In this document: positions 1 to 64,000 of the stretch, in pieces
Layout of the letters: every line of letters starts with the position of its first letter
Numbering within the stretch: the stretch's first letter is position 1
NCBI RefSeq assembly: GCF_000372845.1
Contig: NZ_KB889963.1
Coordinates: forward strand, 2,117,923-2,181,922
From: Methylocystis rosea SV97
Lineage (GTDB): Bacteria; Pseudomonadota; Alphaproteobacteria; Rhizobiales; Beijerinckiaceae
Direction: 5' to 3'
DNA: 64,000 nucleotides
Position numbers and translations under genes: made by a program
The notes under the pieces: generated by a model
Seen by the model: only the letters and a program-made list of their open reading frames with translations
Database searches by the model: none
What the model was told of the DNA's origin: nothing

Positions 1-993
1 ATGGCTGCGAAAGACGACAAAATTGTCATTCAGGGCGTCGAATTCAACAAAATCGGCGCGCGAACCGGCTATTGGCTCTATCCCGTCCATCCCGGCGAGC
101 TCATCGGCGTGACGCCGAACCGCCTGATGCGCGGGATCTCGAATTGGGTCGATGCACAAGACGTAGATCATATCTACCAAGTGCTAAGGCCAGGCCAGAT
201 ACGCGGCGCGTCTTGGCTGGCGCCGTCCATAACGGCATTGCGCGGTCTCGACGATGTCAACGAGGCGATCATCTGGCGCAAGCGCATCGAAGCCTGCATC
301 GGCCTCGTCATCCGCACGCCAGAGGCGCAAGGCGCGGCACCCATCCTCGGTCCGCAAAAGACGGACTCAAAAGGGCGTATAGAAGAGACCCTCTCGCCGG
401 GTAAATTACTGCGCACCGGCCCCGGCGAGGATGTGACGCCATTTCAGCCGTCGACGAGCGGCGATACGCTCGATTTCATCCGCTCGCAGCTCTTCGCGTT
501 CTCTGCCTCGATCGGCGTTCCATATTTCGCAGTCACAGGCGATCCCAGCCAAGCGAACTATTCGAGTCAGCGCGCGGCGATCGTCTCAGGCAATGTGCTG
601 ATCGACGTCGTTCAGTGGCTCGTCTTCGCGCCACGCGAGCGGCGCGCCTGGCGACGCGTCATGCTTCGCGAAGCAATTCTGAAGCGCGACCACCGCATTG
701 CGGAAGTTGGTTGCGAGCTCGCCATGCCGGTTCGGCCCTGGGTCGACCCGCTTAAGGAGATCATGGCGAAGGTCATGGAGATACGCGCCGGTTTGCAGGC
801 GCAACCCGATGCGCTCGCCGAACGCGGCGTGAACTGGGAGGAAGTCGTCGCCGAGATCGACGGCTTTCTCGGCGCGCTCGACTCGACGTCCTCGAAAGTC
901 GTTCTCGACACGGACCCGCGTCGGATCAATCACGCCGGAGCGCTGCAGATCCTGCAAGGCGCGCTCGGCGGCGCTGACGCCGCGAACAATTAA
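1..993 (+). CDS. Phage portal protein, lambda family (5' end missing)
   Basis: C-terminal 330 residues of a lambda-type portal. This protein forms the dodecameric ring at one capsid vertex through which DNA is packaged and to which the connector and tail bind. The stretch around residues 58-100, with the motif VLRPGQIRGASWLAP followed by a basic helix, is typical of the family. Lambda-type portals are about 500 residues, and the reading frame is open to the first base of the window, so the ATG at position 1 is probably internal and the gene starts to the left. The capsid gene follows after 17 bp, as in lambda-like head operons. Confidence 0.85.
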   Translation: MAAKDDKIVIQGVEFNKIGARTGYWLYPVHPGELIGVTPNRLMRGISNWVDAQDVDHIYQVLRPGQIRGASWLAPSITALRGLDDVNEAIIWRKRIEACIGLVIRTPEAQGAAPILGPQKTDSKGRIEETLSPGKLLRTGPGEDVTPFQPSTSGDTLDFIRSQLFAFSASIGVPYFAVTGDPSQANYSSQRAAIVSGNVLIDVVQWLVFAPRERRAWRRVMLREAILKRDHRIAEVGCELAMPVRPWVDPLKEIMAKVMEIRAGLQAQPDALAERGVNWEEVVAEIDGFLGALDSTSSKVVLDTDPRRINHAGALQILQGALGGADAANN

Positions 994-1010
994 AACTGAA
1001 AGGAAAGCCC

Positions 1011-3077
1011 ATGACGCGTTCATTGAACGCGCCGCCCGGTTTTCAGCCGGGCGGCAATCTCGCACGCGAGATGCGGTTCGAGACGTTAGCGTCCAGCTAT
1101 GACGAGTCCAGTCGGACAGTCGAGGCCGTATTCGCCGCCGGCTCTCCCGTGCGTCGCTGGGGTTACGTCGAAACTCTCAATATGGACCCGGCCGCAGTGG
1201 ATCTCTCGCGCGTGCAGGCTGGCCAATGCAAGGTTCTCGATTCGCACAACGCCTTCGCGATCGACGCCATACTTGGCGTTGTCGAGGAAGCCAGGATCGA
1301 GAATGGCCAACTCGTCGGCCGCGTTCGTTTCGCCGAGACCGAGGCGGGCCGCAAGGCTGAGGGAATGGTCGTTCGTGGGGAGCTAAGCGGATTCTCCATC
1401 GGCTACTCGATCAAACGCTGGGTTCTTATCAGCGAAGAGGAAACGGGCGAGCAGACGTGGCGCGCCGACGACTGGTCGCTCCTCGAAGTGACTCTCTGCG
1501 CCGTTCCCGCAGATCCCGCCGCGACGGTCCGGGCCGCCGCGACAAGCGGAACTCTTCCGGATCGTCAGCAACAGGAGATTGACGACATGACTCGTTCCGC
1601 CCAGCCGGCGGCCGCTGCGGCGGCCGTCGAAAACAGCAACGCTCCCACGCCCGCAGCTACTCCGACGCCGACGGAAACGCGCGCGGCGCCCGAGACGCCC
1701 GCCTCGACTCCGGCGACGGCTCCGGCTGAACGGTCCGAGGCCGCTCGCGCCACACCGGCGATTAATGCAGCCGACATTCGGGGCCTGCAGCGCCTCGCCG
1801 ATCTCGCTGGAGCGCGCCGCGACGTCGACGGCTGGATCGATGAGGGACTCTCTCGAGACTCCATTTTCGATCGACTCGGCGAACGCGCAGCGCGCCGGCA
1901 GGAGGCGACGGCCGCGATCACCGGGCCCTCGGCCCATGTCACACGCGACGAGGGCGATATCGTCCGACGCGCGGTCGAAAGCGCGCTCATTCTCCGCGCT
2001 GATCCGGAGGCCTTCCCAGTTAATACTGCGGAAGGGCGCGAGTCGCGCGAACTCGCCCGCAATTGGCGCGGATGCGACTCGGTCCTTGGCATGTTCTCTG
2101 ATTATGTGAGCGCGACGCAGGGCGTTTCATTGCGCCACCTCTCGAAGATGGAGCGCGCGACGCTGGCGCTCGGTCTACCCGACACTGGGCTCATGTCCCG
2201 TGCTGGTATGTCGACGTCCGACTTTTCCAACCTCATGGCAAACGTCGCGACGAAACGTCTGCGCGACGCCTATAGCGCGATTCCGCAGGCCTGGCGCCAG
2301 CTCGGCCGTCAATCGAATTCGCCGGACTTCAAGTCGAAATCGGTGGTGGCGCTGTCGTCGCAGCCGAGCTTCGAAAAAGTCGTGGAGGGCGCTGAGTTCA
2401 AATACGGCAAGTTCTCGGACGCCGGCGAAACATATGCGCTCGCGACGTACGGCAAAATCGTTCCGATCACGCGCCAGGCGCTGATCAATGACGATCTCGG
2501 CGCCTTCAACCGCTTGCCGAGCATGATGGGGCGTTCGGCGGCGGAACTCGAGAACCAGGTGGTCTGGGGAACCTTCTCGGCCAACGCCAATATGAGCGAT
2601 GGCGTGGCGCTGTTCCATGCCAATCACGCGAATCTCGGCACCGCCGGCGACGTGACCGAAACGACGCTCGCCGAAGCCGAGCAGCTCATGATGGAGCAGC
2701 TCGACGCGGCAGGACAGCCTTTCAATGGGCTCTTGCCGGTCTACCTGATCGTGACGCCGAAGAGGAAGGTTGCAGCGCAGAAGCTCCTAACCGCGGTTCA
2801 GGCGACGGCGACCTCCGGCGTCAACACCTTCGCCAATCGCTTGACCCTGATCGTGGAAGCCCGCCTGAAGCCGGCAGCGGGCGCGCAGCCGTGGTTCGTC
2901 CTTGGCGATTACAACGTGCTCGACACGTTCGAATATGCCTATCTCGACGGCCAGGAAGGCGTCTATGTCGAGCAGCGTGTCGGCTTCGAGATCGATGGTC
3001 TCGAAATCAAAGGCCGTCTCGACTTCGCGGCCAAATGGATCGATTGGCGCAACGCCGTTAAGAACGCCGGCAACTAA
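1011..3077 (+). CDS. Prohead protease / major capsid protein fusion
   Basis: The 688-residue protein joins two phage head functions. Residues 20-180 resemble the HK97-type prohead serine protease (His79 in DSHN, candidate Ser126/Ser129 in GELSGFSIGYS). This protease trims scaffold and capsid during maturation. An Ala/Pro/Thr-rich linker covers about residues 195-255. Residues 330-688 resemble the Mu gpT-like/HK97-fold major capsid protein. Fused protease-capsid proteins are known in annotated prophages. An internal ATG at 1587 (residue 193) is preceded by AGGAG nine bases upstream, so a separate capsid protein could also be made. An AAAGGAAAG ribosome site precedes 1011. Confidence 0.88.
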   Translation: MTRSLNAPPGFQPGGNLAREMRFETLASSYDESSRTVEAVFAAGSPVRRWGYVETLNMDPAAVDLSRVQAGQCKVLDSHNAFAIDAILGVVEEARIENGQLVGRVRFAETEAGRKAEGMVVRGELSGFSIGYSIKRWVLISEEETGEQTWRADDWSLLEVTLCAVPADPAATVRAAATSGTLPDRQQQEIDDMTRSAQPAAAAAAVENSNAPTPAATPTPTETRAAPETPASTPATAPAERSEAARATPAINAADIRGLQRLADLAGARRDVDGWIDEGLSRDSIFDRLGERAARRQEATAAITGPSAHVTRDEGDIVRRAVESALILRADPEAFPVNTAEGRESRELARNWRGCDSVLGMFSDYVSATQGVSLRHLSKMERATLALGLPDTGLMSRAGMSTSDFSNLMANVATKRLRDAYSAIPQAWRQLGRQSNSPDFKSKSVVALSSQPSFEKVVEGAEFKYGKFSDAGETYALATYGKIVPITRQALINDDLGAFNRLPSMMGRSAAELENQVVWGTFSANANMSDGVALFHANHANLGTAGDVTETTLAEAEQLMMEQLDAAGQPFNGLLPVYLIVTPKRKVAAQKLLTAVQATATSGVNTFANRLTLIVEARLKPAAGAQPWFVLGDYNVLDTFEYAYLDGQEGVYVEQRVGFEIDGLEIKGRLDFAAKWIDWRNAVKNAGN

Positions 3078-3170
3078 CTGCAAGCACCGCGCGCGCCAAT
3101 CTCGGTGCGCGCGAACTCCTTTTGCGCGCGATCGGGCGGCGCGCTTTCCCTCACATAGAAGGCATGCATC

Positions 3171-3503
3171 ATGGCGACCAGCTTCATTCAATCTGGCGAA
3201 GCAGTGGAATTCGCGGCCCCCTATGCCGTCGCGTCTGGCGCGGGAGCGCTCATCGGCGCAATCTTCGGCGTCGCACAGACGACTCTAGGCAATGGCGAGC
3301 GCGGCGCATTTCAGCTTTGCGGCGTCTGGGAGCTCGCAAAAAACTCGGCGGAGGCCTGGACCGAGGGCGCGAAGATCTATTGGGACAACACCAATAAGCG
3401 CTGCACGACGACCGCATCTGGCAACACGCTGATCGGCGTCGCGACGGAGGCGGCGGCGAATCCGTCCAGCGTCGGCCGCGTGCGACTCGGGATCGTCGCT
3501 TAA
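3171..3503 (+). CDS. DUF2190 family capsid decoration-like protein
   Basis: A 110-residue protein matching the DUF2190 pattern: small and beta-rich, with an early FIQSGEAVEF strand, a central YWDNTNKRCTTT segment and a late IGVATEAA segment. Members sit directly after the major capsid gene in many siphophages and are thought to stabilise or decorate the shell. Its place between capsid and connector genes supports this. The ATG at 3171 is preceded by a weak AGAAGG motif. Confidence 0.75.
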   Translation: MATSFIQSGEAVEFAAPYAVASGAGALIGAIFGVAQTTLGNGERGAFQLCGVWELAKNSAEAWTEGAKIYWDNTNKRCTTTASGNTLIGVATEAAANPSSVGRVRLGIVA

Positions 3504-3509
3504 CACGTT

Positions 3510-3845
3510 ATGCCTTCGCCCTTCGACGCATCGGCGGCGCGGACGCTGCAGAGCGTCTTCGCCAGATTCGGGACGCCGGCGAGCTATGTCTCGCCCGATC
3601 TCGTCACGACCGATTGCCGCATCGTCGTCAACAGCGCCGATGAGGTCGTTGCGCTCGGCAATGTGCCGATCGTCGCCGGGCGAATGATCGTCGAGGTTCG
3701 CGCTTCCGAGATCGCTGCGCCGTCGAAGGGCGGAGCCTTCATCGCCGACAACCGGGAATTCAAGATCGTCGGCGCGCCGCGGCACGAGGATCCTTCCGGC
3801 CTCGTGTGGACCTGCATGTGCGATCCACAGCCATGTCTCTCCTGA
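3510..3845 (+). CDS. Head-tail joining protein (gpFII-like)
   Basis: This 111-residue beta-rich protein lies where lambda carries FII, the joining protein that completes the head neck and receives the tail. The C-terminal half (residues 70-105, with NREFKIVGAPRHEDPSGLVWTC) resembles the small-barrel connectors in which a measured feature of a new capsid is followed by a short acidic loop. The call rests on size, position and this pattern rather than a sure family match. Its last codons overlap the next gene by 13 bp, which suggests translational coupling. Confidence 0.6.
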   Translation: MPSPFDASAARTLQSVFARFGTPASYVSPDLVTTDCRIVVNSADEVVALGNVPIVAGRMIVEVRASEIAAPSKGGAFIADNREFKIVGAPRHEDPSGLVWTCMCDPQPCLS

Positions 3846-4489
3846 AACTCGACGTCGATAGAAACGCGGTGTCGCGCGCGCTCGAGGAAGAGCGCGTGGG
3901 CCTGGCGCGCCGGGTGCGCGTCGCGACGGAAAAGGCGGGGCGCGAGCTCCTGGTCGAGCCGCTCCGCGCCATGACGCGCGAAGCGTTCGACTCGCGCAAG
4001 CTCCCGACGACCTGGCGTGCCAGGCTCTATCCGGAAGAGGCGCGTCACACGCTGACGCCAGCCTTCTTCGCCTTCTCGAAAGCGCCGGCGATCATGACGG
4101 CGTTCGAAAACGACGCGACGATTCAGCCGCTCGCGGGGAAGAAATATCTCTGGATTCCGACCGAGAATGTGCCGCGCGGGCGCGGCGGCAAGCGCCTCTC
4201 GCCCCGCGAAGTCATGGCCCGCGTCGGGAAGTTCCGGTTCATTCCGCTCAAGAATGGCGGCTTCCTAGCGGTTGCGCAGGCGGCGCGCGGATCTCGGCGA
4301 GCTCACCGCCGGGGCGGCGCGCGAACGCCGACGATCGGCGGCGCGAAGAACGGCAAGGGCGAAGGCGTCGCTTTCTTCGTGCTCAAGAAACAAGTGCGGT
4401 TGCGCAAGCGTCTCGACATTGCGGGGATCGCCGATCGCGCCGGCGCAAAATACAGCGCGGTCTACCAGCGCGCGGCGAACGGTTCATGA
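3833..4489 (+). CDS. Phage neck/tail completion protein, DUF6441-like
   Basis: A basic 218-residue protein in the connector block. It starts at the ATG at 3833, inside the end of the previous gene, with the sequence MSLLKLDVDRN. The frame is open further upstream, but 3833 fits the overlapping layout. It has a long N-terminal helix and a middle part with W and Y residues (RLYPEEARHTLTPAFFAF, KKYLWIPTENVP). This resembles a family of alphaproteobacterial prophage proteins annotated as DUF6441, sitting where minor tail protein Z is found in lambda. Function is inferred from position. The stop overlaps the next start (ATGA at 4486). Confidence 0.6.
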   Translation: MSLLKLDVDRNAVSRALEEERVGLARRVRVATEKAGRELLVEPLRAMTREAFDSRKLPTTWRARLYPEEARHTLTPAFFAFSKAPAIMTAFENDATIQPLAGKKYLWIPTENVPRGRGGKRLSPREVMARVGKFRFIPLKNGGFLAVAQAARGSRRAHRRGGARTPTIGGAKNGKGEGVAFFVLKKQVRLRKRLDIAGIADRAGAKYSAVYQRAANGS

Positions 4490-4950
4490 GCTCGAAGACG
4501 GAAGCCGCGATGCTCGCCCTCCTGGCGGCGTTGAAGGCCTCCGGCGCTCTCCCGGAAGCGCGCCGAAGTCCTGTTTTCGACGGCGTCTTCGAAGGCCTCG
4601 ACGCCTGCACGCCGCAATTCTCGGCGGTTCTGGCGCTGCTCGATGGTGACATCGTGCAAGACGTCCCGGTCGGCTACGGACCGGACGGGCCGTCCCATCA
4701 TGAAATCGTGCGCAAGGCCGAGATCGAATTCTATGTCGCCGGGCCTGAGGGCGACGCGTTGAACGCGGCCTTCGATGCGGGCCTGCAGGCGATCTATGAC
4801 GCGATCGCCGCCTCCTACACGCTCGGCGGCGTCGTCGACAGCGCCGATGCGGAGCCTCCCGAACTTGGCGTCGAGCGCGCCGGATCTCGCGCGGCGCGCA
4901 CGGCGCTGATCCGCGTCGCGCTCACTTACGTTTCCACGAGGAGCTACTGA
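4486..4950 (+). CDS. Tail terminator-like protein (gpU position)
   Basis: A 154-residue acidic protein placed between the connector genes and the tail tube, where lambda has gpU, the ring that caps the tail tube and joins it to the head. The central part (residues 50-105), VPVGYGPDGPSHHEIVRKAEIEFYVAG, reads like a gpU-type strand-helix core, and the C-terminal LIRVALTYVSTRSY strand closes the fold. It starts at an ATGA overlap with the preceding stop. The name rests on synteny more than on motif identity. Confidence 0.55.
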   Translation: MSSKTEAAMLALLAALKASGALPEARRSPVFDGVFEGLDACTPQFSAVLALLDGDIVQDVPVGYGPDGPSHHEIVRKAEIEFYVAGPEGDALNAAFDAGLQAIYDAIAASYTLGGVVDSADAEPPELGVERAGSRAARTALIRVALTYVSTRSY

Positions 4951-4952
4951 AC

Positions 4953-5153
4953 ATGGCCGAGAAACCTTCCCCGGCGTCGGAGCCATCCGCGCCGGAGCCG
5001 ACGCATCTCGTGGTCATCGAGGCGACGGGCGACTATCAGCGCGGCGCGATCGTCCCGAATGCGCCGGACATCGCCAAAAGTCTTGCCGGCAAGTGCCGTC
5101 CCGCCACGCAACAGGATCTCGGCGTCGCCGGGATCATGACCGGAAAGGCTTGA
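4953..5153 (+). CDS. Small phage protein, unknown function
   Basis: A 66-residue protein with a Pro/Ala/Glu-rich first third, then VVIEATGDYQRGAIVPNAPDIAKSLAGK in two parts, resembling small tail-operon proteins with a short beta barrel. No family is recognised. It sits 2 bp after the tail terminator-like gene and 4 bp before the tail tube gene, so it is almost certainly co-translated with them. GAGGAG precedes the ATG. Confidence 0.6.
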   Translation: MAEKPSPASEPSAPEPTHLVVIEATGDYQRGAIVPNAPDIAKSLAGKCRPATQQDLGVAGIMTGKA

Positions 5154-5157
5154 GAAG

Positions 5158-6123
5158 ATGAGCACGGCTTCGATTGCGCTAGGCCAGGTCGCGCGCCTGG
5201 CGTTCAAGGACGAATCCGGCGCCTATGGAACGCCGGCGAGCGGGAACTATCAGTACGGCTTCTATTACAAATCGTCGCTGCGCGAGACGAAGCCGATCGA
5301 GGCCGATCCGATCATCGGCGCGGGCTACAACAATTTCCGCGACGCGACGCCGCCCGCGCCGGCGTTGTCCGAACATGGCGGTTCGCTCGAACTGCCGGTC
5401 TGCCTCAATCAGATAGGCGACTGGCTGAAGCTCCTTCTCGGCGCGCCGCAGACGTCGGGCGCCACGAACTTCGTACACGCCTTCACGTCCGGCGCGCTGA
5501 CGCTGCCGACGCGCACGATCGAGCTCAATCCGATCGCCGGCGACTTCCGCCAGCACGTCTCCTGCGCGGCGAAGAGCTTCTCCTTCGACGTCGCCGACGC
5601 CAATGGCTACCAGCGCGCGACGTTGGATCTCCTCGGCCAGGGCGAGAACCTGCTCGGATCATCCGGCGCCGGCACGCCCACGGCGGCCCGCGCCTATGAT
5701 CCGGTCAAGGCGACGGGCGGCGCGGTGCTGTTCGGCGGCGTCGCGGTCGGCGTGCTGCTCTCAGCGAAATTCCAGTACGAGACCGGCCTGTCGCAGGATC
5801 GCTATGTCGACGCGTCGGCGAAGTTCGGCGCGTCGATCCTCGCCGAACAGGCGAGCCTCACCGGCGAACTGCGGGTGCGCTACACCTCGGCCGCCTTCGA
5901 CACGGCTGCGGTAAACGAGACCGACCAGTCGCTCGAGTTCAACTTCGTCAAGAGCGCGAACAACTCCCTGACGTTCCTTGCGCCGGCGACGCGCCTCGCG
6001 CGCGCGGGCGTCGCGATCGAGGGGCCGGGCGGCATCGAGCAGACGATCTCGTTCCGCTGCGCCCAGACCGCCGGCGCGCCGATGCTCACCGCCACTCTCA
6101 AGAACCAAATAGCGAGCTATTGA
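5158..6123 (+). CDS. Major tail tube protein
   Basis: A 321-residue protein in the tail tube position, directly upstream of the tail chaperone and tape measure genes. Hexameric rings of this protein stack around the tape measure to form the conduit for DNA. The sequence fits the phage tail tube families of alphaproteobacterial prophages: Gly/Ala/Ser/Thr-rich beta strands, an N-terminal region with YGTPASGNYQYGFYYKSS, and a repeated barrel-like second half. The stop overlaps the ATG of the chaperone gene (TGATG at 6121-6125), the expected tube-to-chaperone coupling. Confidence 0.75.
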   Translation: MSTASIALGQVARLAFKDESGAYGTPASGNYQYGFYYKSSLRETKPIEADPIIGAGYNNFRDATPPAPALSEHGGSLELPVCLNQIGDWLKLLLGAPQTSGATNFVHAFTSGALTLPTRTIELNPIAGDFRQHVSCAAKSFSFDVADANGYQRATLDLLGQGENLLGSSGAGTPTAARAYDPVKATGGAVLFGGVAVGVLLSAKFQYETGLSQDRYVDASAKFGASILAEQASLTGELRVRYTSAAFDTAAVNETDQSLEFNFVKSANNSLTFLAPATRLARAGVAIEGPGGIEQTISFRCAQTAGAPMLTATLKNQIASY

Positions 6124-6608
6124 TGATCAGGATCGGCAAACCCAAGAGCGATCAGCGCCTGCCGCTTGGGCCCGGCGCCTGGCTTACCTATCGCGAGGCG
6201 ACGAGCGTCGATCGCGAAGCCGCGTATCGCAACGCGCGTGAGTTCTTCAAGGCCGTCAAATTGGGCGCCAAGGCGCTCGCCGACTTTGGTCTCGATATCG
6301 GCGACGCGAAGGCGCTCGAAGCGGATGAAGCGCTGTCCTCCGGCGTCTCGCTGCTCGTGTTCAACGTCGAGCTCTTCATGCGCTGCGTCTCGCACTGGGA
6401 CGGGATCGGCGACGAGAACGGCGTGCCGCTGCCGCTCACGCGCGAAAACGTCGCTAGCCTCCTCAAGGATCCGGCGCTCTATGAGCTCATCTCGAGCGTT
6501 TTGACCGCGCGGCTTGTGACGCTGGACCAGGAGGGAAACGGATCAGCGCCCTCGCCGAATGGCGCGCCGGCGGGGGCGCGGCCTACTGCAGAGCCTGCCG
6601 CGAACTAG
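6123..6608 (+). CDS. Tail assembly chaperone, zero-frame product (gpG-like)
   Basis: The zero-frame product is 161 residues and corresponds to lambda gpG, which binds the tape measure protein and recruits tail tube subunits. It is acidic and helical, and its last 25 residues are low-complexity (Pro/Ala/Gly/Asn). This suits a gene whose 3' end overlaps another frame. The start is the ATG at 6123, overlapping the tail tube stop; a TTG lies one codon upstream. A canonical slippery site at 6533-6539 lies in this frame 75 bp before the stop, so a fraction of ribosomes should produce a longer G-T-like protein. Confidence 0.8.
   Translation: MIRIGKPKSDQRLPLGPGAWLTYREATSVDREAAYRNAREFFKAVKLGAKALADFGLDIGDAKALEADEALSSGVSLLVFNVELFMRCVSHWDGIGDENGVPLPLTRENVASLLKDPALYELISSVLTARLVTLDQEGNGSAPSPNGAPAGARPTAEPAAN
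6533..6579 (+). promoter_or_regulatory. Programmed -1 ribosomal frameshift signal
   Basis: The heptamer GGGAAAC at 6533-6539 is phased as G GGA AAC in the chaperone frame. After a 6-nt spacer, GCGCCCTCGCCG (6546-6557) can pair with CGGCGGGGGCGC (6568-6579) over 12 bp with a single G-U pair and a 10-nt loop. This is the slippery site, spacer and stem layout of the lambda G/GT signal, whose heptamer is GGGAAAG. Confidence 0.88.
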
Positions 6609-6886
6609 GCTCACCCTGCGCCAGAGGTCGGCCATCCGCCGACGGCAGAATGTGCCCGGAGCACGAGCACGCGCCGCAGAGCGTCGAAGGGGCGGCGGCG
6701 CTGCGCGCCAGCCTCGCGCCGGGCGCAGTGAAGCGCGGCGGATTCACCGGGCAGATCGTCGGCCTCGACTTTGGGCTGGCTTGGCTCCTCGCCCCGCAGG
6801 ACTGCGATCGCGACTCATTCATGGATCTTCTTCTCATCGCCGAGCAAGGCTGCCTTGCCGGCGTCGCCAAACTTAGGACGGACTGA
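6539..6886 (+). CDS. Tail assembly chaperone, -1 frame extension (gpT-like)
   Basis: Reading resumes at CGG (6539) after the slip and runs 115 codons to TGA at 6884-6886, giving a 254-residue fusion with the 139 residues decoded before the slip. The extension is protein-like: RISALAEWRAGG, then four spaced cysteines (YCRAC, SPC, MCPEH) that could bind a metal, then a hydrophobic helical end (IVGLDFGLAWLLAP). It resembles the GT-type second chaperone (DUF1799-like) that links the complex to the tube. The frame has no convincing start of its own except ATG 6650 with no good ribosome site. It ends 2 bp before the tape measure ATG. Confidence 0.75.
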   Translation, partial: RISALAEWRAGGGAAYCRACRELGSPCARGRPSADGRMCPEHEHAPQSVEGAAALRASLAPGAVKRGGFTGQIVGLDFGLAWLLAPQDCDRDSFMDLLLIAEQGCLAGVAKLRTD

Positions 6887-6888
6887 CC

Positions 6889-9243
6889 ATGGCGGTTAAA
6901 GCGGCCGTTACGCTGCGCCTCGGAGCGGAGGGCGATGAGAAGATCCGCGAGGCTTTGCGCCAGATCGGCCAGGCGGGCAATGACGCCTTCGCCGGGCTCT
7001 CGCGCGAGGCCAAGGAAGCGGCGCGATCCTTCGATCGGCTCGAAAAGAGCCTCGACGTAACGGCGCGATCGTCGACGCAGGTGGCGCGCGCCTATGTGTC
7101 GGCGAACAACGCCGTCGCCGCTGGCGTTCGCACGCAAGCGGACGCCCAGCGCGTCGTCGATCTCGCCGTCGAGCGGCACCGGCGACTCGCCGGCGTCATG
7201 ACAGACAATGCGAAGGCGACGGGCCTCGCGCGTCACGAGTGGATCAATCTCTCCCGGCAGTTCCAGGACGTCGGCGTCTCGCTCGCCGGCGGCGCGTCGC
7301 CGACGCTTGTCCTGCTGCAGCAAGGTTCGCAAATCGCCGATATTTTCTCCTCGAGCGGCGCTGGCGCCGGCGCGGCGCTACGCTCCTTCGGCGCGACGGC
7401 CGTGCGGGCGCTGTTCTCGCCGATTGGAGCCGCGACCGCCTTGGCGGCGGCGATCGCTGGGGTCGGCTATGAGGCGGGGGCCGCACAGGAAAAGCTCGCA
7501 AAGCTCGGAGAACAGTCGCGGCTGACCGGGCTTCCTGCCGATATTCTGCAGGGCGCGAAGACGGTCGGCGCCGGCGCCGGTCTCGACGAAAAGGCAGCGC
7601 TCGGCGCATTCAGTAACGCCGCAAAGGAGTTCCAGGCCTACGGGCGCAACGAGGGCGCCGTCAAAGGCGAGCTGGAGAAGATCGACAAGGGCTTTCTCAG
7701 CGTCGTCGATCGCGCGCGCAGCGCCGGCGAGTTCATCGACATCCTCAACGAGAAGATCCGCAGCCTGCCGACGGCGCAGGCCGAGCAGCTCGCCAGAGCG
7801 CTCTATCAGGACGAAGGCGGGGCGAAGCTCGTCGACGCGATCAGGCGCGGCGAAGTCTCGATGCGATCACTCATGGAAGCGTCCGGCTCGACAGGCAATA
7901 GCCTCAATCAGGCGGCCGGCGCGGCGGACGACATGCAAAAGAGAATCGCGCAAGCGGCGCAAGAGGCTGACAACAAGCTTCTCAACGCGTTCAAGAACAT
8001 CAAGAGCCCCACCGACGACATCAAGCTCGGCTGGTATGGCGTCGTCGGCGCCATGGCCGACGCCGTCGAGAAGTCGGAACGTCTCCAGCGCGCCTTGCAC
8101 GCGATGACGAGCTGGAGCGCGCTCTTCAAGGAGATCGGCGCGGCATATGACAAGGTCGACAGGATGTTTGGCGCGCGTCCTGTCGTCAGACTGGAAGACG
8201 AGAATCGCGCGGCGCCCGCACCGGCGAACGCCTTTCAGTTCAGCGATACGTTCTACGCCGATAAGCGTCGACTGCTCCCTCAGCTCGTAAATGCGCCGGT
8301 CGGCGACACGCGCAAGCTCTTTGCGACGACCGGCGGCCGCAAGGGCAAATCCGACGCCGAGCGCTCGGCCGAAAATTTTTCGGACATCGAGAGCGATCTT
8401 CAAAGCAAGATCGCACTTGCGTCAGTCGCCGCGGAAGGCGCCGAACACGACAAGATCGCATTCAAGATCAAAATCGAGAATGAGCAGCGGCGGATCGGCG
8501 TCGGCGCGACGCAGGAACAAAAGGACCGCGTCGCCGAGCTCGTGACGCAGCTCGACGCCGCCGAGCGCGCGCAAAAGGAAGCGACCAGGGCCGCGGAGGC
8601 CTGGCGCGATTCGCTGCGCGAAGTCGGCGACATTGCGCGCGAAGCCTTCTCGTCGCTCGCCAATGATCTGCGCAACAGCAAGAGCGCCGGCGACGCCTTC
8701 AAGAGCGTTCTCGACCAGATCGAGCGCAAGGTCATCGATATCGCGGCGCGCAGCCTGACGGACTCGCTGTTCGGCAAGAGCGGCGACAAGTCGTCGGCCG
8801 GCGGGCTTCTCGGCTCTCTCTTCGGCTCGGGCGCCGACGTCCTCGGCGGCCTGCTCGGCGGCGGCAAGAGCGGCCTCTTCGACGGCGCGTTCAAGTTCGC
8901 GTTCCCCGGCTTCCCCGATGGCGGCCGGGTCGGCGCGCCGCCGCGCCATCTCTTCAGCGCGCCGATCTCCGCCTTCCGCGGCGCGCCGCACTTCGCCGAC
9001 GGCGGCGCGGTCCCGGCTTTCCTGCACGCCGGCGAGATCGTCCTCAACGCCGCGCAGCAGAAAAATGTCGCGGGTCAGATCGGCGGCGCGACCAAGGTGA
9101 TCGTCCAGAACTTCGCGCCAGGCGTCGATATCGCCCAGCAAATGACGCCGGAAGGCGTGGTGCTGACCGTTCAGAGCATGCTCAAGGATTTCAGCCGGCA
9201 GATCCCCGGCATTCTCGCCGATCAGCGCAACCGCGCGAACTAG
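6889..9243 (+). CDS. Tail tape measure protein
   Basis: A 784-residue protein whose length should set the length of the flexible tail. Residues 1-110 are charged and helical. A TMP_2-like region follows at about 115-200, with WINLSRQFQDVGVSLAGGAS and an Ala/Gly-rich hydrophobic stretch that could cross a membrane during DNA entry. Long amphipathic helices fill 230-640. The Gly-rich C terminus (AGGLLGSLFGSGADVLGGLL) and the late HAGEIVLNAAQQ segment match lambda-family tape measures. It follows the frameshifted chaperone gene directly, as in lambda. Confidence 0.9.
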   Translation: MAVKAAVTLRLGAEGDEKIREALRQIGQAGNDAFAGLSREAKEAARSFDRLEKSLDVTARSSTQVARAYVSANNAVAAGVRTQADAQRVVDLAVERHRRLAGVMTDNAKATGLARHEWINLSRQFQDVGVSLAGGASPTLVLLQQGSQIADIFSSSGAGAGAALRSFGATAVRALFSPIGAATALAAAIAGVGYEAGAAQEKLAKLGEQSRLTGLPADILQGAKTVGAGAGLDEKAALGAFSNAAKEFQAYGRNEGAVKGELEKIDKGFLSVVDRARSAGEFIDILNEKIRSLPTAQAEQLARALYQDEGGAKLVDAIRRGEVSMRSLMEASGSTGNSLNQAAGAADDMQKRIAQAAQEADNKLLNAFKNIKSPTDDIKLGWYGVVGAMADAVEKSERLQRALHAMTSWSALFKEIGAAYDKVDRMFGARPVVRLEDENRAAPAPANAFQFSDTFYADKRRLLPQLVNAPVGDTRKLFATTGGRKGKSDAERSAENFSDIESDLQSKIALASVAAEGAEHDKIAFKIKIENEQRRIGVGATQEQKDRVAELVTQLDAAERAQKEATRAAEAWRDSLREVGDIAREAFSSLANDLRNSKSAGDAFKSVLDQIERKVIDIAARSLTDSLFGKSGDKSSAGGLLGSLFGSGADVLGGLLGGGKSGLFDGAFKFAFPGFPDGGRVGAPPRHLFSAPISAFRGAPHFADGGAVPAFLHAGEIVLNAAQQKNVAGQIGGATKVIVQNFAPGVDIAQQMTPEGVVLTVQSMLKDFSRQIPGILADQRNRAN

Positions 9244-9245
9244 CG

Positions 9246-9920
9246 ATGCGGGATCCTCTCGTCTCGAAATGGCCGGAAAATACGATTCCGGTCCGCCATG
9301 TGACGCTGGTCAAGGAACGCGCCGTCTCCAGCGGCCCGCAGCCGCTCGTGGGACGGCCGCAGACCGTCGTCTCTCCCGCAGCCGGCTGGCGCCTGGTCTA
9401 CACCGGCGTGCTCGTGCGTCCGTTCAATGTCCATGCGCTGCGCGCGCTGATGGCGAAGATCGAAGGGCGCGCGCAGCCGATCTTTGTCGGGCCCTATGAT
9501 TACGCCTATGGGCCGGTAAAGCGCGCCGGCGCAACAAACCCGATCACGTCGACATTCTCCGATCTGACGATCTTTTCGGACGGAACGCGCTGGGAGACCT
9601 CGATCTACGATTGCACGCTCGCGGCCGACGCCGCGCAGGGCGCGACGCAGATCAGCATTACGAACTCGGTCACGGCGCCTCTAAAGGGCGGCGACTATTT
9701 CGAGCTCGACGGGCGACTTCACGTCATCGAAGAGCTTTCCGGTCCCCTCGCGCTCATCTGGCCAGGCCTACGCGCCGACTATCCGAGCGGGACCGTCCTC
9801 GAGATCGCCGACCCGCGCATGACAGCCTATCTCGAGACAAAGGACGCCGCCGCCGCGGCGCAGATGCAATATGGCCGCTGGGGTGAGACGACGCTCGAAT
9901 TCGTCGAGGCCGGCTGGTGA
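9246..9920 (+). CDS. Tail tip protein 1 (distal tail-like)
   Basis: A 224-residue beta-rich protein directly after the tape measure, where lambda has gpM and other siphophages the distal tail protein. Features are WPENTIPVRHVTLV near the N terminus, a middle WETSIYDCTLAADAAQGATQ segment and a C-terminal WGETTLEFVEAGW strand. This and the next three genes form a block known from alphaproteobacterial prophages and, in looser form, gene transfer agents. The specific role is inferred from position. Its stop overlaps the start of the next gene. Confidence 0.6.
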   Translation: MRDPLVSKWPENTIPVRHVTLVKERAVSSGPQPLVGRPQTVVSPAAGWRLVYTGVLVRPFNVHALRALMAKIEGRAQPIFVGPYDYAYGPVKRAGATNPITSTFSDLTIFSDGTRWETSIYDCTLAADAAQGATQISITNSVTAPLKGGDYFELDGRLHVIEELSGPLALIWPGLRADYPSGTVLEIADPRMTAYLETKDAAAAAQMQYGRWGETTLEFVEAGW

Positions 9921-10501
9921 TGGCGGTCGCAGCCGGGTCAGGATCGCTCGTCTTCAGCGACGCCGCGCAGCTCGTTCTCGCCGGTCAGCGCGTCGGGGCG
10001 ACGCTCGGCGTCAAAATGGAACTGGCGAGCGAGACGCTCAATCTATGGCTCGGGAACGGGCGCGTTCGCTCGAACGACGGCCAGGAATGGGAAGGACTTG
10101 GCCGGCTCGGCGGCATATCCGGTCTTGAGTTCGGCGCCCTCGCGGCGACGCAGCCAATCACGCTCACGCTTTCCGGTCTGGACGCCGGCCTCGCCAACAC
10201 CGCGCGCGAGCAAAATTCACAGATGCGCGGGCGCCGCGTGAGCGTCTTTGCGCTGCTGTTCGATCAAAGCATGCAGCCGATCGACTTGCCGTATCTGTGC
10301 ATGCTGGCGACGATCGACCACGCCAGCATGAAGCGCTCCGGCGACGCATATGTTCTCGAAGTCGTGGCGGAGCCGATCTTCAACACCAAGCACATCCCGT
10401 CGCTGAATCTGGTGACGGACGCCGACCAGCAGTCGCGCTACCCAGGCGACCGCATCTTTGAGCGAACCGCGTATGTGCATGCGATCTTTTGGGGATCATG
10501 A
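9920..10501 (+). CDS. Tail tip protein 2 (gpL/hub-like position)
   Basis: A 193-residue protein from ATG 9920 (a GTG at 9917 also overlaps the previous stop). It is rich in beta strands, with VGATLGVKMELASETLNLWLG early and DHASMKRSGDAYVLEVVAEP late. A Cys lies in YLCMLATIDH. It matches the second tail-tip gene of this class of phages, possibly the counterpart of lambda gpL, but the lambda iron-sulphur cysteines are not recognisable. The stop codon is shared with the next start (ATGA at 10498). Confidence 0.55.
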   Translation: MAVAAGSGSLVFSDAAQLVLAGQRVGATLGVKMELASETLNLWLGNGRVRSNDGQEWEGLGRLGGISGLEFGALAATQPITLTLSGLDAGLANTAREQNSQMRGRRVSVFALLFDQSMQPIDLPYLCMLATIDHASMKRSGDAYVLEVVAEPIFNTKHIPSLNLVTDADQQSRYPGDRIFERTAYVHAIFWGS

Positions 10502-10863
10502 CGCCTCTCGAATTTGCCCGCGAGCCTGCATCGAAATGGGAGACATGCGGCGGTTTCGTCGCGCGCTGGCTGGAGGCTACGGGCGTCCGCGCGCGCACTC
10601 CGACGACGGCGGAAATCCTCTACAGGTGGCGGATGGACGGTGTTCTCATAGGCGCTGAGAATCAATTCGCGCTCATGGGGCTTGAGCGATGCGACCCGGA
10701 GCCGAACTGCGTCGCAGTCGCCGAGCAAGACGGCGACGGGCCGCTTGTCGGCGTGATCGATGATGCTGGGCGTTTCGTGACGCGGGCGTTCGGATCGGTA
10801 GCATTGAAACGAGAGCCGCGTATTCTAGCGGCGTGGCGCATTCCGGGCGCGCCGCATGTCTAA
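10498..10863 (+). CDS. Tail tip assembly protein, DUF6950/NlpC-P60-like
   Basis: A 121-residue protein starting at the ATGA overlap at 10498. The segment KWETCGGFVARWLEATGV resembles the nucleophile helix of the NlpC/P60-like DUF6950 proteins that sit just before the J-like gene, where lambda has gpK. A second half with GDGPLVGVIDDAGRFVTRA fits the strand pair after the helix. A clear catalytic histidine is not obvious, so peptidase activity is uncertain; several members are thought to act only in tip assembly. The 3' end overlaps the next gene by 8 bp. Confidence 0.6.
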   Translation: MTPLEFAREPASKWETCGGFVARWLEATGVRARTPTTAEILYRWRMDGVLIGAENQFALMGLERCDPEPNCVAVAEQDGDGPLVGVIDDAGRFVTRAFGSVALKREPRILAAWRIPGAPHV

Positions 10864-12817
10864 GGTCGTCAAGGGCGTTGGGAAGATCGGCGGTTCGCTA
10901 CTCGGGATCGCCTCGCTCATTCCCGGGCCGCAGCAGCCGTTTCTCGCGGCTGGCGCAGTCGGACTTGGTCTTCTTGGTGGGGTCGGCGGCGGCGGGAAAA
11001 AAGGCGGCAATCAGCAGCTTGAGGCGCTGCAATTTATCGCACAACTTATGCAGCGCCCGCCGCCGCTTTCGCAGACCGTGCGGGGCGGGACGGCCCCGCG
11101 CATTCTGTCATTTGGACGCGTGAACTCAGCCGGCGTCAGCTTCTTACGCGAGAACACGCCGAGCAAGCTGATCTACATCGAGGGGATTTACCTTTGCGAT
11201 GGGCCATTCAGTGGTCTCGACGCGATTATTTGCGATGACGAGCTCGTCCCGCTTTCCAATGCTTCATTCAGCGCGACGGCGCCGATTTTATATCCAACCG
11301 CCGGCATCAAAAGCACCGGCGGATTTGGCATCGGCTATATCGTTGTCGAGATCGTCAACGGGACGCCCCAGGGGAAGCTCTCGGAATTGATCGGTGGCCC
11401 CGCGAGTTATCTTGTGTCTAACAGCGGATCTGATTGGCCGCCGTTCTGGGATGAGACGCACCTCGGCAAGGGATGCTCAATTCTCTACACGATATCCTAC
11501 CGAGTCCCGTCCTCTGGACCGGGAGAGAGGTTGACCGTTTACCCAAATGGGTTTCCTGAATTCCGGATCATCTATCGCGGCGCCCGCGTCTATGATCCGC
11601 GCGACCCCGGCCAGACGTTCAGCGAATCAGGTTTCGACATCTACAACGAAACATGGAAGTTTTCGGAAAACCCCGCGCTCTGCGCCGCGCATTATGTCAA
11701 TTGGCTGATCCTGCAAAACCTCACCGCCATTAGCGGGATAAATTGGGAAACGATCAAAGAAGCCGCGAACGACTGCGATAGACTCGCGCCGATCAGCCGA
11801 AACGGGTTCAACGCCGGGACCCAGAGCTATGAGCCATTCGCGCGCATTTCGGCGCTGATCACGCTCGATATGGAGCCGCGGGACGTTCTCAAGAAATTCA
11901 TGGAAAGCTGCGACGGCGACTGGGGGATAGACCAGAATGGCCGTTTCACCATGTGGATCAACAAATGGGTTGATCCGATTGTCGTTTTCGACGGGCGCGA
12001 CATTGGAGACTTCGTTGAGGAGTTTGGCGCGCCCTCGAATGAGCAGGTCAATTATATGCACGTCTCCTATATGGAGGCACGGCAGGGCGGCAACCGCGTC
12101 GAGACGGCGATATACCGTGATCGCAGATCGGAAGATGAGATCGGCCGGCGCACCGGCGCTGTCGTGTTCGATTGGGTCACATCGCCTGATCAAGCTTATC
12201 GTCTCGCCGCGCGACAGGTAAAGCGCAACGCGCGCAAGCGGCGGCTGTCGGTCTCTCTCGGGGCGCGCGCGATGACGGCGCTGCAACAGCGCGTCGTCGG
12301 CATAAATGCGCCAGAAGTTGGATTGATCGGGACGTTCCGTGTCGACTCGCTCGCGCCGGCGGATGCGACGTTGGCGAATTGGCAAGCGGAGCTAACCGAG
12401 GTCAGCGAAGATCAGTTTTCGGATGAGGCAATCCCGGCCGATCCAATCATGGGCCTGTCGATCGTCAATCAGCCGGCGATTGGGACGCCAACAGTAATGA
12501 TCGCCTCGGCAATCTCGACCGGCCCCAACGTCGGCGTCGCGCAACTATCGCTTGACGCCAATATGAACCCGCCATTTCAGGCCAGCCCGGATATCAACGC
12601 AGCGGCGCTACGCAGCGATCCGAGTTTGCAGCTCGACGGTCGCTATTCGACAGATGGCGGCGCGACATGGACAAATTTCAACGTGCTGCTGTCGGCGCTG
12701 ATCATGCAGACGGCGGAGCTTTTGAGCGGAACGGTCGTCACGATGCAGGCGCGCTTTGTTTCTCCGGCCGGCGCAGTCGGCTCCTATTCGTCGTCCGTCA
12801 CGGCGACCATCCCCTAA
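10856..12817 (+). CDS. Tail tip attachment protein J-like (central fibre/host specificity)
   Basis: A 653-residue protein in the place of lambda J, which forms the tail tip hub and carries receptor specificity. Residues 1-55 hold two Gly-rich hydrophobic stretches (LLGIASLIPG, LGLLGGVGGGG) as in the I/J-type N terminus. The middle (about 75-430) matches the phage tail hub family, with QTVRGGTAPRILSFGRVNSAG, YDPRDPGQ and a tryptophan-rich INWETI region. The C terminus (from about 555) is a Thr/Ser-rich beta domain ending in SPAGAVGSYSSSVTATIP. This end is likely to be the variable, outward-facing part. Confidence 0.8.
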   Translation: MSKVVKGVGKIGGSLLGIASLIPGPQQPFLAAGAVGLGLLGGVGGGGKKGGNQQLEALQFIAQLMQRPPPLSQTVRGGTAPRILSFGRVNSAGVSFLRENTPSKLIYIEGIYLCDGPFSGLDAIICDDELVPLSNASFSATAPILYPTAGIKSTGGFGIGYIVVEIVNGTPQGKLSELIGGPASYLVSNSGSDWPPFWDETHLGKGCSILYTISYRVPSSGPGERLTVYPNGFPEFRIIYRGARVYDPRDPGQTFSESGFDIYNETWKFSENPALCAAHYVNWLILQNLTAISGINWETIKEAANDCDRLAPISRNGFNAGTQSYEPFARISALITLDMEPRDVLKKFMESCDGDWGIDQNGRFTMWINKWVDPIVVFDGRDIGDFVEEFGAPSNEQVNYMHVSYMEARQGGNRVETAIYRDRRSEDEIGRRTGAVVFDWVTSPDQAYRLAARQVKRNARKRRLSVSLGARAMTALQQRVVGINAPEVGLIGTFRVDSLAPADATLANWQAELTEVSEDQFSDEAIPADPIMGLSIVNQPAIGTPTVMIASAISTGPNVGVAQLSLDANMNPPFQASPDINAAALRSDPSLQLDGRYSTDGGATWTNFNVLLSALIMQTAELLSGTVVTMQARFVSPAGAVGSYSSSVTATIP

Positions 12818-12831
12818 CTGAAAGGCTCATA

Positions 12832-13674
12832 ATGGGCGCTGTCGCTTCAGCCTTTACAGCCGCGTTCGTCGATGCATCGAACGTCGTCAAGTCGACGGTG
12901 CGTGCGCTAGGCTCGACGATCGAAACCTATGTCGCCGCGCCGCGCACGCATAACGCAAACGCTGCGGCAAATCCGACGTCGGCGCCGACCGGCTATGTGC
13001 GACGTGCGATCGGGGCCAATGGCGCGGATGCAGGCGATGCGATCGACGCCTTCGGGGGCGTGCCAACGGGCTGGCTGCGCCGCGCCAATGGAACCGGCGG
13101 GACCCCGACGGCGATTTCGAACGGCGATATCGTCGGACAATGGAACTTCGCAGGCTGGTATACAAGCGGCGGACCTGCCTATGCGACGGGCGCGAGCATC
13201 CGCGCCGAGGCGACGCAAAATTGGACGTCGACGGCGCAAGGCTCGAAGCTCGTCTTCTCGGTCGCCGCGAATGGTTCGGCGACGCTCGTCGACAAATGGA
13301 CGCTCGATCAGGACGGTTCGCTCAAGGGCGTCGGGGCGTTCGGCTATGCGACCGGCGCCGGCGGGACGGTGACGCAGCTCACGTCGAAATCGACCGGCGT
13401 CACGCTCCATAAGCTCTGCGGGCAAATCACGATGAACGCCGCGGCGCTCGGTTCGCTCGGGATCGCCTCCTTCGTGCTGACCAACAGTTTCATCGAGGCC
13501 GGCGACAATCTCATCCTCAATCATGTCGGAGGCGGCGCGAACTTCGGCGCCTACAGGCTCAACGGCAGATGTGTCGCCGGCTCGGCGACGATCGACGTCA
13601 TGAACAGCACTGGGGGCCTGTTGGCGGAAGCGATCGTGATCCGCTTCACGGTGATCAAGGGCGTTACGGCTTAG
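12832..13674 (+). CDS. Tail fibre-like protein, unknown family
   Basis: A 280-residue protein, low in charge and rich in Ala, Gly, Thr and Ser, starting at ATG 12832 with GAAAGG upstream. The frame is open upstream into the J-like gene, but the code there is J's. The middle (TSTAQGSKLVFSVAANGSAT, LVDKWTLDQDGSLKG) reads like the beta-prism repeats of fibre shafts, and the final 90 residues like a compact C-terminal head. It follows the J-like gene, so a receptor-binding or side-fibre role is likely. No family is recognised with certainty. Confidence 0.6.
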   Translation: MGAVASAFTAAFVDASNVVKSTVRALGSTIETYVAAPRTHNANAAANPTSAPTGYVRRAIGANGADAGDAIDAFGGVPTGWLRRANGTGGTPTAISNGDIVGQWNFAGWYTSGGPAYATGASIRAEATQNWTSTAQGSKLVFSVAANGSATLVDKWTLDQDGSLKGVGAFGYATGAGGTVTQLTSKSTGVTLHKLCGQITMNAAALGSLGIASFVLTNSFIEAGDNLILNHVGGGANFGAYRLNGRCVAGSATIDVMNSTGGLLAEAIVIRFTVIKGVTA

Positions 13675-13686
13675 GGGAAGAGCTCG

Positions 13687-14031
13687 ATGTCCGCAGCGCT
13701 CAATATCGTCGCCGGCGACACGGTCAGCTATAGCGGCGTCGTCATCTTGCCGGCCGGCACATGGTCGGCGCACTGCGTCGCCGCTCTCGACGACGAAGCG
13801 TTCGAACTCGACGTAGCGCTGGGCCTCGTCGGCCCTTCGCAAGAAAACGGCAAGTTCGATTGGGCGATCGTGCTCAGCGCGCCGGCCTCGCGCACGGCCG
13901 GCTGGAACACAGTCGGCGGCGCGAAGAAAGCCGCCGTCGCTCGCATCCGCTTCGCCGACGATTCGCCGACGCCGGTCGTCACGACGAGCGCGCCGTTCAG
14001 CGTCGCGATTTCCGGCGCGCCGCCCGCATGA
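13687..14031 (+). CDS. Small tail-appendage protein, unknown
   Basis: A 114-residue protein with an immunoglobulin-like strand pattern (DTVSYSGVVILPAGTWSAHC, then PFSVAISGAPPA). No family is recognised. It lies among fibre genes and its stop overlaps the next start in an ATGA. The size and pattern fit a baseplate-proximal adaptor or decoration of the fibre, which is inference. Confidence 0.55.
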   Translation: MSAALNIVAGDTVSYSGVVILPAGTWSAHCVAALDDEAFELDVALGLVGPSQENGKFDWAIVLSAPASRTAGWNTVGGAKKAAVARIRFADDSPTPVVTTSAPFSVAISGAPPA

Positions 14032-14369
14032 GCTGCGTCAAGATCGCGCTCAGGAACGATCTGGAGGTCTCGGCCATCGAGTTCCGGTCAAACGCTTGCG
14101 CCTTCAGCGTTCCGCCGCTTCCGGAGCCGGCGGCGATCGTTCTTGCTGAGATGCTGCGCGGACCGCCGGGACCGATCGGCGGCTATACGCATGTCCAATT
14201 GTCGGCGAGCGCCGCATGGACGATCAACCACAATCTCGGCGTGAAGCCGACGATCTCGCTCTATTCGGTCGGCGGCGTCGAGTTCGAAGGCCAGATCACG
14301 CACGTCACCGACAATCAGGCCGTCATCAACCTTGCGACTTCGATCGCCGGGTTCGCGCGCTGCAGCTAA
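14028..14369 (+). CDS. Small fibre protein, unknown
   Basis: A 113-residue protein starting at the ATGA overlap at 14028. It carries a short collagen-like GPPGPIGG near residue 45 and then a C-terminal unit (WTINHNLGVKPTISLYSV) that resembles the small beta domain found at the ends of many tail fibres. The downstream protein (14383-15174) ends with the same kind of module (YTITHNFNTRDVQVEIY), so the two share a fold and may bind the same partner. Confidence 0.6.
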   Translation: MSCVKIALRNDLEVSAIEFRSNACAFSVPPLPEPAAIVLAEMLRGPPGPIGGYTHVQLSASAAWTINHNLGVKPTISLYSVGGVEFEGQITHVTDNQAVINLATSIAGFARCS

Positions 14370-14382
14370 TTGGGGGCTAGGG

Positions 14383-15174
14383 ATGTCCAGGCAGGTTCTC
14401 ACCGATCTCGACTTCAACAATGTCGCGAAGCTGCTCAATCTCCCGGACCCGACGGCCGCGCAGCATGCGGCGACGAAAGCCTATGTCGATAGCGCCGTCG
14501 AGGGCCTCGCCTGGAAGGACAGCGTCCGCGTCGCGACGCAGTCGAACCTCAATTTGGCGTCGCCCGGCGCGTCTATCGATGGCATCTCTCTTTCGGCCGG
14601 CGATCGCGTGCTCGTGCGCGCGCAATCGACGCCGGCCGAGAACGGCATCTACATCTGGAACGGCGCGGCGACGCCGGCGACGCGCGCGCCCGACTGCAGT
14701 ACGGCGGCGGAGCTCGAACAAGCCGTCACCACCGTCGAAGAGGGCACGAGCGCCGGCGCGAGCTACCGGCAGACGGCGGTCAACTTCACGCTGGGCTCAG
14801 GCGTCGTGTCCTGGTCGGCGTTCGGCACCGCGGCCGGCGCCGCGTCGGAATCCTCGGCGGGCGTCGCCGAGATCGCCACGCAGAGCGAAGCGGATTCGGG
14901 CGTGGATGACGCGCGCTTCGTCACGCCCTTAAAGCTCGCCAATTGGTCTGGCCGAAAGCTCAAATATGCGACCGACGTCGGCGACGGTTCGGCGACGCAA
15001 TACACGATCACGCACAACTTCAATACGCGCGACGTTCAGGTCGAGATCTACCGAAACTCGGGCAATTACGACAGCGTCATCGTCGACGTCGAGCGCACCA
15101 GCGTCAACGCGGTGAGATTGACCTTTGCGAGCGCGCCGAGTTCGAACCAGTTCCGGGTCGTCGTTCTCGCCTGA
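14383..15174 (+). CDS. Tail fibre protein
   Basis: A 263-residue protein. Residues 1-35 contain the trimeric-fibre-like segment PTAAQHAATKAYVDSAVEGL, widely found at fibre N termini and in linker repeats. Residues 40-150 form a domain with NGIYIWNGAATPATRAPDCS, typical of fibres with a small beta-sandwich. The C terminus repeats the NHNLGV-like module of the previous gene (ITHNFNTRDVQVEIYRNSG). It starts at ATG 14383 after GGGGGCTAGGG and overlaps the next start by one base (TGATG). Confidence 0.75.
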   Translation: MSRQVLTDLDFNNVAKLLNLPDPTAAQHAATKAYVDSAVEGLAWKDSVRVATQSNLNLASPGASIDGISLSAGDRVLVRAQSTPAENGIYIWNGAATPATRAPDCSTAAELEQAVTTVEEGTSAGASYRQTAVNFTLGSGVVSWSAFGTAAGAASESSAGVAEIATQSEADSGVDDARFVTPLKLANWSGRKLKYATDVGDGSATQYTITHNFNTRDVQVEIYRNSGNYDSVIVDVERTSVNAVRLTFASAPSSNQFRVVVLA

Positions 15175-16298
15175 TGTCGAGCGAAATGCTTCTCTCGCGG
15201 CAGCTCGACTGGCGCGAGCCGGATTGGCGCGGGCGCCGGCGCGTCGTCACGCGCAGCGAGGCGCTTCGCTTCGTCGATCGTTTCGCGCAGCTCGTCGTCA
15301 TCGAGGAGAAACGCGACTTCGGCTGGAGCCGCTGGGTCTTCGTATTACTGCGCGCCTTCGGCGAGCCGGACGTTCAACACGTTCCGGTTTTCGCGCAGGA
15401 CTTCCTCACCGCCTCTCCCGGCTCAAATCAGACCTATACGTCCGATCCGACCTGGAATAACGCCGCCAACTCGATCGAGACGGTCGCCGGCGGCGGAAGC
15501 GGCGGCTCCGCCAATCATTTTCTGAGCGCGCGTTTCGCCGGCGGCGGCTCCGGCGGCGCCTGGAACAAGATCAATAATTTCTCCTTCGCTTCGCCCGGAA
15601 CGACGACGGCGGCCTACCGCATTGGCGCCGCCGGCGCGAGCGTCACGCCCGGCCTCTTCGCGAACCTCGCCGGCAACGCCGGCGGCGACACCTGGTTCAA
15701 TGGCGCAAACCTCGCAGGTGCGAGCGTCGCGTCGAAAGCCGGCGCCGGCGGTCCTGCGTCGAACACGGTCAACAATCAGAGCGGCGCCGCCGGCGGATCT
15801 GGAGCGGCGGGCGTCGGCTCGCTCTCGAACAATGGCGGCAACGGGGGAAGCTCCGGGGCGAGCGCCAGCGGCAGAGTCGCGACGGGCGGCGGCGGGGCGG
15901 CCGGCCCGAACGGCGCGGGGAGCAATGGCGTCCAGGGCAATAGTTCGAACGCGAAGACGAATGGCGGCGCCGGCGACAATGGCTCCGGCGGTTCGGCCGG
16001 CGTCGCCGATGGCGGCGCAGGCGCCGACGGTTCGGAATGGGGGGCCGGCAAGGGGTCCGGGGGCGGCGGCGCTGGCGGCGGCACAGCGGGAGGGGCCGCA
16101 GGGAACTATGGCGCTGGCGGCGGCGCCGTCGCCACGACGAGCTTCGGGACGAGCGGCGCAGGCGCGCAAGGGATCATCGTTCTGACTTGGACGCCGGGCG
16201 TTGCGGCCATCTACATCGGCGCCGCCGGGCAATCGACCGTCTATCTCGCGGCGAGCGCCGTCTCCTCGATGTATCTCGGCGACAAGTCGCTGTTCTGA
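15174..16298 (+). CDS. Glycine-rich tail fibre/receptor-binding protein
   Basis: A 374-residue protein starting at the TGATG overlap (ATG 15174). Residues 1-78 are basic, with several Trp, and not repetitive. From about residue 100 to 340 the protein is dominated by Gly with Ala, Asn and Ser. Such sequence is known to form packed polyglycine-II helices in adhesin tips such as gp38 of T2-like phages, where exposed loops determine host range. The last 50 residues return to beta-rich sequence (IIVLTWTPGVAAIYIGAAG). A receptor-binding role is inference from this composition and the position at the end of the fibre block. Confidence 0.65.
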   Translation: MSSEMLLSRQLDWREPDWRGRRRVVTRSEALRFVDRFAQLVVIEEKRDFGWSRWVFVLLRAFGEPDVQHVPVFAQDFLTASPGSNQTYTSDPTWNNAANSIETVAGGGSGGSANHFLSARFAGGGSGGAWNKINNFSFASPGTTTAAYRIGAAGASVTPGLFANLAGNAGGDTWFNGANLAGASVASKAGAGGPASNTVNNQSGAAGGSGAAGVGSLSNNGGNGGSSGASASGRVATGGGGAAGPNGAGSNGVQGNSSNAKTNGGAGDNGSGGSAGVADGGAGADGSEWGAGKGSGGGGAGGGTAGGAAGNYGAGGGAVATTSFGTSGAGAQGIIVLTWTPGVAAIYIGAAGQSTVYLAASAVSSMYLGDKSLF

Positions 16299-16386
16299 GT
16301 TATCGCGCTGCCTCGAGCGTCGTTCGCGACGCCAGCAATCCGCCGCCGGGCGGTCTCCCGGCACTTTCCCCAACAGGACGAACGCC

Positions 16387-16629
16387 ATGACCAGAGACGA
16401 ACAGGCTGCGCGCGATCTCATCGTCGACATGCGGCAGATGCTGCTCACGATGCACGAAGCGAATAGCGCGAAGGATCGCGAGATCGCGGCGCTCAAGCAT
16501 GATCTCGAAAACTTTCAGACGCAGATGGTCGACGCAAGCCTCGGACAGTTCGTCGACGAGGGCCGCCAATGGCTCGACGCCTATCGCGCCGCCGTGCAGA
16601 CGGCGTCGGCCGACCAGCAGCAGTCCTGA
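16387..16629 (+). CDS. Small coiled-coil protein
   Basis: An 80-residue, almost fully helical protein with heptad-like spacing (MLLTMHEANSAKDREIAALK), starting at ATG 16387. It lies between the fibre and lysis genes. No family is recognised. It may be a fibre chaperone or a regulator of lysis; neither is shown by the sequence. Confidence 0.5.
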   Translation: MTRDEQAARDLIVDMRQMLLTMHEANSAKDREIAALKHDLENFQTQMVDASLGQFVDEGRQWLDAYRAAVQTASADQQQS

Positions 16630-16657
16630 TCCGTCGCTCGATGAGCCGGAGACGCGC

Positions 16658-16729
16658 ATGTTCCGCGTCGCCATTTCGACCGTCGCCGCGATGCTGATCG
16701 CGGCGGCGTTTCTCTGCTGGCGATACTGA
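16658..16729 (+). CDS. Possible 23-residue membrane peptide
   Basis: A very short frame from ATG 16658 encoding one hydrophobic helix (AISTVAAMLIAAAFLCW) between polar ends. It lies just before the endolysin gene, where holin-like peptides are common. There is no clear ribosome site, so it may not be translated. Confidence 0.25.
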   Translation: MFRVAISTVAAMLIAAAFLCWRY

Positions 16730-16814
16730 ATGCGCGAGCATCTCTTCGCGCCGCCGGCAAGCGCTCTCCTGCTGCTTCCTGACAAGCGCCGCATCTTCCG
16801 AAAAGGAAAACTGA

Positions 16815-17738
16815 ATGACCGCTCTTAGAATGAGCGCGGACGGCCGCGCCAGGCTGATGCAACGCGAGGGCGTAAGAACGCGCGCCTATCGCGACTCGAA
16901 AGGCGTCTGGACGATCGGCGTCGGCCACACGGCGAATGCGGGGGCCCCGATCCCGAAGCCTGGCATGGTGATTACGCGCCAGGAGGTCGACGAGCATCTT
17001 TCGCGCGATCTCGTCAAATACGAGAATATCGTCAATCGCAATGTGCGCGTTCCTCTGACGCAGGGTCAGTTCGATTCGCTCGTCTCGATCTGCTTCAACG
17101 TCGAGACGGCGCTTTTGCCAAAATCAACGATCGTAAAGCGCCTCAACAAGGGCGACTATCGCGGCGCCGCCAACGCGATCATGCTCTACAACAAGCCGCC
17201 GGAGATCATCGGCCGCCGCGAAAGCGAGCAGCAGCAGTTCATCAGGGCGACCTATGCGCTAATCGCGCAGGAGAAGCGCGACGCCGGCGAAGGCCAGGTC
17301 GTAAGACTGACGGCTAAGGATCTCCGCAATGCGGGATCGCGAACCATGAGCGGCGCCGACGAAGTCCAGACCGGCGTCGTCGGCGGCGGCATCTCCGCCG
17401 TCGGCGCGCTCGGCGTCGCCTCTCAGGTCAGGGACGTGGCCAGCTCAGTCTCGGAGACCGTCGCGACGGCCGCCGATTCCGTCACCTCCGCGCATAGCTT
17501 CCTGGGCTGGCTCTCCCACGACTGGAAAACCATCGCGATCATCGTCCTTTCGGCGCTCGTCGTGTTCTTCCTCTGGTGGACCATCCGAGGCGCCCGTCGC
17601 GTCGTTCACGCGAAGGTCGACGGCACGAACGAAGCCCTCGATCTCGGGCCCGGCGACTATGCCTGGGGCGACGAAGAGGCGGGCGGCGGCGCCTACGCAG
17701 ACCAGTTCGAACCAGAGACCGCAGCCGAACAGGCTTAG
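16815..17738 (+). CDS. Endolysin, GH24 lysozyme with C-terminal membrane segment
   Basis: A 307-residue protein. Residues 5-150 match T4-type lysozymes (glycoside hydrolase 24), which cut the MurNAc-GlcNAc bond. The E-D-T triad shows the T4 spacing exactly: Glu18, Asp27, Thr33 (REG, RDS, WTIGVGH). It is almost twice the length of a usual phage lysozyme. The extra part has a linker and a strong transmembrane helix at 237-256 (AIIVLSALVVFFLWW) followed by an acidic tail. No N-terminal signal is seen. The membrane segment suggests tethering to the inner membrane, unlike soluble or SAR endolysins. AAAAGGAAAA precedes the ATG. Confidence 0.88.
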   Translation: MTALRMSADGRARLMQREGVRTRAYRDSKGVWTIGVGHTANAGAPIPKPGMVITRQEVDEHLSRDLVKYENIVNRNVRVPLTQGQFDSLVSICFNVETALLPKSTIVKRLNKGDYRGAANAIMLYNKPPEIIGRRESEQQQFIRATYALIAQEKRDAGEGQVVRLTAKDLRNAGSRTMSGADEVQTGVVGGGISAVGALGVASQVRDVASSVSETVATAADSVTSAHSFLGWLSHDWKTIAIIVLSALVVFFLWWTIRGARRVVHAKVDGTNEALDLGPGDYAWGDEEAGGGAYADQFEPETAAEQA

Positions 17739-17778
17739 CGCCTGAGCGATCCCGAAATCCAAAACAAGGAGGTTTCCG

Positions 17779-17880
17779 ATGTGCGGAGGCGTTTATCCGC
17801 GGCCGTTGCTGCGCTTCTGGGCCGGCGTGGCCCTTTGCCTGTTTCTGCTCTGGAAGCTCGTGGAGATCTTGGCGCGATGA
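17779..17880 (+). CDS. 33-residue membrane peptide of the lysis cassette
   Basis: A short gene with a perfect AAGGAGGT ribosome site at 17766-17773, 5 bp before the ATG, which is the best such site in the area. The peptide is a short polar N terminus followed by one hydrophobic helix (FWAGVALCLFLLWKLVEIL). Its stop overlaps the start of the i-spanin gene (ATGA at 17877). The location and strong ribosome site argue that it is real; a holin or lysis-regulator role is possible but unproven. Confidence 0.6.
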   Translation: MCGGVYPRPLLRFWAGVALCLFLLWKLVEILAR

Positions 17881-18341
17881 TCAAGAACCTAGTGCTTCTT
17901 AAAATCGCGGCGCCCTTCGTCGAGCTCTTCCAGTTCATCGGCGATCATCGTTACAGCGCGCTCGCCGCCCTGGCGCTCACTGGCGCGGTCGCCGCGCGGA
18001 ATGTGCCCATCGCTGGCGCGGCGCTCTCGAAAGCGCTCTTCGCCCTCGCGATCGGCTTCGCTTGTTTCGATGGGGGCTACTCCTATCGCGCGGCGATCGA
18101 TCGCGAAGCATGGAACCAAGCCGAGGCCGCGCGCCTCGCGGTCGAACTCGCCGAACACGCCAGGCGAGAGGCAGCGATCGCCAAAGCGCGCAACGCCGCT
18201 GGCGCCGAAGCGCGCGCGCAAGCCGCGCTCGAAGCCGATCGAGAGAAAATCCTAAAGGAGTCCGACCATGCGTCGCGCGAAAACGATCGCAGTGCCTGTC
18301 TTCCTGCTTCTAGCGTCATGCGCCTCAACAGGATCAGGTAG
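17877..18341 (+). CDS. i-spanin-like inner-membrane lysis protein (Rz-like)
   Basis: A 154-residue protein from ATG 17877. It has two hydrophobic segments near residues 23-65 (SALAALALTGAVAA, ALFALAIGFACF) followed by a long Ala/Arg/Glu-rich coiled coil (about 72-135). This is the layout of i-spanins: a membrane anchor and a periplasmic coiled coil that meets the o-spanin. The start of an o-spanin lipoprotein gene overlaps the 3' end by 74 bp in another frame. Two anchors instead of one are somewhat unusual. A start upstream at 17781 would only add shadow sequence. Confidence 0.7.
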   Translation: MIKNLVLLKIAAPFVELFQFIGDHRYSALAALALTGAVAARNVPIAGAALSKALFALAIGFACFDGGYSYRAAIDREAWNQAEAARLAVELAEHARREAAIAKARNAAGAEARAQAALEADREKILKESDHASRENDRSACLPASSVMRLNRIR

Positions 18342-18681
18342 CCCGCAGCCAAAGGAACTGGCGACTCCGGCGGCGCAGCCTCCGGGTCTGCTGGAAAAGG
18401 CCTGTGCGCGGCCAGCGCGGCTCCCTGGCAAGGCAATAACCGCCGGCGAGGTGGAAAGACGCTGGGGGCGCGATCGCGCTTCCCTGGTCGCCTGCGCCGG
18501 CCGTCACATGGCGCTTGCCGCCTGGCGCAGGAATCGCGATGCGGGGCTCGCCGGCGAGGCGCTGCCTGAACCGCCGAAAGAGGCGGAAGAGCCGACGCGC
18601 GCCGCGCCGGCGGCTTCCGCATTTCGCAACCCGCTCGCCGCGCTGTTCCGCCCTGACGATTCCCAGCGAGAAGAGAGATGA
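18268..18681 (+). CDS. o-spanin-like outer-membrane lipoprotein (Rz1-like)
   Basis: A 137-residue protein with a lipoprotein signal: basic start MRRAK, hydrophobic VPVFLLLASC with the lipobox LASC and Cys18. The mature part is Pro/Ala-rich, like Rz1 proteins. It contains AITAGEVERRWGRDRASLVAC, a pattern shared by phage o-spanins of alphaproteobacteria. It begins inside the 3' end of the i-spanin gene, with AAAGGAG upstream. Together the pair should fuse inner and outer membranes as the last step of lysis. It is longer than lambda Rz1 (60 residues). Confidence 0.75.
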   Translation: MRRAKTIAVPVFLLLASCASTGSGSPQPKELATPAAQPPGLLEKACARPARLPGKAITAGEVERRWGRDRASLVACAGRHMALAAWRRNRDAGLAGEALPEPPKEAEEPTRAAPAASAFRNPLAALFRPDDSQREER

Positions 18682-18941
18682 TCGATATTGATTATACGAT
18701 CTCGCTCGGCGCGATCCTAAACACGATCGTCATCGCGGCTGGCGGGTTGATGACGCTTGGCGCGCTTCGCTTCCAGCTCAAATCGCTTGACGCGCGTCTC
18801 GCCGATCTGGAGGGCGAAGCCAAGAAACAGACTGACATTCTTACTACACTGGCGCGCCAGGATGCGCGTCTCGATGGCTTGGACACGCGCTTCAATGACC
18901 TCATCGCTCGGTTAGGCCGAAATCCTGAATGCCATTTGTGA
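18678..18941 (+). CDS. Small membrane protein with coiled coil
   Basis: An 87-residue protein starting at an ATGA overlap with the o-spanin stop. One hydrophobic helix (ILNTIVIAAGGLMTLGAL, about 14-31) is followed by a heptad-rich helix (FQLKSLDARLADLEGEAKKQ). Such proteins are common at the end of phage lysis cassettes and may be holins or accessory spanins; the function here is not known. Confidence 0.6.
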   Translation: MIDIDYTISLGAILNTIVIAAGGLMTLGALRFQLKSLDARLADLEGEAKKQTDILTTLARQDARLDGLDTRFNDLIARLGRNPECHL

Positions 18942-18945
18942 TGCG

Positions 18946-19053
18946 ATGGATCCCTTGCTGGTTGCTTCGCTGGGAGTCGTTCTGCTCGTCATCAAGGTGA
19001 TCGTTTTTCGGTTTAGCTCGATTGGCGCCCGCGATCTTTCTGCGCTGCTCTGA
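18946..19053 (+). CDS. Possible 35-residue membrane peptide
   Basis: A short frame from ATG 18946 encoding a hydrophobic helix (LLVASLGVVLLVIKVIVF) and a polar end, 4 bp after the preceding gene and immediately upstream of the terminator. It has no clear Shine-Dalgarno motif, though coupling to the gene upstream is possible. The hydrophobicity and gene order suggest a small holin-type protein. Confidence 0.4.
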   Translation: MDPLLVASLGVVLLVIKVIVFRFSSIGARDLSALL

Positions 19054-19077
19054 ATAGAGCGGCTCATAACCCCGTCG

Positions 19078-19100
19078 ACTCGCCGCCGACGAGTTTTTTT
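19078..19100 (+). terminator. Rho-independent terminator of the phage late operon
   Basis: The stem ACTCG/CGAGT (19078-19082 with 19090-19094) around CCGCCGA is followed by seven T residues (19094-19100). A competing stem CGTCG/CGACG begins at 19073. It lies 24 bp after the last small lysis frame and marks the end of the late transcript. Confidence 0.7.
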
Positions 19101-19223
19101 GTTGCTAACGTGACGCGCTCAGGACTCGCGCCGCTCGGGCTTCGTCTTTCCCGAAGCAGCGGTTATGATCCATTGGCTCATTCAGTGTGAGTCTTCGGGA
19201 TCACAGCGGATACGAAAATTTCG

Positions 19224-20486
19224 ATGACGCCTTTCCAAGCCTGGACCGGCAACCGGACCGTAAAAACGTTAGGAACCAACGCCGGTACGCCGGAGCTTTC
19301 ATTCCAATCATGGAAGCGCTTCAAGGAGGCTTTCGCTCCAGAGGTCATTGAGCGGGCGGTTCGCGAAACACCTGGAAAAGTGGAGTATTGCTTGGATCCT
19401 TTCGCCGGATCTGGGACCACTGGTCTGGCTTGCCAGTTTCTGGGCATTGATCCCTTTCTCTATGAAATAAATCCCTATCTCTGTGATTTAATAAAGGCGA
19501 AGCTATCTTCGTATAAGAATTCCGTCTTAAAGAGTTCGCTTGATAAGGTCCTTGATGAAAAAACAAAATTATCGGCAGCGGAAGTAAGAGCATATTTTAA
19601 ATATGCTCCAAAAACTTTTCTTCCGAATTCTGAAGTTGACAGTTATGTTTTCCCGATGGATGTCGCGAAAGAGCTTGTCAGTTTAAACCTATCTATCAAT
19701 AATTTGAGGCCAGGCCTTAGGGCATTTTTTCGGGCAATACTTGGTTCTGTTTGCGTTGACGTTAGTAATGTCACTATTAGTGGTAAGGGACGCAGGTACA
19801 GACGGAACTGGCGGGAACGACAATTAGATGCCAGCGAGGTAGGAGAGATTTATCAAGCTGCAGTTTTGACTGCGATTTCAGATGTAGATCACTTAGGTGA
19901 CTTAAAACACGGTAGATTCAAATTGTTCAGAGGCTCTTGTGTGACATCAATGACTACGTTACCCTATATAGATCTTTGCGTTTTTTCCCCACCCTACCCA
20001 AACTCATTCGACTATACTGATGTGTACAATGTTGAGCTATGGACGCTCGGGTATCTGCGTTCGAAGCATCAAAGTGATCGCTTAAGGCGCTCAACCTTTC
20101 CGTCTCATGTGCAGTTGAAGAGGACTTATGAACCTGCTCCCAATGGTTCACGATTGCTGGCGGAGGCTCTCATGTCATTGCAGGAAAAGCGTGACATTCT
20201 CTGGCATCGGGATATTCCTGCGATGGTTGGCTCCTATTTTGCGCAGATGGACAGTCTCCTTCGTGAAGTCGCGCGCCACCTCAGGAAGCGTGGTAGAGTG
20301 TACATGATTGTTGGCAACAGCCAGTATTCAGGAGTTATCATTGAGACTGGAAAAATAATTTACGAACTGTCCCGCAATTTGCCGCTTGATTTGCAGTACG
20401 TCGAGAGCTGCCGTTCTATGCGTACCTCGCCCCAGCAGGGGGGCAATCCATCCCTGGCGGAAAACCTACTTGTCTTTTCAAAGTAA
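19224..20486 (+). CDS. DNA methyltransferase (adenine-N6 or cytosine-N4 type)
   Basis: A 420-residue protein with the SAM-binding motif DPFAGSGTT at 58-66 and the catalytic motif SPPY at 255-258, with a region of about 190 residues between them. The order (SAM motif, then a possible target-recognition region, then SPPY) is that of alpha-class amino-methyltransferases, and SPPY fits N4-cytosine or N6-adenine methylation. No restriction endonuclease gene is next to it. The gene is markedly richer in A+T than the phage genes, indicating separate acquisition. It ends 9 bp into the convergent ATPase gene. It may protect host DNA from a nuclease or work with the operon opposite. Confidence 0.8.
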   Translation: MTPFQAWTGNRTVKTLGTNAGTPELSFQSWKRFKEAFAPEVIERAVRETPGKVEYCLDPFAGSGTTGLACQFLGIDPFLYEINPYLCDLIKAKLSSYKNSVLKSSLDKVLDEKTKLSAAEVRAYFKYAPKTFLPNSEVDSYVFPMDVAKELVSLNLSINNLRPGLRAFFRAILGSVCVDVSNVTISGKGRRYRRNWRERQLDASEVGEIYQAAVLTAISDVDHLGDLKHGRFKLFRGSCVTSMTTLPYIDLCVFSPPYPNSFDYTDVYNVELWTLGYLRSKHQSDRLRRSTFPSHVQLKRTYEPAPNGSRLLAEALMSLQEKRDILWHRDIPAMVGSYFAQMDSLLREVARHLRKRGRVYMIVGNSQYSGVIIETGKIIYELSRNLPLDLQYVESCRSMRTSPQQGGNPSLAENLLVFSK

Positions 20487-23003
20487 TCTGGTCCTCCTTT
20501 GTTCAACATACATTTTTTCTCTATTCCAGAAGTGCTCTGACCGACTTACGGACTGGCCGAAAGCCGATATGACTCGAATTTCGTAATTCGGAGCCTCGTC
20601 CTTAGTTTGCTTAGCCGAAACATCGAGATAAAAATCAGCTGAGTTAACAAGCGCTTGTAGCAAAGGCGCAATTCTATTATTCGCGATCCTGACGTCTAGC
20701 TGCAGAGATGGATCCTCTTCCATTCCGTGAACTGTAAAGTGCGTATGGGTCGCAACTACCGTAACTCCAACAACGCGCAGCATTTCGAACAATGTTGGCC
20801 AGAGCATCTTTGCCTCTTCTAACCTAGGAAATTGAAGAAAGACGTTGTGCAGCCCGTCGATAAGGATGCCCTCAAATTTCGCTCCCTGTAATTCAGCTGA
20901 TACAATCTTAGTCATTACCTTACTAAGAAATACCTCGGGAGCTAAAAATCCCGGGTAGAATGAGACTACATCAACCCTTGGATCGGCGGTCCTTTCATAT
21001 AGAGCGTCATGAAACTTGGATTTTTTAATCGATTCAGCTATACTTTGGTAGTATTCATCGGTGTATAGAAACGACACTACAAGAATTCGTCTACTAATTT
21101 TTGCTTTTTGATCTGGGTTTTCATCTAAAGGCCGCGGTCTGCCTCCTTGGCCACTTGTAAGAAGGCCTGAAGATAGAAGACGCAGCGCGAACGCGGCTTT
21201 GCCTGAGCTCCCGTTTCCTCCCAACAGCACTTGTGAGTGGTTAAATATGCGGACCAATGGTATGGTTACAGCAGTTGCCACGGGAACCGCAGTTTGTAAA
21301 AAATCATACCAAACATTCTTGTTGACGCTTTTCCACGAGTACGCGGCATAGGGTTCAAGCTGGGTTGCTATTTGTGGATATATTTTTACACCCTCATCGC
21401 GAGAGATATGAAAATGATGTGCGCCGGCAAAGCTTCTCTGCAGACGAGTCTTTTGTAATACAAATTTCCTTCTGGGTTCATCGCTTGAATTATGATCATA
21501 ATCGTGTTCAAGGGTGACGACGACGTCGACCACGTAGTTCAACTCACGAAGAGCCGGTTCATTAAGATCGGCCGACATGATGACTACTATCGCGCCAAGT
21601 TCTCTAAAACTCTCAACAAATGCCCGCATTCTGTTAACTTGATCTTCGCCAGGAAGACTCGGTCGTTTTAGTAGCTCGTGCACGCCGTCAAACACCACTA
21701 ACAGTGGCACGACCCCAGGTGGCCGATCAGTTGCCGGATCGATATCTTTAGATGTGTATTCCCTTCTCACCGAAGCTATGAACTGCTCTACCACCGCCAT
21801 ATTTTCGTCGGGAGCCCCCGCATCGATATGGTGTGCCTCGAACCAGTCCCGGATTTTCTTGTTAAACGAAACGGTTTTTGCCACGAATGGCGGAATAAGC
21901 GTGGTAAGGCGCCTCTCAAGGTCCTCTTTGTCCTCTTCGCAGGACAAGTAACATGTTGACATCCCTAAGGGGGCACAGGACGCTGCAAGGGCCAGCGCGA
22001 AAGACGTCTTTCCGCAGCCTGACGAGCCTGACACGCGCACTACTGTCCCGCGCCTCGTCGATGTTCTCAAGCCGCCATCGAAAATCGCCGCTGCCCCCGG
22101 CAGAGCAAGGGGTACCCCATCAAGTTGGTTTATGATTTCGGAGGGGGCGGGCATCCTGGTCAATTCGGGAACAAACCGAAACTCGTAAGAACTATTGCCC
22201 GGCAACAAAGTTGCTGCAGAGATAAATGCATCGACCCCCATAACGGGTTTCTCGTGAGCGCGCTGCGATTTGTATTCTGCCGAACTCGGAGCCGTGGTGA
22301 TCACGGCCAAGCCCTTGGACGCAAGCAGGTGGCCGACGATAAAATCCGTGGGGTCCGTGATTGGGAATGTGTCTACTTTCCGGCGGTAAGCAGCAGCTTT
22401 AGCAAGGGAATTCCCGATTTTTTCTAGTTGCAGATGGTGCCGAAGGATTTCGAAGAGGTCGGTTCCACCAGTAGTCGGTTTTGAGGCTGCTGCGAGCTGC
22501 ATTGCATCGGCGAAAATATGAGCCCTGATCAGGGCGTGCGCGTAGGCTTCGCTTGACGGGTAGTCTGGAGACGTCAGCATCTGGCGAAGGAAATACAAAG
22601 GAGATGGCAGGTAACGACGAGGGCGGTTTCCAGCTCCTCCCAGTTCGTCACTTCGTGTTCGTCGCGGGACCGCTGCGGCACTCTCGAATTGCTCACGCAT
22701 GACGAGGTACGGCCGGGTGATCCTTTCCTGGTCAGCTAGCTGGGCGTGTCCCATATGCCTAGCAGATGAAAACACACCTGCCGTGATGTGCGGATCAATT
22801 CTGGTGGGCAACCGTGAGAGCGGTGCGAAATGATCATTTACTTTGGCGATAAAATCATGACTCTGCCAGGAATCCGGAGGTGTTTCGAGGAATTCTTTCG
22901 CCGCCGCGAACCAACATGACCAAAGGACTTGACTCGCTTTCTCGAAGGGAACTGCTAGGAGGAAATCGCTGGGAGATAGAGGGCGTTTGATCACAATTAT
23001 CAC
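20478..23003 (-). CDS. Large KaiC/RAD55-like double-ATPase-domain protein
   Basis: An 841-residue protein from GTG 23003, which overlaps the upstream stop as GTGA; a TTG at 23027 would add 8 residues. Residues 1-270 are unrecognised. Domain 1 (about 300-560) is KaiC-like: Walker A GSSGCGKT at 326-333, an EE pair at 356-357 (LSCEEDKED) where KaiC has its catalytic glutamates, Walker B VVFDG at 436-440, and an RDEGVKIYP strand near 535. Domain 2 (about 590-800) repeats the fold, but its P-loop reads GGNGSSGKA, lacking the usual Ser/Thr, while ILIDGLH keeps a Walker B-like Asp. One active and one degenerate RecA-like domain suggest a regulated ATPase scaffold. The partners are unknown. GC content is low relative to the chromosome. 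Confidence 0.8.
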   Translation of the reverse strand: MIIVIKRPLSPSDFLLAVPFEKASQVLWSCWFAAAKEFLETPPDSWQSHDFIAKVNDHFAPLSRLPTRIDPHITAGVFSSARHMGHAQLADQERITRPYLVMREQFESAAAVPRRTRSDELGGAGNRPRRYLPSPLYFLRQMLTSPDYPSSEAYAHALIRAHIFADAMQLAAASKPTTGGTDLFEILRHHLQLEKIGNSLAKAAAYRRKVDTFPITDPTDFIVGHLLASKGLAVITTAPSSAEYKSQRAHEKPVMGVDAFISAATLLPGNSSYEFRFVPELTRMPAPSEIINQLDGVPLALPGAAAIFDGGLRTSTRRGTVVRVSGSSGCGKTSFALALAASCAPLGMSTCYLSCEEDKEDLERRLTTLIPPFVAKTVSFNKKIRDWFEAHHIDAGAPDENMAVVEQFIASVRREYTSKDIDPATDRPPGVVPLLVVFDGVHELLKRPSLPGEDQVNRMRAFVESFRELGAIVVIMSADLNEPALRELNYVVDVVVTLEHDYDHNSSDEPRRKFVLQKTRLQRSFAGAHHFHISRDEGVKIYPQIATQLEPYAAYSWKSVNKNVWYDFLQTAVPVATAVTIPLVRIFNHSQVLLGGNGSSGKAAFALRLLSSGLLTSGQGGRPRPLDENPDQKAKISRRILVVSFLYTDEYYQSIAESIKKSKFHDALYERTADPRVDVVSFYPGFLAPEVFLSKVMTKIVSAELQGAKFEGILIDGLHNVFLQFPRLEEAKMLWPTLFEMLRVVGVTVVATHTHFTVHGMEEDPSLQLDVRIANNRIAPLLQALVNSADFYLDVSAKQTKDEAPNYEIRVISAFGQSVSRSEHFWNREKMYVEQRRTRLL

Positions 23004-23824
23004 GCCACTATCTGAGCAGGACAACAATTCCTCTGCTGTCGGAATTGTGCTTGCTTTAAGATTGCACGTTGGACGGGCCCGCCCAACCTAAAAGTCGCAA
23101 CTTTTCGCGCCTCGGAACTCTCTTCCGGCGCTCTTGGGCTATCTTCGTGCATCGCGTTTCGAATATTCACTCCCGAGTAGGCTTCAATCGCGATCGCTAG
23201 AGATTTTCTTTCGTCATCGGCCTGAATAGCGCCTAGAATTTTCTTCATCCCGAGCACAAAGTGCTCGTTTCCGAGAGCTTTCATAAGATCCGGAATTCTC
23301 TTTCTTACTTCACTCCATGCAAGCCCGTGGTATTGAATGGCGTCTATGTATAAGCTCGTGAGTTCGCGGGGAGCGCCGACGAGCGCGACTCTTGCAAGAT
23401 CTAACCACAACCCTGGAGCTTGTGTTTTCAGGCCTTCTTCCTTACTCAAGCTCTTGATCGTTAACAGTCCTCCTAGATCCACAATGGTTCGTAGAATCCA
23501 GTAACGGGCCATCGGATCTGATGCAATTGTTGTATCATCAAGCAGCTTTTCAAGTGCCTCAGATAACGGCGGCGAATGTAGGTCCGTTTGCTTCGCGATA
23601 GCCCTGATCGCTCTCCAGGGATTCGGATCGCTTAGTGCAAGCCCTGGCACGATGGACAGCAGGGCTTCTTCAAGAGTGCCTAGAACGGGCTCTCCTTGTC
23701 GGCGTAGCTCGCCTATCAGTAAATCAAGAGTCGTAAAATCGTATCGATCGAGGGTACTCGTTCCCTGATCCGCTATGACATCAACAAGCCGGTTTCTAAA
23801 TTCGGTATAACTCATAGCACTCAC
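23000..23824 (-). CDS. Unknown helical protein, middle gene of the KaiC-like operon
   Basis: A 274-residue protein if translation starts at GTG 23824, which overlaps the preceding stop as GTGA; ATG 23815 is an alternative three codons in. It is mainly helical, with repeated Leu/Ala/Ile-rich segments (LLIGELRRQGEPVLGTLEEA, LWLDLARVALVGAPRELTSL) that could form a HEAT-like or TPR-like solenoid. The last 50 residues are charged and less structured. I recognise no family. The 4-bp overlaps on both sides make joint translation with the neighbouring two proteins very likely, and an adaptor or sensor role is inference. Confidence 0.7.
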   Translation of the reverse strand: MSAMSYTEFRNRLVDVIADQGTSTLDRYDFTTLDLLIGELRRQGEPVLGTLEEALLSIVPGLALSDPNPWRAIRAIAKQTDLHSPPLSEALEKLLDDTTIASDPMARYWILRTIVDLGGLLTIKSLSKEEGLKTQAPGLWLDLARVALVGAPRELTSLYIDAIQYHGLAWSEVRKRIPDLMKALGNEHFVLGMKKILGAIQADDERKSLAIAIEAYSGVNIRNAMHEDSPRAPEESSEARKVATFRLGGPVQRAILKQAQFRQQRNCCPAQIVA

Positions 23825-24570
23825 TCGGCGGGTTCAAACATAACTATTGGCAGCCGGAGGTCTCCAAAGGTAGGGGGAGCTACCACGACCTCTCGCAAGC
23901 CTCCCTGATTTTTGCATGGGTCTGGTCGTGACTCCAATGGCTTTGTCTCGCCCAGCGGTTCCCAAAGGTCCGCCAACCAGTCAAAATCGCAATCGAAAGC
24001 AGTTGGTCGGTAAGCTACTATTCCGGCCTCCGCAGCGCCAAAACTGATGCCTATGCAGGGAATCTTGGAAATCGTTAACCACGGGAGGCCAAGTCTCCAT
24101 GGCAAACACTCCGGCGATGCAAAAAGATCAGTTCCACCCTCATCCCGACGGAACAACCAAGACGGAGGGCGACCCAATCGACAGTCAGGATTGTGTCGCT
24201 CGGACACTACCTCACTCTCGAACCAGATGCGCGCCTCCTCTCGCTGCCGAGCTGTTCCATTGCCAGACAAGTGGTCTAGGCGCTCTTCGATGGCCTCAAT
24301 GTCCTGACCCGTTAGCGCTTGGAGCTGCTCTGCCGTTCGCCTGAAGGAGCGAACGTTTCCCAATGTCTCATCATCAGTTAGCTCAATCACCGGGCCTGAG
24401 AAGCGATTGCGTGCACTAAAATCAGCGAAAGCCGAAGCAACGTCCTCAAGGCGTGTCAGCGATTCGCACTGGTTTAGGAAAGCGGTCGTTAAGACTTCTG
24501 GAGCAGAGTGAGCTTCTAATTTGATATAAACGTGATCAGGAAGAATGTTGGGGCGCTGCGGTATTGGCAT
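23821..24570 (-). CDS. Unknown protein, first gene of the KaiC-like operon
   Basis: A 249-residue protein from ATG 24570, chosen because GAGGGAAA lies just before it and a promoter-like pair lies downstream of the upstream TTG at 24660. No family is recognised. The N-terminal third carries DHVYIKLEAHSAPEVLTTAF, the middle an acidic helical stretch, and the C-terminal third is rich in Trp, Phe, Pro and Cys (ECLPWRLGLPWLTISKIPC, DFDWLADLWEPLGE), which looks like a folded beta-rich domain. The final residues end in VMFEPAE. It starts the apparent operon and overlaps the second gene. Confidence 0.7.
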   Translation of the reverse strand: MPIPQRPNILPDHVYIKLEAHSAPEVLTTAFLNQCESLTRLEDVASAFADFSARNRFSGPVIELTDDETLGNVRSFRRTAEQLQALTGQDIEAIEERLDHLSGNGTARQREEARIWFESEVVSERHNPDCRLGRPPSWLFRRDEGGTDLFASPECLPWRLGLPWLTISKIPCIGISFGAAEAGIVAYRPTAFDCDFDWLADLWEPLGETKPLESRPDPCKNQGGLREVVVAPPTFGDLRLPIVMFEPAE

Positions 24571-24632
24571 TTTCCCTCGTGCTAATTTGCTCGCTTGGCC
24601 ATCCGCTTCCCTCAGCGAATCGCACGCTAAAC

Positions 24633-24660
24633 GATATATTCCGCCGCTCTTTGAGTGCAA
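24633..24660 (-). promoter_or_regulatory. Candidate promoter of the KaiC-like operon
   Basis: On the minus strand, TTGCAC (24660-24655) and TATATC (24638-24633) are separated by 16 bp, a reasonable sigma-70-type pair. Transcription would begin roughly 55-60 bases upstream of the ATG at 24570, which favours that start over the upstream TTG. Confidence 0.45.
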
Positions 24661-25133
24661 ATTTCAGGAGATTAATCTAGGCAGGCACCGCGGGATACTG
24701 CGCAATTATGCGCGCCTTTTGATGAAGGACCAGGCGTCCGCGCGTTTGTTTGGGAATTGCGGCGCTGTACGCGGCCCATGCGACCTCAACATTATCCGCG
24801 GCAGCGACCACACGTGACGCTCCAACGTCGTCGATCGACGTCACGGTGAAGTTTAGGGCCCGCGTTGCCTGATGATCAAGCGAACTTGCGTAGCCCTCCA
24901 ACGCCATCGCGAGGAACATCGCCGTGTCGGTTCAAACCAGGTTGGCCGATATCGGCGCGAAATCTCTCCCGCGAGCCAGCGGGCATATTCGGCGGTGTTT
25001 TGGGGGATGCGGCGTCCGCTCGACATGGGAACAAAAAAAGAACATGCGTCATGCGCGGTCAAGCCGGCATTCGCTTCAGTGGCCATTTCAGTGGCCGCCG
25101 AAGACACCAAACTTGCTAAGCCATTGGGAACAT
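24661..25133. other. Non-coding boundary between operon and tRNA-Pro
   Basis: About 470 bp between the island operon and the tRNA. I see no integrase fragment. The only frames are short minus-strand ones (24677-24919, 24853-25110) that overlap each other in different frames. A small tandem repeat of CAGTGGCCATTT lies near 25078-25100. The attachment junction is expected at the tRNA end of this stretch. Confidence 0.5.
24677..24919 (-). CDS. Possible 80-residue hypothetical protein
   Basis: A short minus-strand frame with a plausible amino-acid make-up ([39 protein letters not shown]). It follows an in-frame stop four codons upstream and has no clear ribosome site. It could be a small gene upstream of the operon or the remnant of an older one. 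Confidence 0.3.
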
Positions 25134-25210
25134 TGGTCGGAGTGAGAGGATTCGAACCTCCGACCCCCTCGTCCCGAACGAGGTGCGCTACCAGGCTGCG
25201 CTACACTCCG
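25134..25210 (-). tRNA. tRNA-Pro (anticodon CGG)
   Basis: Read on the minus strand from 25210, the 77 bases fold as a tRNA: acceptor stem CGGAGTG pairing with CACTCCG, D-arm AGCGCAGCCTGGTAGCGC, anticodon stem CCTCG/CGAGG around TTCGGGA (anticodon CGG, proline codon CCG), T-arm with GGTTCGAATCC, and an encoded CCA end. The 3' end faces the prophage and cargo block, the usual orientation when a phage integrates into a tRNA gene. Confidence 0.96.
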
Positions 25211-25284
25211 ACAGAAATGGCCGAAGCCGCTTCGGGCCGGTTTATAGCCACAGCAGGATTGCGCCGCAACTGGTTTCGGGCGCT

Positions 25285-25800
25285 TTAGGGACGGACCCGC
25301 TCAAGCGTGACAAAAGCGAAGTCCGCTTCGTCCTTGGCGCCGCGCGGCGGCGCTTCGCGCGCGATCTCGCGCCAGTCCTTGGGGTCGAGCGGGGGAAAAT
25401 GCGCGTCGCCCGCGATTTCGAGCCCGACCTCGGTCAGTTCGATGACGTCGGTGAGGTCGAGAAAGACGCGATAGATTTCCTCGCCGCCCGCGATGATGAT
25501 CTCGTCGGCGCCGAGCAAACCGGCCAGCCGTCGCGCCGTCGCCAGAGCCTCCTGGGGACTCGCCGCGACATGCGCGCCTTCGGCCCTGAAATGAGGATCG
25601 CGCGTCAGCACGACGCTTTCGCGCCCCGGCAGCGGCCGTCCAATCGATTCGAAGGTGCGCCGTCCCATGATCATCGGCTTGCCCCAGGTGCGCGCCTTGT
25701 AGCGCTTGAGATCGCTTGAAAGGCGCCAGGGGAGGCCGTTGGCGACGCCAATCACGCCATTGCGACCGCGCGCCACGACAGCGACGATTTTGGGCTCCAT
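25285..25800 (-). CDS. folA: Dihydrofolate reductase
   Basis: A 171-residue enzyme reducing dihydrofolate to tetrahydrofolate with NADPH. Family marks are all present: IVAVVARGRNGVIGVANGLPW at the N terminus with the folate-site residues, GKPMIMGRRTFESIGRPLPG (NADPH-binding), and the later IIAGGEEIYRVFL. Length is normal. It starts 6 bp after thyA and is read with it, the standard arrangement, since thymidylate synthase produces the dihydrofolate this enzyme recycles. Confidence 0.96.
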   Translation of the reverse strand: MEPKIVAVVARGRNGVIGVANGLPWRLSSDLKRYKARTWGKPMIMGRRTFESIGRPLPGRESVVLTRDPHFRAEGAHVAASPQEALATARRLAGLLGADEIIIAGGEEIYRVFLDLTDVIELTEVGLEIAGDAHFPPLDPKDWREIAREAPPRGAKDEADFAFVTLERVRP

Positions 25801-25806
25801 CGTCGC

Positions 25807-26610
25807 CTACACCGCGATCGGCGCGGCGATCGCCGGCCAGGAGTCATAATTCTCGACGTTCACGTCTTCGTATCTGAAGTCGAAGAGTGAGCGCACCGAC
25901 GGATTGAGTTTCAGGCGGGGCAGGGGTTTTGGCTCGCGTGAGAGCTGAAGCCGCGCCTGCTCGACATGATTCAAATAGAGATGCACGTCGCCGAAGCTGT
26001 GCACAAAATCGCCCGGAACACAGTCCGTGACCTGCGCGACCATATGCGTCAGCAGCGCATAGCTCGCGATGTTGAAAGGCACGCCGAGGAAGACGTCGGC
26101 CGAACGCTGGTAGAGCTGGCAGGAAAGCCGCTTTTCGCCGCCGACCTCAGCGACATGAAACTGGAACAGGCAGTGGCAGGGCGGCAGCGCCATCTCGTCG
26201 ACCTGGGCTGGATTCCACGCGGAGACGATCAGCCGGCGCGAGAAGGGATTGCGCTTGATCTCCTCGACGACATGGGCGAGCTGGTCGATATCCCTGTCGC
26301 CGTCGGGCCAGCGCCGCCATTGCATGCCGTAGATCGGACCAAGGTCGCCGTCTTCATTCGCCCATTCGTCCCAGATGGTGACGCCATTGTCGCGCAGATA
26401 TTTGACGTTGGTGTCGCCCTGCAAAAACCAAAGCAGTTCGTGAATGACCGATTTCAGATGCACGCGCTTGGTCGTGACCAGCGGGAAGCCTTGCGACAGG
26501 TCGAAACGCATCTGATGGCCGAACAGCGACAGCGTTCCGACGCCGGTGCGATCGTCCTTGCGCACGCCTTCGCGCAGGACCTTATCCAGAAGGTCGAGAT
26601 ATTGACGCAT
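25807..26610 (-). CDS. thyA: Thymidylate synthase
   Basis: A 267-residue enzyme converting dUMP to dTMP with methylene-tetrahydrofolate. The catalytic cysteine lies in [12 protein letters not shown], and the conserved [18 protein letters not shown] near the N terminus and [18 protein letters not shown] in the middle are present. Length fits E. coli ThyA (264). It is the first gene of the thyA-folA pair on the minus strand. Confidence 0.97.
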
Positions 26611-26698
26611 GTTGAGGGTTTAATCTCTTGTTTGGCCGAAGGTTGCGACGCTCACTCCATAGTCCCCGCGCTCCATTCCAACCAAAGGGCGTCCGCGT

Positions 26699-27121
26699 TC
26701 ATTGCCACGGATTGATAACCGGCGCGCGCGCTTTCTCGAAATCGCCAGTATCTCGCGTCACGACCGTCAAGCCGTGGAGAAGAGCTGTGGCGGCGATGAT
26801 GAGGTCCGGCTGGGAGAAAGTATATCGCGTCTTGCGCCCTTCTTCGACGAGCAGGCGCCATTTCAACATGACATCCTCGCTAACCGGCAGCGTCCTTTGT
26901 GTAAACAGCGGCCGCACCTTGAGCGTGAGCCAGTCGTGCAATTCGGCCCGTCTCGAAGGGTCGGCGATAAGCTCAATTCCAAAGCGGATCTCCGCAAAAG
27001 TGACCGCGCTGACATAGAGCCGATCGAGCGGCTGCGCCGCTACGAATGCGACGACCTTTGCATTGGGCCTCGGACGACGCAGTTCCGAAAGCACATTGGT
27101 GTCGAGCAGCCATCCGCTCAC
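26699..27121 (-). CDS. PIN-domain toxin, VapC family
   Basis: A 140-residue PIN-domain ribonuclease of a type II toxin-antitoxin pair. The acidic residues that hold the catalytic metal are visible: Asp in LLDTNVLSELR (residue 7), Glu in TFAEIRFG, and Asp in SQPDLIIAA and TRDTGDF. The ATG overlaps the antitoxin stop (ATGA at 27121-27118), so the two are translated together. VapC toxins usually cut tRNA or rRNA; the target here is unknown. Confidence 0.9.
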   Translation of the reverse strand: MSGWLLDTNVLSELRRPRPNAKVVAFVAAQPLDRLYVSAVTFAEIRFGIELIADPSRRAELHDWLTLKVRPLFTQRTLPVSEDVMLKWRLLVEEGRKTRYTFSQPDLIIAATALLHGLTVVTRDTGDFEKARAPVINPWQ

Positions 27122-27414
27122 AATTCGATCCCGCGCACGGGCATCGCTTCCCGTTTGGGCTCAATGTCGATGTCGCGCGCGGGCGACGCCTGCATCGCGG
27201 CGATCAACGAGTCCCCCGTGCGCTCTCCCTCGAGCCGACGAAATTCCTCGGCCGAAACGACGACCACGGCGTCGCGTCCGTGAACAGTCACATGCTGAGG
27301 CCCTTCGCTGCGGACGCGCCGCACCAGTTCGCTGAAGCGCGCCTTGGCGTCTTGAAGGACCCACCGACCCGGTGAAGTCGGCTCCTTTTGGGTTGATTTT
27401 GAAAATCTAGTCAT
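27118..27414 (-). CDS. Antitoxin of the VapC pair, Phd/YefM-like
   Basis: A 98-residue protein from ATG 27414. The core LQDAKARFSELVRRVRSEGPQHVTVHGRDAVVVVSAEEFRRLE is the Phd/YefM DNA-binding domain, in which the first helices dimerise and bind the operator. The acidic C terminus (about 65-98) should fold onto and neutralise VapC. A Phd-like antitoxin paired with a VapC toxin is a known combination. The start at 27414 is preferred because the palindrome and promoter lie directly over it; a TTG-type start further upstream at 27489 adds unlike sequence. Confidence 0.88.
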   Translation of the reverse strand: MTRFSKSTQKEPTSPGRWVLQDAKARFSELVRRVRSEGPQHVTVHGRDAVVVVSAEEFRRLEGERTGDSLIAAMQASPARDIDIEPKREAMPVRGIEL

Positions 27415-27449
27415 ACTGACTAGTTTAGCGTGATGGGATGGCTGCGCAA
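27407..27449 (-). promoter_or_regulatory. Promoter and operator of the toxin-antitoxin pair
   Basis: A perfect 7-bp inverted repeat (CTAGTCA-TAC-TGACTAG, 27407-27423) lies over the antitoxin ATG. On the minus strand TTGCGC (27449-27444) and TAAACT (27427-27422) are 16 bp apart and overlap one edge of the repeat. Transcription should begin at or next to the ATG, implying a leaderless mRNA and autorepression at the same site. Confidence 0.6.
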
Positions 27450-27555
27450 GATGCGGACTACGATCTTGCGGCCAAGCCTTTGCGTGCACCCCCCGGCGTT
27501 CCTATATATGCGCGGTTAGGGGAGACTGTTTCCCCGCAATTTCGAGGATACAAAC

Positions 27556-28542
27556 ATGTCGCGTTTCTTCGCCCTTAAGCGTGGATCGCTGATTTCTCTT
27601 GCGCTTGCGACGCTACTGGCGCTCGCGCCCGCCATCGCCGAAGCGCGTATGGGCGGCGGCGGCAGCTTTGGCAGCCGCGGCTCGCGCAGCTGGTCGGCCC
27701 CGCCGTCGACCCGCACCATGCCGGGCCAGGCCTCGCCCTTCGAGCGCAGCGTCACGCCGCGCTCTATCCCGGGCGCGGCCGGGCCGATATCGCAGCAAGG
27801 CGCTTTTGGCGGCGCTTTCGGTCGCGGCATGCTCGGCGGTCTCGCCGGCGGCCTGCTCGGCGCCGGCCTCTTCGGCCTGTTGACGGGCCATGGCCTCTTC
27901 GGCGGCATGATGGGGTTCATGTCGATCATCGGCCTGCTGTTGCAGATCGGGCTGATTGTCTTCCTGGCCCGCATGGCTTTCAATTGGTGGACGCGTCGCA
28001 ATGCGAACGCCATGGCTGGGGCGGGTCACCGTCCGAGCCCGGGCTTTGCCTCGCCCTTCACGGCGCGCGCGCCTTTCGGCGCGGCGGGCTTCGGCTCCGG
28101 CGCTTCTCCGGAAGCGGCGATGGCGAAGCCGATCAAGATTGCGCCCGAGGACTTCAACGCCTTCGAACGGCTGCTCGGCGAATCGCAGGCCGCCTATAGC
28201 CGCGAGGATCTTGGCGCGCTGCGCGGCATGTCGACGCCGGAAATGGCCTCCTATTTCGACGACGAATTGGAGGAGAACCGCCGCAAGGGCGTCATCAACC
28301 GCGTCTCTGACGTGAAGCTGCTGCAAGGCGACTTGTCGGAGGCGTGGCGCGAAGGCGTCGACGAATACGCCACCGTCGCCATGCGCTTCGCGCTCAATGA
28401 CGTGATCGAGGATCGCGCCACCGGCAAGCCAGCGCCCGGTTCGCCCGGGCCGACGGAGACGTCCGAGGCCTGGACTTTCCGCCGACCGGCGGGCGCCGGG
28501 CCGCAGGAGTGGAAGCTCTCGGCGATTCAGCAGGCCGCGTAA
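27556..28542 (+). CDS. Tim44-like domain membrane protein
   Basis: A 328-residue protein: signal-like N terminus (ISLALATLLALAPAIAEA, cleavage likely after EARM region), a Gly/Ser/Pro-rich stretch (33-90), a Gly-rich hydrophobic segment (about 92-118), a transmembrane helix (MSIIGLLLQIGLIVFLARMAF, 122-142), and a C-terminal Tim44-like domain (about 195-328) with DFNAFERLLGESQAAYSRED. Tim44 domains in bacteria are found on membrane proteins of unknown role and are related to the mitochondrial import factor. It has GAGGA upstream of the ATG, and a strong terminator follows the stop. Confidence 0.82.
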   Translation: MSRFFALKRGSLISLALATLLALAPAIAEARMGGGGSFGSRGSRSWSAPPSTRTMPGQASPFERSVTPRSIPGAAGPISQQGAFGGAFGRGMLGGLAGGLLGAGLFGLLTGHGLFGGMMGFMSIIGLLLQIGLIVFLARMAFNWWTRRNANAMAGAGHRPSPGFASPFTARAPFGAAGFGSGASPEAAMAKPIKIAPEDFNAFERLLGESQAAYSREDLGALRGMSTPEMASYFDDELEENRRKGVINRVSDVKLLQGDLSEAWREGVDEYATVAMRFALNDVIEDRATGKPAPGSPGPTETSEAWTFRRPAGAGPQEWKLSAIQQAA

Positions 28543-28567
28543 GTTCAGCATTGGGCTGCAATCTTTT

Positions 28568-28595
28568 GCCCCTCCCGCAAGGGAGGGGCTTTTTT
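28568..28595 (+). terminator. Rho-independent terminator after the Tim44-like gene
   Basis: A 9-bp stem GCCCCTCCC / GGGAGGGGC with a GCAA tetraloop, followed by T-rich sequence. It begins 25 bp after the stop codon. Confidence 0.92.
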
Positions 28596-28694
28596 ATTGC
28601 CGGTCCGGCGCGGCGCGGCGTCTTGACCCTTTGAGCGGCGTCCGCAATGTGCGTCGCGCTACGGAATTTGGAACTTTTGAAGCGCGCGCCTCCG

Positions 28695-31271
28695 ATGCTG
28701 CATGATCTTTCTGCGCTGCCGATCGACGATGTGCTGCCGGCGATCCGCGCGGCGCTTGAGGCGTCGTGCAACCTTGTCGTCGTCGCCCCGCCCGGCGCCG
28801 GCAAAACCACGCGCGCGCCGCTCGCGCTGCTCGGCGCCGACTGGGCGAAGGGCGGCAAGCTCATTCTGTTGGAGCCGCGACGTCTCGCCGCCCGCGCGGC
28901 GGCGAGCCGCATGGCGGCGACGCTTGGCGAGACCGTTGGCGAAACGATCGGCCTGCGGATGCGCCTCGAATCGAAAATCTCGGGGCGAACGCGCATCGAG
29001 GTCGTCACCGAGGGTGTGTTTGCGCGGATGATCCTCGACGATGCGGGGCTCGAGGGCGTGGCCGGCGTGCTGTTCGACGAATATCACGAACGCTCGCTCG
29101 ACGCGGATCTCGGCCTCGCGCTGGCGCTCGACGCCCAGGCAGGACTGCGGGAGGATCTGCGGCTCATCGCCATGTCGGCGACGCTCGACGGCGCGCGCGT
29201 CGCTGCGCTGATGGGCGCCAAGACGATCGAGAGCCAGGGGCGCGCATTTGGCGTCGAGACGCGTTATCTCGGCCGCGACGCTGGTGCGCGCATCGACGAG
29301 GCGATGACGCGCGCGATCCTTCTGGCGCTACGCGAGGAGCGAGGTTCGATCCTCGCGTTTCTGCCGGGGCAGGGGGAGATCGCGCGCGTCGCCTCACGCC
29401 TCGCCGAGTCGCGCCTGCCGGACGACATCGACGTCGCACCGCTCTATGGCGCGCTCGATCGTGGCGATCAGGACTTGGCCATCGCGCCGGCGCGGCCTGG
29501 ACGCCGAAAAATCGTGCTGGCCACGTCGATCGCAGAAACCTCGCTGACGATCGAAGGCGTCCGCATCGTGATCGACAGCGGGCTGGCGCGTGTGCAGCGC
29601 TTCGAGCCGGATCTCGGATTGTCGCGGCTCGAGACCGTGCGCGCCGCGCGCGCCAGCGTCGATCAGCGCCGCGGCCGCGCCGGCCGAACCGAGCCTGGCG
29701 TCTGCTATCGCCTGTGGGACGAGCCGCAGACGGCGGCGCTCCCGGCCTTCGCCGCGCCCGAAATTCTCGACGCCGATCTCTCCGGCCTTGCCCTTGATCT
29801 CGCGGCCTGGGGGGTGAGCGATCCGGGGCGACTCAAATGGCTCGATCCGCCGCCGGCGCCCGCCTGGAAGGAAGCCGTTGCGCTCGACCGCGAACTCGGC
29901 GCGCTCGACGACGGTCGGCTTACCGACATGGGCCGCGCCATGCGGGCGCTGCCGCTTGCGCCCAGATTGGCGCGAATGGTGGTCGAGGCGGCGGGTCACG
30001 GCGAGGCGAAGCGCGCCGCCGAACTCGCCATGCTGCTCTCGGAGCGCGGGATCGGCGGCTCGGACGCCGACCTTTCGCATCGGCTCGAGCGCGTGCGGAG
30101 CGAAAACGCCAAACGCGCGCGCGACGCCCTGCGCCTCGCTGCACAATGGGCGCGGCAGGCGATGGCGGCGGCTGCTCGATCGCCCCCACTCCAATCACCC
30201 GCTTACGCGGGAGAGGGATCAGATCCGGCGCTTCCCGTCGCGAATCGCCGATCGTTAGCATCCCCTCTCCCGCGGAGCGGGGGAGCGACAGGGAGGGGGC
30301 AGTTATCCGACGCCGCGCTGATCGCGCTCGCCTTTCCCGATCGCGTCGCCAAATCACGCGGCGCGCGCGGCGAGTTCCTGATGGCGAATGGTCGCGCCGC
30401 TATGTTGCCGGTTGAAGATCCGCTGTCGCGCGCGTCTTTTCTCGCCATCGCGGAAATCACCGGCCGGGCGGCGCAGGCGCGCATCCTTGCCGCTTGCGCG
30501 CTCACCGCCGAGGAGGTCGAGGCGATCGCCGGCGAGCGCATCGAGACTCGCGATGAAACCGTTTTTGACCCGGCGAGCGCGAGCCTGCGGCGGCGTGCCT
30601 TCCGGCGTCTCGGGGCGATTCGGCTTTCCGAGCGCAATCTGGCGGTCGAGCCGTCTGATCAGAATGCGCGGATCCTTGCGCGCGGCGTGGCCGTGCTTGG
30701 CGTCGCGCGCCTGCCATGGACGAAGTCACAGATGCAACGACGCGACCGGGTCGCCTTTCTGCGTCGCGCCGAGGGCGACGAGTGGCCTGATCTTTCCGAC
30801 GCCGCTCTGGCCGCAAGCGCCGAAGAGTGGCTTGCGCCGTTCATTGAGGGGCGCACGTCGCTCGCGGATATTGCGACCGACGACCTCGAGGCCGCGCTCG
30901 CTCAGCTTCTCCCCTATGAGTTGTCGCGCAGGCTTGATGCGGAAGCGCCGGCTCATTTCGAGACGCCCGCCGGCGCGCGTCACGCGCTCGATTATTCCAC
31001 CGAGAACGGACCGATCCTCGCGGTGCGGGTGCAGGAGCTTTACGGCCTTTCAACTCATCCGACTCTTGCGCGCGGCCGCGCGCCCTTAACGCTGGAACTG
31101 CTGTCGCCGGCGCATCGGCCGATCCAGACGACGCGCGATCTTCCGAGCTTTTGGAAAGGCTCCTGGAGCGAGGTGAAGAAGGAAATGAGAGGGCGCTACC
31201 CGCGCCATCTCTGGCCGGACGATCCGGCGGCTGCGCAGCCGACCACACGCGCCAAGCCGCGGGGCTCGTGA
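28695..31271 (+). CDS. hrpB: ATP-dependent helicase HrpB
   Basis: An 858-residue DEAH-box RNA helicase-like protein from ATG 28695; a further ATG at 28647 is possible. Walker A PPGAGKTTRAP, the DEYH box (LFDEYHERSLDADL; the family usually has DEFH), SATLDG, and the QRRGRAGRTEPG motif VI are present, followed by the HrpB-specific C terminus ending in RGRYPRHLWPDDP. HrpB is widespread but its substrate is unclear. Residues around 497-535 contain an in-frame insertion of a palindromic repeat (30183-30299), within the helicase-associated part, where the family normally has continuous helix. Confidence 0.93.
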   Translation: MLHDLSALPIDDVLPAIRAALEASCNLVVVAPPGAGKTTRAPLALLGADWAKGGKLILLEPRRLAARAAASRMAATLGETVGETIGLRMRLESKISGRTRIEVVTEGVFARMILDDAGLEGVAGVLFDEYHERSLDADLGLALALDAQAGLREDLRLIAMSATLDGARVAALMGAKTIESQGRAFGVETRYLGRDAGARIDEAMTRAILLALREERGSILAFLPGQGEIARVASRLAESRLPDDIDVAPLYGALDRGDQDLAIAPARPGRRKIVLATSIAETSLTIEGVRIVIDSGLARVQRFEPDLGLSRLETVRAARASVDQRRGRAGRTEPGVCYRLWDEPQTAALPAFAAPEILDADLSGLALDLAAWGVSDPGRLKWLDPPPAPAWKEAVALDRELGALDDGRLTDMGRAMRALPLAPRLARMVVEAAGHGEAKRAAELAMLLSERGIGGSDADLSHRLERVRSENAKRARDALRLAAQWARQAMAAAARSPPLQSPAYAGEGSDPALPVANRRSLASPLPRSGGATGRGQLSDAALIALAFPDRVAKSRGARGEFLMANGRAAMLPVEDPLSRASFLAIAEITGRAAQARILAACALTAEEVEAIAGERIETRDETVFDPASASLRRRAFRRLGAIRLSERNLAVEPSDQNARILARGVAVLGVARLPWTKSQMQRRDRVAFLRRAEGDEWPDLSDAALAASAEEWLAPFIEGRTSLADIATDDLEAALAQLLPYELSRRLDAEAPAHFETPAGARHALDYSTENGPILAVRVQELYGLSTHPTLARGRAPLTLELLSPAHRPIQTTRDLPSFWKGSWSEVKKEMRGRYPRHLWPDDPAAAQPTTRAKPRGS
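30183..30299 (+). repeat. In-frame palindromic element inside hrpB
   Basis: A 117-bp (39-codon) stretch with hairpin arms CCCGC-TTAC-GCGGG (30198-30211) and CCCGC-GGA-GCGGG (around 30268), and imperfectly inverted ends (CCCCCACTCC against GGGAGGGGG). It is translated as a Ser/Pro/Gly/Arg-rich segment (SPAYAGEGSDPALPVANRR and PLPRSGGATGRG). Elements that read through in frame inside genes are known in Alphaproteobacteria, such as the Rickettsia palindromic elements. Confidence 0.7.
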
Positions 31272-31408
31272 GCCCTGCGGATAGTTGAACTGCGATTGAC
31301 TTTGTCGGACGGGAAAAGCGCCAGTCAAGCTTTTGGCGGGGCGATGATCGCGCAACCTTTGGCAGGTCCGCGACGCCGAAATCAATGGATCTCGCATCAC
31401 TGAATCTC

Positions 31409-34153
31409 TCACTCTGGGGCGGCGTCTGGCGGGGGCGACACGCGCTGCAATGTGATTGTCGCGGTTCCCAAATTGTTTCGATATGGAGTTTGTGGCTGGC
31501 GGCTAAATGGAAATCCGACGGCGTCGTTGACGAAAAGGAAAAGCTCTCCCGATTTTGACGCGACGAAGTCGGAAACGAAGGTCTTGCGGGGATAGGCTGA
31601 CATGCAGGCGGCGCCATTCTCTCCCGAATGGAAAACTCTACGCTCCCAGGCGGCGTTGGCGGCCTCTTGCTCGTCCTTTGGCAATTGGGCGTCCCAGGGA
31701 AGGTCCAGTCGATCCTGTGCGCATGTCTTTGGGGCATTTGCGGTATAGCAAAACGCTTGCCGTTCAGACGTCTGATCGTAACGGATGGGAAGCTGCGTGC
31801 ACTTGTCGCCGTTCATTGCGATCGGCCCGCTCTTGTCGAGCGACGCGAGTGGCCACTCAGCGTCGCCTTGCTCGCCGATCCGGGCGACTGGTTGGAACCA
31901 GCCCGCCGAGGGCCATCTCAGGAACCAGGCCAAGAAGAATTTTCGAACGAAGCTGTCGCTCTCGAAGCCCCCAACGTCGGTCATTATCAGCTGATCGAAC
32001 CAGGGCTGGTCGCCCGCGGCCGTATCGATGTTTATGAACAAACGATATGCCACGCCGCGCTCCACCTGGAAGCCGCTCGCCCAGCAGGGGTCGCTTGTCC
32101 TGAAGCCGTTTTCCTCCTCTCGGCCCCGCGACCAGCCTCGCTTCGACAGGGTTTCGTTCGCGCCGACGCTAAGGAGCTGCGGCGTTTTCGCCCTTAGGGG
32201 CGACTGGGCGGGCCATTTTTCCCGATTGTCGGTTCCGTAGCAGACTTTGCCGGCGCCGACTTGATAATCAAATATCCAGCGGCTGACCAAGCCAGCCAAC
32301 GGCGGCAGCACGGCGATCGCCAAAGCGACGCCCCAGATGATTGGCAGCAGATATCGGGAAGCGACGCGATGAATCGCGGCGGCGGCCGGACTGAGACGCA
32401 TCTTCCTCGCGACCATCATGAGAGGGCCCGGTCGCGGCCCAGCCCCTTGCCCGGCTGCGATGGATCTTGATCTCCAGGCGCGCCGAGCATGATCGTTGAT
32501 TTTCACGCCCAGATTTGCGCCTCCCCACAACAGCATCGCTGATAGGGCGATAAGCAGGCCGGCGATCAACGGATGGGAACGCAATGATTGCCAATAGGGC
32601 GCCACATAGCTGGGGGTCACGGCTTGCAGCGAATCAACAATTCCGCGGAAGAAATTCGCCGCGCCGCCGCCGATGGCGTCGACTTCCGAGTTTACGCGCG
32701 ACGAGCCGATCAATGACGCAAGCCATCTTAAACAGCGCTCGATATAATCTCCCAGCCAGGGCAGCAGAACCAACAGCGCCAGCAGAGTGATCGTCGCGAA
32801 GTAATTCACGCGGCGCAGCCAAACGAGGTCGAGCGCCAGATCAATGTCGGTTCGGTTCGGCTTCTGCAGATTTTCGATCGCATCGCATGCGCGCCGCATG
32901 CGATGTGTGTTCAACGCCGCGCTCGATGAAGAGATCGCGTCATCCCCTCCGGCGATTTGTCGGAAACGAGCGTTGAGCGTGTCCTCGAATTCGGATCCGT
33001 CGGGCAGCGATATCTGGATATCGTCGGGCAGGGAAATGGGCGCGTAATTGTCAGAACCGTGGACAATTCGCTCGATCACCGAATGATGCACGAGCGTGGG
33101 ACCGTAGGAATTGCCCTCTTCATCGCTCTGCGCGATCACGCGCGGATGGTAGCGATAGAGAACAGCCATTCCCGCTCTTGAATCATGCACCGGTCCAAAT
33201 GGCGAGGAATGAGCGCGAAATTCTTCGATCTCTCCGTTCCGCAAGACAAGGCCCGCCTTAACGGCCTCATCCAAAATCCAGACAAATGGCACAAGGGCCT
33301 GCGACGAGTCGGGATAGCCGCCGCCAACATCCGAATGGACCCCGGCGAACCAAAATTCCTTGATGCGGTCTGGACATTGGGCGTTGGACTTTTGATCGAT
33401 GCGAATTGGATGAAAAGTCGTTCGCTCATCGTCCAGCGAAAGCGCATGGCGAATGCATTCGACTTTCTCCGAAACTCGGTGGTTGCCGCCAAAGGAAATG
33501 GGCCAGACCCAGTTGATCGCGGCGCGCAGCTCCTCGACCGGAACGCCATATGCTTCGACAGTATCGAACAGGCCGACAAATTTGATTTTGACCTGCTCGC
33601 CGCTCCGCTCGCCGGGCCTTGTCGCCTTAACGCTCGCGTAGCTGCGATGTCCCCAAGCGCGGCGCCAGACAAACAGGAGCACGTCGCGGATCGCGCGGAA
33701 AATGGGAAAGGTTGGCGAAATTTTCCACGGCTTCGACCAATCCCAGCGTGCGTCATGTTTGCGATAGGAGCGCCATGCGGCCATCGAAAGGCGGTGCATT
33801 TCAACGCGCGTGACGTCGTTCGGCAACAGCCCTTCGATCCTGATGAGATCGATCAGCGTGCGGATCGTAAAGGCGCCGCGACTGAAGCCGAACATGTAGA
33901 TTTCATCGTCAAACTCCCAGTTGGCGCACAAGAAACGATAAAGCTTGCGCACGTTCGACGGCACGCCCAATCCCGTCGCGCCGTCGAGCATGGCGATCGG
34001 CTTGAAGCCCTGGGTTCCCACGCCCGGGATGTAGAGGACAATTTGACCATTCGTGGAGGTGTCGAGCGCTTGCCAAAGTCGGCAAATATTGGAAACTTGG
34101 ACGAGCAGCCCATTTCCCGTGCCATCGGCGAGAAGAACGATTTTCTTGGACAT
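31409..34153 (-). CDS. DUF2235 alpha/beta-hydrolase-like membrane protein
   Basis: A 914-residue protein from ATG 34153. Residues 1-330 are a DUF2235 domain: LLADGTGN at the start and the nucleophile elbow GFSRG (Ser91). At least three transmembrane helices follow (about 455-475 with TITLLALLVLLPWLG, then LLIALSAMLLWGGA, and IWGVALAIAVLPPLAG), and a soluble C terminus of about 250 residues with several Trp. DUF2235 enzymes include phospholipase-like effectors and stand-alone hydrolases. No secretion-system genes are nearby, so an enzyme anchored in the inner membrane is the simplest reading; the substrate is unknown. Confidence 0.82.
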   Translation of the reverse strand: MSKKIVLLADGTGNGLLVQVSNICRLWQALDTSTNGQIVLYIPGVGTQGFKPIAMLDGATGLGVPSNVRKLYRFLCANWEFDDEIYMFGFSRGAFTIRTLIDLIRIEGLLPNDVTRVEMHRLSMAAWRSYRKHDARWDWSKPWKISPTFPIFRAIRDVLLFVWRRAWGHRSYASVKATRPGERSGEQVKIKFVGLFDTVEAYGVPVEELRAAINWVWPISFGGNHRVSEKVECIRHALSLDDERTTFHPIRIDQKSNAQCPDRIKEFWFAGVHSDVGGGYPDSSQALVPFVWILDEAVKAGLVLRNGEIEEFRAHSSPFGPVHDSRAGMAVLYRYHPRVIAQSDEEGNSYGPTLVHHSVIERIVHGSDNYAPISLPDDIQISLPDGSEFEDTLNARFRQIAGGDDAISSSSAALNTHRMRRACDAIENLQKPNRTDIDLALDLVWLRRVNYFATITLLALLVLLPWLGDYIERCLRWLASLIGSSRVNSEVDAIGGGAANFFRGIVDSLQAVTPSYVAPYWQSLRSHPLIAGLLIALSAMLLWGGANLGVKINDHARRAWRSRSIAAGQGAGPRPGPLMMVARKMRLSPAAAAIHRVASRYLLPIIWGVALAIAVLPPLAGLVSRWIFDYQVGAGKVCYGTDNREKWPAQSPLRAKTPQLLSVGANETLSKRGWSRGREEENGFRTSDPCWASGFQVERGVAYRLFINIDTAAGDQPWFDQLIMTDVGGFESDSFVRKFFLAWFLRWPSAGWFQPVARIGEQGDAEWPLASLDKSGPIAMNGDKCTQLPIRYDQTSERQAFCYTANAPKTCAQDRLDLPWDAQLPKDEQEAANAAWERRVFHSGENGAACMSAYPRKTFVSDFVASKSGELFLFVNDAVGFPFSRQPQTPYRNNLGTATITLQRVSPPPDAAPE

Positions 34154-34320
34154 AACGAGCGCCTCAAAATAAAGAAAAATCAATCGCCGTAACCGCAAAT
34201 GCTACGAGCGTTTTGCCCGTTCGGCAAGTTGTGATCGACTGACTTTTTTGCGAGAGGAAAGTTGGCGGTTTATGCGATTTCGCCTATGCCAGGGTTTAAG
34301 ACACACGTGAAGGATCGTTG

Positions 34321-35820
34321 ATGTTTCCCAAGCCCGTCCCGAATCTGCGCCCGAATACATTCGAATATGAAGAGGCGCCGCTCATCAAATCGACAGGCTT
34401 TCGCGAATATGACGCGCGCTGGCTGTTTGGCGCCGACCTCAATTTGATGGGCGTGCAGGCGCTCGGCATGGGCCTTGGCGCGCTGCTGCGCGAATTGGGC
34501 GTCGCGCCTGAAATCGTCGTCGGCCATGATTATCGCAGCTATTCTTCATCGATAAAATTGGCGCTTGTGAGCGGCCTGATGGCCGCCGGTGTGCGCGTGC
34601 GCGACATCGGGCTCGCGCTGTCGCCGATGGCCTATTTCGCGCAATTCGATCTCGATGTCGCCGCGGTGGCGATGGTGACGGCCTCGCATAACGACAACGG
34701 CTGGACGGGCGTGAAGATGGGCGCGCGGCGGCCTGTGACCTTCGGGCCGGAGGAGATGGGACGCCTGAAGGAGATCGTTCTCGCCGGCGAATTTCACGAG
34801 GCGGAAGGCGGCTCCTATCGCTACATCGAAAATTTCGGCGCGCGCTACATTGACGATCTTACTCGCCGGCCGCCCTTCACCCGCAAGATGAAGGTCGTCG
34901 CCGCCTGCGGCAATGGCACCGCCGGCGCCTTCGCGCCGCGAATGCTGGAGCGCCTTGGCTGCGACGTGATCCCGCTTGACGTCTCGCCGGACTACACGTT
35001 CCCGCGCTACAACCCCAATCCCGAAGATATGGACATGCTGCACGCCATCGCCGACAAGGTGCGCGAGACCGGCGCTTGCGTCGGCCTCGGCTTTGACGGC
35101 GACGGGGATCGCTGCGGCGTTGTCGACAATAATGGCGAGGAGATCTTCGCCGACAAGATCGGCGTTATGCTCGCGCGCGATCTCTCCAAGGTCCATCCGA
35201 ATGCGTCATTCGTGGTCGACGTGAAGTCGACCGGGCTTTTCGCGACGGATCCGGAACTCGTCGCGCGCGGCGTTGTCACGGAATATTGGAAGACCGGACA
35301 TTCCTACATCAAGCGCCGCGTCAGCGAGCGCAAGGCGCTCGCCGGATTTGAAAAGTCGGGGCACTTCTTTTTCAACGAGCCGATCGGACGCGGCTATGAC
35401 GACGGCCTGCTCACCGCCGTGCATGTCCTCGAAATGCTCGATCGCAATCCAACGAAGTCGATGGCCGAGCTCTACGCCGAGCTGCCGAAGACCTGGGGCT
35501 CGCCGACGATGTCGCCGCATTGCGACGACGAAAAGAAATACGGCGTCATCGACAAAGTGACGGCGCGCATCGAGGCGATGCGGGCGCAGGGCGAGCAGAT
35601 CATCGGCCAGCCGATTCGCGACGTCGTCACCATCAACGGCGTGCGCGTCACGGTCGCCGACGGCACCTGGGGCCTCGTGCGCGCATCGTCCAACAAGCCG
35701 GAGCTCGTCGTCGTGGTCGAAAGCCCCGTCTCACAGTCGCGCATGAAGGAGATGTTTACGGCGATCGACGGCGTGCTGCGCGAAAATCCAGAGGTCGGCG
35801 CCTACAACCAGACGATTTAG
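34321..35820 (+). CDS. Phosphomannomutase/phosphoglucomutase
   Basis: A 499-residue alpha-D-phosphohexomutase interconverting the 6- and 1-phosphates of mannose or glucose for polysaccharide and LPS precursors. The active-site serine lies in TASHNDNGWTGVK, the metal loop is GFDGDGDRCG, and the sugar-binding loop is KSGHFFFNEPIG. The length (499) is close to Pseudomonas AlgC (463), with a C-terminal VRASSNKPELVVVVES phosphate-binding loop. ATG 34321 is preferred to the TTG one codon before it. It may supply the glycan cluster further right. Confidence 0.92.
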   Translation: MFPKPVPNLRPNTFEYEEAPLIKSTGFREYDARWLFGADLNLMGVQALGMGLGALLRELGVAPEIVVGHDYRSYSSSIKLALVSGLMAAGVRVRDIGLALSPMAYFAQFDLDVAAVAMVTASHNDNGWTGVKMGARRPVTFGPEEMGRLKEIVLAGEFHEAEGGSYRYIENFGARYIDDLTRRPPFTRKMKVVAACGNGTAGAFAPRMLERLGCDVIPLDVSPDYTFPRYNPNPEDMDMLHAIADKVRETGACVGLGFDGDGDRCGVVDNNGEEIFADKIGVMLARDLSKVHPNASFVVDVKSTGLFATDPELVARGVVTEYWKTGHSYIKRRVSERKALAGFEKSGHFFFNEPIGRGYDDGLLTAVHVLEMLDRNPTKSMAELYAELPKTWGSPTMSPHCDDEKKYGVIDKVTARIEAMRAQGEQIIGQPIRDVVTINGVRVTVADGTWGLVRASSNKPELVVVVESPVSQSRMKEMFTAIDGVLRENPEVGAYNQTI

Positions 35821-35879
35821 AGCCGCGCGGAAGGGTTCGGGTTCTCGACAAATCCGACGCGGCGCCGAAAATAGAACCG

Positions 35880-36647
35880 ATGCAGCGCGCGCTCCTCGCC
35901 GACGTCCAGAGCTTTTTGCGATTTTATACGCGCCTTCCAATCGGCGAGGGCGCGCATGCGCCGCTTGATTTTGCGCGCATGGCGCTGGCGCTGCCGATCG
36001 CCGGCGCCGTGATCGGCGCCACAGGCGCGGCGGGTCTGTTCCTGGCGCGCATCTGCCATCTTCCTGCGCTCGTCTGCGCGCTCGTCGCGGTCGCGGTCCT
36101 CACACTCGCCACAGGCGCGCTGCACGAGGACGGACTCGCGGATGTCGCGGATGGGTTCGGCGGCGGCGCGACGCGCGAGTCGAAGCTCGCCATTATGCGC
36201 GACAGCCGCGTGGGGACCTATGGCGTCCTGGCGTTGTGTTTCTCGATCCTGCTGCGCGTCGCGGCGCTCGCGTCGATTCTGGAGCGAAGCGGGACGCTCG
36301 CGGCCGGCGCCCTCATCTTCGCGGGCGCCCTGTCGCGCGTCGCCGGATTGGCGCCGATGATGCGTCTTCCGACAGCGCGCGCCGATGGGCTGGGCGCGAC
36401 CGTCTCGGCGCCCTCGCGCGAGATTTGGACTCGCGCCTGGCTCGCGGCCGCCGGCTTTGGTCTCGCGCCTTGGCTCGCCGGCGCCGGCTTAATCCAGATC
36501 GCAGTCGCGATCTTCGCCGCCTTCGTCGTCGCTGCGCTTATTACCAACCTCTCAAAAAAGCAGATTGGCGGCTACACGGGCGATGTGCTTGGCGCCGCGC
36601 AGCAACTCGCAGAGATCGCTATTCTGGCGACGCTATCGGCGGTTTGA
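35880..36647 (+). CDS. cobS: Adenosylcobinamide-GDP ribazoletransferase
   Basis: A 255-residue membrane enzyme that joins alpha-ribazole to adenosylcobinamide-GDP, the last step of cobalamin synthesis. It has about six hydrophobic helices. The family motifs are FYTRLPIG near the N terminus, GALHEDGLADVADGFGGG with catalytic acidic residues, MRDSRVGTYG, and LSKKQIGGYTGDVLGA near the C terminus. The ATG at 35880 follows the phosphohexomutase gene by 59 bp. cobT, supplying its alpha-ribazole phosphate, is at 54956. No B12 riboswitch was seen upstream. Confidence 0.95.
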   Translation: MQRALLADVQSFLRFYTRLPIGEGAHAPLDFARMALALPIAGAVIGATGAAGLFLARICHLPALVCALVAVAVLTLATGALHEDGLADVADGFGGGATRESKLAIMRDSRVGTYGVLALCFSILLRVAALASILERSGTLAAGALIFAGALSRVAGLAPMMRLPTARADGLGATVSAPSREIWTRAWLAAAGFGLAPWLAGAGLIQIAVAIFAAFVVAALITNLSKKQIGGYTGDVLGAAQQLAEIAILATLSAV

Positions 36648-36649
36648 TC

Positions 36650-37690
36650 TCAGGCGATCTCGGCAGGTTCGGCGTTGGCGGGTTTTTCTGCTTCCGCTTC
36701 GGCGAGGCGCGCAATGGCCGTGCAAACTTCATTCACGGCCCCAAGCAGCGTTTCGACTCCGGCGCCAGGTTTGACGGCTTCGAGCGCCAGCCGCCGACGG
36801 AACGACCGTGCGCCCGGCATGCCGGCGAAGAGGCCGAGCAGATGACGCGTCATCGCTGAGAGCCGCTCACCTTTCGCGAGTTCGCGCTCGACGTAGGGGA
36901 GGAACGCGTCCACGGCGTCAAAGAGGTTGGCGACCGGCGCGGGCTCGCCGAACAATTGTGGGTCGACCTCAAGCAGCAACGCGGGATCATGATAGGCGGC
37001 GCGGCCGATCATCACTCCATCGACGAACTGCAGCTGCTCCTGCATTTCGGCGATCCGCGTCAGCCCGCCATTGATGGCGATCGGAACGTCCGGCAGCGCG
37101 CGCTTGAGACGGTGCACCAGCGGATAGTCCAGCGGCGGGACATCCCGGTTTTCCTTGGGCGAGAGCCCCTTGAGCCAGGCCTTTCGCGCATGCACGAACA
37201 GCGCGTCGGCGCCGCTTTCGACGCAGGCTTCCGCAAGCGCAAACAGCGCCTGTTCCGGCTCCTGATCGTCGACGCCGATGCGGCATTTCACGGTGACGGG
37301 AATGGCGACGGCGTCCTTCATCGCTTTGATACAGTCGCCGACGCGCGCAGGCTCGCGCATGAGACAGGCGCCGAACGCGCCGTTCTGCACGCGATCCGAC
37401 GGGCAGCCGACGTTGAGATTGACTTCCGCATAGCCGAATTTTTCGACGAGAACCGCCGACGTCGCCAGCGCAGCGGGTTCTGCGCCGCCGAGCTGCATGG
37501 CGACCGGCTGCTCAAACGGGTCGAACGCCATCAGCCGCGCGCGGTCGCCGTGGATCACGGCGCCCGTCGTGAGCATTTCCGTATAAAGGCGCGCGCGGCG
37601 CGATAACAGGCGATGGAAGTATCGGCAGTGCCGATCCGTCCAATCCATCATCGGCGCTACGGCGAATCTAATATGCTGATGTGTCAGCAT
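36650..37690 (-). CDS. dusA: tRNA-dihydrouridine synthase A
   Basis: A 346-residue flavoenzyme that reduces uridine in the D-loop of tRNAs (U20/U20a). Family motifs: APMMDWTDRHCRYF near the N terminus, NLNVGCPSDRVQNGAFGACLM with the catalytic Cys, VKCRIGVDD, and FVHARKAWLKGLSPKENRDV. The start at ATG 37690 gives the usual N terminus (MLTHQHIRFAVAPMMDW); further upstream codons to 37756 are open but not conserved-looking. It is convergent with cobS, 2 bp from its stop. Confidence 0.94.
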   Translation of the reverse strand: MLTHQHIRFAVAPMMDWTDRHCRYFHRLLSRRARLYTEMLTTGAVIHGDRARLMAFDPFEQPVAMQLGGAEPAALATSAVLVEKFGYAEVNLNVGCPSDRVQNGAFGACLMREPARVGDCIKAMKDAVAIPVTVKCRIGVDDQEPEQALFALAEACVESGADALFVHARKAWLKGLSPKENRDVPPLDYPLVHRLKRALPDVPIAINGGLTRIAEMQEQLQFVDGVMIGRAAYHDPALLLEVDPQLFGEPAPVANLFDAVDAFLPYVERELAKGERLSAMTRHLLGLFAGMPGARSFRRRLALEAVKPGAGVETLLGAVNEVCTAIARLAEAEAEKPANAEPAEIA

Positions 37691-37845
37691 TGTAGATTTA
37701 GTCTCAACGGCATAGGTCGCGTCATGCACGCTCCATTCAACGTCTCGATACGACACTTTCCTTTCGTTTTTGACTCAATGCGACGGAGCGCGACGCGCCG
37801 GAAGTCTCTCGACCGGCACAACGGGGAATCGACGTCTCGACGGTA

Positions 37846-37881
37846 TTGACGCCTTCTATATTTCCATCATATTAGAAATAT
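37846..37881 (+). promoter_or_regulatory. Promoter and ArsR operator of the arsenic operon
   Basis: ATATTTC (37858-37864) and GAAATAT (37875-37881) form a perfect 7-bp dyad with a 10-bp spacer that reaches the arsR ATG at 37880. TTGACG (37846-37851) and CATATT (37868-37873) are 16 bp apart. This arrangement predicts that ArsR represses its own transcription until arsenite is bound, and that the mRNA starts at or near the ATG. Confidence 0.65.
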
Positions 37882-38248
37882 GGAAAAGCAGGAAGCCCTA
37901 GCCGCACTTGTCGCGCTCGGCCACGAGACGCGGCTCGATATTTTCCGGCTGCTCATGCAAGCTGGACCTAAGGGGCTTGCCGCGGGGCAAATCGGCGAGC
38001 GGCTCGCGCTACCGGCGGCGACGCTGTCTTTCCACCTGAGCCAGCTCAAGCACGCCGACCTCATCACTTTTCGGCGCGAAAGCCGGTCGCTGATCTACTC
38101 GGCGGCTTATCCGGTCATGAACGCGCTGCTCGCCTACATGACCGAGAATTGCTGCCAAGGCGCTGCTGCCTCATGCGAGCCCGCCACTCCTTCGACTTGC
38201 CAACCAGAGGAACGTCATGAAACGCCTGCACGTGCACGTGTCCGTTGA
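37880..38248 (+). CDS. arsR: ArsR-family arsenic-responsive repressor
   Basis: A 122-residue winged-helix repressor. The fold is clear: ALGHETRLDIFRLLMQAGPKG, LALPAATLSFHLSQLKHADLI (recognition helix) and the wing FRRESRSLIYSA. Cysteines for arsenite binding lie near the C terminus (ENCCQG and ASCEP), as in the Acidithiobacillus-type ArsR rather than the E. coli type in which the pair sits in the DNA-binding helix. No ribosome site is visible before the ATG, in line with a leaderless transcript. It overlaps arsI by 32 bp. Confidence 0.93.
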   Translation: MEKQEALAALVALGHETRLDIFRLLMQAGPKGLAAGQIGERLALPAATLSFHLSQLKHADLITFRRESRSLIYSAAYPVMNALLAYMTENCCQGAAASCEPATPSTCQPEERHETPARARVR

Positions 38249-38711
38249 TGACCTTGCGGGGTCCATCCGGTTTTACAGCGCGCTTTTCGGGTCGGCGCCG
38301 GCCGTCGCTAAACCCGATTACGCGAAATGGATGCTGGATGATCCGCGCGTGAACTTCGCCATATCGGCGCGCGGCGGAGAGGCGGGGGTCGATCATCTCG
38401 GGATTGAGGTCGAGACGCCCGAAGAGCTGAAAGAAGTCTATCAGCGCCTGCAACAGGCCGAACGGCCCGTGCTGGAGGAAGGCGCCACGATCTGCTGCTA
38501 CGCAAAGTCCGAAAAAGCGTGGACCTCCGATCCGCAAGGGCTTTTGTGGGAGTCCTTCCTGACGACCGGCGAGAGCACGATTTACGGCGACGATGCAGCG
38601 CTTGCAGGATTCCGCACGAGCGTCGTGAAGGAGGAGTCCTCCGCCTGCTGCGGCGCGAAGCCAGCGCCTGTGATTGAAGCCGCCTGTTGTTCTGGAGCTC
38701 AGAATGACTGA
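38217..38711 (+). CDS. arsI: ArsI/CadI-family protein, putative C-As lyase
   Basis: A 164-residue vicinal-oxygen-chelate protein. ArsI breaks the carbon-arsenic bond of methylarsenite with Fe(II) and oxygen. The expected metal ligands His5, His60 and Glu112 are in place, and the arsenic-binding cysteine pair is Cys93-Cys94 (TICCYAKSEKAW). The C terminus has further CC pairs (SACCGAK, AACCSG). CadI-type relatives bind cadmium, so the substrate could differ. It overlaps arsR and lies 46 bp before arsC in one operon. Confidence 0.85.
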   Translation: MKRLHVHVSVDDLAGSIRFYSALFGSAPAVAKPDYAKWMLDDPRVNFAISARGGEAGVDHLGIEVETPEELKEVYQRLQQAERPVLEEGATICCYAKSEKAWTSDPQGLLWESFLTTGESTIYGDDAALAGFRTSVVKEESSACCGAKPAPVIEAACCSGAQND

Positions 38712-38757
38712 GACCGTTTCAGGCGCAAGCCACGGCCACAAAACGGACGCCTGAGCG

Positions 38758-39180
38758 ATGACCATCACCATCTATCACAACCCCGCCTGCGGCACGTCGC
38801 GCAACACGCTCGCGATGATCCGCCAAAGCGGCGAAGAGCCGGTCGTCATCGAATATCTGAAAGACCCGCCAACGCGCGAGCGACTGGTCGAGCTGCTCAA
38901 CGCCATGGGCATTTCAGCGCGCGATCTGCTTCGCCAGAAAGGCACGCCCTATGACGCGCTCGGCCTTGGCGATTCAAAGTGGTCGGAAGAGGAATTGATC
39001 GGCTTCATGCTCGAACATCCGATCCTCATCAATCGTCCGATCGTCGTAACGCCGAAGGGCGCACGGCTGTGCCGTCCCTCGGAAGCCGTGCTCGACATCC
39101 TCCCCAATCCTGCCATTGGCGAATTCACCAAGGAAGATGGCGAAGTCGTCGTCGGCAGGGCTGCTCAACCTCAATCCTGA
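38758..39180 (+). CDS. arsC: Glutaredoxin-dependent arsenate reductase
   Basis: A 140-residue reductase of the E. coli R773 type that turns arsenate into arsenite with glutathione and glutaredoxin. The catalytic cysteine is Cys11 in HNPACGTSRN. The arginine-bearing segments KDPPTRERL, NRPIVVTPKGARLCRPSEAVLDIL are typical. The length equals the R773 enzyme (141). The gene is read with arsI and arsD; arsD starts 10 bp after its stop. Confidence 0.96.
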   Translation: MTITIYHNPACGTSRNTLAMIRQSGEEPVVIEYLKDPPTRERLVELLNAMGISARDLLRQKGTPYDALGLGDSKWSEEELIGFMLEHPILINRPIVVTPKGARLCRPSEAVLDILPNPAIGEFTKEDGEVVVGRAAQPQS

Positions 39181-39190
39181 AAGGACGAAT

Positions 39191-39547
39191 ATGACGACCA
39201 TTCAAGTTTTTGATCCCGCCCTGTGTTGCAGCACGGGCGTCTGCGGCGTCGAGACCGATCAGGCGCTTGTGACCTTCTCTGCCGACGTTGACTGGGCGAA
39301 GCAGAACGGCGCGCACATCGAGCGTTTCAATCTCGCCCAGGAGCCCATGGTCTTTGCTGAAAATGCGACCGTTAAAGGCTTTCTCGAACGCTCGGGGCAG
39401 GAAGCTTTGCCGCTGATCCTCATTGATGGCGAGATCGCGCTCGCCGGACGCTATCCGAACCGTGAGGAACTTGCGCGCTGGGCGGGCGTCAAAGAGGTGG
39501 AGGAAGCGAAGTCAGGCGCGTGCTGTAGCGGTTCGTCCTGCTGCTGA
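39191..39547 (+). CDS. arsD: Arsenic metallochaperone ArsD
   Basis: A 118-residue protein that carries arsenite to ArsA. The Cys12-Cys13-Cys18 triad (PALCCSTGVCG) that binds As(III) is exactly conserved, and the C terminus ends in further cysteine pairs (GACCSGSSCC). LPLILIDGEIALAGRYPNREEL is the typical thioredoxin-like strand-helix. The ATG at 39191 follows AAAGGA. An in-frame ATG upstream is inside arsC and unlikely. Confidence 0.95.
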   Translation: MTTIQVFDPALCCSTGVCGVETDQALVTFSADVDWAKQNGAHIERFNLAQEPMVFAENATVKGFLERSGQEALPLILIDGEIALAGRYPNREELARWAGVKEVEEAKSGACCSGSSCC

Positions 39548-39556
39548 AAGGTCGAT

Positions 39557-41326
39557 ATGAAATTTCTTGAACAGGCTCCACGCTTCCTCTTCTTCACGGG
39601 CAAAGGAGGCGTCGGGAAAACCTCGATCGCCTGCGCGACGGCGATAGAGCTTGCTGAAGCCGGACGCCGCGTGCTGCTTGTCAGCACCGATCCGGCGTCG
39701 AATGTCGGGCAGGTGTTTGGAGTCGGCATCGGCGATAAGATCACGGCGATTGACGCCGTGCCGAACCTGTTCGCGCTGGAGATTGACCCGCAGGCCGCCG
39801 CGCAAGCCTATCGCGACCGCATCGTCGGCCCCGTGCGCGGCAAGCTGCCGGAAGCCTTGGTGAAGGGCATCGAAGAGCAGCTCTCGGGAGCCTGCACGAC
39901 GGAAATCGCCGCCTTCGACGAATTCACCGCGCTGTTGACGGACGCCGCCATTACATCGGCATACGATCATATTATTTTCGATACGGCCCCGACCGGCCAC
40001 ACCATCCGCCTGTTGCAGCTCCCTGTCGCCTGGAGCGGCTTCCTTGAGGCGGGGAAAGGCGACGCCTCCTGCCTCGGTCCGCTTGCCGGATTGGAAAAGC
40101 AGCGCGCCCAATACAGCGCCGCGGTCGCCGCTTTGGCCGACGGTCAGCGCACCCGCCTGATCCTCGTCGCCCGTGCGCAAAATTCCGCGCTGCGCGAAGC
40201 CGGGCGCACGCACGAGGAGCTGGCGGCGATTGGCCTCAATCAGCAATTCCTCGTCGTGAATGGTCTACTGCCGAAGGAAGAGGCGGCGCTCGATGCGCTC
40301 GCCGCCGCCCTTTACGCGCGCGAGCAGGCTGCTTTGGCGGAGACGCCGGGTGCGCTTCGCAGCTTGCCCTGCGACTATGTGCCTTTGAAGCCCTTCAATC
40401 TCGTCGGACTTGATGCGTTGCGTCAGCTCCTCGTTGCGACGCCGCCGCATATTGACGCGGCGGTTGGCGAACCCGTCGAGCTGCGCGCGCCAAGCCTATC
40501 GGAACTGGTGGACGGCATCGCCGCCGATGGGCATGGCCTCGTCATGCTGATGGGCAAGGGCGGCGTCGGCAAAACGACGCTTGCGGCGGCGGTCGCCGTC
40601 GAGTTGGCGCATCGCGGACTGCCCGTCCATCTCACCACCTCCGACCCAGCCGCGCATCTCGCCGAAACGCTGCATGGTTCGCTCGACAATCTGACCGTAA
40701 GCCGCATCGACCCGCACGCCGAAACTGAACGTTACCGGCAAGAGGTGCTGAGAACGAAAGGCGCGAACCTCGACGCGCAGGGACGGGCTTTGCTCGAAGA
40801 GGATCTACGCTCGCCCTGCACGGAGGAAATCGCCGTCTTTCAGGCCTTCTCGCGCGTCATCCGCGAAGCGGGCGAGAAGTTCGTCGTCATGGACACCGCG
40901 CCGACCGGCCACACGCTGCTGCTCCTCGATGCGACGGGCGCCTATCACCGCGAAGTCGCCCGTATGCTGGACGCCAAGGGCGCGCATTACACCACGCCGA
41001 TGATGCAGCTACAGGACGCGCGCAGAACCAAGGTTTTGCTCGTGACGCTCGCGGAAACGACGCCCGTCTTGGAAGCCGCCAACCTGCAAGCCGATTTGCG
41101 CCGTGCCGGGATCGAGCCTTGGGCGTGGGTCATCAATAACAGCGTCGCGGCGTCGCGTCCGCAGTCGCCCTTGTTGCAACAGCGCGCGAAAAATGAACTG
41201 CGCGAGGTCGAGAAAGTGGCAACAACCCATGCGCGCCGTTACGCCGTCGTGCCGCTGCTAAGCGAAGAGCCGGTCGGCGTGCGGCGTCTTCTCGAACTGG
41301 CGGGCTATGCGACCGAACCAGCGTAA
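39557..41326 (+). CDS. arsA: Arsenite-transporting ATPase ArsA
   Basis: A 589-residue soluble ATPase with two homologous halves. Walker A motifs: TGKGGVGKTS near residue 15 and GKGGVGKTT near 335. Arsenite-binding cysteines lie in GACTTEIAAF and SPCTEEIAVF, and DTAPTGHT occurs in each half. ArsA energises an ArsB permease, but no ArsB or Acr3 gene follows in this operon. ATG 39557 follows AAAGG, 9 bp after arsD. Confidence 0.96.
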   Translation: MKFLEQAPRFLFFTGKGGVGKTSIACATAIELAEAGRRVLLVSTDPASNVGQVFGVGIGDKITAIDAVPNLFALEIDPQAAAQAYRDRIVGPVRGKLPEALVKGIEEQLSGACTTEIAAFDEFTALLTDAAITSAYDHIIFDTAPTGHTIRLLQLPVAWSGFLEAGKGDASCLGPLAGLEKQRAQYSAAVAALADGQRTRLILVARAQNSALREAGRTHEELAAIGLNQQFLVVNGLLPKEEAALDALAAALYAREQAALAETPGALRSLPCDYVPLKPFNLVGLDALRQLLVATPPHIDAAVGEPVELRAPSLSELVDGIAADGHGLVMLMGKGGVGKTTLAAAVAVELAHRGLPVHLTTSDPAAHLAETLHGSLDNLTVSRIDPHAETERYRQEVLRTKGANLDAQGRALLEEDLRSPCTEEIAVFQAFSRVIREAGEKFVVMDTAPTGHTLLLLDATGAYHREVARMLDAKGAHYTTPMMQLQDARRTKVLLVTLAETTPVLEAANLQADLRRAGIEPWAWVINNSVAASRPQSPLLQQRAKNELREVEKVATTHARRYAVVPLLSEEPVGVRRLLELAGYATEPA

Positions 41327-41572
41327 AACGTCGTCGAGCCGGCTGATCTCATGTCTCGAGTTCACGTCTAAGTTTCGTGCAACCGGGAGATGTCGCTTGG
41401 CTTGTCGCCACACGGCCCATAGCCTGACCGCCTAAGCGCCCGCGGGCTCGATAATTTTAGCGTCTCCTTTTGTTTGCCGTAATTGTGTCTTTGAGGTAGA
41501 TGCCGGAGCAAAAAAGCTGCCGTCTTGCTTGTGTCTTAAAGCCTAGACTTTGCGCTTCGGGAAGGATGTAGG

Positions 41573-41974
41573 ATGAATGCGAATAATGCTAAGCTTTCGG
41601 CGGACAGCCAAGCTTGTGCATTCTTTGAAGACGCCGCGAATAAGCTTCGGACCCATTTCGAGCGCCAAGTGCTTGCGGCGCTGCCGGACTTCGCGCGTCG
41701 ATCGCTCGAATGCGAGTTGAACGCACTCTCCAATTTGTCGAGCGCTGATCCTGTCCCGCCATTGGCGGAAATCTCGCTCGTGCGCGCAGAACAATGCGCG
41801 CATGACTTGCTGAGCATGAATTACGAAGGCGCCGCCGATTCATTTTTGCGGCGCTGCGTGAGCGAAGCGTCGGCGGACATCGCGGCGGCGGTGATCGCCG
41901 CATCCGGGCAGGGCGGAAATATCGTGATTTTTCCGATGCCTTCCAGCAGAGTGGCCGTTGGCCGCACGCTTTAG
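41573..41974 (+). CDS. Hypothetical protein
   Basis: A 133-residue acidic, mostly helical protein with a good ribosome site (GGAAGGATGTAGG) before ATG 41573. No family is recognised. It starts after a 246-bp gap that follows arsA and overlaps or abuts the start of the glycosyltransferase. The C-terminal third is Ala/Val/Ile-rich but not clearly membrane-spanning. Confidence 0.5.
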   Translation: MNANNAKLSADSQACAFFEDAANKLRTHFERQVLAALPDFARRSLECELNALSNLSSADPVPPLAEISLVRAEQCAHDLLSMNYEGAADSFLRRCVSEASADIAAAVIAASGQGGNIVIFPMPSSRVAVGRTL

Positions 41975-42044
41975 CTTTCTTGCGAGATCCGTCCGAACGG
42001 GCGGCAAGGCGAAAGGCGGCGCGAGCGAACTGCGGAGAGCGGGA

Positions 42045-43472
42045 ATGAAGGAGGAGATCGACGCCTATCTGCTCAAGGAGTTGCATCGCGAGTTGAGCGA
42101 TATCGAGCAGTATGACGTTGATCCGCGCATTCGACTCGTCTACGCCAAGGCGTTGGAGCTTTATTGGACGCTCTCTCGCCTGCTCGGCCTGAGCCGCCTG
42201 CACGACGGGCGCTGGCGCGCGCCGGACGCCGCGAAGGCGCAGGCGCTGCGCACGCGCCTCCAAGGCGACATCCCCCCGCCAGCGGCGCACAATCGTCTGC
42301 TCATCGATATGACGGCGACGCATCGCTTTCGCGGCCATACCGGCGTCCAGCGCGTGGTGCGTGAAATCGCGCGCGCCTGCGTCGAAAGCGGCGAAGCGCT
42401 TCCGGTCTATCTGGAAGCGGGCCGCTTGTATGGCCATTTTCAGCACGACAATTTGCCAGACGCGGTTGAATTGCAATCGGGCGACACGCTGCTCTTGCTC
42501 GACTCCGGATGGGGCTTCGTCGAGGAATATCCGCCGCTCTTGAGCGCAGCGCATGAGGTTGGCGCCGAAGTCGTCGGCGGCCTCTATGATCTCATTCCCT
42601 TGCGTTATCCCGCCGCGACCGCCTTAAAGAACAGCGCGCCCTTCACGCCCTGGTTCGAGAAGGTGCTGCTGCAATCCGACGCCATCGTCTGCATTTCGCA
42701 GAGCGTCGCAAGGGACCTCGTGGACTACGTGCGGGAACAGGGTCTCGCGACGCCCGCGAATATGCGGATCGGCTGGTGGCCGCTTGGCGCCGATTTTAGC
42801 GCTGGCGCTCAGGAAGCGCCCTCAAAGGCCGTCGAGCGCATCGCTTCAGCGCCGGCGCCGTTCTTCATGAGCGTCGGCACGCTCGAGCCGCGCAAGGCCT
42901 ATCCGATCGCTTTGGACGCGTTTGAACGTCTTTGGGCGGAAGGGTGCGAGACGCGTTACGTGATCGTCGGCCGGCCGGGCTGGAACACGCGGGCGCTGCT
43001 ACGCCGTATCAGACAACACAGCGAATACGGACGCCGGCTGTTCTGGCTCGACAATGCGAGCGACGCCGATCTTTCACACCTCTATCCGCGCGCGCGGGGG
43101 TTGATCTTTCCATCCTTCGTCGAGGGCTTCGGCATGCCGCTGATCGAAGCCGCGCATCACGGCGCGCGGGTGATCGCAAGCGATATCCCGGTTTTCCGCG
43201 AAGTCGGCGGCGACGGGGCTGTCTATTTCGACGTGCTCGACGCGCCGGCACTTGCCGAGCGCGTGCGCGAAGCGCTCTTTGAAGTAAGAGAGATGAAGGC
43301 CCCGACGGTAACGACCTGGCGACAATCGGCCGCACGTCTTGTCTCAATGGTGCGGGGAGATCACTATCAGATCGACGCCGTCGAACTGGCCAAGGTCCTA
43401 GAGCCACCGAATGAAGTCACGGATCGCCGCGTTGCCTCAACTGCCGCTTCCGCCTATCTTCCGGCCGATTGA
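42045..43472 (+). CDS. Glycosyltransferase, family GT4-like
   Basis: A 475-residue GT-B glycosyltransferase from ATG 42045 (GGAGA upstream); a TTG at 41958 would add 29 residues. Family marks are SVGTLEPRKAYPIALDAF, the FPSFVEGFGMPLIEAAHHG donor-binding motif with its E-x7-E pattern, and a final VREVGG-like EVGGDGAVYF. It probably transfers a sugar from a nucleotide donor to a surface glycan. It opens a cluster of carbohydrate genes. Confidence 0.88.
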   Translation: MKEEIDAYLLKELHRELSDIEQYDVDPRIRLVYAKALELYWTLSRLLGLSRLHDGRWRAPDAAKAQALRTRLQGDIPPPAAHNRLLIDMTATHRFRGHTGVQRVVREIARACVESGEALPVYLEAGRLYGHFQHDNLPDAVELQSGDTLLLLDSGWGFVEEYPPLLSAAHEVGAEVVGGLYDLIPLRYPAATALKNSAPFTPWFEKVLLQSDAIVCISQSVARDLVDYVREQGLATPANMRIGWWPLGADFSAGAQEAPSKAVERIASAPAPFFMSVGTLEPRKAYPIALDAFERLWAEGCETRYVIVGRPGWNTRALLRRIRQHSEYGRRLFWLDNASDADLSHLYPRARGLIFPSFVEGFGMPLIEAAHHGARVIASDIPVFREVGGDGAVYFDVLDAPALAERVREALFEVREMKAPTVTTWRQSAARLVSMVRGDHYQIDAVELAKVLEPPNEVTDRRVASTAASAYLPAD

Positions 43473-43516
43473 AGCGCAGCGAGGGCTCTCAACTCTCGCG
43501 TAGGGATCTTGCGTCG

Positions 43517-44566
43517 ATGACCGCCAGCCTTTCCATCTGCATTCCCATCTATAATTTCGCGAAATTCATTCCTGAAACTCTCGATTCGATCCTTGGGCAG
43601 GACGGTGGAGATGAGGTGCAAATCGTCATCCTCGACGGCGCTTCGACCGACAACACCGCGGAAATTCTCGCGGGCTATGAGCGCAAGCATCCCAATATCA
43701 AATATGTGCGTCAGCCTCAGAAAGGCGGCATCGACCGCGACATGGCGAAGTCCGTTGAGCCCGCGACCGGCGATTATTGCTGGCTGTTCAGCGGCGACGA
43801 CATCATGCGGCCGGGCGCGCTGCGTCGCGCGCTCAACGAAATTCAAAGCGGCCATGATCTCTATCTGTGCAAGCACATGGAGTATTATTTTTATCACGAC
43901 AGCTGGACCGAATATCCGACCGTCGCGTGCGAGGACGGCGCCGTCTTCGAGCTTTCAGATATGCGCAGCCGCCGCGACTATTTCAGCAAGGCGGTCAACA
44001 CCGAAGCATTCTTGAGCTTCATCGGCGGAATCATCGTGAAGCGCTCGACGTGGAATCGCGTGCCGCTCAATGAGGAATTCGTCGGCAGCTGCTGGGGGCA
44101 TGTGGCGCGCTTTTTCGAACTGATGCCCGGCGGCTTAAGCATCAAAGTTCTCTCTGGCGCGCTGCTGGACCGGCGCCCAGACAATGACTCCTTCGCAGGC
44201 GGCGGGATGGTCAATCGCTATCGCATCGCCATCGACGGATTCCACAATATCGCCGACCACTTCTTCGGCCACGACAGCATCGAGGCCTTCCACGTGCGGC
44301 GCGTGATCAGACACGAGTTCCATCCGCTGGCGATGCAGCTTGGAAAATTCATGTGCTTCGTCAATCCGGCCGGCGAAAGCCGCACGCTGATGGATAGCCT
44401 GATGAAAAAGGTCTATTCCGATTTTTCAATCGGCAATCTGCGCGCGAAATTCGCCTATGCGACGATGTCGGCTGAGCGCTTCAGACGGCAACAGCCTGAA
44501 CTCAGCGCGCATCATGAGAAACAGAGATCGCCGAGCGGAAAGATGGACGAACGGCACGCTGGATGA
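43517..44566 (+). CDS. Glycosyltransferase, family GT2
   Basis: A 349-residue GT-A glycosyltransferase from ATG 43517; the TTG at 43469 overlapping the previous stop is an alternative. LSICIPIYNFAKFIPETLDS and ILDGASTDNTAEIL begin the nucleotide-binding half, and FSGDDIM holds the metal-binding acidic motif. The C-terminal half carries WNRVPLNEEFVGSCWGH. The closest pattern is that of abequosyl- and rhamnosyltransferase-like enzymes of O-antigen clusters. The donor sugar cannot be told from sequence. Confidence 0.88.
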   Translation: MTASLSICIPIYNFAKFIPETLDSILGQDGGDEVQIVILDGASTDNTAEILAGYERKHPNIKYVRQPQKGGIDRDMAKSVEPATGDYCWLFSGDDIMRPGALRRALNEIQSGHDLYLCKHMEYYFYHDSWTEYPTVACEDGAVFELSDMRSRRDYFSKAVNTEAFLSFIGGIIVKRSTWNRVPLNEEFVGSCWGHVARFFELMPGGLSIKVLSGALLDRRPDNDSFAGGGMVNRYRIAIDGFHNIADHFFGHDSIEAFHVRRVIRHEFHPLAMQLGKFMCFVNPAGESRTLMDSLMKKVYSDFSIGNLRAKFAYATMSAERFRRQQPELSAHHEKQRSPSGKMDERHAG

Positions 44567-44724
44567 CCACTTCACGCAAGCAACAATGTTTTGAGACGAG
44601 CAAAACCACAAATGCGCTGTCAGACGACGCTTATCCCTACTCTTAACGTGCGTAGCCTCGAGTTTGGCGGTCGGACATGTTTTCCGCTAAATTGCGGAGC
44701 GAGCCAGCGGTTGGAGAAGTAAAG

Positions 44725-45639
44725 ATGGAGATTCCGAAGAACATTTTCCAGTATGACTGGGCGGCGATGAGTGCGACCGACCAACGCGCGTTCTTTGCGA
44801 AGAACGGCTTCTTGGTGATCCCTCAGCTTTTTACCCCTGAAGAAGTCGATTTAATGCACAAGGAAATTGAGCAGTACGGACTCGCCGAAAAGAAAATCGA
44901 TATGAGCGAAGCCTTCTGTTCCGCGCCATCCTTTGCACCGATGGTTGATCATCCAAAGCTTGTTTCAGCGCTCACGAGTATTCTCGGCTCCAACTTCATC
45001 TGCTTCAAAGGCGCTTATGTCCCCAAGCATTCCAAGCAAGGAGTCAGCGATCCTCATCGAACGGCGTTGCATGTTGACTACGGCATCTTGGAGCGCGAGG
45101 GCGACTACCGGAACTCCAACGCCTTATGGGTCAATGTCGCTTGCTACTTGAGTGATATGACATTCGAGCACGCGCCATTCGCGGTTGTGCCCGGCAGTCA
45201 CAACTACTTTCACCTTGAGCCCGGAACGGACATGGAGAGCCTGAAGGAGGAGGCTGTCACATTGCTGGCGAAAGCGGGCGACGCCATTCTATTTTTGCAT
45301 AATACCGTGCATGCCGGCGGTTCGAACGTTTCCGGGTACACACAGCACATATTGTTCTGTAGTTACAGGGCGGCTTGGGCGCGCCATATAGGCCGTGTAA
45401 CGGAATGGCCAAAGCAGTTCGTTGAAAACTCGCCTCCATCAAGGCAGCGCTTGATTTCCGGCTTGAACGCAGGCGACGCGCAAGAAGAGCTACCCGCAGT
45501 CGTCAAGCGTTACGTCCCAGCCTCCGTCCTTAAAAAATCCGCAGAAACCCTGTCGACGCTCGGAAAGTACTCAAAGGCCAAGTCTCTAACGCGATTGGGC
45601 GATAGGCTTTGGGCGGCCTATGAAAAAAGGGTGGAATAG
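44725..45639 (+). CDS. Phytanoyl-CoA dioxygenase family protein
   Basis: A 304-residue Fe(II)/2-oxoglutarate oxygenase-like protein. HVDYGILE gives the His-x-Asp metal pair, and the later HAGGSNVSGYTQH supplies the second His, while RAAWARHIG is a candidate 2-oxoglutarate arginine. Such enzymes hydroxylate varied small molecules or glycan parts. ATG 44725 has a GGAG-like motif upstream; ATG 44677 is an alternative. The gene is less GC-rich than its neighbours, a sign of recent transfer. Confidence 0.75.
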   Translation: MEIPKNIFQYDWAAMSATDQRAFFAKNGFLVIPQLFTPEEVDLMHKEIEQYGLAEKKIDMSEAFCSAPSFAPMVDHPKLVSALTSILGSNFICFKGAYVPKHSKQGVSDPHRTALHVDYGILEREGDYRNSNALWVNVACYLSDMTFEHAPFAVVPGSHNYFHLEPGTDMESLKEEAVTLLAKAGDAILFLHNTVHAGGSNVSGYTQHILFCSYRAAWARHIGRVTEWPKQFVENSPPSRQRLISGLNAGDAQEELPAVVKRYVPASVLKKSAETLSTLGKYSKAKSLTRLGDRLWAAYEKRVE

Positions 45640-45705
45640 CGCGCTCGGATGTTTGGCCGTGTGGGCCGTGCCGTAAACGGCGCCGCGCACGTTCAGCGCG
45701 ACCCG

Positions 45706-46422
45706 TTACTTTTTAAGCTTCGCCACAAATCCTAACAGGCGAGACCATAGAGGCTTTCTCGGTTCCTCAATATTGGCGAAGCTTTTCGCGACATAGACGT
45801 CATTTGGCTCAAGGCGACTCCACATGGCGTAGCCGGCTTTTTTCATGAACTCGACGTACTCCTCCTTATTAAAGAGGTTTTCGAGGATGACGACGCTGGG
45901 ATTATACTTTTCCAGCGACAGTCCTCGTAATACGTTCAGCTCCCAGCCTTCGACGTCGATCGCGAGTATGTCGATATGATCGATTTCGGGCTCATGTTCC
46001 TTCAAAATGGTGTCTAACCGCCTCACTTTGACGGGCACCGTCTTGACGCGCGTGTTGTTCTTGACCGTCTCGTGAAGCTCGGCGAACTCGTCTTTTATGC
46101 CGAGAGACGAGAAAGACTCGAAGGAAACGGACCCGCCTAGGTAATCGGCGCCCTGAGAGTCGACGACGAAGAAATCAATGTCGTCGGCGTCGACGTCGCT
46201 GCAGGCGTATTCATAGATCTGGTGCCCGCGGCTTCGATGGGCCTGGCAAAATTCCGGATTTGGCTCGACCGCGACGATCTTCCACCCAAGGTCGCGAAAC
46301 CTTGCGCTGATGGACAGATAGTCGGGAAGGGCGGCGCCAACCTCGACAAATACGCCCGGCTCGCTCTTATCCTTGAAGAATTTATCGTGGACCAGGATGT
46401 CCACGTCTTTTTCGGCCGTCAT
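45706..46422 (-). CDS. FkbM-family methyltransferase
   Basis: A 238-residue SAM-dependent O-methyltransferase. FVEVGAALPDYLSISARFRDLGWKIVAVEPNP is the SAM-binding loop, and RLDTILKEHEPEIDHIDILAIDVEGWELNVLRG is the FkbM signature with the acidic pair. Family members methylate sugars or polyketides. It is 30 bp downstream of the glycosyltransferase-methyltransferase fusion gene in the same direction, so a glycan substrate is likely. Confidence 0.88.
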   Translation of the reverse strand: MTAEKDVDILVHDKFFKDKSEPGVFVEVGAALPDYLSISARFRDLGWKIVAVEPNPEFCQAHRSRGHQIYEYACSDVDADDIDFFVVDSQGADYLGGSVSFESFSSLGIKDEFAELHETVKNNTRVKTVPVKVRRLDTILKEHEPEIDHIDILAIDVEGWELNVLRGLSLEKYNPSVVILENLFNKEEYVEFMKKAGYAMWSRLEPNDVYVAKSFANIEEPRKPLWSRLLGFVAKLKK

Positions 46423-46452
46423 GGAGTCCTGCCCTGTGGTTTGATTGTCAAT

Positions 46453-48192
46453 TCACCGCCCGACGCCAAAAATGCGTTTGATAGCGGTCATCTTGTCCTC
46501 TCGAGGAATGCTCGACCCTGGCGATTGCGCGAGCAATTCCCGCCACACAGGTTGCGCGTTCGCCATGCGAACGGTGTCGGCGTCGAGCTTTCTGAATACG
46601 AAGCCCGCAAAGCCGTATTCGCTGCCTTCATACTCGAAATCTTCGACCCCTTCGGACCAGATTGGCGGGTCGACAAGCGCGCATTCTCCCATGGCGTTGA
46701 TCAACCTGTCACGCAAATCATGAGTCGTGTACAGCCGGTGATCGACGATCGGCTTGATTTGTCCCGGTCGCCAGCTTTCCTTGAAATCCACGGTCAGCAC
46801 CGCGAGGCCGCCTGGCCGGAGGAATTCGCTGATAATGCGGACGAATTGCTCGTCATCCGCCACATGTTCAAGAACCGATACGCTGAGGCACAGGTCATAC
46901 GAGCCTAGCCGGGCCCCAGGAGAGCGATAGAAATCGAGCAACGTCATTCCATTGACGTTCGGATCAATCTCATCGATCCGGTAGCCTTGCTCGCAGAGCG
47001 TCGCGACGGCGGTGTCTTCAAAGGAGCCTGCCGCCAGGATGCGGGCGTTAGGGCATTCGGCAAGAAAGCGCTGAGCGGCGTCGAGCGCAAAGCCTTGCTG
47101 AATATTCGCGCGTTCGATCTTGCGGGCGAGCATGTCTGGGACATGTTGTGCAAGATCGCTGATCGCGTCGCTATAAGCGGCCCGCGAGCGATCGTCGAGA
47201 ATCTTGTTGAAGCCGCGTCGATCGGGCGTGGCGCGGCTCGCCTCTCGCGCTCTCATCGCGTCGATCATGGACCGATTCAACTCGGCCGCCACTTTCTCCG
47301 GCGCAGCGGCGTCGCGCAGCGCTTTGAGCATGGACGTGTCGCCTTCGGCGATATCGATGAGGTCGCGATCTTCGATGAAGATCGAAGGATTAACGTGAAA
47401 CATGTGGCGAAACATCGCCGAGCGCGTCAGTGCGAAAGGACGTCCCGACGCCAAAGCAAAGTCGACGCAACTTGATATGCCGGACGACATGTCGTCATAG
47501 ACGAAAGCATTCATCGTATTCGAGGCAAGAAACTCAACGATCTGCGCATTGTCAAAAAAATGGCTCGTCGCCTGCAACTCAATACCAGGTTTGGTGATTG
47601 CTTTACTGCATTTCTCGACTGTTTCGGCGAAGCGGGACTCAGGCACGATGCTGGGGTCATCATGCGGGGGGAGGTTGATTCGAATCACGGCGCGGTCGAA
47701 CTGGTCGTTCACCAGCTCGCAGAGCCGATCGAAGCCTTTGCCCGGCGTCGCGAAGCCGAAAGAGCCGATCGTGAAGACCTCGGGCGGCTGCGGTGATTTT
47801 GCCGGGTAGGCTGGAAGAAACCGCGGCGCGCGCAGTAGCGCGGGATTTCGGGGAACGAGCGTCGGATCGAGGCAAATGAGGAAATCGAACGGTGCGACAC
47901 TCGCACGATCGGCGATTTCCTGGGTCACCTGATGAAGGAGGCCAAAGAGCGTCGCGCCGAGCTCCGCCGTCGGCGCCGTCGCAAGCCAGTTCATTGTGCT
48001 TGGATGATGATTGAAGAGAATGACGTCAGGCTTCGAGTCGTGGACGGCGGTCTTTAATTCCTCGAATCCCGCGCATTCTACATAGGACCAGTTGATCGTC
48101 TGATCTTTCGTCAAGACGTCATATAAGTTCCGGCCATATTGATAGACGCCGCAATGTTCGCCTTTGTGTGAGACAATGAGGCCCGCTAGCAT
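46453..48192 (-). CDS. Glycosyltransferase-methyltransferase fusion protein
   Basis: A 579-residue two-part protein. The N-terminal 340 residues resemble GT-B glycosyltransferases (SHKGEHCGVYQYGRNLYD at the start; SFGFATPGKGFDRLCEL and DDMSSGISSCVDFALASGRPF in the donor half). Residues about 370-570 form a class I methyltransferase (ARILAAGSFEDTAVATL, SVLEHVADDEQF, EFLRPGGLAVLTVDF). Sugar addition followed by capping or modification of the same chain is the likely logic. The usual glycine-rich SAM loop reads AAGSFEDT, a variant. Confidence 0.82.
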   Translation of the reverse strand: MLAGLIVSHKGEHCGVYQYGRNLYDVLTKDQTINWSYVECAGFEELKTAVHDSKPDVILFNHHPSTMNWLATAPTAELGATLFGLLHQVTQEIADRASVAPFDFLICLDPTLVPRNPALLRAPRFLPAYPAKSPQPPEVFTIGSFGFATPGKGFDRLCELVNDQFDRAVIRINLPPHDDPSIVPESRFAETVEKCSKAITKPGIELQATSHFFDNAQIVEFLASNTMNAFVYDDMSSGISSCVDFALASGRPFALTRSAMFRHMFHVNPSIFIEDRDLIDIAEGDTSMLKALRDAAAPEKVAAELNRSMIDAMRAREASRATPDRRGFNKILDDRSRAAYSDAISDLAQHVPDMLARKIERANIQQGFALDAAQRFLAECPNARILAAGSFEDTAVATLCEQGYRIDEIDPNVNGMTLLDFYRSPGARLGSYDLCLSVSVLEHVADDEQFVRIISEFLRPGGLAVLTVDFKESWRPGQIKPIVDHRLYTTHDLRDRLINAMGECALVDPPIWSEGVEDFEYEGSEYGFAGFVFRKLDADTVRMANAQPVWRELLAQSPGSSIPREDKMTAIKRIFGVGR

Positions 48193-48225
48193 TGCTTCAA
48201 CTCCAAAATGGGTGCGTTGAGTTGA

Positions 48226-49455
48226 TCAGACGATCTCGATCTCCGGAAAGGGGAAGATCATCTTGCCGCCGCTGGCGAGATATTCCTGCTCCCGCGCCAA
48301 TATCCCGTCCTTGAAATGCCAGGGAAGCACGAGGAAGTAATCCGGCTTCATCGCCCGGGCCTCGGCTTCCGAGACGATCGGGATATGTGAGCCGGGCGTG
48401 AAGCAACCGAATTTGTCGGGATTGACCTCGGCGATCGCCTCGACGAGGTCGGGGCCGATGTCGCAGAATTGCAGCACCACATTGCCCTTGGTCGAGGCGC
48501 CGTAGCCGAGGATCCGCTTGTTGTCGTCCTTGAGTGCGCGCAGCAGGCGGCGCAGGTCCTCGCGATGGCGGAACACGCGATCTTCGAAATCGCGGTAGGG
48601 ACGAGGCGTGTTCAGCCCCATCCGCTCCTCTTGCGCCAAGAGCCAGTCGATCACCGCGAGATTGCGCTTGCGCTGCGCGTTCTTGTGGCCGGCGGTGACG
48701 GCGAAACTGCCGCCGTTGACCGCGTTCATCTGCACGTCGAGAATCTGGAGATCGGCCGCGCCGAGAATTTTCTCGATGACCCCCAGCGAGTAATATTCGA
48801 TGTGCTCGTGGCAGATCGTGTCGTAGGAGGTGAGCCGCAGCATTGACGGCATATAGCTCTGCTCGAAATGCCATACCCCGTCGGGCGCGAGCGCCTTGGC
48901 GACTTCGCGGGCGAACCAGACGGGATCATCGAGATCGTAGAACATCGCGATTGACGTGACGATCTTTGCCCGCTTCGGCGAGAGCTTTTCAAACGCCTGT
49001 GAAGAGAAGAACTCCGGCGCAAGCTTGATATCGTCTGGATAATATTGTCGGAACTTGGCGCCGGTGGGATCAATGCCGATGCGCGTCAAGCTCGACGTCG
49101 TATAGGCCTTGAGAGACGTCGCGTCGTTTGAGCCGATGTCGAGCACCGCGTCGCCGGGCTTGAGATCGGCGAATCGCTCGAGATGGGCGATCTTCTGGGT
49201 CAGGTGTCGCACCATCGACTGATTGAGGCCCGAGCGATAACCGTAGTTCTCGCCATACATCTCGCTTGCCTCATAGCTGTGCGCGAGCTGCAGCAGGCCT
49301 GAATCAGGGCACCAGACGAGCTCCAGAGGGCCGACCGTCACAGGCGTTTCGCGAGAGCTCGGAAAAACGCCCGTGAGCGCCTGGTCGCCGAGCGCCAGAA
49401 CCGAGACGAGATTGGTGGAGCCGCTAACGCGACACTCGGTAATTCTTTTCGTCAT
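48226..49455 (-). CDS. Class I SAM methyltransferase, C-methyltransferase type
   Basis: A 409-residue protein of the three-part family that methylates deoxysugar carbon atoms: an N-terminal metal-binding domain, a central SAM-binding domain (VLDIGSNDATSLKAY) and a C-terminal domain (ILGYGASTKGNVVLQFC). In this family the N terminus normally has two CxxC pairs that bind zinc. Here they read CRVSG and CPDSG, so the second cysteine of each pair is serine and metal binding may be lost. Its operon and the GT genes suggest deoxysugar or NDP-sugar modification. Confidence 0.88.
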   Translation of the reverse strand: MTKRITECRVSGSTNLVSVLALGDQALTGVFPSSRETPVTVGPLELVWCPDSGLLQLAHSYEASEMYGENYGYRSGLNQSMVRHLTQKIAHLERFADLKPGDAVLDIGSNDATSLKAYTTSSLTRIGIDPTGAKFRQYYPDDIKLAPEFFSSQAFEKLSPKRAKIVTSIAMFYDLDDPVWFAREVAKALAPDGVWHFEQSYMPSMLRLTSYDTICHEHIEYYSLGVIEKILGAADLQILDVQMNAVNGGSFAVTAGHKNAQRKRNLAVIDWLLAQEERMGLNTPRPYRDFEDRVFRHREDLRRLLRALKDDNKRILGYGASTKGNVVLQFCDIGPDLVEAIAEVNPDKFGCFTPGSHIPIVSEAEARAMKPDYFLVLPWHFKDGILAREQEYLASGGKMIFPFPEIEIV

Positions 49456-49600
49456 TGTCCAATTTCCCGGCGCATTCGCGAATGAACGTCCGCAGCCTTA
49501 GAGGCGGTGCGAACGAAGCGAGGAAGGCCTTCCGTATGATGCCTCTTTGCAACTCACCGAAGTCTTGGCCTGAAGACGGCGGGAGTGTCAATCGCCCGCG

Positions 49601-51184
49601 TTAGAGCGGGTGATACTGATACAGCCAATTTTCCGAAAGCACGTCATCGCCGTTCTTGAGGAACAGGCGCATCTCCACTGGCTCAGAGCCTTCCACGGTC
49701 AGGTCGAATTGCGCCCGCCAATGGCCCGGCACATTGTCAAAAACCGCCTCTGTGAACACGTAGGAGAACGTTCCGCGCGACGCCCATAACACGGGTTCGG
49801 GTTTCACGCCGAAGGGAAGTTTCGCGAGCGGCTCGCCTAGAAACTCCACCATGAACTTCCTTACTCCCTTGGGTCGAGGCCTGCCGGGCTGGCCGCCGTT
49901 GCCGAGCCTCGTCGCGACGCAGCGCGCGAGTTTGGTCGGGTAGGGCTCGTCCGCAAGCCAGTGCAGCCGATAGGAATATTCGAAGGAGGCGCCGGGAACG
50001 GCGGGCTTCTCGGGCGCCCAGATGACGACGATATTGTCGTGGATCTCGTCGTCCGTCGGAATTTCGATTAGCTGAATCGCGCCCTTGCCCCAGTCGCCCT
50101 TGGGTTCGATCCAGACGCTCGGACGGCGATCATAGAAGACGTTGTCGAGATAATGATCGTAATTGCGGTCGCGCTGCATCAGGCCGAAGCCCTTGGGATT
50201 ATTGTCGCCAAACGCCGACGCCATGACCCGGTTCGGATTGTTCAACGGCCGCCACAAGCGCTCGCCTGCGCCTGTCCACATGCTCAATCCATCGGAATCA
50301 TGCACTTCCGGCCGCCAATCGATGGCCGTCGGTTTCGCGGTCTCCGAGAACCAGAACATCGAGGTGAGCGGCGCGACGCCAAAGCGCGTGAAGGCGCCGC
50401 GCAAATGCAGCGAGCAGTCGATGTCCATGACGACGCCCTTGCCGCGCGTCATCAGGAAGCGATAGGCGCCGACGATCGACGGCCCTTCTAGCAGCGCATG
50501 CAGGACGACGCCGTCGGCGGTCTCCGGGCCGATGTAAATTTCAGTGAAATCGGGGAATTCTTCGTTCGACCCCGCCTGCCAGGTATCGAGCGCGACGCCG
50601 CGGGCCGACATGCCATACTGGCGCAATTCGCCGATCGCGCGGAAATATGACGCGCCCAGAAACGCCACCCAGTCGTTTTTCTTCCAGTCGAGCGCGCCGT
50701 CCTTGGCCTCCTGAATGCGAAATCCCGCGAAGCCGGCGCCGGGCGGCAGTTGGCGCGCGATCGAATCCGCCGGCATATTGAAGTAGCTCGTATCGTAAAG
50801 AACCTCGCGCGCCTCGCCGTTTTCGACGACATTCATGCGCACGGCCTTCTTGAAGAACATCCCAAGGTGGAAGAACTCTACGGGGAAGCGGTCCTTGGTG
50901 TCGGCGAAAAGCGCGTGATCGGTGTTGTAGGAGATCTGTCCCCACTTCTCGTAGTCGATCTGCGAGGTGATCTCGGGGGCAGGGATATTCGGCTTGCGGT
51001 AAGGCTCTTTGATAAGGCGCTGCGCCGTCTGCTTGAGCGTCTCGAAGGAGAATGGCCGCGCTTCGCCGAGCCGAAGATTGGAGACGCTTGTCGCCGCCTC
51101 GCTGCGGGGCGCGCCGACTGCGCCCAAGGCGCTCGTCGCCGCCGCCGCTTTGATAAACGAGCGACGATCCTGCTTCTCGACCAT
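49601..51184 (-). CDS. Periplasmic glucan biosynthesis protein, OpgD/OpgG family
   Basis: A 527-residue periplasmic protein needed for osmoregulated periplasmic glucans. It starts at ATG 51184 with AAGGA upstream; an ATG at 51265 adds 27 basic residues without a ribosome site. The twin-arginine signal DRRSFIKAAAATSALGA points to Tat export, like OpgD. The core matches the family: FDTLKQTAQ-like start, YDTSYFNMPADSIARQLPPGAGFAGFR, and RDRNYDHYLDNVFYDRRPS. The C terminus binds no known cofactor. Confidence 0.9.
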   Translation of the reverse strand: MVEKQDRRSFIKAAAATSALGAVGAPRSEAATSVSNLRLGEARPFSFETLKQTAQRLIKEPYRKPNIPAPEITSQIDYEKWGQISYNTDHALFADTKDRFPVEFFHLGMFFKKAVRMNVVENGEAREVLYDTSYFNMPADSIARQLPPGAGFAGFRIQEAKDGALDWKKNDWVAFLGASYFRAIGELRQYGMSARGVALDTWQAGSNEEFPDFTEIYIGPETADGVVLHALLEGPSIVGAYRFLMTRGKGVVMDIDCSLHLRGAFTRFGVAPLTSMFWFSETAKPTAIDWRPEVHDSDGLSMWTGAGERLWRPLNNPNRVMASAFGDNNPKGFGLMQRDRNYDHYLDNVFYDRRPSVWIEPKGDWGKGAIQLIEIPTDDEIHDNIVVIWAPEKPAVPGASFEYSYRLHWLADEPYPTKLARCVATRLGNGGQPGRPRPKGVRKFMVEFLGEPLAKLPFGVKPEPVLWASRGTFSYVFTEAVFDNVPGHWRAQFDLTVEGSEPVEMRLFLKNGDDVLSENWLYQYHPL

Positions 51185-51283
51185 CTCGGCGTCCTTGTTG
51201 CGAAGTTTGGGAGATGCGCGCCTGGGTCTACCGCCGCCGCGAGCCTGTCGGGGGGCGCGAGACATTAAAGCGCAGGACCCTAA

Positions 51284-51517
51284 TTAGCCGCGAATCGGCT
51301 CATTGCGGATGGCGGTCCGCATGAAGAAGTAGAGTCCGATTAGCCCGGCGAGGGAGAAGATGATTTCGAGCGAGCGGCTGATGAGGGGATCAAGCTGAAA
51401 AAGCCCGCCCAGCGCCCAGCCCGCGGCCCAGGATGCGCCGACAAGCTCGGTGCCAACTAAGATCGCCACGGCGACGAGCGTCGACAGGCGCAGATAATTG
51501 ATGGGCTTCTGGCTCAT
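51284..51517 (-). CDS. Small membrane protein, 77 residues
   Basis: A short protein with two transmembrane helices (LSTLVAVAILVGTELVGASWA, IIFSLAGLIGLYFFM) and short polar ends. No family is recognised. It lies 99 bp upstream of the OpgD/OpgG-like gene on the same strand, so it may be expressed with it. Confidence 0.65.
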   Translation of the reverse strand: MSQKPINYLRLSTLVAVAILVGTELVGASWAAGWALGGLFQLDPLISRSLEIIFSLAGLIGLYFFMRTAIRNEPIRG

Positions 51518-51789
51518 GACGTCATTCTCGAGCTCGACCCCTTAACAGGCGGCCGACGCCGCGCTCGAGTCGTGCTATAGCAAAGGCTGCTGCAAGGCAA
51601 GCCGGACGGAGCGCGCCGCGGCGCGCAGACGGTGTCGAAGTCATGGATCTGGAACGCTAATTGACGCGCGCCGCGATCGCGTTTCGCTTCTCTCCGTCTT
51701 TCCGCTTGTATGTTTTGGCGCCGCAACGATAATCGGCGCCGCCGAAGGCGCGGCGCGCTCGCCACGTCGCGAATTCGAAAGGGGGACGT

Positions 51790-53250
51790 TTGTTCGAGGG
51801 CGCCAGCAAGAGCTATCTGAACCGCAAATCCGTTCACAAGATCATCGCCGATCACGCCGCCGAAGGAGACGGCCTCAAGCGCGCGCTCGGCTGGGCGTCG
51901 TTGATGTCGCTCGGAGTCGGCGGAATCATCGGCGCCGGCATTTTCGTGCTGACCGGCACGGCGGCGGCGAACTATGCCGGACCCGGCGTGATGATCTCTT
52001 TTATTCTATCGGGGCTCGCCTGCGCCTTTGTCGCCCTCTGCTACGCGGAGCTTGCGTCGCTCATTCCCGTCGCGGGGAGCACCTACACCTACACTTATGT
52101 GACGCTCGGCGAGATTTTCGCCTGGATCATCGGCTGGAATCTCATTCTGGAATATGCCGCTGGCGCCGCAACGGTCGCCGTTGGCTGGGCCGGCTACTTC
52201 AATCGCGTGATGCAAGGGCTCGGGATCCATGTGCCGCCCGAGCTGACCACCGCCTTTTTCGCCGATCCGACAGCGCCTGGGGCGCCGCCCGGCGCTGTGC
52301 ATGGGTTGTTTAACGTCCCCGCCGCTGTGATCATCCTGTTGCTCACCGCGCTGCTCGTGCGTGGCACGAGCGAGTCGACGCTCTTCAATAATATCATCGT
52401 CGCGATCAAGGTCGTGGTCGTGCTGATGGTGATCGTTGTCGGCGCTGCGCATATCGACCAAGCCAATTGGTCGCCGCTCATTCCGGAGAACGCCGGCGAG
52501 TTCGGCACATACGGCTGGAGCGGCGTCGTGCGCGGCGCTTCGGTGGTGTTCTTCGCCTATATCGGATTCGACTCCGTCTCGACCGCTGCGCAGGAGGCGC
52601 ATAATCCACAACGGGACGTGCCGATCGGCATTATCGGCTCGCTCATCATCTGCACGATCCTTTACGTCGCCGTCGCGGCGGTCGCTACTGGCGTCGTAAA
52701 CTACAAGGAGCTCGGCGTCCCCGATCCCATGGCGCTGGTAATGGATCGCACCGGCGTGTCGTGGCTCGCCTGGGCCGTGAAACTCGGCGCGCTTGCCGGA
52801 CTGACGACGGCGATTCTGGTGCTGCTCTACGGACAGACGCGGATCTTCTTCGCGATGGCGCATGACGGCCTGCTGCCGCCGATCTTCGCAAGGCTTCACC
52901 CGGAATGGCGCACGCCCGCCGTGAGCCAGATCCTGGTCGGCGTGGTCGTTGCGCTCGCGGCAGGTCTATTGCCGCTCGATGTGCTTGGGGAGATGGTGAG
53001 CATCGGCACGCTGGCGGCCTTCGCGCTTGTCTGCCTGGCGGTGATCAAACTGCGCAAAATGCATCCGGAAATCAGGCGTCCGTTCCGCGCGCCGGGAATC
53101 CCATGGTTGCCGGTCGCCGGCATTTTGTCCTGTTTCGCGCTGATGGTCGCGCTTCCGCTCGACACCTGGCTCCGGCTGCTGATCTGGACCGTCATCGGGA
53201 TCGCGATCTACCTCCTTTATGGCATCAAGCACGCCAAGCGCCTCCATTAG
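51790..53250 (+). CDS. APC-superfamily amino acid permease
   Basis: A 486-residue transporter with about 12 membrane helices. The GVGGIIGAGIFVLTGTAA motif is the substrate-binding first helix of the cationic amino acid transporter group, with PVAGSTYTYTYVTLGE and FFAYIGFDSVSTAAQEA in later helices. It starts at TTG 51790 with AAAGGGGG upstream; no ATG near it fits. The substrate is probably an amino acid or amine, but exact specificity is not visible. Confidence 0.88.
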   Translation: MFEGASKSYLNRKSVHKIIADHAAEGDGLKRALGWASLMSLGVGGIIGAGIFVLTGTAAANYAGPGVMISFILSGLACAFVALCYAELASLIPVAGSTYTYTYVTLGEIFAWIIGWNLILEYAAGAATVAVGWAGYFNRVMQGLGIHVPPELTTAFFADPTAPGAPPGAVHGLFNVPAAVIILLLTALLVRGTSESTLFNNIIVAIKVVVVLMVIVVGAAHIDQANWSPLIPENAGEFGTYGWSGVVRGASVVFFAYIGFDSVSTAAQEAHNPQRDVPIGIIGSLIICTILYVAVAAVATGVVNYKELGVPDPMALVMDRTGVSWLAWAVKLGALAGLTTAILVLLYGQTRIFFAMAHDGLLPPIFARLHPEWRTPAVSQILVGVVVALAAGLLPLDVLGEMVSIGTLAAFALVCLAVIKLRKMHPEIRRPFRAPGIPWLPVAGILSCFALMVALPLDTWLRLLIWTVIGIAIYLLYGIKHAKRLH

Positions 53251-53397
53251 GCGGCTGGCGCGACGAGATTGGCGACCTGAAAGCGCGAAGGGGGGAACCC
53301 TTGGCGGCCGGCGAGGTTACGACTTAGTCCCGATCATTCGTCGCATCGGAATGATCGGGTCGTGACCTTTCGGAATGTCAAACGGGGTTCTCGCGAT

Positions 53398-54840
53398 ATG
53401 AATGCGCCGGCGATCGTCTGGTTTCGCAATGACTTGCGCATCTCTGACAATCCGGCGCTTCTGGCGGCTGCTCGATCGGGAGCGCCGCTCGTCGCCCTTT
53501 ACATCCTGGACGATGAAAGCCCCGGAGAATGGCGCACCGGCGCCGCTGCGCGTTGGTGGCTGCACCATTCTCTGAGAGCGCTGTCCGAGAGCCTCGCCAG
53601 CAGGGGCCTGACGCTGACCCTGCGCCGCGGGCGCGCTCCCTACGTCTTTGAGCAGATCATCGCCGAAACCGGCGCCGGCGCCGTCTTCTGGAACAAGCTC
53701 TACGAGCCTTGGGCGATGCGGCGAGACGCCGAACTCGAGGCGCAGCTGGCCGACGATGCAGTAGAAGCCCGTTGTTTCCATGAGTCGCTGCTCTTTGAGC
53801 CGGAGACGCTTCGCACCAAACAGGGCGAGAGCTTCCGCATGTTCACGCCTTTTTGGCGGGCCTGCCTCGCCGCGCCGCCGCCGGAGCGGCCGCTTCCGGC
53901 GCCCGAGGTTTTGCACGCCGCGCCGCTTCCGCCCGACAGCGACGATCTCGACTCGTGGCGGCTGCTGCCCCAAAATCCCGATTGGGCGATCGGCATGCGC
54001 AAGGTCTGGCTCGTCGGCGAGACGGCCGCGCGCGCCGAACTTGCAGACTTCGCGCGCCACCATGTCGTCGACTACAAGGTTGAACGCGACTTCATGGGCA
54101 GAGTCGGCGTCTCCAGGCTTTCCCCGCATCTGCACTTTGGCGAATTGTCGCCGCGCGAAGTCTGGCACGCGATCAGCGACCCCGGGAGCATCGGCGGCGA
54201 AGCCTATCTGAGGGAGCTTGGCTGGCGGGAGTTCTGCCATCACTTGCTGATCTCCCACTGCGACCTGCCTGACCGCCCTTTGGACAGGACCTTCGAGCGT
54301 TTTCCCTATCGCGACGACGAGACCTCGCTCGACGCCTGGCGGAACGGTCAGACCGGCTATCCGCTCGTCGACGCGGCGATGCGCGAATTGTGGATCACGG
54401 GCTGGATGCACAATCGCGCGCGTCTGGTTTCGGCGAGCTTCCTGATCAAGCACCTGCTCATTGACTGGCGGAAGGGGGAGCGCTGGTTCTGGGACACGCT
54501 GGTCGACGCCGATCTCGCCAACAACAGCGCCAATTGGCAGTGGGTGGCGGGCTGCGGCGCCGACGCCGCGCCTTACTTCCGCATCTTCAATCCCGCGCTT
54601 CAGGGTGAAAAATTCGATCCGGACGGCGCTTATGTGCGCCGTTACGTGCCGGAGCTCGCGGGGCTCGACGTCCGCTACATCCATCGTCCGTGGGCGGCGC
54701 CAGACGACGTCTTGCGCGCGGCCGGCGTCGTGCTTGGCGTCACCTATCCCCATCCGATCGTCGACCATGCCCAGGCGCGGGAGCGCGCGCTCGCCGCTTT
54801 CGAGGCCGTGCGGGCCCAACCGTCGTTGCGGGAAGCGTAG
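53398..54840 (+). CDS. phrB: Deoxyribodipyrimidine photolyase
   Basis: A 480-residue flavoenzyme that repairs UV pyrimidine dimers with blue light. The N-terminal antenna-binding domain starts IVWFRNDLRISDNPAL. FAD-binding and catalytic motifs are present: LGWREFCHHLL, WRNGQTGYPLVDAAMREL, MHNRARLV and DADLANNSANWQWVAGCGAD. The length fits class I CPD photolyases. The ATG at 53398 begins the conserved N terminus; a TTG-type start 36 bp upstream is less likely. Confidence 0.95.
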   Translation: MNAPAIVWFRNDLRISDNPALLAAARSGAPLVALYILDDESPGEWRTGAAARWWLHHSLRALSESLASRGLTLTLRRGRAPYVFEQIIAETGAGAVFWNKLYEPWAMRRDAELEAQLADDAVEARCFHESLLFEPETLRTKQGESFRMFTPFWRACLAAPPPERPLPAPEVLHAAPLPPDSDDLDSWRLLPQNPDWAIGMRKVWLVGETAARAELADFARHHVVDYKVERDFMGRVGVSRLSPHLHFGELSPREVWHAISDPGSIGGEAYLRELGWREFCHHLLISHCDLPDRPLDRTFERFPYRDDETSLDAWRNGQTGYPLVDAAMRELWITGWMHNRARLVSASFLIKHLLIDWRKGERWFWDTLVDADLANNSANWQWVAGCGADAAPYFRIFNPALQGEKFDPDGAYVRRYVPELAGLDVRYIHRPWAAPDDVLRAAGVVLGVTYPHPIVDHAQARERALAAFEAVRAQPSLREA

Positions 54841-54955
54841 CGGCAAAGCCTCTGACGTCCTGGGCGGTCATTGGAGGAGGCGCCGACGAGGCAGTCTTCG
54901 GCCTCAATGGCTCAGCCGCTCGCCAATGTCGCCGCGACCCGGTAAAGCCGGCGGC

Positions 54956-55978
54956 ATGTCTCACGCCGTTCATCCCTTCGAAGAAATCCGTATCCTGCTG
55001 GCGGCGCTGCCCGGCCCCGATCTGCAAGCCGCGGAGGCGGTCCGCGCGCGTGACGGCCGGCTCACCAAGCCGCCCGGCGCGCTCGGTCGTCTCGAAGAGA
55101 TCGTCGAATGGCTCGCAGCCTGGCAGGGCAGGGCGGAGCCCGCGATCGAGCGCCCCCTCGTCGCGGTTTTCGCCGCCAATCACGGCGTCGTGGCGCAGGG
55201 CGTTTCAGCTTTCCCGGCGAGCGTCACCCAGCAGATGGTGGCGAATTTTCTCACTGGCGGCGCGGCGATCAATCAGATCTGCAAGTCTTATGGCGTCGGC
55301 CTGAAAGTCTATGAGCTGGCGCTCGAACGGCCGACCGCCGACTTTACTGAATCTCCCGCCATGGACGAGCGCGAAGCGGCGGCGACCTTCGCCTATGGGA
55401 TGGAGGCGATCCAGGGCGATATCGATCTCTTGGCGCCAGGCGAGATGGGCATCGGCAATACGACGAGCGCGGCGGCGATCTATGCCGCGCTTTACGGCGG
55501 GCCCGCCTCGCGCTGGACCGGACGCGGCACGGGCGTCGACGACGCCGGGCTTTCGCGCAAGAACGCCGCGATCGACGCCGCGCTGGCGTTGCATGCTCGG
55601 GATCTCGCCGATCCTTTGGAAATCCTGCGCCGGCTCGGCGGGCGGGAGATCGCGGCCATGATGGGCGCTATCGCCGCCGCGCGGCTCAACCGCATTCCCG
55701 TGGTGCTTGACGGCTATGTCGCCTGCGCCGCCGCGGCGCTACTCCACGCCATCGCGCCCGAGTCGATCGCCCATTGCTTAGCGGGCCATGTCTCGGCGGA
55801 GGGCGCGCATCGCGAAGTTCTGACGCGGCTTGGCAAACGCCCGCTGCTCGATCTCGACATGCGGCTCGGCGAAGGTTCGGGCGCGGCGCTGGCCATTGGC
55901 CTGATAAAAGCGGCGCTCGCATGTCACAGCGACATGGCCACGTTCGATAGCGCGGGCGTATCGGAAAAATCAGTATAA
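54956..55978 (+). CDS. cobT: Nicotinate-nucleotide-dimethylbenzimidazole phosphoribosyltransferase
   Basis: A 340-residue enzyme that forms alpha-ribazole phosphate from dimethylbenzimidazole, supplying CobS. Family motifs: LTKPPGALGRLEEI, FAANHGVVAQGVSAFPASVT, GEMGIGNTTSAAA and GGREIAAMMGAI, and the catalytic glutamate lies in the LRLGEGSGAA-like segment near the end (DMRLGEGSGAALA). ATG 54956 begins MSHAVHPFEEIR. cobS is 19 kb away on the same strand, so the two are not one operon. Confidence 0.95.
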   Translation: MSHAVHPFEEIRILLAALPGPDLQAAEAVRARDGRLTKPPGALGRLEEIVEWLAAWQGRAEPAIERPLVAVFAANHGVVAQGVSAFPASVTQQMVANFLTGGAAINQICKSYGVGLKVYELALERPTADFTESPAMDEREAAATFAYGMEAIQGDIDLLAPGEMGIGNTTSAAAIYAALYGGPASRWTGRGTGVDDAGLSRKNAAIDAALALHARDLADPLEILRRLGGREIAAMMGAIAAARLNRIPVVLDGYVACAAAALLHAIAPESIAHCLAGHVSAEGAHREVLTRLGKRPLLDLDMRLGEGSGAALAIGLIKAALACHSDMATFDSAGVSEKSV

Positions 55979-56077
55979 TTGCGATTGCCGCGCTTCTTCT
56001 CAAGAAACTGTCACATAGGCATGTGCATTGAAGTCGGACCGACGGCGCGCAGCTGGCGCCATAAGGAGCCCGGTTGC

Positions 56078-57031
56078 ATGAGTTCAAACCTTACATCCCA
56101 CGTTGCGGCGATCATTTTGGTGGCGGCGCTCGTGGCGGCGCTGACCTTTCATCTCACCCGGATCTTGACTCCGCAGAGGCTACTTCATCTGGCGTATGCC
56201 GCCGCCGCGCTCGGGCTGATCTATCTCCTGGGCGACGCCGCGTTCGGCTGGAGCTTCGCCGGCGCGGGCATGCTGCTCTGGGCCTATCTGGCGCTTTTCC
56301 TTCTTGCCGCAGCCCAGGCGGTCCGTCGCCGCATGACGCTGGGCGCGATTGGCCTGCCATGGCTATCGGCGCTGATTCAGCTCGGGGTCGTCGCCTATAT
56401 GTTTGCCCCTCTATCATTCCAGAAGCCGCCGGTGACGGCGGCGCTGTTCCTGTATTTCGCCTTCGAGGCGCTGGTCTGGCTGCGCGGAAGCGAGCCGGAA
56501 GAGCAGCACACGCGCGCCGCGGATGGTCGGGAGCGGCCGGCGCTCGTTCCCCCTAAGCGCCGACGCGGACTTGCCGAGGCCTCGCTTGTCGCAGCCGCTC
56601 TCGCGATCGCCTATTTGCTCTTCGTGGGACCCCGTGGGCCCAATGTCGGACCCGATTCGGCGACGGCGCAGCTGCAGGAGCCCCAACCCGAGCAGACTGG
56701 CGAATCCGCCGAGCCAACCGAACCTGCCGCGGCCGTCGCGCAGACCGAGCCCGCGGCGTCGGACGCTGCGCCGAAAGCGGAGAGCGAGGCCAGCCAATCG
56801 ACGGAGCCCGCTGCTCAGGTCGCGGCCAATGAGTCTGCGGTCCCTCCCGCACCCGCCGTGGACAGCGGAACGTATACGGCGCGCGCGGGGGACACGTTTA
56901 AATCCATCGCCAGGCGGCTCTACGGCGCAACCAGCAAATGGCGCGCGATCGCCGAGCGCAATCCCGATCTAAAGTCGAAAAAGCTGCGCGCCGGTCAGCT
57001 CGTCAATCTGCCGTCAGCGCCGACGCGATGA
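56078..57031 (+). CDS. Membrane protein with C-terminal LysM domain
   Basis: A 317-residue protein. The N-terminal half has several hydrophobic helices (SHVAAIILVAALVAALTF, LAYAAAALGLIYLLGDAA, LLWAYLALFLLAAAQA, and further). A Pro/Ala/Glu-rich linker (about 200-265) precedes a LysM domain (about 267-314) with YTARAGDTFKSIARRLYG, a peptidoglycan-binding fold. This layout suggests a membrane protein reaching into the cell wall. ATG 56078 follows AAGGAG. No specific function is known. Confidence 0.8.
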   Translation: MSSNLTSHVAAIILVAALVAALTFHLTRILTPQRLLHLAYAAAALGLIYLLGDAAFGWSFAGAGMLLWAYLALFLLAAAQAVRRRMTLGAIGLPWLSALIQLGVVAYMFAPLSFQKPPVTAALFLYFAFEALVWLRGSEPEEQHTRAADGRERPALVPPKRRRGLAEASLVAAALAIAYLLFVGPRGPNVGPDSATAQLQEPQPEQTGESAEPTEPAAAVAQTEPAASDAAPKAESEASQSTEPAAQVAANESAVPPAPAVDSGTYTARAGDTFKSIARRLYGATSKWRAIAERNPDLKSKKLRAGQLVNLPSAPTR

Positions 57032-57107
57032 GGTGAGGGAGTATGGCGTGAAATCTCGGCGGCTCTTATCGAACCGCCGAGACGCCTGTGATCGGCCCCG
57101 CGCCAAA

Positions 57108-57488
57108 TCAGCACATGCAGAGCGCTTCGGACGCCTGATCGTTCCAGCGGTCGCCGACGTAACGATAGCTTCTGTTTGAACGAAATCTCGAGCCGCCCTG
57201 ATTGACGTGCTGCCATAATGTGAGGGTGCATCCGTCCTTCACGCGGAACGACGAAACATGATCGTTCCACGACGGATTGTAGATCGTGCTTTCACACCCG
57301 CCGCCGTGGCCGTTCGTCGTGCATCCGAGACTTTCGCCGCGCACCATCTTCATCCGCTCAAAATTGTGGAGCGTGTAGCCGGAGCCGCCATAGTCTCGAT
57401 GCTGGAAAATCCGGCAGGTCGCCTGCGCGCTGGCCGGAAAAAACAAGAGGGCCGCCGTGAGGGCGGCCGCTGTATAGCAAGCCTTCAT
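57108..57488 (-). CDS. Secreted beta/gamma-crystallin-like protein
   Basis: A 126-residue protein with a clear signal peptide (AALTAALLFFPASAQA). Two halves show the beta/gamma-crystallin motif pattern: CRIFQHRDYGGSGYTLH in the first and LTLWQHVNQGGSRFRSNRSY in the second. Seven cysteines (including CESTIY and CMC) suggest disulphides. Such proteins are thought to bind calcium or act as stress proteins. A GGAGAG ribosome site precedes the ATG. Confidence 0.75.
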   Translation of the reverse strand: MKACYTAAALTAALLFFPASAQATCRIFQHRDYGGSGYTLHNFERMKMVRGESLGCTTNGHGGGCESTIYNPSWNDHVSSFRVKDGCTLTLWQHVNQGGSRFRSNRSYRYVGDRWNDQASEALCMC

Positions 57489-57568
57489 CTCAAACTCTCC
57501 GAAAAAGAAATTTAAATAGTCCGCATCAGCACGTTAACGTGCTGCGTTCTAATTGGTTCCGCGTCCCA

Positions 57569-57616
57569 GATCACGCTGCATTTGGGCGCATCGCCCAAAT
57601 GCAGATAATCGTGATC
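57569..57616. repeat. Palindromic hairpin element 1
   Basis: A perfect 13-bp stem (CTGCATTTGGGCG / CGCCCAAATGCAG) around loop CAT (57589-57591), extended by a 7-bp outer stem (GATCACG / CGTGATC) across a 5-nt bulge (ATAAT). It is an interspersed palindrome of a type widespread in Hyphomicrobiales, in the gap upstream of the crystallin gene. Confidence 0.8.
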
Positions 57617-57630
57617 GACTCCCAAAGTGT

Positions 57631-57681
57631 AGAGCGCGCTCTACGCGAAAAACCGGTTCCCACTTTTTCGCAGCGCGCTCT
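57631..57681. repeat. Palindromic hairpin element 2, overlapping a stop codon
   Basis: AGAGCGCGCT (57631-57640) pairs with AGCGCGCTCT (57672-57681), and inside it GCGAAAAA (57645-57652) pairs with TTTTTCGC (57664-57671) around CCGGTTCCCAC. The stop codon of the 5-FCL gene lies at its edge. The 11 bp CGCTCTAGGCG at its end recur at 58637-58647. Confidence 0.85.
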
Positions 57682-58282
57682 AGGCGGCGGCGGTTGCGAA
57701 CCGCAGCGTCTCCTGCTCGGTCATGACGGCGTCGAGCCGCTGGTCATGCGGTTCGATCGGCACATGGTCTGCTTCCTGGCAGGAATAGGCGACGCCGACG
57801 GCGATGACCGGCTTTTTGGCGCGAAGGGTAGAGAGCGTGGCGTCATAGATGCCGCCGCCATAGCCCAGCCGAAAACCGCGCCGATCGAAGGCGGCGAGCG
57901 GCGAAAACACAATATCGGGGTCGTATGCAGGCTTGTCGTCCGAAGGCTCCGATAGGCCGAACGGCCCTTTGACGAGGTCGTCGCCCGGCGTGAAGGCGCG
58001 AAACACCAAGGGCTGACGCACCTTGTGCATGACCGGCAGCGTCACGCAAAAACCTGCGGCTGTGAGGGCATCGATGAGCGGTCGGGTGTTCAACTCGCTG
58101 CGGATCGGCCAATAGACGGAAACGACGGGCGGCGCGTTCAGTTTCGCATCGCGCGCAATGCCGGCGACGAGCGCGACGCCTTGGCGCGCGACGGAAGCGG
58201 CCGCCTCATGCGCTTCGTGCGGCGCGATGAGATCGCGGCGCGCCAGAGAACGGCGCCGCAGCTCGGCTTTCAAATCGCTCAT
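57680..58282 (-). CDS. 5-formyltetrahydrofolate cyclo-ligase
   Basis: A 200-residue enzyme that converts 5-formyl-THF to methenyl-THF with ATP. Motifs: VSVYWPIRSELNTRPLI, VFSPLAAFDRRGFRLGYGGGIYD (glycine-rich active site) and VGVAYSCQEADHVPIEPHDQRLD near the C terminus. ATG 58282 (MSDLKAEL) is used because the frame upstream runs through a structured RNA. In many proteobacteria this gene follows the 6S RNA gene, as here. Its stop codon lies in a palindromic element. Confidence 0.93.
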   Translation of the reverse strand: MSDLKAELRRRSLARRDLIAPHEAHEAAASVARQGVALVAGIARDAKLNAPPVVSVYWPIRSELNTRPLIDALTAAGFCVTLPVMHKVRQPLVFRAFTPGDDLVKGPFGLSEPSDDKPAYDPDIVFSPLAAFDRRGFRLGYGGGIYDATLSTLRAKKPVIAVGVAYSCQEADHVPIEPHDQRLDAVMTEQETLRFATAAA

Positions 58283-58299
58283 GCGAGAGCAATAACAGG

Positions 58300-58440
58300 G
58301 AAGGAGAGTGCGGGCCACAAGAGCCGTGGGACATCGATCCCGGGAACCTACAACGTAGGTGGGCGCCATATGACCAAGCCCACGGGCGAGGCCAGGGACA
58401 GCTCCCATAAGGATCGATAAGGCCCCGGGGAATAATAGTC
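58300..58440 (-). ncRNA. ssrS: Candidate 6S RNA (ssrS)
   Basis: This gap lies directly upstream of the 5-FCL gene, the conserved site of 6S RNA in proteobacteria. Read on the minus strand, the 8-bp ATCGATCC/GGATCGAT (58418-58411 with 58339-58332) can pair over long range, a hairpin ACCTACGTTGTAGGT (58359-58345) lies within, and GGGGCC and GGCCCG flanks (58426-58421 and 58316-58311) can close the base. This fits a long rod with internal loops. 6S RNA binds the housekeeping RNA polymerase in slow growth. The exact ends are estimated. Confidence 0.6.
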
Positions 58441-58520
58441 CTGCACGCACCCCGCAGCGCCGCCCAATGAATGTAGCGCTATGCGCGGCCGGGCGCCAGT
58501 GGCGTCTGCGAGTTTCGCCA

Positions 58521-58643
58521 GAGCAGGTACCGAGAAAGTCGACGGACTTTTTCGATCAGAACCTGCTCCAACATTTCGATTTGCGGTTCCCTTATCAATC
58601 ACATGAGTCCATGTGATCGGGAAACAGATCGGGAAACGCTCTA
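58521..58643. repeat. Compound palindromic repeat next to pmtA stop
   Basis: GAGCAGGT (58521-58528) pairs with ACCTGCTC (58561-58568), with a second near-perfect stem of AGAAAGTC/GACTTTTT inside. A perfect 8-bp dyad ATCACATG-agtc-CATGTGAT lies at 58598-58617, then GATCGGGAAAC is repeated directly twice (58615-58625 and 58627-58637), ending at GCTCTAG, which gives the pmtA stop codon. Confidence 0.8.
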
Positions 58644-59363
58644 GGCGAGCGCCAACTGTTTTGGCGCGGACCTTTCGCGTTCTTTTCTCTCTACTGGGAG
58701 ACGCTCGATCCGCGTCAGCGTAAACAGACCGAAGGGCGCCAGCGGGCGGCGCTCGACGAGCCTCATCTGCGGGTTCCGATTGATCCAGTCGCCGATGATC
58801 GACCAGGGAAATTGCGGGCGCCAGCCGAGTTTCGGCGCCATATGGCGGTCGAGCCACGCCTCGAACAGCGCGATGGCGTCGTCCTTGCCGCTCACATGAT
58901 TGACCAGCACGATCTCGCCGCCCGGCCGCAGCACGCGCGCGAGTTCGTCGAGCATAGCTTGAGGCTCCGGCACGACCGTGAGCACGTAGGGCGCCACGAC
59001 GCAGCCGAAACTCGCGTCGGAGAACGCCATTCGCGTCGCATCCATTTTCACGAGGCCCGCGACATGGCCGAGACGCTCGCGGCGCACGCGCTGCGCGGCG
59101 CGGCGCAGCATCGGCTCCGACAGATCGACGCCGACGACCCGCGTATTGGCCGCAAACATCGGCAGTTCGAGTCCCGTGCCGACGCCGACGTCGAGGATCG
59201 GTCCGTGAGAGTTGGACGCGGCCGCGGCGGCGGCGCGACGGCCTGGCTTCAACAAAATGTCGAACGTCAGGTCGTAGATCGGCGCCCAGCGCGCATAGGC
59301 GGCCTCGACATTGCCGTTGTCGAGTGTTTCGACTTCCCGTAAAAAATTCCTTGCTTCGCTCAT
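58641..59363 (-). CDS. pmtA: Class I methyltransferase, phosphatidylethanolamine N-methyltransferase-like
   Basis: A 240-residue SAM-dependent enzyme of the PmtA type, which methylates phosphatidylethanolamine towards phosphatidylcholine in Hyphomicrobiales. Motifs: [13 protein letters not shown] at the N terminus, [15 protein letters not shown] (SAM loop), [14 protein letters not shown] and [10 protein letters not shown]. Related ubiquinone methyltransferases are close in sequence, so phospholipid specificity is likely but not certain. The start overlaps the mnmA stop by 4 bp (ATGA). Confidence 0.8.
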
Positions 59364-60592
59364 CGAGGCGCCCTTCGCACTTCTGCGGCGCGCAGCGGCG
59401 GCGCCTTTGATGCCATCACCATTGCTGCAGGCTCGATCCCGGCGATAAATCCGCCGCCGAGCACGCGCGCTTCATTTTCGTCTGCGTCGTAGAAGACGCA
59501 CGCCTGCCCAGGCGAGACGCCGAATTCGCTTGCCGCGAAGACGACCAGCGCGCCGCCGTCCCCGCCCGGGATCAATCGCGCGGGGACTGGCGGCCGCGTC
59601 GAGCGCACGCGCGCCATGATGTCGAGGCCCTCAGGCGGCAGGGAAGAGAGCGCGCCGTCGCCAATCCAGTTCACGTCGCGTAGCTGCACGGCGCGCGTGT
59701 CCAGCGCCTCGCGCGGGCCGACCACGACCTGAGCCTTCGCGGCGTCAAGACGCAAGACGTAAAGCGGCTCCGCGTCGCGGCCGGCGACTTTTGCGCCTAG
59801 CCCCAGGCCACGGCGCTGCCCGATGGTGTAGTGGATGACGCCGGCGTGGCGTCCGAGCACACGGCCGTCGAGGTGCACGATCTCGCCGGGCACCACCGAA
59901 GCTGGCGCAAGCTTCTCGACGACGTCTGTATAGCGTCCCGTCGGCACGAAGCAGATGTCTTGGCTGTCTGGCTTATCGGCGACCTCGAGTCCGAAGCGAC
60001 GGGCCATGTCGCGAACTTCGGCCTTGGTATAGTCGCCGAGCGGAAAGCGCAGCATCCGCAGCTGCTCGCGGGTCGTCGCGAACAGGAAATAGCTCTGGTC
60101 GCGCGCCGCATCCTTGGCGCGGTAGAGCGCACGGCCGCCGCGTCCGTCGTCGCGGGCGGAAATGTAATGGCCGGTCGCGAGCGCGTGCGCGCCGAGGTCC
60201 TTCGCCGTCTCCATGAGATCGGCGAATTTGATGAACTGGTTGCAGGCGACGCAGGGCACGGGAGTCTCGCCGCTGGCGTAGCTCGCGGCGAATTCGTCAA
60301 TCACCTTCTCGCGAAACTTACTCTCGTAATCGAGAACGAAGTGCGGAATGCCCAGTCGCGCCGCAACATTTCGCGCATCGTGGATGTCGCGCCCCGCGCA
60401 GCAGGCGCCCTTGCGGTGCGTGGCTTCGCCGTGATCATAAAGCTGCATCGTGACGCCCACGACGTCGTAGCCCTGCTCCTGCAGCAGAGCGGCGACGACG
60501 CTGGAGTCGACGCCGCCCGACATGGCGACGACGACGCGCGTCTCGCGCGGCGAGGAAGGCTGCGGCGCATGATCCGATACGCTATTCGTCAT
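59360..60592 (-). CDS. mnmA: tRNA-specific 2-thiouridylase MnmA
   Basis: A 410-residue enzyme that thiolates uridine 34 in tRNAs for Lys, Glu and Gln. The PP-loop is AMSGGVDSS near residue 25, the catalytic cysteines lie in [14 protein letters not shown] and [10 protein letters not shown], and the [13 protein letters not shown] segment is typical. It is longer than E. coli MnmA (368) because of an N-terminal 17-residue lead and a C-terminal extension. It forms an overlapping pair with pmtA, on the minus strand. Confidence 0.96.
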
Positions 60593-60823
60593 TTTCGGAA
60601 GCGACGCCTGTTTTTATACGGAAAGTGGGGCGAGATGGGTGAAGGCGCAAAAGCCCCGGCCCGCCGCGCATCGGTGAGGCCGCTGTCACCATTTAGAGCA
60701 TTACCCGTCCAAGAGGCAATCCTGTCGAAGTTTTTCGGAGATCCGACATTCCTGCGTCATATTGTTCGCAGCCGCCATCGCTGCTATGACGCCGCGGCGT
60801 TTAAGGCGCGGGGATGGATTTAA

Positions 60824-61765
60824 ATGGCGGCGATGAAACTCCTGGCGGGCAACTCCAACAGGCCGCTGGCGGAGGCGATCGCCGCCCACCTGGGCGTTCA
60901 GCTCTGTCGCGCCCAGGTTCGCCGCTTCGCCGACCAGGAAATCTGGGTGGAAATCCTGGAGAATGTGCGCGGGCAGGACACGTTCGTGATCCAGTCCACA
61001 TCCGCGCCGGCCAACGACCACCTGATGGAGCTGCTGATCATGATCGACGCGCTGCGCCGCGCCTCGGCGCGTCGCATCACGGCGGTCATTCCCTATTTCG
61101 GCTACGCCCGCCAGGACCGCAAACAGGGGCCGCGCACGCCGATCTCGGCCAAGCTTGTCAGCAATCTGATCACGCGGGCGGGCGCGGACCGCGTTCTGAC
61201 CGTGGATCTACACGCCGGCCAGGTTCAGGGCTTCTTTGACATTCCAACGGACAATCTTTTCGCCGCGCCGGTCATTGTGGCGGACATCAAGTCCCACCTT
61301 GAGCTCAAGAATGTCATGGTCGTGTCGCCGGACGTCGGCGGCGTGGTGCGCGCGCGGGCGCTGGCGAAGCGCATCGACGCGCCGCTCGCCATCGTCGACA
61401 AGCGCCGCGAGCGCGCAGGCGACTCCGAGGTCATGAACATCATCGGCGACGTGAGCGGCCACAACTGCATCCTCATCGACGACATCGTCGATTCGGGCGG
61501 AACGCTGTGCAACGCCGCCGAAGCCCTGCTCGCGGCGGGCGCCGGCTCCGTCTACGCCTTCATTACCCATGGCGTGCTGTCGGGCGCGGCGGCGGAGCGC
61601 ATCGCCAACTCGAAGCTGAAGCAGCTTGTCGTCACCGACACGATCCGCGCGACGGCCGCGGTCGAATCCGCCCCGAACATCCGCGTCATTCCGATCGGCC
61701 ATCTGATCGGCGAGGCGATCGCCCGAACCGCCAGGGAAGAGAGCGTCTCCAGCCTGTTCGACTAG
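60824..61765 (+). CDS. prs: Ribose-phosphate pyrophosphokinase
   Basis: A 313-residue enzyme making PRPP from ribose 5-phosphate and ATP, for nucleotide and cofactor synthesis. Motifs: [31 protein letters not shown] with the flexible catalytic loop, [17 protein letters not shown] and [10 protein letters not shown] (PRPP-binding). ATG 60824 has GGGATGGA upstream; the typical N terminus begins three codons later at ATG 60833, which is also possible. Confidence 0.95.
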
Positions 61766-61787
61766 ACATTCCGCCGAGCTGCGTCAG

Positions 61788-62249
61788 TCAGACATCGAGT
61801 CTCGAGGGATTCGGACGGAAGCGCAGGACGGTGAGGCAAGCGCCGGCGAAGCCGAGCGTCGTCGTCACGATGCTCGCCATGAGATAGAGCCTGAACAAAT
61901 TCGGACCCCAGCCTTCGGCCGGCGGGCCGTCGAGGATTGGAAACGCCGCCTGCAAGACGAACAGGCTCGAATTAGTGAAAGCGCCCACGACCATCGCCCA
62001 GCGCACGGGCCAGGCGAAAGGAATGCGCGTTCCATAGAAGCCGAGCAGGAGCGCGCTCATCAGCAGGAAGTCGATATGGGCCTGCAAGACGCGCGAGAAC
62101 TTCCCGGGAAAGACCGCCGAGACGAGCGGCGCTTCCATTTTGAGCGACACCAGACACCACGCCAGAACGAGCGCGACGAGAATCCACAGGGCGGCGCCCC
62201 GGACGAGAATAATGTTTGTCGTCTCGGCCGATTGCGCGTTGTCCGTCAT
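61788..62249 (-). CDS. Membrane protein with four predicted helices, unknown
   Basis: A 153-residue protein from ATG 62249 (GAGGA upstream; open upstream to 62312). It has about four hydrophobic helices: ALWILVALVLAWCLVSLKME, IDFLLMSALLLGFYG, WAMVVGAFTNSSLFVLQ and LMASIVTTTLGFAGACLTVL. The pattern with AHIDFLL recalls small four-helix mutase-like membrane proteins, but I do not recognise the family. It is divergent from the AraC-type regulator gene. Confidence 0.7.
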   Translation of the reverse strand: MTDNAQSAETTNIILVRGAALWILVALVLAWCLVSLKMEAPLVSAVFPGKFSRVLQAHIDFLLMSALLLGFYGTRIPFAWPVRWAMVVGAFTNSSLFVLQAAFPILDGPPAEGWGPNLFRLYLMASIVTTTLGFAGACLTVLRFRPNPSRLDV

Positions 62250-62383
62250 CACGACATCCTCGGGTTCTTCTCGGCCGATCGCCGGAAGCTCGATACATGC
62301 CGCGTTCAGCAAGAAAGCGCTTGACCGGGACGGCTGATAAACTTGTCTGAAACGGCCGTCGGCTGCGGTTGAAGGAACTATCG

Positions 62384-63328
62384 ATGACGAAGGCGCAGAT
62401 CCTTTCGACCGAGCACGCTCCGCCGAAGCGGCGACGCGACTGGCTATGCGAGGTGATCGGACGCGAATACGCGCGCGTCGACGTGCGTCCTCTTCCGGCG
62501 CAACGCCTGTTCAACGAAATGACGATCTATGCGGGGAAGGATGTTCGGCTTTCTTCGATCCGCTCAAACGCCATACTGATCGAAAAGCCCAACCAGCCGT
62601 CGCTACCCGACAGCCATGATGTTTATCTCGCCGCCGTATTGCTTTCGGGCGAATATTTTCTGGAGCAGGACGGACGCCAGGTCTCGTTGAAGCCCGGCGA
62701 TATGACAATTTACGACGCGACGCGGCCGCATAAGATTCACTGCCCGGGAAAATTCTCCAAGCTGATTGTCTCGCTGCCGCGCGCGACGACGCGTGCGTTC
62801 TCGCCCGAAGTCGACCGCTGCGCGGCGTTGCGAGTCGCTGGCGCAGCGGGAGTCGGCGCGATGGCTGTGTCTTACATACGGTCCTTCGCGGCCCATGCGG
62901 GCGAGCTGACCGGGGAATCCTTCGATGCGATGGCCAGTCACTGCGCCGATCTGATCGCCTTGTCGCTCTTAGAACCCAGCGAACATCACCGGATAAACCG
63001 AGGGCGGGAGGCCACGCTGCGCCGGGTGAAGCGGTTCATTGAGAGCCGCCTCGGCGATCCGCGGCTCGATCCAGCGATGGCGGCGCAGACGCTGGGCCTC
63101 TCGTCGCGCTATCTCAATTCGCTGTTCGAAGCCGAGGGCCTCTCGCTTATGCGCTATGTATGGGCGAGGCGTCTCGAGAATTGTCGCCGCGACCTCTGCG
63201 CCGACGTTTGCGCGCCGATCGGCGAGATCGCCTACCGCTGGGGGTTCAGCGATCTCTCGCATTTCAGCCGCGCGTTCCGCCGGCGGTTTGGACAATCCGC
63301 GCGTGAGATGCGTGCAGGTAGCAACTAG
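62384..63328 (+). CDS. AraC-family transcriptional regulator
   Basis: A 314-residue regulator from ATG 62384 (TTG 62369 also open). The N-terminal half holds a cupin-like sensing domain (LLSGEYFLEQDGRQVSLKPG, the AraC-binding-domain pattern). The C-terminal half has two helix-turn-helix motifs, the second ending AYRWGFSDLSHFSRAFRRRFG, the classic AraC signature. The effector is unknown. Its divergent neighbour is the unknown membrane protein at 61788, a plausible target. Confidence 0.9.
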   Translation: MTKAQILSTEHAPPKRRRDWLCEVIGREYARVDVRPLPAQRLFNEMTIYAGKDVRLSSIRSNAILIEKPNQPSLPDSHDVYLAAVLLSGEYFLEQDGRQVSLKPGDMTIYDATRPHKIHCPGKFSKLIVSLPRATTRAFSPEVDRCAALRVAGAAGVGAMAVSYIRSFAAHAGELTGESFDAMASHCADLIALSLLEPSEHHRINRGREATLRRVKRFIESRLGDPRLDPAMAAQTLGLSSRYLNSLFEAEGLSLMRYVWARRLENCRRDLCADVCAPIGEIAYRWGFSDLSHFSRAFRRRFGQSAREMRAGSN

Positions 63329-63359
63329 TCCCGCCTTGCCTTGGCGTCGGCGCGCATTC

Positions 63360-63872
63360 TCAAATTTCGCGCGCCATGTCGACGAGTTTTGCGATCGTGC
63401 GCATATTGCGCGCCGTGCCATGCATGGCAGCCGGAATTTCGAGTTTCGAGCGCCCCATCCCTGCGCCATAGTGAACGTAAATCTCGCGTGATCCCAAATG
63501 CATTTCCTCGTCTGCTTTGCCTTTGGCGCGATCTAATGCATCGGGCGGCGGTGGATCATCGAGAAAAATGGCCACGGTGAAATTGGCCGGCTTTTCCGGA
63601 AAGGGATTTTGGTTGAGAACTGCCTGCATTTCATCGGCGGTGCGCACAAACACCGCGACAGGATTTCCGGCATAGGCGAGCAATCTCGCCTCCAGTTCCG
63701 ACTTTACCCTTCTTGGAGAGGCTTTGCTTTTAAAGACGACGTTTCCGCTCGCGATATAAGTTTGGACACGATCGAAACCAGCGTCGACGCACATCGCCTT
63801 GAGTTTGGTCATGGCGACTTTGCCGGTTCCTCCGACATTTACGGCGCGTAACAGCGCGACATAGCGGGTCAT
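63360..63872 (-). CDS. DUF1697 family protein
   Basis: A 170-residue protein from ATG 63872 (MTRYVALLRAVNVGG, the family's usual start). Motifs are MTKLKAMCVDAGFDRVQTYIASGNVVF and the later YVHYGAGMGRSKLEIPAAMHGTARN. DUF1697 proteins are small and widespread, and their function is not known. The upstream extension to 63992 is open but does not fit the family. The remaining window to 64000 holds nothing else I can call. Confidence 0.88.
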   Translation of the reverse strand: MTRYVALLRAVNVGGTGKVAMTKLKAMCVDAGFDRVQTYIASGNVVFKSKASPRRVKSELEARLLAYAGNPVAVFVRTADEMQAVLNQNPFPEKPANFTVAIFLDDPPPPDALDRAKGKADEEMHLGSREIYVHYGAGMGRSKLEIPAAMHGTARNMRTIAKLVDMAREI

Positions 63873-64000
63873 GCCAAAGCCGTGCATCGCGATCTGGCGC
63901 GCGTCAATCTCAAATCGATACGATGTGGCTGCGACCAAATTCCGTGGCCATTTGCCTCGACATTTGTCAAATGAAGGCGCGCTCTTGCCCAAGCTGGCGC

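Follow-up and report, generated by a model that had tools for sequence, protein, structure and literature searches.

The window, a stretch of 64,000 nucleotides from the Methylocystis rosea SV97 genome, encodes a DNA methyltransferase (MTase) of the amino type and, on the opposite strand, three further proteins that we call A, B, and C (Table 1). The A/B and B/C junctions each have a four-base GTGA overlap, giving A-B-C the order of one minus-strand operon. The MTase gene and C are convergent, tail to tail, with a nine-base overlap of their 3' ends. Together the four genes form a cassette of 5.3 kb with a G+C content, in 1-kb windows, of 45-56% against 63-70% on the left side and 59-71% on the right. 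The coordinates, the GTGA overlaps, the convergent MTase, and the AT shift are all as the original prediction placed them. It also claimed a single operon promoter, which was not confirmed: no sigma70-like site is listed just upstream of A, a result of little weight for this host. The C start used here is the GTG overlapping the B stop; an alternative longer TTG form has 849 amino acids from position 23027, and A has an alternative longer TTG start at 24660. Between A and attR (24661-25130) are about 470 bases without a clear gene, holding a single ORF of 80 amino acids (24677-24919, minus strand).

Table 1. Features of the four-gene block, its surroundings, and related loci. Positions are those of the window unless a contig is named.
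Feature	Position	Strand	Basis or remark
Terminator-like stem-loop	19077..19095	+	Separates prophage late genes from block
MTase, amino type, 420 aa	19224..20486	+	PF01555, PADLOC MTase_II, and motifs
C, KaiC-type tandem ATPase, 841 aa	20478..23003	-	
C residues 561-841, second, degenerate RecA/KaiC domain	20481..21323	-	Homologous to first domain
HNVFLQFP in C	20826..20849	-	Unchanged across the four members found before it became the search anchor
Degenerate Walker A, second domain of C, GNGSSGKA	21195..21218	-	Motif comparison
C residues 286-560, first RecA/KaiC domain	21324..22148	-	Walker A GKT in 13/13 members
Walker A, first domain of C, GSSGCGKT	22005..22028	-	Motif comparison
C residues 1-285, N-terminal, mostly helical domain	22149..23003	-	Outside KaiC alignment; helices in predicted model
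B, middle gene, 274 aa, GTG start	23000..23824	-	No family match
A, first operon gene, 249 aa, ATG start	23821..24570	-	No family match
tRNA-Pro(cgg)	25134-25210	-	Right of block
attR, part of tRNA-Pro	25134..25188		54/55 bases repeated at G000:C1:2095222-2095276
Serine recombinase (PF00239)	L027:15848-16393		
Serine recombinase (PF00239)	L103:12214-12768		
Serine recombinase (PF00239)	L100:13891-14463		
Serine recombinase (PF00239)	L105:18836-19573		
Serine recombinase (PF00239)	L114:12998-13594		
Serine recombinase (PF00239)	L020:2836-3528		
Serine recombinase (PF00239)	L113:2813-4525		

The attR sequence has its other copy beyond the left edge of the window, at a distance of about 47.8 kb, the two forming a direct repeat of 55 bases with one mismatch. 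All nine proteins tested between the repeats match phage families in PHROGs (integrase, DnaB-type helicase, terminase, portal, head, minor tail, tape measure, tail fiber, and endolysin), and the same region is a viral record in IMG/VR. The predicted location on a prophage is borne out by the att repeat and by the integrase, terminase, portal, and tail genes. Because of these features we assign the block, from its sequence context, as cargo lying just inside attR in an apparently complete prophage.

KaiC is known as a circadian clock protein, with KaiA and KaiB as its partners. In Pfam, C matches the KaiC family (PF06745, 7.7e-13) in two stretches. The two corresponding domains are homologous to each other (hhalign E 4.8e-6) and in the predicted model the RecA-type tandem superposes on KaiC, in agreement with the double-RecA, KaiC-like ATPase first read from the sequence. 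Among 50 matches listed from a viral structure library, the named ones are mostly DnaB-, primase-, and RecA-type ATPases. The first RecA/KaiC domain is likely the active ATPase site, judging by its Walker A motif. Across the C members the Walker A of the second domain reads GKA in 12 of 13 and GKS in one, and DGxH follows both Walker B strands.

Neither A nor B has a match above the curated cut-off in Pfam, NCBIfam, PADLOC, or PHROGs; both remain the unrecognized proteins they were taken for. A profile of A gave only chance-level matches in the PDB (best E 0.14), and its predicted structure, made from an alignment of three sequences, had a pLDDT of 37.4 and was not used for any reading. No helix-turn-helix (HTH) is among the Pfam matches of the window B, and no nuclease or other effector domain was recognized by profile in the window A, B, or C. 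The MTase matches PF01555 (8.5e-12) and PADLOC MTase_II (9.4e-41), with DPFAGSGT at residue 58 and SPPY at residue 255. A motif of the SPPY kind suggests N4-cytosine as the modified base.

To find relatives, we searched at several depths. Outside the window's own genome, C had no match by tblastn in plasmid and phage records and A and B had none in plasmid records; the C proteins of two relatives added no further matches in plasmids and phages. In viral contigs, searched with single proteins and with a two-row alignment, the sole hit was the prophage record of the window itself. No relative beyond the own genome turned up among 385 sampled genomes of the class. Within the family, 10 of 149 genomes (nine others and the own genome) gave only generic KaiC, and the matches in the nine others were rejected, their reported alignments covering at most C residues 282-557. 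A joint A, B, and C query of 398 genomes of the phylum found a single syntenic operon, in G825, and two more loci, G935 and G1007, came from a two-sequence profile run on 397 genomes of the order. Identity of these three to the window is 28-48% for C, 25-30% for A, and 19-24% for B.

A first two-pattern scan of contigs gave 427 stretches and no relatives. The back-translated pattern HN[VIM]FLQFP, scanned over genome contigs, gave 54 stretches, nine of them true by profile HMM and 45 dropped. These nine loci, selected for the HNVFLQFP motif of C, are from Bradyrhizobium sp. 141, Hellea balneolensis, a Methylococcaceae bacterium, Hyphomicrobium sp. D-2, an uncultured Rhodobacteraceae, Pelagimonas phthalicica, a Brevundimonas sp., Undibacterium hunanense, and a Tropicibacter sp. 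A fourteenth C member, L129 (L129:5408-10202, IMGVR_UViG_3300032895_000190), does not match the motif and was reached through another pattern; it is on a viral contig, surrounded by genes for a phage tail sheath and a Mu-like baseplate. The spread is rare and patchy, with one genome in 218, one in five, and one in 12 in three families.

Homologues of the operon genes are linked in these genomes and not scattered, the point on which the original prediction had proposed to be judged. A-B-C has the same order in 11 of 13 neighborhoods, B being assigned by position only in two (G1228 and G1232). Profile HMMs detect A in 11 of the 13 loci and B in nine, four in each case being members from which the profile was built. 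Run on 394 genomes of the order, the A profile picked out the four that have C, plus one spurious match. This match, in G1132 (8.1e-5, with an internal stop), was rejected; its neighbors look like housekeeping genes and include no A, B, or C. Serine recombinase genes are near seven of the 13 loci, several just past the MTase.

An MTase adjoins C in nine loci and is one gene away in two, that is, in 11 of 13, or 11 of 14 with L129. It is convergent with C in eight loci and in the same direction in three. By our own count after joining split matches, the 13 genomes encode about 2-8 MTases each. The chance of immediate C-MTase adjacency is about 0.1-0.5% per locus with no correction for kinship, and that of 11 of 13 is 7e-29, a value that treats all 11 as immediate neighbors (nine are) and is likewise uncorrected for kinship. 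In the two loci with an intervening gene the MTase is of the C5 type. G825 codes for a Vsr-type endonuclease (L019:19200-19772, PF03852, 2e-28) directly after C and also for an Mrr_cat restriction gene (L019:13804-14904, 3.5e-21) divergent from A. In H. balneolensis (G1227) the intervening protein (L110:13191-13943) matches Eco29kI weakly (2.1e-4, below cut-off).

A homologue of the window MTase is beside C in four other loci. The amino-type MTases all have DPFxGSGT and SPPY (5/5) and the remaining MTases all have GPPCQPF (6/6). The C tree groups the five amino-MTase loci in one clade (100/99); the other clade contains all six C5 loci along with G1228, which has no MTase nearby. G1232 and L129, 43% identical, form a third branch (100/100). 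No MTase was found in the available DNA around G1228, G1232, and L129 (3 of 14 loci), the last two being without either family. From these alignments and trees, the module usually includes an MTase, of a class that goes with the ATPase clade. As three of 14 loci are without an MTase, licensing by methylation cannot hold for all. Trees of the MTases within each class are too weakly resolved to show co-evolution. The MTase is also not exclusive to the module, since plasmid relatives of it in Azospirillum brasilense and Burkholderia stagnalis (39-41% identity) have no C within 9 kb. Those plasmid relatives are beside large ATPases that by eye only look KAP-like and SMC-like (L116:8518-11825 and L117:8929-14559).

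In the A tree G825, which by C is in the C5 branch, groups with G935 and G1229 of the amino branch (100/100). The AU test rejects a single amino-MTase clade for A (p 2.4e-5), in conflict with the C tree, whereas for B it does not reject such a clade (p 0.26). The trees of A and B omit G1233 and G1227, whose upstream genes are not matches, the B of G1007 was trimmed there at an inner start, and G1234 was excluded from alignments A8, A9, and A12. Unrelated genes replace A in three loci. G1227 has an FAD-dependent oxidoreductase (PF01266, 7.8e-15) and G1233 an unrecognized gene of 278 amino acids, for which an ADP-ribosyltransferase, suggested by eye, was rejected with no Pfam, PADLOC, NCBIfam, or PDB match. 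L129 has a gene of 467 amino acids with a weak C-N hydrolase match (Pfam 0.029, below cut-off) and no relevant PDB match; E-K-C motifs are a C-N hydrolase signature, and the assignment was not retained as more than possible. At the B position, G1227 has a weak XRE-type HTH signal (0.0077, below cut-off) and L129 a MarR-type HTH protein (MarR_2, 4.6e-6). Because the A tree conflicts with the C tree and other genes take the place of A in three loci, the A position looks exchangeable on sequence grounds, and A is probably an exchangeable effector module.

Proximity to known defense genes had been named as a check in the original prediction. From the flanks of three loci ten proteins were tested, and two of them match PADLOC defense models, one TIR-like in Pelagimonas and one HTH in Hyphomicrobium; as evidence for a defense island this is thin. 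The TIR-like protein of P. phthalicica (L112:8841-10589, PADLOC ThsB, 2.9e-7) is encoded a few kb from the cassette.

A conserved A-B-C operon carried as prophage cargo, with a tandem KaiC-type C, an exchangeable A, and a class-matched MTase usually alongside, suits a defense system better than it suits a clock or housekeeping function, because the block is mobile and patchy, its MTase is clade-specific, restriction-type nuclease genes are sometimes added, and the first gene is exchangeable. We give an even chance to the block being a mobile, prophage-carried defense cassette of an undescribed type that is licensed by methylation, with C as the switch and A as the effector. In such a cassette the MTase would tag a short motif in the resident DNA. 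C would hydrolyze ATP in its first domain and probably form a KaiC-like ring, with the degenerate second domain and the N-terminal domain acting as a scaffold or sensor. C would be switched by unmarked incoming DNA or by a state that such DNA causes, B would couple C to A, and the step that harms or blocks would fall to A or its replacement. The branch without an MTase speaks against strict restriction-modification as a reading for all members and, in its own case, favors an infection-sensing switch.

That branch also bears on another reading, in which A-B-C is a superinfection-exclusion or abortive-infection unit of the prophage (ATPase sensor, adaptor, and exchangeable effector) that does not read methylation, the MTase being separate cargo that shields phage DNA from host restriction. 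The cargo position in an apparently complete prophage, the absence of an MTase from G1232 and L129 with L129 among phage tail genes, the differing genes in the A position, and the MTase relatives found without C are all consistent with it. We nevertheless consider it unlikely, as an MTase near C in 11 of 14 loci and of a class that tracks the C clade is unexpected for an independent gene. It is improbable that the block is instead an addiction module retaining the prophage or island, loss of the MTase exposing host DNA to A-B-C as in selfish restriction-modification: the MTase linkage and mobile context suit it, but three loci are without an MTase and no nuclease is recognized in A, B, or C, and such a module would be compatible with defense and not exclusive of it. 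A regulatory or timing unit, in which the KaiC-like ATPase, HTH-type partners, and the MTase set lysogen gene expression, could draw on the real KaiC tandem fold of C and the HTH signals at the B position of G1227 and L129 but is very improbable given the rare, patchy spread on mobile DNA, the restriction-type nuclease genes added in two loci, and a window B without HTH by Pfam.

Returning to the methylation-licensed cassette, a wider reading is possible, though we lean against it: a KaiC-type tandem ATPase may have been recruited as the central switch of immune cassettes carried by phages and islands, two branches being licensed by unrelated MTases whose class (amino or C5) goes with the ATPase clade, a third having none, with interchangeable upstream effectors (family A, an FAD oxidoreductase, and perhaps a C-N hydrolase). 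If true, KaiC has a branch acting as an immune switch. With the loci and profiles found here, genes at the A position can be surveyed more widely. Our literature search found no paper joining KaiC, methyltransferase, anti-phage, and effector; in text from PMC5512222 the terms KaiC, restriction-modification, and defense system co-occur.

Compared with KaiC and KaiC-like archaeal proteins, C has an extra N-terminal domain of 285 amino acids, is set apart by the degenerate second Walker A and the DGxH after both Walker B strands, and differs in being in an operon with A and B and beside an MTase. The set had been matched to no named system, and none fitted among the PADLOC models (for the MTase, the best 25 of 37). 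Type II restriction-modification is similar in that the window MTase belongs to the PADLOC MTase_II set and that the Vsr or weakly Eco29kI-like protein lies between C and the MTase in two relatives. It differs from the three linked genes with a large ATPase found here, and beside the window MTase no restriction endonuclease was recognized by profile in A, B, or C, A and B being without an assigned fold. The methylation-associated defense system (MADS), which has eight genes, also combines an MTase with a P-loop ATPase. PADLOC mad8 matches C weakly (1.9e-4) and mad2 matches the MTase of one relative weakly (1.9e-4), and no other model of the mad1-mad8 set matches the window A, B, C, or MTase (for the MTase, among the best 25 of 37). 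BREX is defined by the phosphatase-like protein PglZ, which neither Pfam nor PADLOC matched in the window proteins (PADLOC for the MTase, best 25 of 37).

DISARM (DrmMI and/or DrmMII, DrmA, DrmB, and DrmC) is likewise a multi-gene system, one that joins an ATPase core to an MTase of adenine or cytosine type, and MTases of two classes also occur here (PF01555 in the window and C5 in relatives). However, the ATPase here is a KaiC-type RecA tandem and not a helicase, and Pfam, read up to E 1 for the four proteins, shows no SF2 helicase (DrmA), DUF1998 (DrmB), or PLD. By gene content the block is not DISARM, BREX, or MADS. A passage of PMC9142583 describes the ATPase of DrmAB as lowered by methylated DNA. 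By analogy DISARM is the best comparison, and the cassette may follow the same logic, a methyltransferase with a methylation-sensitive ATPase machine, built from other parts. If so, methylation-licensed defense gains a machine besides DISARM and BREX, one in which the self-marking enzyme changes class with the ATPase.
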